NCBI GenBank assembly: GCA_016190545.1
Contig: JACPQI010000165.1
Coordinates: 1-5,276 of the forward strand
Length of the DNA: 5,276 nt
Direction: 5' to 3'
Source: Chloroflexota bacterium
GTDB lineage: Bacteria; Chloroflexota; Dehalococcoidia; SHYB01; JACPQI01
Below, in pieces: positions 1 to 5,276 of this stretch. Below the pieces are notes generated by a model. The model was given only the letters and a program-made list of their open reading frames with translations. It made no database searches and was not told where the DNA came from. Positions within the stretch are counted from its first letter, which is position 1; each line of letters opens with the position of its first letter. Made by a program: the position numbers and the translations under genes.

Positions 1-1
1 C

Positions 2-580
2 GAGGCGCTGCACGGCGATATGACCCAGGGCCAGCGCGAGGCCGTGATGGCGGCGACCCGCAAGGGCCAGGTGGAAGTGCTGGTGGCGACGGATGTGGCC
101 GCCAGAGGCATCGATATTCCAGAGGTGTCCCACGTGGTCAACTTCGACATCCCGCAGGAGGCGGACTCCTACGTGCATCGCATCGGGCGGACGGCCAGAG
201 CTGGGCGGGCGGGCGAGGCGCTGACGCTGGTGACGCCACGCGAGCTCCCCCTGCTCAAGACGATTGAACGGGCGTTAGGCTCTCCCTTGCAGCACAAAGA
301 CTTGCCGACGGTAGCCGAAGTCGAGGAGCGGGAGCGGGAGAGCGTAGCGGCCCAGGCGCGGCAGGCTTTGCTGGAAGGCCAGTGGGGAGCGTTCCGGTCG
401 CTGGCGGAGCAGCTGGCCCAGCAGCACGACCCGCTGGATGTCGCGGCCGCCGCCCTCAGCGTCGCCTACGGGCCTTCCAAGCCGCGACTCGAGATCCCGC
501 AGATAGCGCCGACTGAGGCCGCTCCTACAAAGCCGTCGTACGGGGCGCGGCGCAGGTTTCCCAGGCGTCGGCGCAAGTAA
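2..580 (+). CDS. DEAD-box ATP-dependent RNA helicase, C-terminal part (5' end outside window)
   Basis: This is the second RecA-like domain and tail of a DEAD-box RNA helicase, which unwinds RNA duplexes using ATP in the cytoplasm (ribosome assembly, mRNA turnover). The frame is open to the left edge, so the ATG at 20 is internal and the protein begins upstream. In the 192 visible residues, [11 protein letters not shown] (3-13) is the conserved block before motif [12 protein letters not shown] (29-39) is motif V, and [12 protein letters not shown] (57-68) is motif VI with its arginine fingers. Residues from about 100 to 158 form a helical extension seen in DeaD/CsdA- or RhlE-like members. The end is a basic, probably RNA-binding tail ([12 protein letters not shown]). 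It ends in TAA at 578-580 and converges with the ThDP enzyme gene only 29 bp away. The family is certain. The subfamily (DeaD, RhlE or other) cannot be fixed without the N-terminal domain. Confidence 0.95.
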
Positions 581-609
581 GGCGAGCGACTAGCTGGAGT
601 GGCGCCCGA

Positions 610-2259
610 CTAGGCGCGGGCCGCGCTCTTGAATACTCGGTGCTCTTCCTCTGTCGCGATCTTGGCGTCCACCACCACAGGGCCATCCCTTTTCCCCGCC
701 AGTTTGCCCACAGCCTGGATGTCCGCCAGAGTGCGCACCGTAAGGCCCCTGGCCTTGAAGGCCCGGGCCACATCTGCGAAATCCACATCCTGAAAGCAAG
801 CCAGGGCTGGTGGTTTCTTCTCCTCCTTCAGCATGTAGACCTCTGCGCCATAGGCCCCGTCGTTCAGCACCACTATGGTCAAGGGGATGTGGTAGCGAGC
901 GGCCGTTTCCAACTCCTGGATGTTCATCATGAAGCCGCCGTCGCCCGCAAAGACGATGCAATGTCGGTCTGGCCTGCCCAGGGCCGCTCCAATGCCCATG
1001 GCCAGGCCAAGGCCGATAGACTGGAAGTCCTTGGGCCACACAAGGGAGTCCGGGCCAGGGACGGTAATGTGGTCCCACACGAACAAGAGGTTCATTCCGC
1101 CATCCACGACGACGACTCTGTCTTGGGGCAAGACCCGGTCCAGTTCGGCGAGGACCTGAGCGAGACGAAGCTGCTCAGACCCTATCGCTGCGGCGGGCGG
1201 CCTGGGCCGACAAGCCTTGATAAGCGCCTGCGCGCTCTCACTCGCCCAAAAGCTGGGCCGCTCGGATATGCCCGCCTCTGCGAGACTTGCATTGATTGCA
1301 GCGACGACCGTCCGAGCATCGCCTTGGATACCCAACTCTACAGGCGTGAACTCGCCGAAGCGGTCCTGGTCCTGATCAATGTGGACCACCTTGGCCTTGG
1401 GAGCGATGCGCCCACCACCGGTAGTGTAGGGATTGAGGGAAGCTCCCACGGCAAGGATCAAGTCGGCCTGGGCCAACAGTTCCACCGCCGAGTCCGCGGC
1501 AAAGGCGCCAAAGACACCGATGTAGGAGGGGTGGCCTCGAAAATACTGCCAAGCCTGAAGGCTCGTTCCAAGGAGGGCCCCGGTGCGCGATGCCAGGGCC
1601 TCGATCTCACCCCGCGCCTCTGAGAGCACAGCGCCCCTCCCTGCCAGGATCACTGGGCGTTTGGCCGCCACCAACATGGCCGCGGCGCGCTCCACGGCAA
1701 CGGGATCCGGGGCGAGGCGGAACGGCGGAGGCATCGTTGCTCGGGAAGCCTGGTACTGCCACTCCCACGGATAGTCACTCCTCAGGACATCGACCGGTGC
1801 GTTGAAGACCACAGGGCCTCGCCCCGCGCGAATAGTGCGAAAGGCGAGTTGCACGTCCTCACCCACCGTCATAGCCCTCCGCAAGGGAACAAAGTGTCCC
1901 GCGGTCGATTCCACATACCGGCGCTGGTCGAAGGTCTTCGCATTGCCGCGGTCGCCGGCAGGCATGTCCCCCGCGATGACCAGGAGAGGGGAACCCCGCT
2001 TGCGCGCCGTCACCAGCCCCGTTCCCGTCTGGGCCAGCCCCGGTCCCGTACCCACTGTGCAGACACCAGGCTTTCCAGTGGCCCGGGCATATCCATCAGC
2101 CATGACCACCGCGCCCTGCTCGTGGCGAGCATGGATAACCCGCACGCCCTCCTCGTGCATCGCCTGCACCAGGCTGATGGTCACTTCGTCCATAACGCTG
2201 AACACCACCTCGGTCCCTTCCGCAGCTACTGCCTTGGCAACGGCTTCAAAGATTTTCAT
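610..2259 (-). CDS. thiamine-diphosphate-dependent enzyme, acetolactate synthase/benzoylformate decarboxylase superfamily
   Basis: This is a complete 549-residue ThDP enzyme with the usual three domains: Pyr (about 1-165), central DHS-like (about 185-325) and PP (about 365-535). The ThDP-activating glutamate is E47 (ARHEQGAVVMADGYAR), followed by the conserved TGPG stretch at 71-74. The PP domain holds the Mg/ThDP-binding motif, starting with GDGG (439-442) and ending with N466-D467, preceded by the glycine-rich QSIGLGLAMGIGAALG (413-428). Such enzymes cleave or form C-C bonds next to a carbonyl: 2-oxoacid decarboxylation, acetolactate synthesis, or acyloin-type reactions. No regulatory subunit gene (ilvN/ilvH) is next to it, so biosynthetic acetolactate synthase is less likely than a catabolic 2-oxoacid or acyloin enzyme. 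The ATG at 2259 has AAGGAG (2269-2264) four bases upstream; the stop is TAG at 612-610. It is the last gene of the minus-strand cluster. The superfamily is sure, the substrate unknown. Confidence 0.93.
   Translation of the reverse strand: MKIFEAVAKAVAAEGTEVVFSVMDEVTISLVQAMHEEGVRVIHARHEQGAVVMADGYARATGKPGVCTVGTGPGLAQTGTGLVTARKRGSPLLVIAGDMPAGDRGNAKTFDQRRYVESTAGHFVPLRRAMTVGEDVQLAFRTIRAGRGPVVFNAPVDVLRSDYPWEWQYQASRATMPPPFRLAPDPVAVERAAAMLVAAKRPVILAGRGAVLSEARGEIEALASRTGALLGTSLQAWQYFRGHPSYIGVFGAFAADSAVELLAQADLILAVGASLNPYTTGGGRIAPKAKVVHIDQDQDRFGEFTPVELGIQGDARTVVAAINASLAEAGISERPSFWASESAQALIKACRPRPPAAAIGSEQLRLAQVLAELDRVLPQDRVVVVDGGMNLLFVWDHITVPGPDSLVWPKDFQSIGLGLAMGIGAALGRPDRHCIVFAGDGGFMMNIQELETAARYHIPLTIVVLNDGAYGAEVYMLKEEKKPPALACFQDVDFADVARAFKARGLTVRTLADIQAVGKLAGKRDGPVVVDAKIATEEEHRVFKSAARA
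614..630 (+). terminator. possible weak terminator hairpin after the helicase gene
   Basis: On the + strand, GCGCG (614-618) pairs with CGCGC (622-626) around a GGC loop and is followed by TCTT. This would be a short GC-rich hairpin with a poor T-tract, 34 bases after the helicase stop. A second small inverted repeat, GCGCC/GGCGC (602-606/613-617), competes with it. It lies over the last codons of the convergent gene, so coding constraint could explain it. I regard it as weak. Confidence 0.2.
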
Positions 2260-2386
2260 GGGTCTCCTTCCTTCGCAACGCTTCTCTGAGTATCGGGCGA
2301 AAGCCGCAGGATCGCTGTATCCACCCGTCCAATGGAGCCTCCCTTCTTTACCCTGCGATGCGGTGGCGTTCAGCCAACTAACCGCC
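2260..2386. other. intergenic gap upstream of the ThDP enzyme gene
   Basis: These 127 bases separate the end of the first AhpD-like selenoprotein gene from the ThDP enzyme start. They hold the Shine-Dalgarno of the ThDP gene (AAGGAG at 2269-2264). I see no convincing terminator hairpin with a T-run and no good -35/-10 pair, so read-through from the upstream genes is possible but not shown. Confidence 0.4.
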
Positions 2387-2887
2387 TCACGTGCCAGGCA
2401 GGCCAGATACGCTTGTTAGCCTAAGACCATCGGGATGAACAGGCTCGAGGTCAATGGCGACATTGAACCGATGCAGGCCATTGAAAACCATCACCGCAAA
2501 GGCGAGTTCGACGATCTGGGCCTCGGCAAAGTGGATCTTGAGATCCTCCATGAGCGCGTCGTCGATTGCCTTGGGGTTGAGGACGAGAAGCTCCGCGAAT
2601 CGAAGCGCAGCCTTTTCTCGCTCTGTGAGGTCTGATGCTTCGAAATTGCTTACCTTGGAGAGCTTCTCTTCGGTAAGACCCTGCTGCTGAGCCTCAGCAA
2701 CGCGGCTTAACACTCAATGAGTGCAGTCGTTGAGTTGCGCTGATCTCAGGCGGACCATCTCTTTCAAAGGAGCCTCAACGGCGCCGTTCTCCCAGAGCGC
2801 TCGATAGAAGCGGCGAAAAGGCTCGTACATGCCCGCCGGCAGCTTCTGATAAATCTCTCGTGCGCTACCACCTGTCAGTCTCGCCAT
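2387..2887 (-). CDS. AhpD/carboxymuconolactone decarboxylase-like selenoprotein (in-frame TGA read as selenocysteine 58)
   Basis: This is a 166-residue protein if TGA at 2716-2714 is read as selenocysteine. Before it lies a typical AhpD/CMD approach, EMVRLRSAQLNDCTH (43-57). After it the same frame continues at once with VLSRVAEAQQQGLTEEKL (59-76) and the usual C-terminal helices (REKAALRFAELLV, then VELAFAVMVFNGLHRFNVAI). The active site reads C55-T-H-U58. Compared with mycobacterial AhpD (E118, C130, H132, C133, H137), E43, C55 and H57 sit at the matching positions and U58 replaces the resolving cysteine, but the last His is Arg62. The family carries out thiol/disulfide or peroxide reduction in the cytoplasm. 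The start is the ATG at 2887, set by AAGGGAGG four bases upstream; an ATG at 2986 in the same frame has no such site and adds a non-homologous leader. It ends in TGA at 2389-2387, followed by an in-frame TAG three codons later. The alternative is a nonsense-mutated pseudogene; the SECIS-like hairpin and the second gene of the same kind argue against it. Confidence 0.85.
2683..2716 (-). promoter_or_regulatory. bacterial SECIS element with recoded UGA (first selenoprotein)
   Basis: After the TGA (2716-2714) and a 12-nt spacer, GUUGCUGA (2701-2694) pairs with UCAGCAGC (2690-2683) in eight consecutive pairs, one of them G-U, closing a GGC loop (2693-2691). The loop starts with GG at the 21st nucleotide after the UGA. 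The E. coli fdhF SECIS has an upper hairpin starting about 11 nt after UGA with a GG-containing apical loop, which SelB contacts; the layout here is very similar. The pairing is seen directly; SelB binding is inferred. Confidence 0.8.
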
Positions 2888-2891
2888 GGTT

Positions 2892-2899
2892 CCTCCCTT
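2892..2899 (-). promoter_or_regulatory. ribosome binding site fixing the start of the first selenoprotein
   Basis: AAGGGAGG (2899-2892) lies four bases before the ATG at 2887-2885. It decides for this start over the upstream in-frame ATG at 2986. Confidence 0.8.
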
Positions 2900-3011
2900 C
2901 ACACTCAATGAGAAGTCCTGATTCTGAACATTCTCATCTTCCGGTACTGGCCGCCTCGTTGTCCCGACGCTGGGTCGCATTGCCATCAGCAGACAACTAT
3001 GTCGGGCCGTC

Positions 3012-3782
3012 CTATGCGGTTGTCAGACCACCCCTGGCATAGATGATGGCCCCCGTGATGTATGCAGAGGCGTCAGAGGCCAGGAAGATAGCCGCCCCAA
3101 CGTAGTCCTCCGGTTGGGCCAGGCGCCCCAGCGGTATTCTGGCCAGGCTGTTGCGAAGCACCTCGGGGCGATCGGCGTAGTACCGCTTGGTCAAAGTCGT
3201 CTCGGTGATGCCTGGCATGAGCACGTTCACCCGCACATTGTAGGGTCCCCACTCAAGAGCGAGGGCCTGGCTAAACGTGTGCATACCCGCCTTTGCGGCG
3301 CCGTAGTGGGCCAGCCCCATGCTGGGCCACGTGCTCTGGCCAGAGCTGATGTTGATGATGCTGCCCCTTTTCTGCTGCACCATGACTTTGCCTACTGCGC
3401 GGCTGCAATGGTAGACGCTGTGCAGGTTCCGGGCCACCGCGGTATGCCAGGCGTCTTCTTCCATCTCCAGCACTGGACAGTAAGTGCCTCCCCCGACGTT
3501 ATTGATGAGAACATCAATCTTGCCAAAAACCTTCACCGCCTTCTGGACGAGAGCTTCTACGTCCGCCTTGACGGTGACATCAGCGCAGACTCCCAGTGCC
3601 TTCTGCCCTGAGGTCTCGATCTCCCGCGCCACCTCATCCACGTCGGACTTTGTGCGGGCAACCACTACCACATCAGCGCCAGCTTGTGCCAGCCCCAGAG
3701 CGAGGGCCCTGCCGATCCCCTTCCCGCTTCCCGTGACGATGGCGGCCCGACCATGTAGATCGAACTGGGCCAAGTTTGTCAT
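3012..3782 (-). CDS. short-chain dehydrogenase/reductase (SDR), classical type
   Basis: This is a complete 256-residue classical SDR, an NAD(P)-dependent oxidoreductase of hydroxyl/carbonyl groups. The cofactor glycine motif is TGSGKGIG (17-24), D68 (CADVT) contacts the adenine, and NNVGG (94-98) replaces the usual NNAG. Catalytic residues are N119, S147 (NISSG), Y160 and K164 (YGAAK), followed by the PG motif (190-191) and a normal C-terminus ending with a G-rich strand (ITGAIIYARGG). R43 (VARTKS), just after the second strand, hints at NADP(H) preference. The ATG at 3782 overlaps the stop of the NTF2-like gene as ATGA and has AGGAGG (3794-3789) six bases upstream, so the two genes are probably translationally coupled and act in one pathway. 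Stop TAG at 3014-3012. FabG-like sequence features do not imply fatty-acid synthesis here; the substrate is unknown. Confidence 0.94.
   Translation of the reverse strand: MTNLAQFDLHGRAAIVTGSGKGIGRALALGLAQAGADVVVVARTKSDVDEVAREIETSGQKALGVCADVTVKADVEALVQKAVKVFGKIDVLINNVGGGTYCPVLEMEEDAWHTAVARNLHSVYHCSRAVGKVMVQQKRGSIINISSGQSTWPSMGLAHYGAAKAGMHTFSQALALEWGPYNVRVNVLMPGITETTLTKRYYADRPEVLRNSLARIPLGRLAQPEDYVGAAIFLASDASAYITGAIIYARGGLTTA
3091..3125. repeat. 35-bp direct repeat, copy A (inside the SDR gene)
   Basis: This stretch matches 4551-4585 at 33 of 35 positions in the same orientation; the differences are at 3109 and 3120. It encodes SDR residues 220-231 (RLAQPEDYVGAA). Flanking bases do not match, so the copy has sharp edges. 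Confidence 0.85.
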
Positions 3783-4306
3783 TCCGCTCCTCCTGAAACA
3801 TTTCGGGGCAAAGAACCGACACGGTCGGTAGTCCTGGAGAGTGCTTCAATATCAGCAATGCGCTCTCTGAATCGCCACTTGCCATCCGGGCACTTGACCA
3901 TCTTGTCGTGGTACCGCCCGAAGGCGAGGATGTAGGGCTCGCCCGCCGCGCTTTCGTCAAGCCGCGCGAAGTAGCTCGCGACGCTCGCTTCGGCGCCCTT
4001 CAACGTAATCACCGGCTCTACCAACATATGCTTGTGGTACTTGTTTGGGGCGCGGGTATGCTTGCTGATGTAGGCGGCAAGGGCAGCCCGTCCCTGGTGC
4101 CGGACGCGGCCTGACCCAGGGAGCCCCTCTCGCCGCCGGACATCAAAGGCGCCATCCTCTGTGAAGCAGTCCACCCATTCCTGCTCCTTGCCGTAGTCAA
4201 TACTGTGGCCGTACTGGTACATGGCGCGCAGGATTGCCCGTTCCTCCTCCAGCGTTTCCAACCGCTGTAGCACTTCCTCCAGGCTTGACATACTGCCCTT
4301 AGGCAC
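3779..4306 (-). CDS. NTF2-like / SnoaL-like domain protein
   Basis: This is a 175-residue protein with the cone-shaped NTF2-like fold typical of SnoaL_4-type proteins. The N-terminal helix region (about 8-40, LEEVLQRLETLEEERAILRAMYQYGHSID) leads into WVDCFTEDGAFDVR (44-57). Then come the GRAALAAYI helix (72-80), the KYHKHMLVEPVI strand (89-100), the SYFARLDES strand (111-119), FGRYHDKMVK (129-138) and the terminal GKWRFRERIADIEAL (142-156). Members act as small dehydratases, isomerases or cyclases (bile-acid dehydratase, SnoaL-type cyclases), or as the small subunit of ring-hydroxylating dioxygenases. No dioxygenase large subunit is present, so an enzyme or binding role beside the SDR is more likely. 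The start is the GTG at 4306, chosen because AAGGAGG lies five bases upstream; the ATG at 4291 has none. Its TGA (3781-3779) overlaps the SDR start. The reaction is not deducible. Confidence 0.88.
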   Translation of the reverse strand: MPKGSMSSLEEVLQRLETLEEERAILRAMYQYGHSIDYGKEQEWVDCFTEDGAFDVRRREGLPGSGRVRHQGRAALAAYISKHTRAPNKYHKHMLVEPVITLKGAEASVASYFARLDESAAGEPYILAFGRYHDKMVKCPDGKWRFRERIADIEALSRTTDRVGSLPRNVSGGAE

Positions 4307-4501
4307 GGCGCCCTCCTTTTTCGAATTTTGGCACGAGAATCAAGGAGTCGTAGTTGGACACTTTGGCTATGTCTACTATTCTGGACACCGAAGCGATGGG
4401 TAGTCAGTGCCGTGAGTCACAGATCATCGGGCGCTTCCAGATTGTTGGCAAAATCTCCGGCTTCACCGCCAGCACCCCCTGCCTTTTGGCAAGAAAATAA
4501 T
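4307..4501. other. intergenic region between LLM remnant and NTF2-like gene
   Basis: This 195-base gap is lower in GC than the genes around it and has no gene I can support. It holds the NTF2-like gene's ribosome site at its left end, a small hairpin-forming TTGCC-AAAA-GGCAG on the minus strand near 4488-4475, and two TGGACAC repeats (4355-4361 and 4382-4388). It may carry the promoter of the NTF2-SDR unit, but no clear minus-strand -35/-10 pair is visible. It may also contain decayed sequence lost from the LLM gene. Confidence 0.4.
4312..4318 (-). promoter_or_regulatory. ribosome binding site fixing a GTG start (NTF2-like gene)
   Basis: AAGGAGG (4318-4312), followed by five bases and GTG at 4306-4304, supports the GTG start and a six-residue... 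N-terminal stretch (MPKGS) before the first internal ATG. Confidence 0.75.
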
Positions 4502-4654
4502 CTACGCTTCAAACCTTGTCAATGTTTTGAGATAGCTTCTTAGTACATTCGCCGCCCCAACGTAGTCCCCCGGTTGGGCTAGGCGTACCTGCCGGATAAA
4601 GTTGGCGAGCGGCTCTGCGGACGCAGGTACCCCGATGCCAAAGATGATCGTCAT
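4502..4654 (-). pseudogene. truncated LLM-class flavin oxidoreductase, N-terminal remnant
   Basis: This is a 50-codon frame with an excellent start: AGGAGG (4666-4661), six bases, then ATG at 4654. The first ~23 residues (MTIIFGIGVPASAEPLANFI and on to RQV) look like the N-terminus of luciferase-like, F420- or FMN-dependent oxidoreductases of the methylene-tetrahydromethanopterin reductase type, where the first beta strand and active-site loop begin FGIG.P. Those proteins run to roughly 300-350 residues; this frame ends in TAG at 4504-4502. Residues 24-35 (RLAQPGDYVGAA) are encoded by a segment 33/35 identical to part of the SDR gene, and the remaining tail matches nothing I recognise. It is probably a deletion/recombination remnant that may still be translated. 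The LLM assignment rests on a short stretch; it could instead be a small novel ORF. Confidence 0.6.
4551..4585. repeat. 35-bp direct repeat, copy B (inside the LLM remnant)
   Basis: This is the second copy of the stretch at 3091-3125, with 33/35 identity, same orientation, 1460 bp away. It codes in the same reading phase as in the SDR gene (R24-A35 of the remnant). The match starts and stops abruptly. Confidence 0.85.
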
Positions 4655-4676
4655 TCGCTCCCTCCTGTTGTGGGCT

Positions 4677-4700
4677 TCCCAGGGCAAGGTGATCCTGGGA
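4677..4700. repeat. 7-bp perfect inverted repeat upstream of the LLM remnant
   Basis: TCCCAGG (4677-4683) and CCTGGGA (4694-4700) are perfect inverted copies with a 10-base loop. They lie between the second selenoprotein's stop and the remnant's ribosome site. There is no T-run, so it is not an ordinary terminator. It could be an operator, an mRNA processing hairpin, or chance. Confidence 0.35.
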
Positions 4701-4728
4701 GTCAACTCATGCGGGGGAGACCGCCTGC

Positions 4729-5276
4729 TCAACGTCCTGCCGTTGCGCCCTCCGACCGAGGAGGCTCTATGCCCAGGGCCATGCCAACCCGGTTCATGAA
4801 ATTGAAATGGGCCGTCACTAATACGATCTCAGCAATCTCCATATCATTGTAACCAGCCCGGCGCAGGTTCTCCACGTCTGCCTCACCCATCACTCTCGGG
4901 GTGATCGTTAGCTTCACCGCGAACGCCAGCGCCGCTTTGATTCTCTCGCTAACCGGTGCGGTGCGCCAGTCCCCCACGAGCTTCTGTTCCAGGCCATCGT
5001 CCTTACCTCGGATCCGGCGGAGCCGCCGGGAATGGCTCCACGTTCACCAGGCGCACCCGTTTGTACTGGACACGACTACCGCGAGGGACTCCGCCAGTTC
5101 TCGGTCGAACTCCGGCGCCAGCCCATCGGGCCCCCCCAACCGTAGTGTCTGAAGAATGTTGGGGTGGTGGGTCATGGGCATCAGAATATCGGAGAAGCGA
5201 CTCGCCCCCGTCTTGGCTAGCTCCTCATAGAGCTCTCCCAGCTTACCCTGGGCCTTCTCTCGCGGCACTCCTTGAA
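4729..5276 (-). CDS. AhpD-like peroxidase-related selenoprotein (in-frame TGA read as selenocysteine), 5' end outside window
   Basis: The frame is open to the right edge and ends in TGA at 4731-4729; at least 181 residues are visible if TGA at 5046-5044 is read as selenocysteine. Numbering from the GTG at 5268: GKLGELYEELAKTG (8-21), then SDILMPMTHHPNIL (26-39), then the catalytic block ELAESLAVVVSSTNGCAW (57-74), U75, TWSH (76-79). This reproduces the AhpD pattern E60...C72-x-x-U75-x-x-x-H79, with selenocysteine in place of the second cysteine. Downstream the family signature runs on: GDWRTAPVSERIKAALAFAVKLT, then EADVENLRRAGYNDMEIAEIVLVTAHFNFMNRVGMALGIEPP. That is the layout of uncharacterised peroxidase-related proteins (about 180-200 residues). 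GTG 5268 is a possible start (AAGGA just before it), but relatives usually have a few more residues, so the start is probably outside. It is the first visible gene of the minus-strand cluster. Confidence 0.87.
5014..5046 (-). promoter_or_regulatory. bacterial SECIS element with recoded UGA (second selenoprotein)
   Basis: After the TGA (5046-5044) and 14 nt, CCGGCG (5029-5024) pairs perfectly with CGCCGG (5019-5014) around a GCUC loop (5023-5020). The loop's first G is the 21st nucleotide after UGA, the same distance as in the first gene. An alternative pairing, GGAGCC (5039-5034) with GGCUCC (5024-5019), is possible. The hairpin is seen; SelB recognition is inferred. Confidence 0.75.

Follow-up and report, generated by a model that had tools for sequence, protein, structure and literature searches.

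A predicted C-x-x-U selenoprotein of the CMD/AhpD family, accompanied by a second such gene, on a Chloroflexota contig

The minus strand between positions 2887 and 2387 of the window, by which we mean the whole analysed stretch of 5,276 nucleotides from a Chloroflexota contig, very probably encodes a single 166-residue protein of the CMD/AhpD fold in which a UGA at codon 58 is decoded as selenocysteine (Sec). As read from the DNA, the contig carries two different CxxU CMD genes, which we call CMD1 and CMD2. The features discussed are as follows:

2387..2887, minus strand: CMD1, 166 codons plus stop, predicted to encode an AhpD/CMD-like selenoprotein with the motif C55-T-H-U58
2714..2716, minus strand: TGA inside the CMD1 frame (codon 58, second CxxC position), predicted to specify selenocysteine
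2683..2701, minus strand: bSECIS-like hairpin of CMD1 with a stem of 8 bp and a GGC apical loop that begins 20 nt past the UGA, within the minimum-energy fold
4729..5274, minus strand: CMD2, predicted to encode a second AhpD-like selenoprotein with the motif C-A-W-U, above the TIGR01926 cut-off, the 5' end of the gene lying outside the contig
5044..5046, minus strand: CMD2 in-frame TGA, second CxxC position
5014..5029, minus strand: possible bSECIS hairpin of CMD2 with a stem of 6 bp and a GCUC loop that begins 20 nt past the UGA
3012..3782, minus strand: neighbouring SDR-family oxidoreductase, by profile match
3779..4306, minus strand: neighbouring SnoaL-4 domain protein, its stop overlapping the SDR start
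610..2259, minus strand: neighbouring thiamine-pyrophosphate (TPP) enzyme, acetolactate-synthase-like, by profile match

CMD1 begins at an ATG (2887-2885, minus strand) that is preceded by AAGGGAGGA, and runs through 57 codons, ending in the residues LNDCTH, to the TGA at 2716-2714, beyond which it continues in the same frame with VLSRVAEAQQQGLTEEKL as far as a terminal TGA at 2389-2387. The sequence-only reading from which we started had placed an in-frame TGA at the second Cys of a CxxC motif, and its frame, coordinates and lengths were correct. It had also claimed that family-like sequence continues past the TGA without a frameshift, and a Pfam CMD match (PF02627, E 1.2e-10, 41.7 bits at a gathering cut-off of 23) was obtained with the joined frame alone, the separate halves of 57 and 108 aa giving no Pfam match at all. 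The joined protein lies above the curated cut-off of TIGR00778, the AhpD core domain (30.0 vs 27.8 bits), and below that of TIGR01926, AhpD-like (44.1 vs 81.8 bits). The default ORF list splits the gene, as anticipated, into a 90-aa piece and a 108-aa piece with a GTG start, and neither would contain the second active-site residue. Directly 5' of this GTG, at 2713, a purine-rich stretch is absent.

Among proteins, a search of about 5.8 billion sequences with CMD1 returned 33 matches, including the window's own fragment (P0002), and 18 of the 32 others were aligned with the window (alignment A1). Cys occupies columns 55 and 58 in each of the 17 full-length rows, which agrees with the expectation that homologues carry Cys where CMD1 has its TGA; in the DNA of relatives, this position is mostly Cys or TGA. 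The remaining row, P0003, is a 106-aa fragment (53% identical) that starts after column 58, its Met aligning with the second codon past 58. With the C-terminal half as the query, 17 further proteins of 88-117 aa were found; P0035, P0042 and P0050 start, by our own reading, one to three residues past position 58, and P0044, a hypothetical protein of a Rokubacteria MAG, starts eight residues past a TGA codon 58 that follows NNCFT (locus L003). The fetched loci contain the DNA of neither P0003 nor 16 other short proteins, and the N-terminal half as a protein query returned the window's own piece alone.

Scans at the DNA level gave 14 stretches in viral contigs with CMD1, and 595 in genome contigs with alignment A2, none of which was confirmed in either case. 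A second genome scan gave at least 445 confirmed stretches, of which the best 80 loci were kept, and because its seed alignment included post-TGA fragments, this sample leans towards TGA relatives. In these best 80 of at least 445 stretches, 42 of the 92 alignments over codon 58 (from 41 loci) show TGA there, 48 show TGC or TGT, one GAC and one GAG, and none of the 92 shows TAA or TAG. The records that contain the TGA form carry the labels Chloroflexi, Rokuibacteriota, Acidobacteria, Gammaproteobacteria, Binatota and Clostridia, and one of them is the complete Geosporobacter ferrireducens genome (L054). When the distinct CMD genes of all fetched loci are counted together with the window's two, 164 genes are obtained, with TGA in 91, Cys in 62 and Glu or Asp in 11, and a Cys three residues before the codon-58 site is present in 91/91 TGA genes and 58/62 Cys genes. 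The closest genomes found to CMD1 are G107, which has two TGA copies (45% identity), and G167 (44%). In a tree of CMD genes that was built with codon 58 masked, and that has few columns for its number of rows (148 for 161), CMD1 clusters (100/98) with three TGA-bearing genes from G107 and G167. On this tree, no fewer than 14 changes of the Sec label are required, nine of which are forced by well-supported branches, and Sec and Cys have therefore been interchanged more than once.

Bacterial SECIS elements have a G in the first two bases of the apical loop, a spacing of 16-37 nt and a stem of 4-16 bp, and the hairpins behind both TGA codons of the window fall within these limits, that of CMD2 lying outside the minimum-energy fold of its 54-nt and 45-nt stretches. 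The SECIS check that had been suggested was carried out with a scan of our own in place of bSECISearch, limited to hairpins whose first or second loop base is G, and it identified a bSECIS-like hairpin after the CMD1 TGA with the spacing seen in most CMD1-type relatives. The loop of the best hairpin starts at exactly 20 nt in 39 of 42 TGA alignments vs 2 of 48 Cys alignments, the remaining TGA alignments having one hairpin at 17 nt, one at 24 nt and in one case none, and the mean best hairpin energy at a spacing of 20-22 nt is -8.2 for TGA vs -0.24 for Cys (Mann-Whitney p 7e-16). Over all fetched genes, a stem of at least 5 bp at 20 nt is found in 55/68 CMD1-type TGA genes, being missing in the other 13, and in 0/51 CMD1-type Cys genes; for the CMD2-type, the counts are 1/23 (the window's own) and 1/11. 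Such a stem at 17 nt is present in 10/68 CMD1-type and 14/23 CMD2-type TGA genes and in 0/62 Cys genes. One spacing or the other is thus represented in 65/68 CMD1-type TGA genes, and neither in 3/68 CMD1-type and 8/23 CMD2-type TGA genes. When the 3' bases were shuffled among the 91 TGA genes, a procedure that does not preserve relatedness, six of nine tested stem positions were paired above all 500 shuffles, and positions 19-31, 16-34 and 15-35 were not. The energy of the window's own CMD1 hairpin is only modestly low (z -1.68 with 10/200 shuffles reaching it at 45 nt, z -1.59 with 15/200 at 54 nt), and the corresponding values for CMD2 are z -0.97 with 32/200 at 54 nt and z -0.43 with 64/200 at 45 nt.

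The machinery for Sec insertion was sought in the relatives' genomes, many of which are MAGs whose completeness is not given; the best 80 loci fall in 78 genomes examined, with locus L065 left out. The Rfam cut-off for tRNA-Sec, 47 bits, did not discriminate, being passed by 33/39 and 35/39 genomes and by 5/14 controls, and we therefore used a threshold of 57 bits, which was picked after seeing the gap between the lowest accepted score (59.2) and the highest rejected score (52.9). A tRNA-Sec above 57 bits was found in 32/41 TGA genomes vs 12/37 Cys genomes, scored on only 81 of the first-look candidates per genome, so that some may be missed, and SelB above its cut-off in 21/23 TGA genomes vs 7/16 Cys genomes of the 39 searched. 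The 9/41 TGA genomes in which such a tRNA-Sec is missing include six that were searched for SelB, and five of these were positive, while G008 has neither. The two closest genomes found have both components, G107 with SelB at 311.7 bits and tRNA-Sec at 73.4 bits, and G167 with 333.6 and 69.6 bits. In 26 chosen genomes from the class of G001, tRNA-Sec was present at 61.8 bits or more in 25 and SelB above the cut-off in 22. Six of these 26 had been selected because their best CMD1 match has Cys or lacks a TGA, and five of the six have a tRNA-Sec as well; the machinery is therefore common in this class and less telling for single genes. The central claim of the sequence-only reading, one C-x-x-U selenoprotein, is supported by the Cys or TGA in homologues, by the SECIS-like hairpin, and by the presence of both SelB and tRNA-Sec in G107 and G167. 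From the frame, the position of the TGA, the conserved Cys partner and the hairpin spacing, all of which stand in the DNA itself, we infer Sec insertion in the source organism.

Three other explanations of the TGA were weighed. A single base change would turn TGC or TGT into TGA, and the window's protein is listed on one contig of 5276 bases, with no second assembly for comparison, so one may think of a pseudogene or of a base-calling error at a Cys codon. We rejected this explanation as very improbable, as TGA recurs at the same codon in 91 of the 164 related genes (the window's two included), the contig has two TGA genes with the same motif, a hairpin follows the TGA at a fixed spacing, and TAA and TAG are absent from codon 58 in the fetched loci. 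If the organism as a whole read TGA as Trp, Gly or some other residue, two read-throughs within one contig would be accounted for, but CMD1, the SnoaL gene and CMD2 all terminate with TGA, the aligned residue is Cys rather than Trp or Gly, and genomes from several phyla have a TGA at this position, which makes a reassigned code extremely unlikely, and it was likewise rejected.

It could also be imagined that the locus encodes a split CMD of two proteins, with termination at the TGA and re-initiation at the GTG that lies directly 3' of it, particularly as the 108-aa ORF appears both in the ORF list and in the protein database. However, this GTG has no purine-rich stretch just 5' of it, and an ATG, GTG or TTG within three codons past the TGA exists in only 11 of the 91 TGA genes, a set that includes the window's two, while 23/91 have no start codon at all in the 24 codons inspected. 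Furthermore, the stop codon was always TGA in the cases seen, and the second active-site residue would be in neither piece. A split gene was therefore rejected and has in our judgement hardly any chance of being correct. Decoding of the CMD1 UGA as Sec is thus the reading that we retain.

CMD2 lies about 2 kb from CMD1 and is composed of the frames 5274-5047 and 4977-4729, which join as a single frame across the TGA (VSSTNGCAW-U-TWSHSRRLRR). The sequence-only reading had listed CMD1 and missed this second CxxU gene at 5274-4729 (minus strand), so that its list stands for the first gene and was incomplete for the contig. CMD2 scores 98.8 bits with TIGR01926 (cut-off 81.8), 36.2 bits with TIGR00778 (curated cut-off 27.8) and 26.5 bits with PF02627 (gathering cut-off 23). 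Matches to CMD2 were found in 90/294 genomes of the class of G001, and 8 of the 20 best-scoring ones have one TGA inside. A 76-aa ORF (4502-4732, minus strand), which gave no Pfam match, may be a gene remnant; its C-terminal part looks by eye similar to the last part of the SDR at 3012-3782 (RLAQPGDYVGAA). An Rfam scan of the window gave two matches far under the cut-offs, which we regard as chance. When 34 chosen genomes were searched for the helicase, 10 had a match at E 1e-30, the best being G133 of the class of G001 (54%) and Herpetosiphon geysericola (51%), which makes a Chloroflexota origin likely.

The structure model of CMD1 (mean pLDDT 79.8) predicts a helical fold of the AhpD type with the CxxU motif at a helix start, at the beginning of helix 56-68. 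Its best PDB matches are AhpD/PA0269 structures (7xw1, 2ijc, 2o4d), with the debrominase Bmp8 (6ohi, 6ohj) lower, and profile matches from 4e-23 (2ijc) to 3.8e-16 (6ohi) place CMD1 in the same helical fold family. In Foldseek comparisons, the query TM of the model is 0.64-0.67 with the PA0269 group, at an rmsd of 3.7-6.4 A, and 0.55-0.65 with Bmp8. Unlike CMD1 as predicted, these entries contain no Sec in the parts available to us, and none of the papers searched dealt with the Bmp8 debrominase. We propose that SelB and tRNA-Sec would decode UGA codon 58 as Sec, guided by the hairpin that spans nt 13-31 past the UGA, and that C55-x-x-U58 most likely forms an AhpD-type thiol/selenol redox centre. 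The selenolate of U58 would attack a peroxide or another electrophilic substrate, C55 would resolve the intermediate formed at U58, and a disulfide reductase system would recharge the pair. CMD1 is accordingly presumed to be a thiol/selenol redox enzyme, both its redox chemistry and its substrate being deduced rather than observed. Next to a CMD1 relative in G167, on the opposite strand, there is a pyridine-nucleotide-disulfide oxidoreductase (L103), and a TPP enzyme, 29% identical, adjoins a TGA gene in G169 (L120).

Selenoproteins of this kind are not new. The sequence-only reading had named AhpD-like proteins as a reported bacterial selenoprotein family, and CxxU proteins have indeed been in print since the Sargasso Sea study of 2005, which describes AhpD-like (27 sequences) and CMD-domain (4) forms (PMC1088965); CMD1 and CMD2 therefore add to a described kind. 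A 2006 survey names AhpD-like proteins and distant AhpD homologues (PMC1794560), the GOS survey AhpD-like 1 and AhpD-like 2 (PMC2398784), the predicted Geobacter selenoproteins include a CMD homologue (PMC1242214), and reviews from 2022 (PMC9312934) and 2026 (PMC13188914) tabulate both AhpD-like and CMD-like. CMD1 shares family (PF02627), CxxU motif and a predicted bacterial SECIS with the CMD-like selenoproteins (PMC1088965; AhpD-like 2, PMC2398784; PMC13188914), and since its scores on the named (seleno)protein models, 58.1 bits on NF053654 (cut-off 310) and 18.6 bits on NF041238 (cut-off 175), fall far short of what these require, we regard it as a divergent member, probably of Chloroflexota origin. 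CMD2, with its CAWU motif and its score above the TIGR01926 cut-off, resembles the AhpD-like selenoproteins (COG2128/TIGR01926; AhpD-like 1, PMC2398784; PMC13188914), from which CMD1 differs with its 44.1 bits. The contig differs from what is described of AhpD-like 1 (PMC2398784) in carrying two distinct CxxU CMD genes. The accessible parts of the cited selenoprotein literature name a Prx-like/AhpD-like neighbour pair and do not mention a pair of two CMD-type genes; this was not a targeted search, and we make no claim of novelty. None of the papers searched dealt with selenoproteins in SAR202.

Some relatives carry more than one gene of this type. In a recurrent tandem pair, a CxxU CMD is accompanied by a paralogue whose residue at the Sec position is Glu (CEAE-type; nine loci of the class of G001, L105-L113) or Asp (CAYD; L083), and in L018 (Pseudomonadales) the Glu paralogue has lost the first Cys too. 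On the 161-row tree, all ten Glu rows fall into a single clade (100/99), L018 being a long branch, and the TGA genes of the nine Glu-pair loci of the class of G001 lack the 20-nt hairpin. We would guess that the CxxU protein and its Glu/Asp paralogue form a mixed oligomer. In L136 (G316:C22, about 3245-6560, minus strand), four tandem AhpD-like genes, each with one TGA at CxxU, adjoin a gene that matches the LigXa C-terminal domain, and two more TGA-bearing matches are listed on other contigs of G316. Seven of 294 genomes (G239, G272, G301, G310, G319, G328 and G336) each have five TGA-bearing CMD matches and one without a TGA, counts that are taken from the listing, with only some matches fetched and checked; in G336, a TAG is also inside one CMD match.

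The five or six TGA copies in some relatives, the four-gene array beside the LigXa-like gene and the Glu/Asp partner lead us to mention a wider reading, which we nevertheless consider rather unlikely: the contig might belong to a set of catabolic genes in Chloroflexota that depends on selenium, with several specialised CxxU CMDs acting on particular organic substrates and not as general antioxidants. If this were true, peroxides would be one example of such substrates, and halogenated or aromatic intermediates would be others. For CMD1-type genes, the spacing of 20 nt, less often 17, provides a simple search rule. Gene callers cut such selenoproteins in two, and selenium use in uncultured Chloroflexota and their neighbours may therefore be undercounted.
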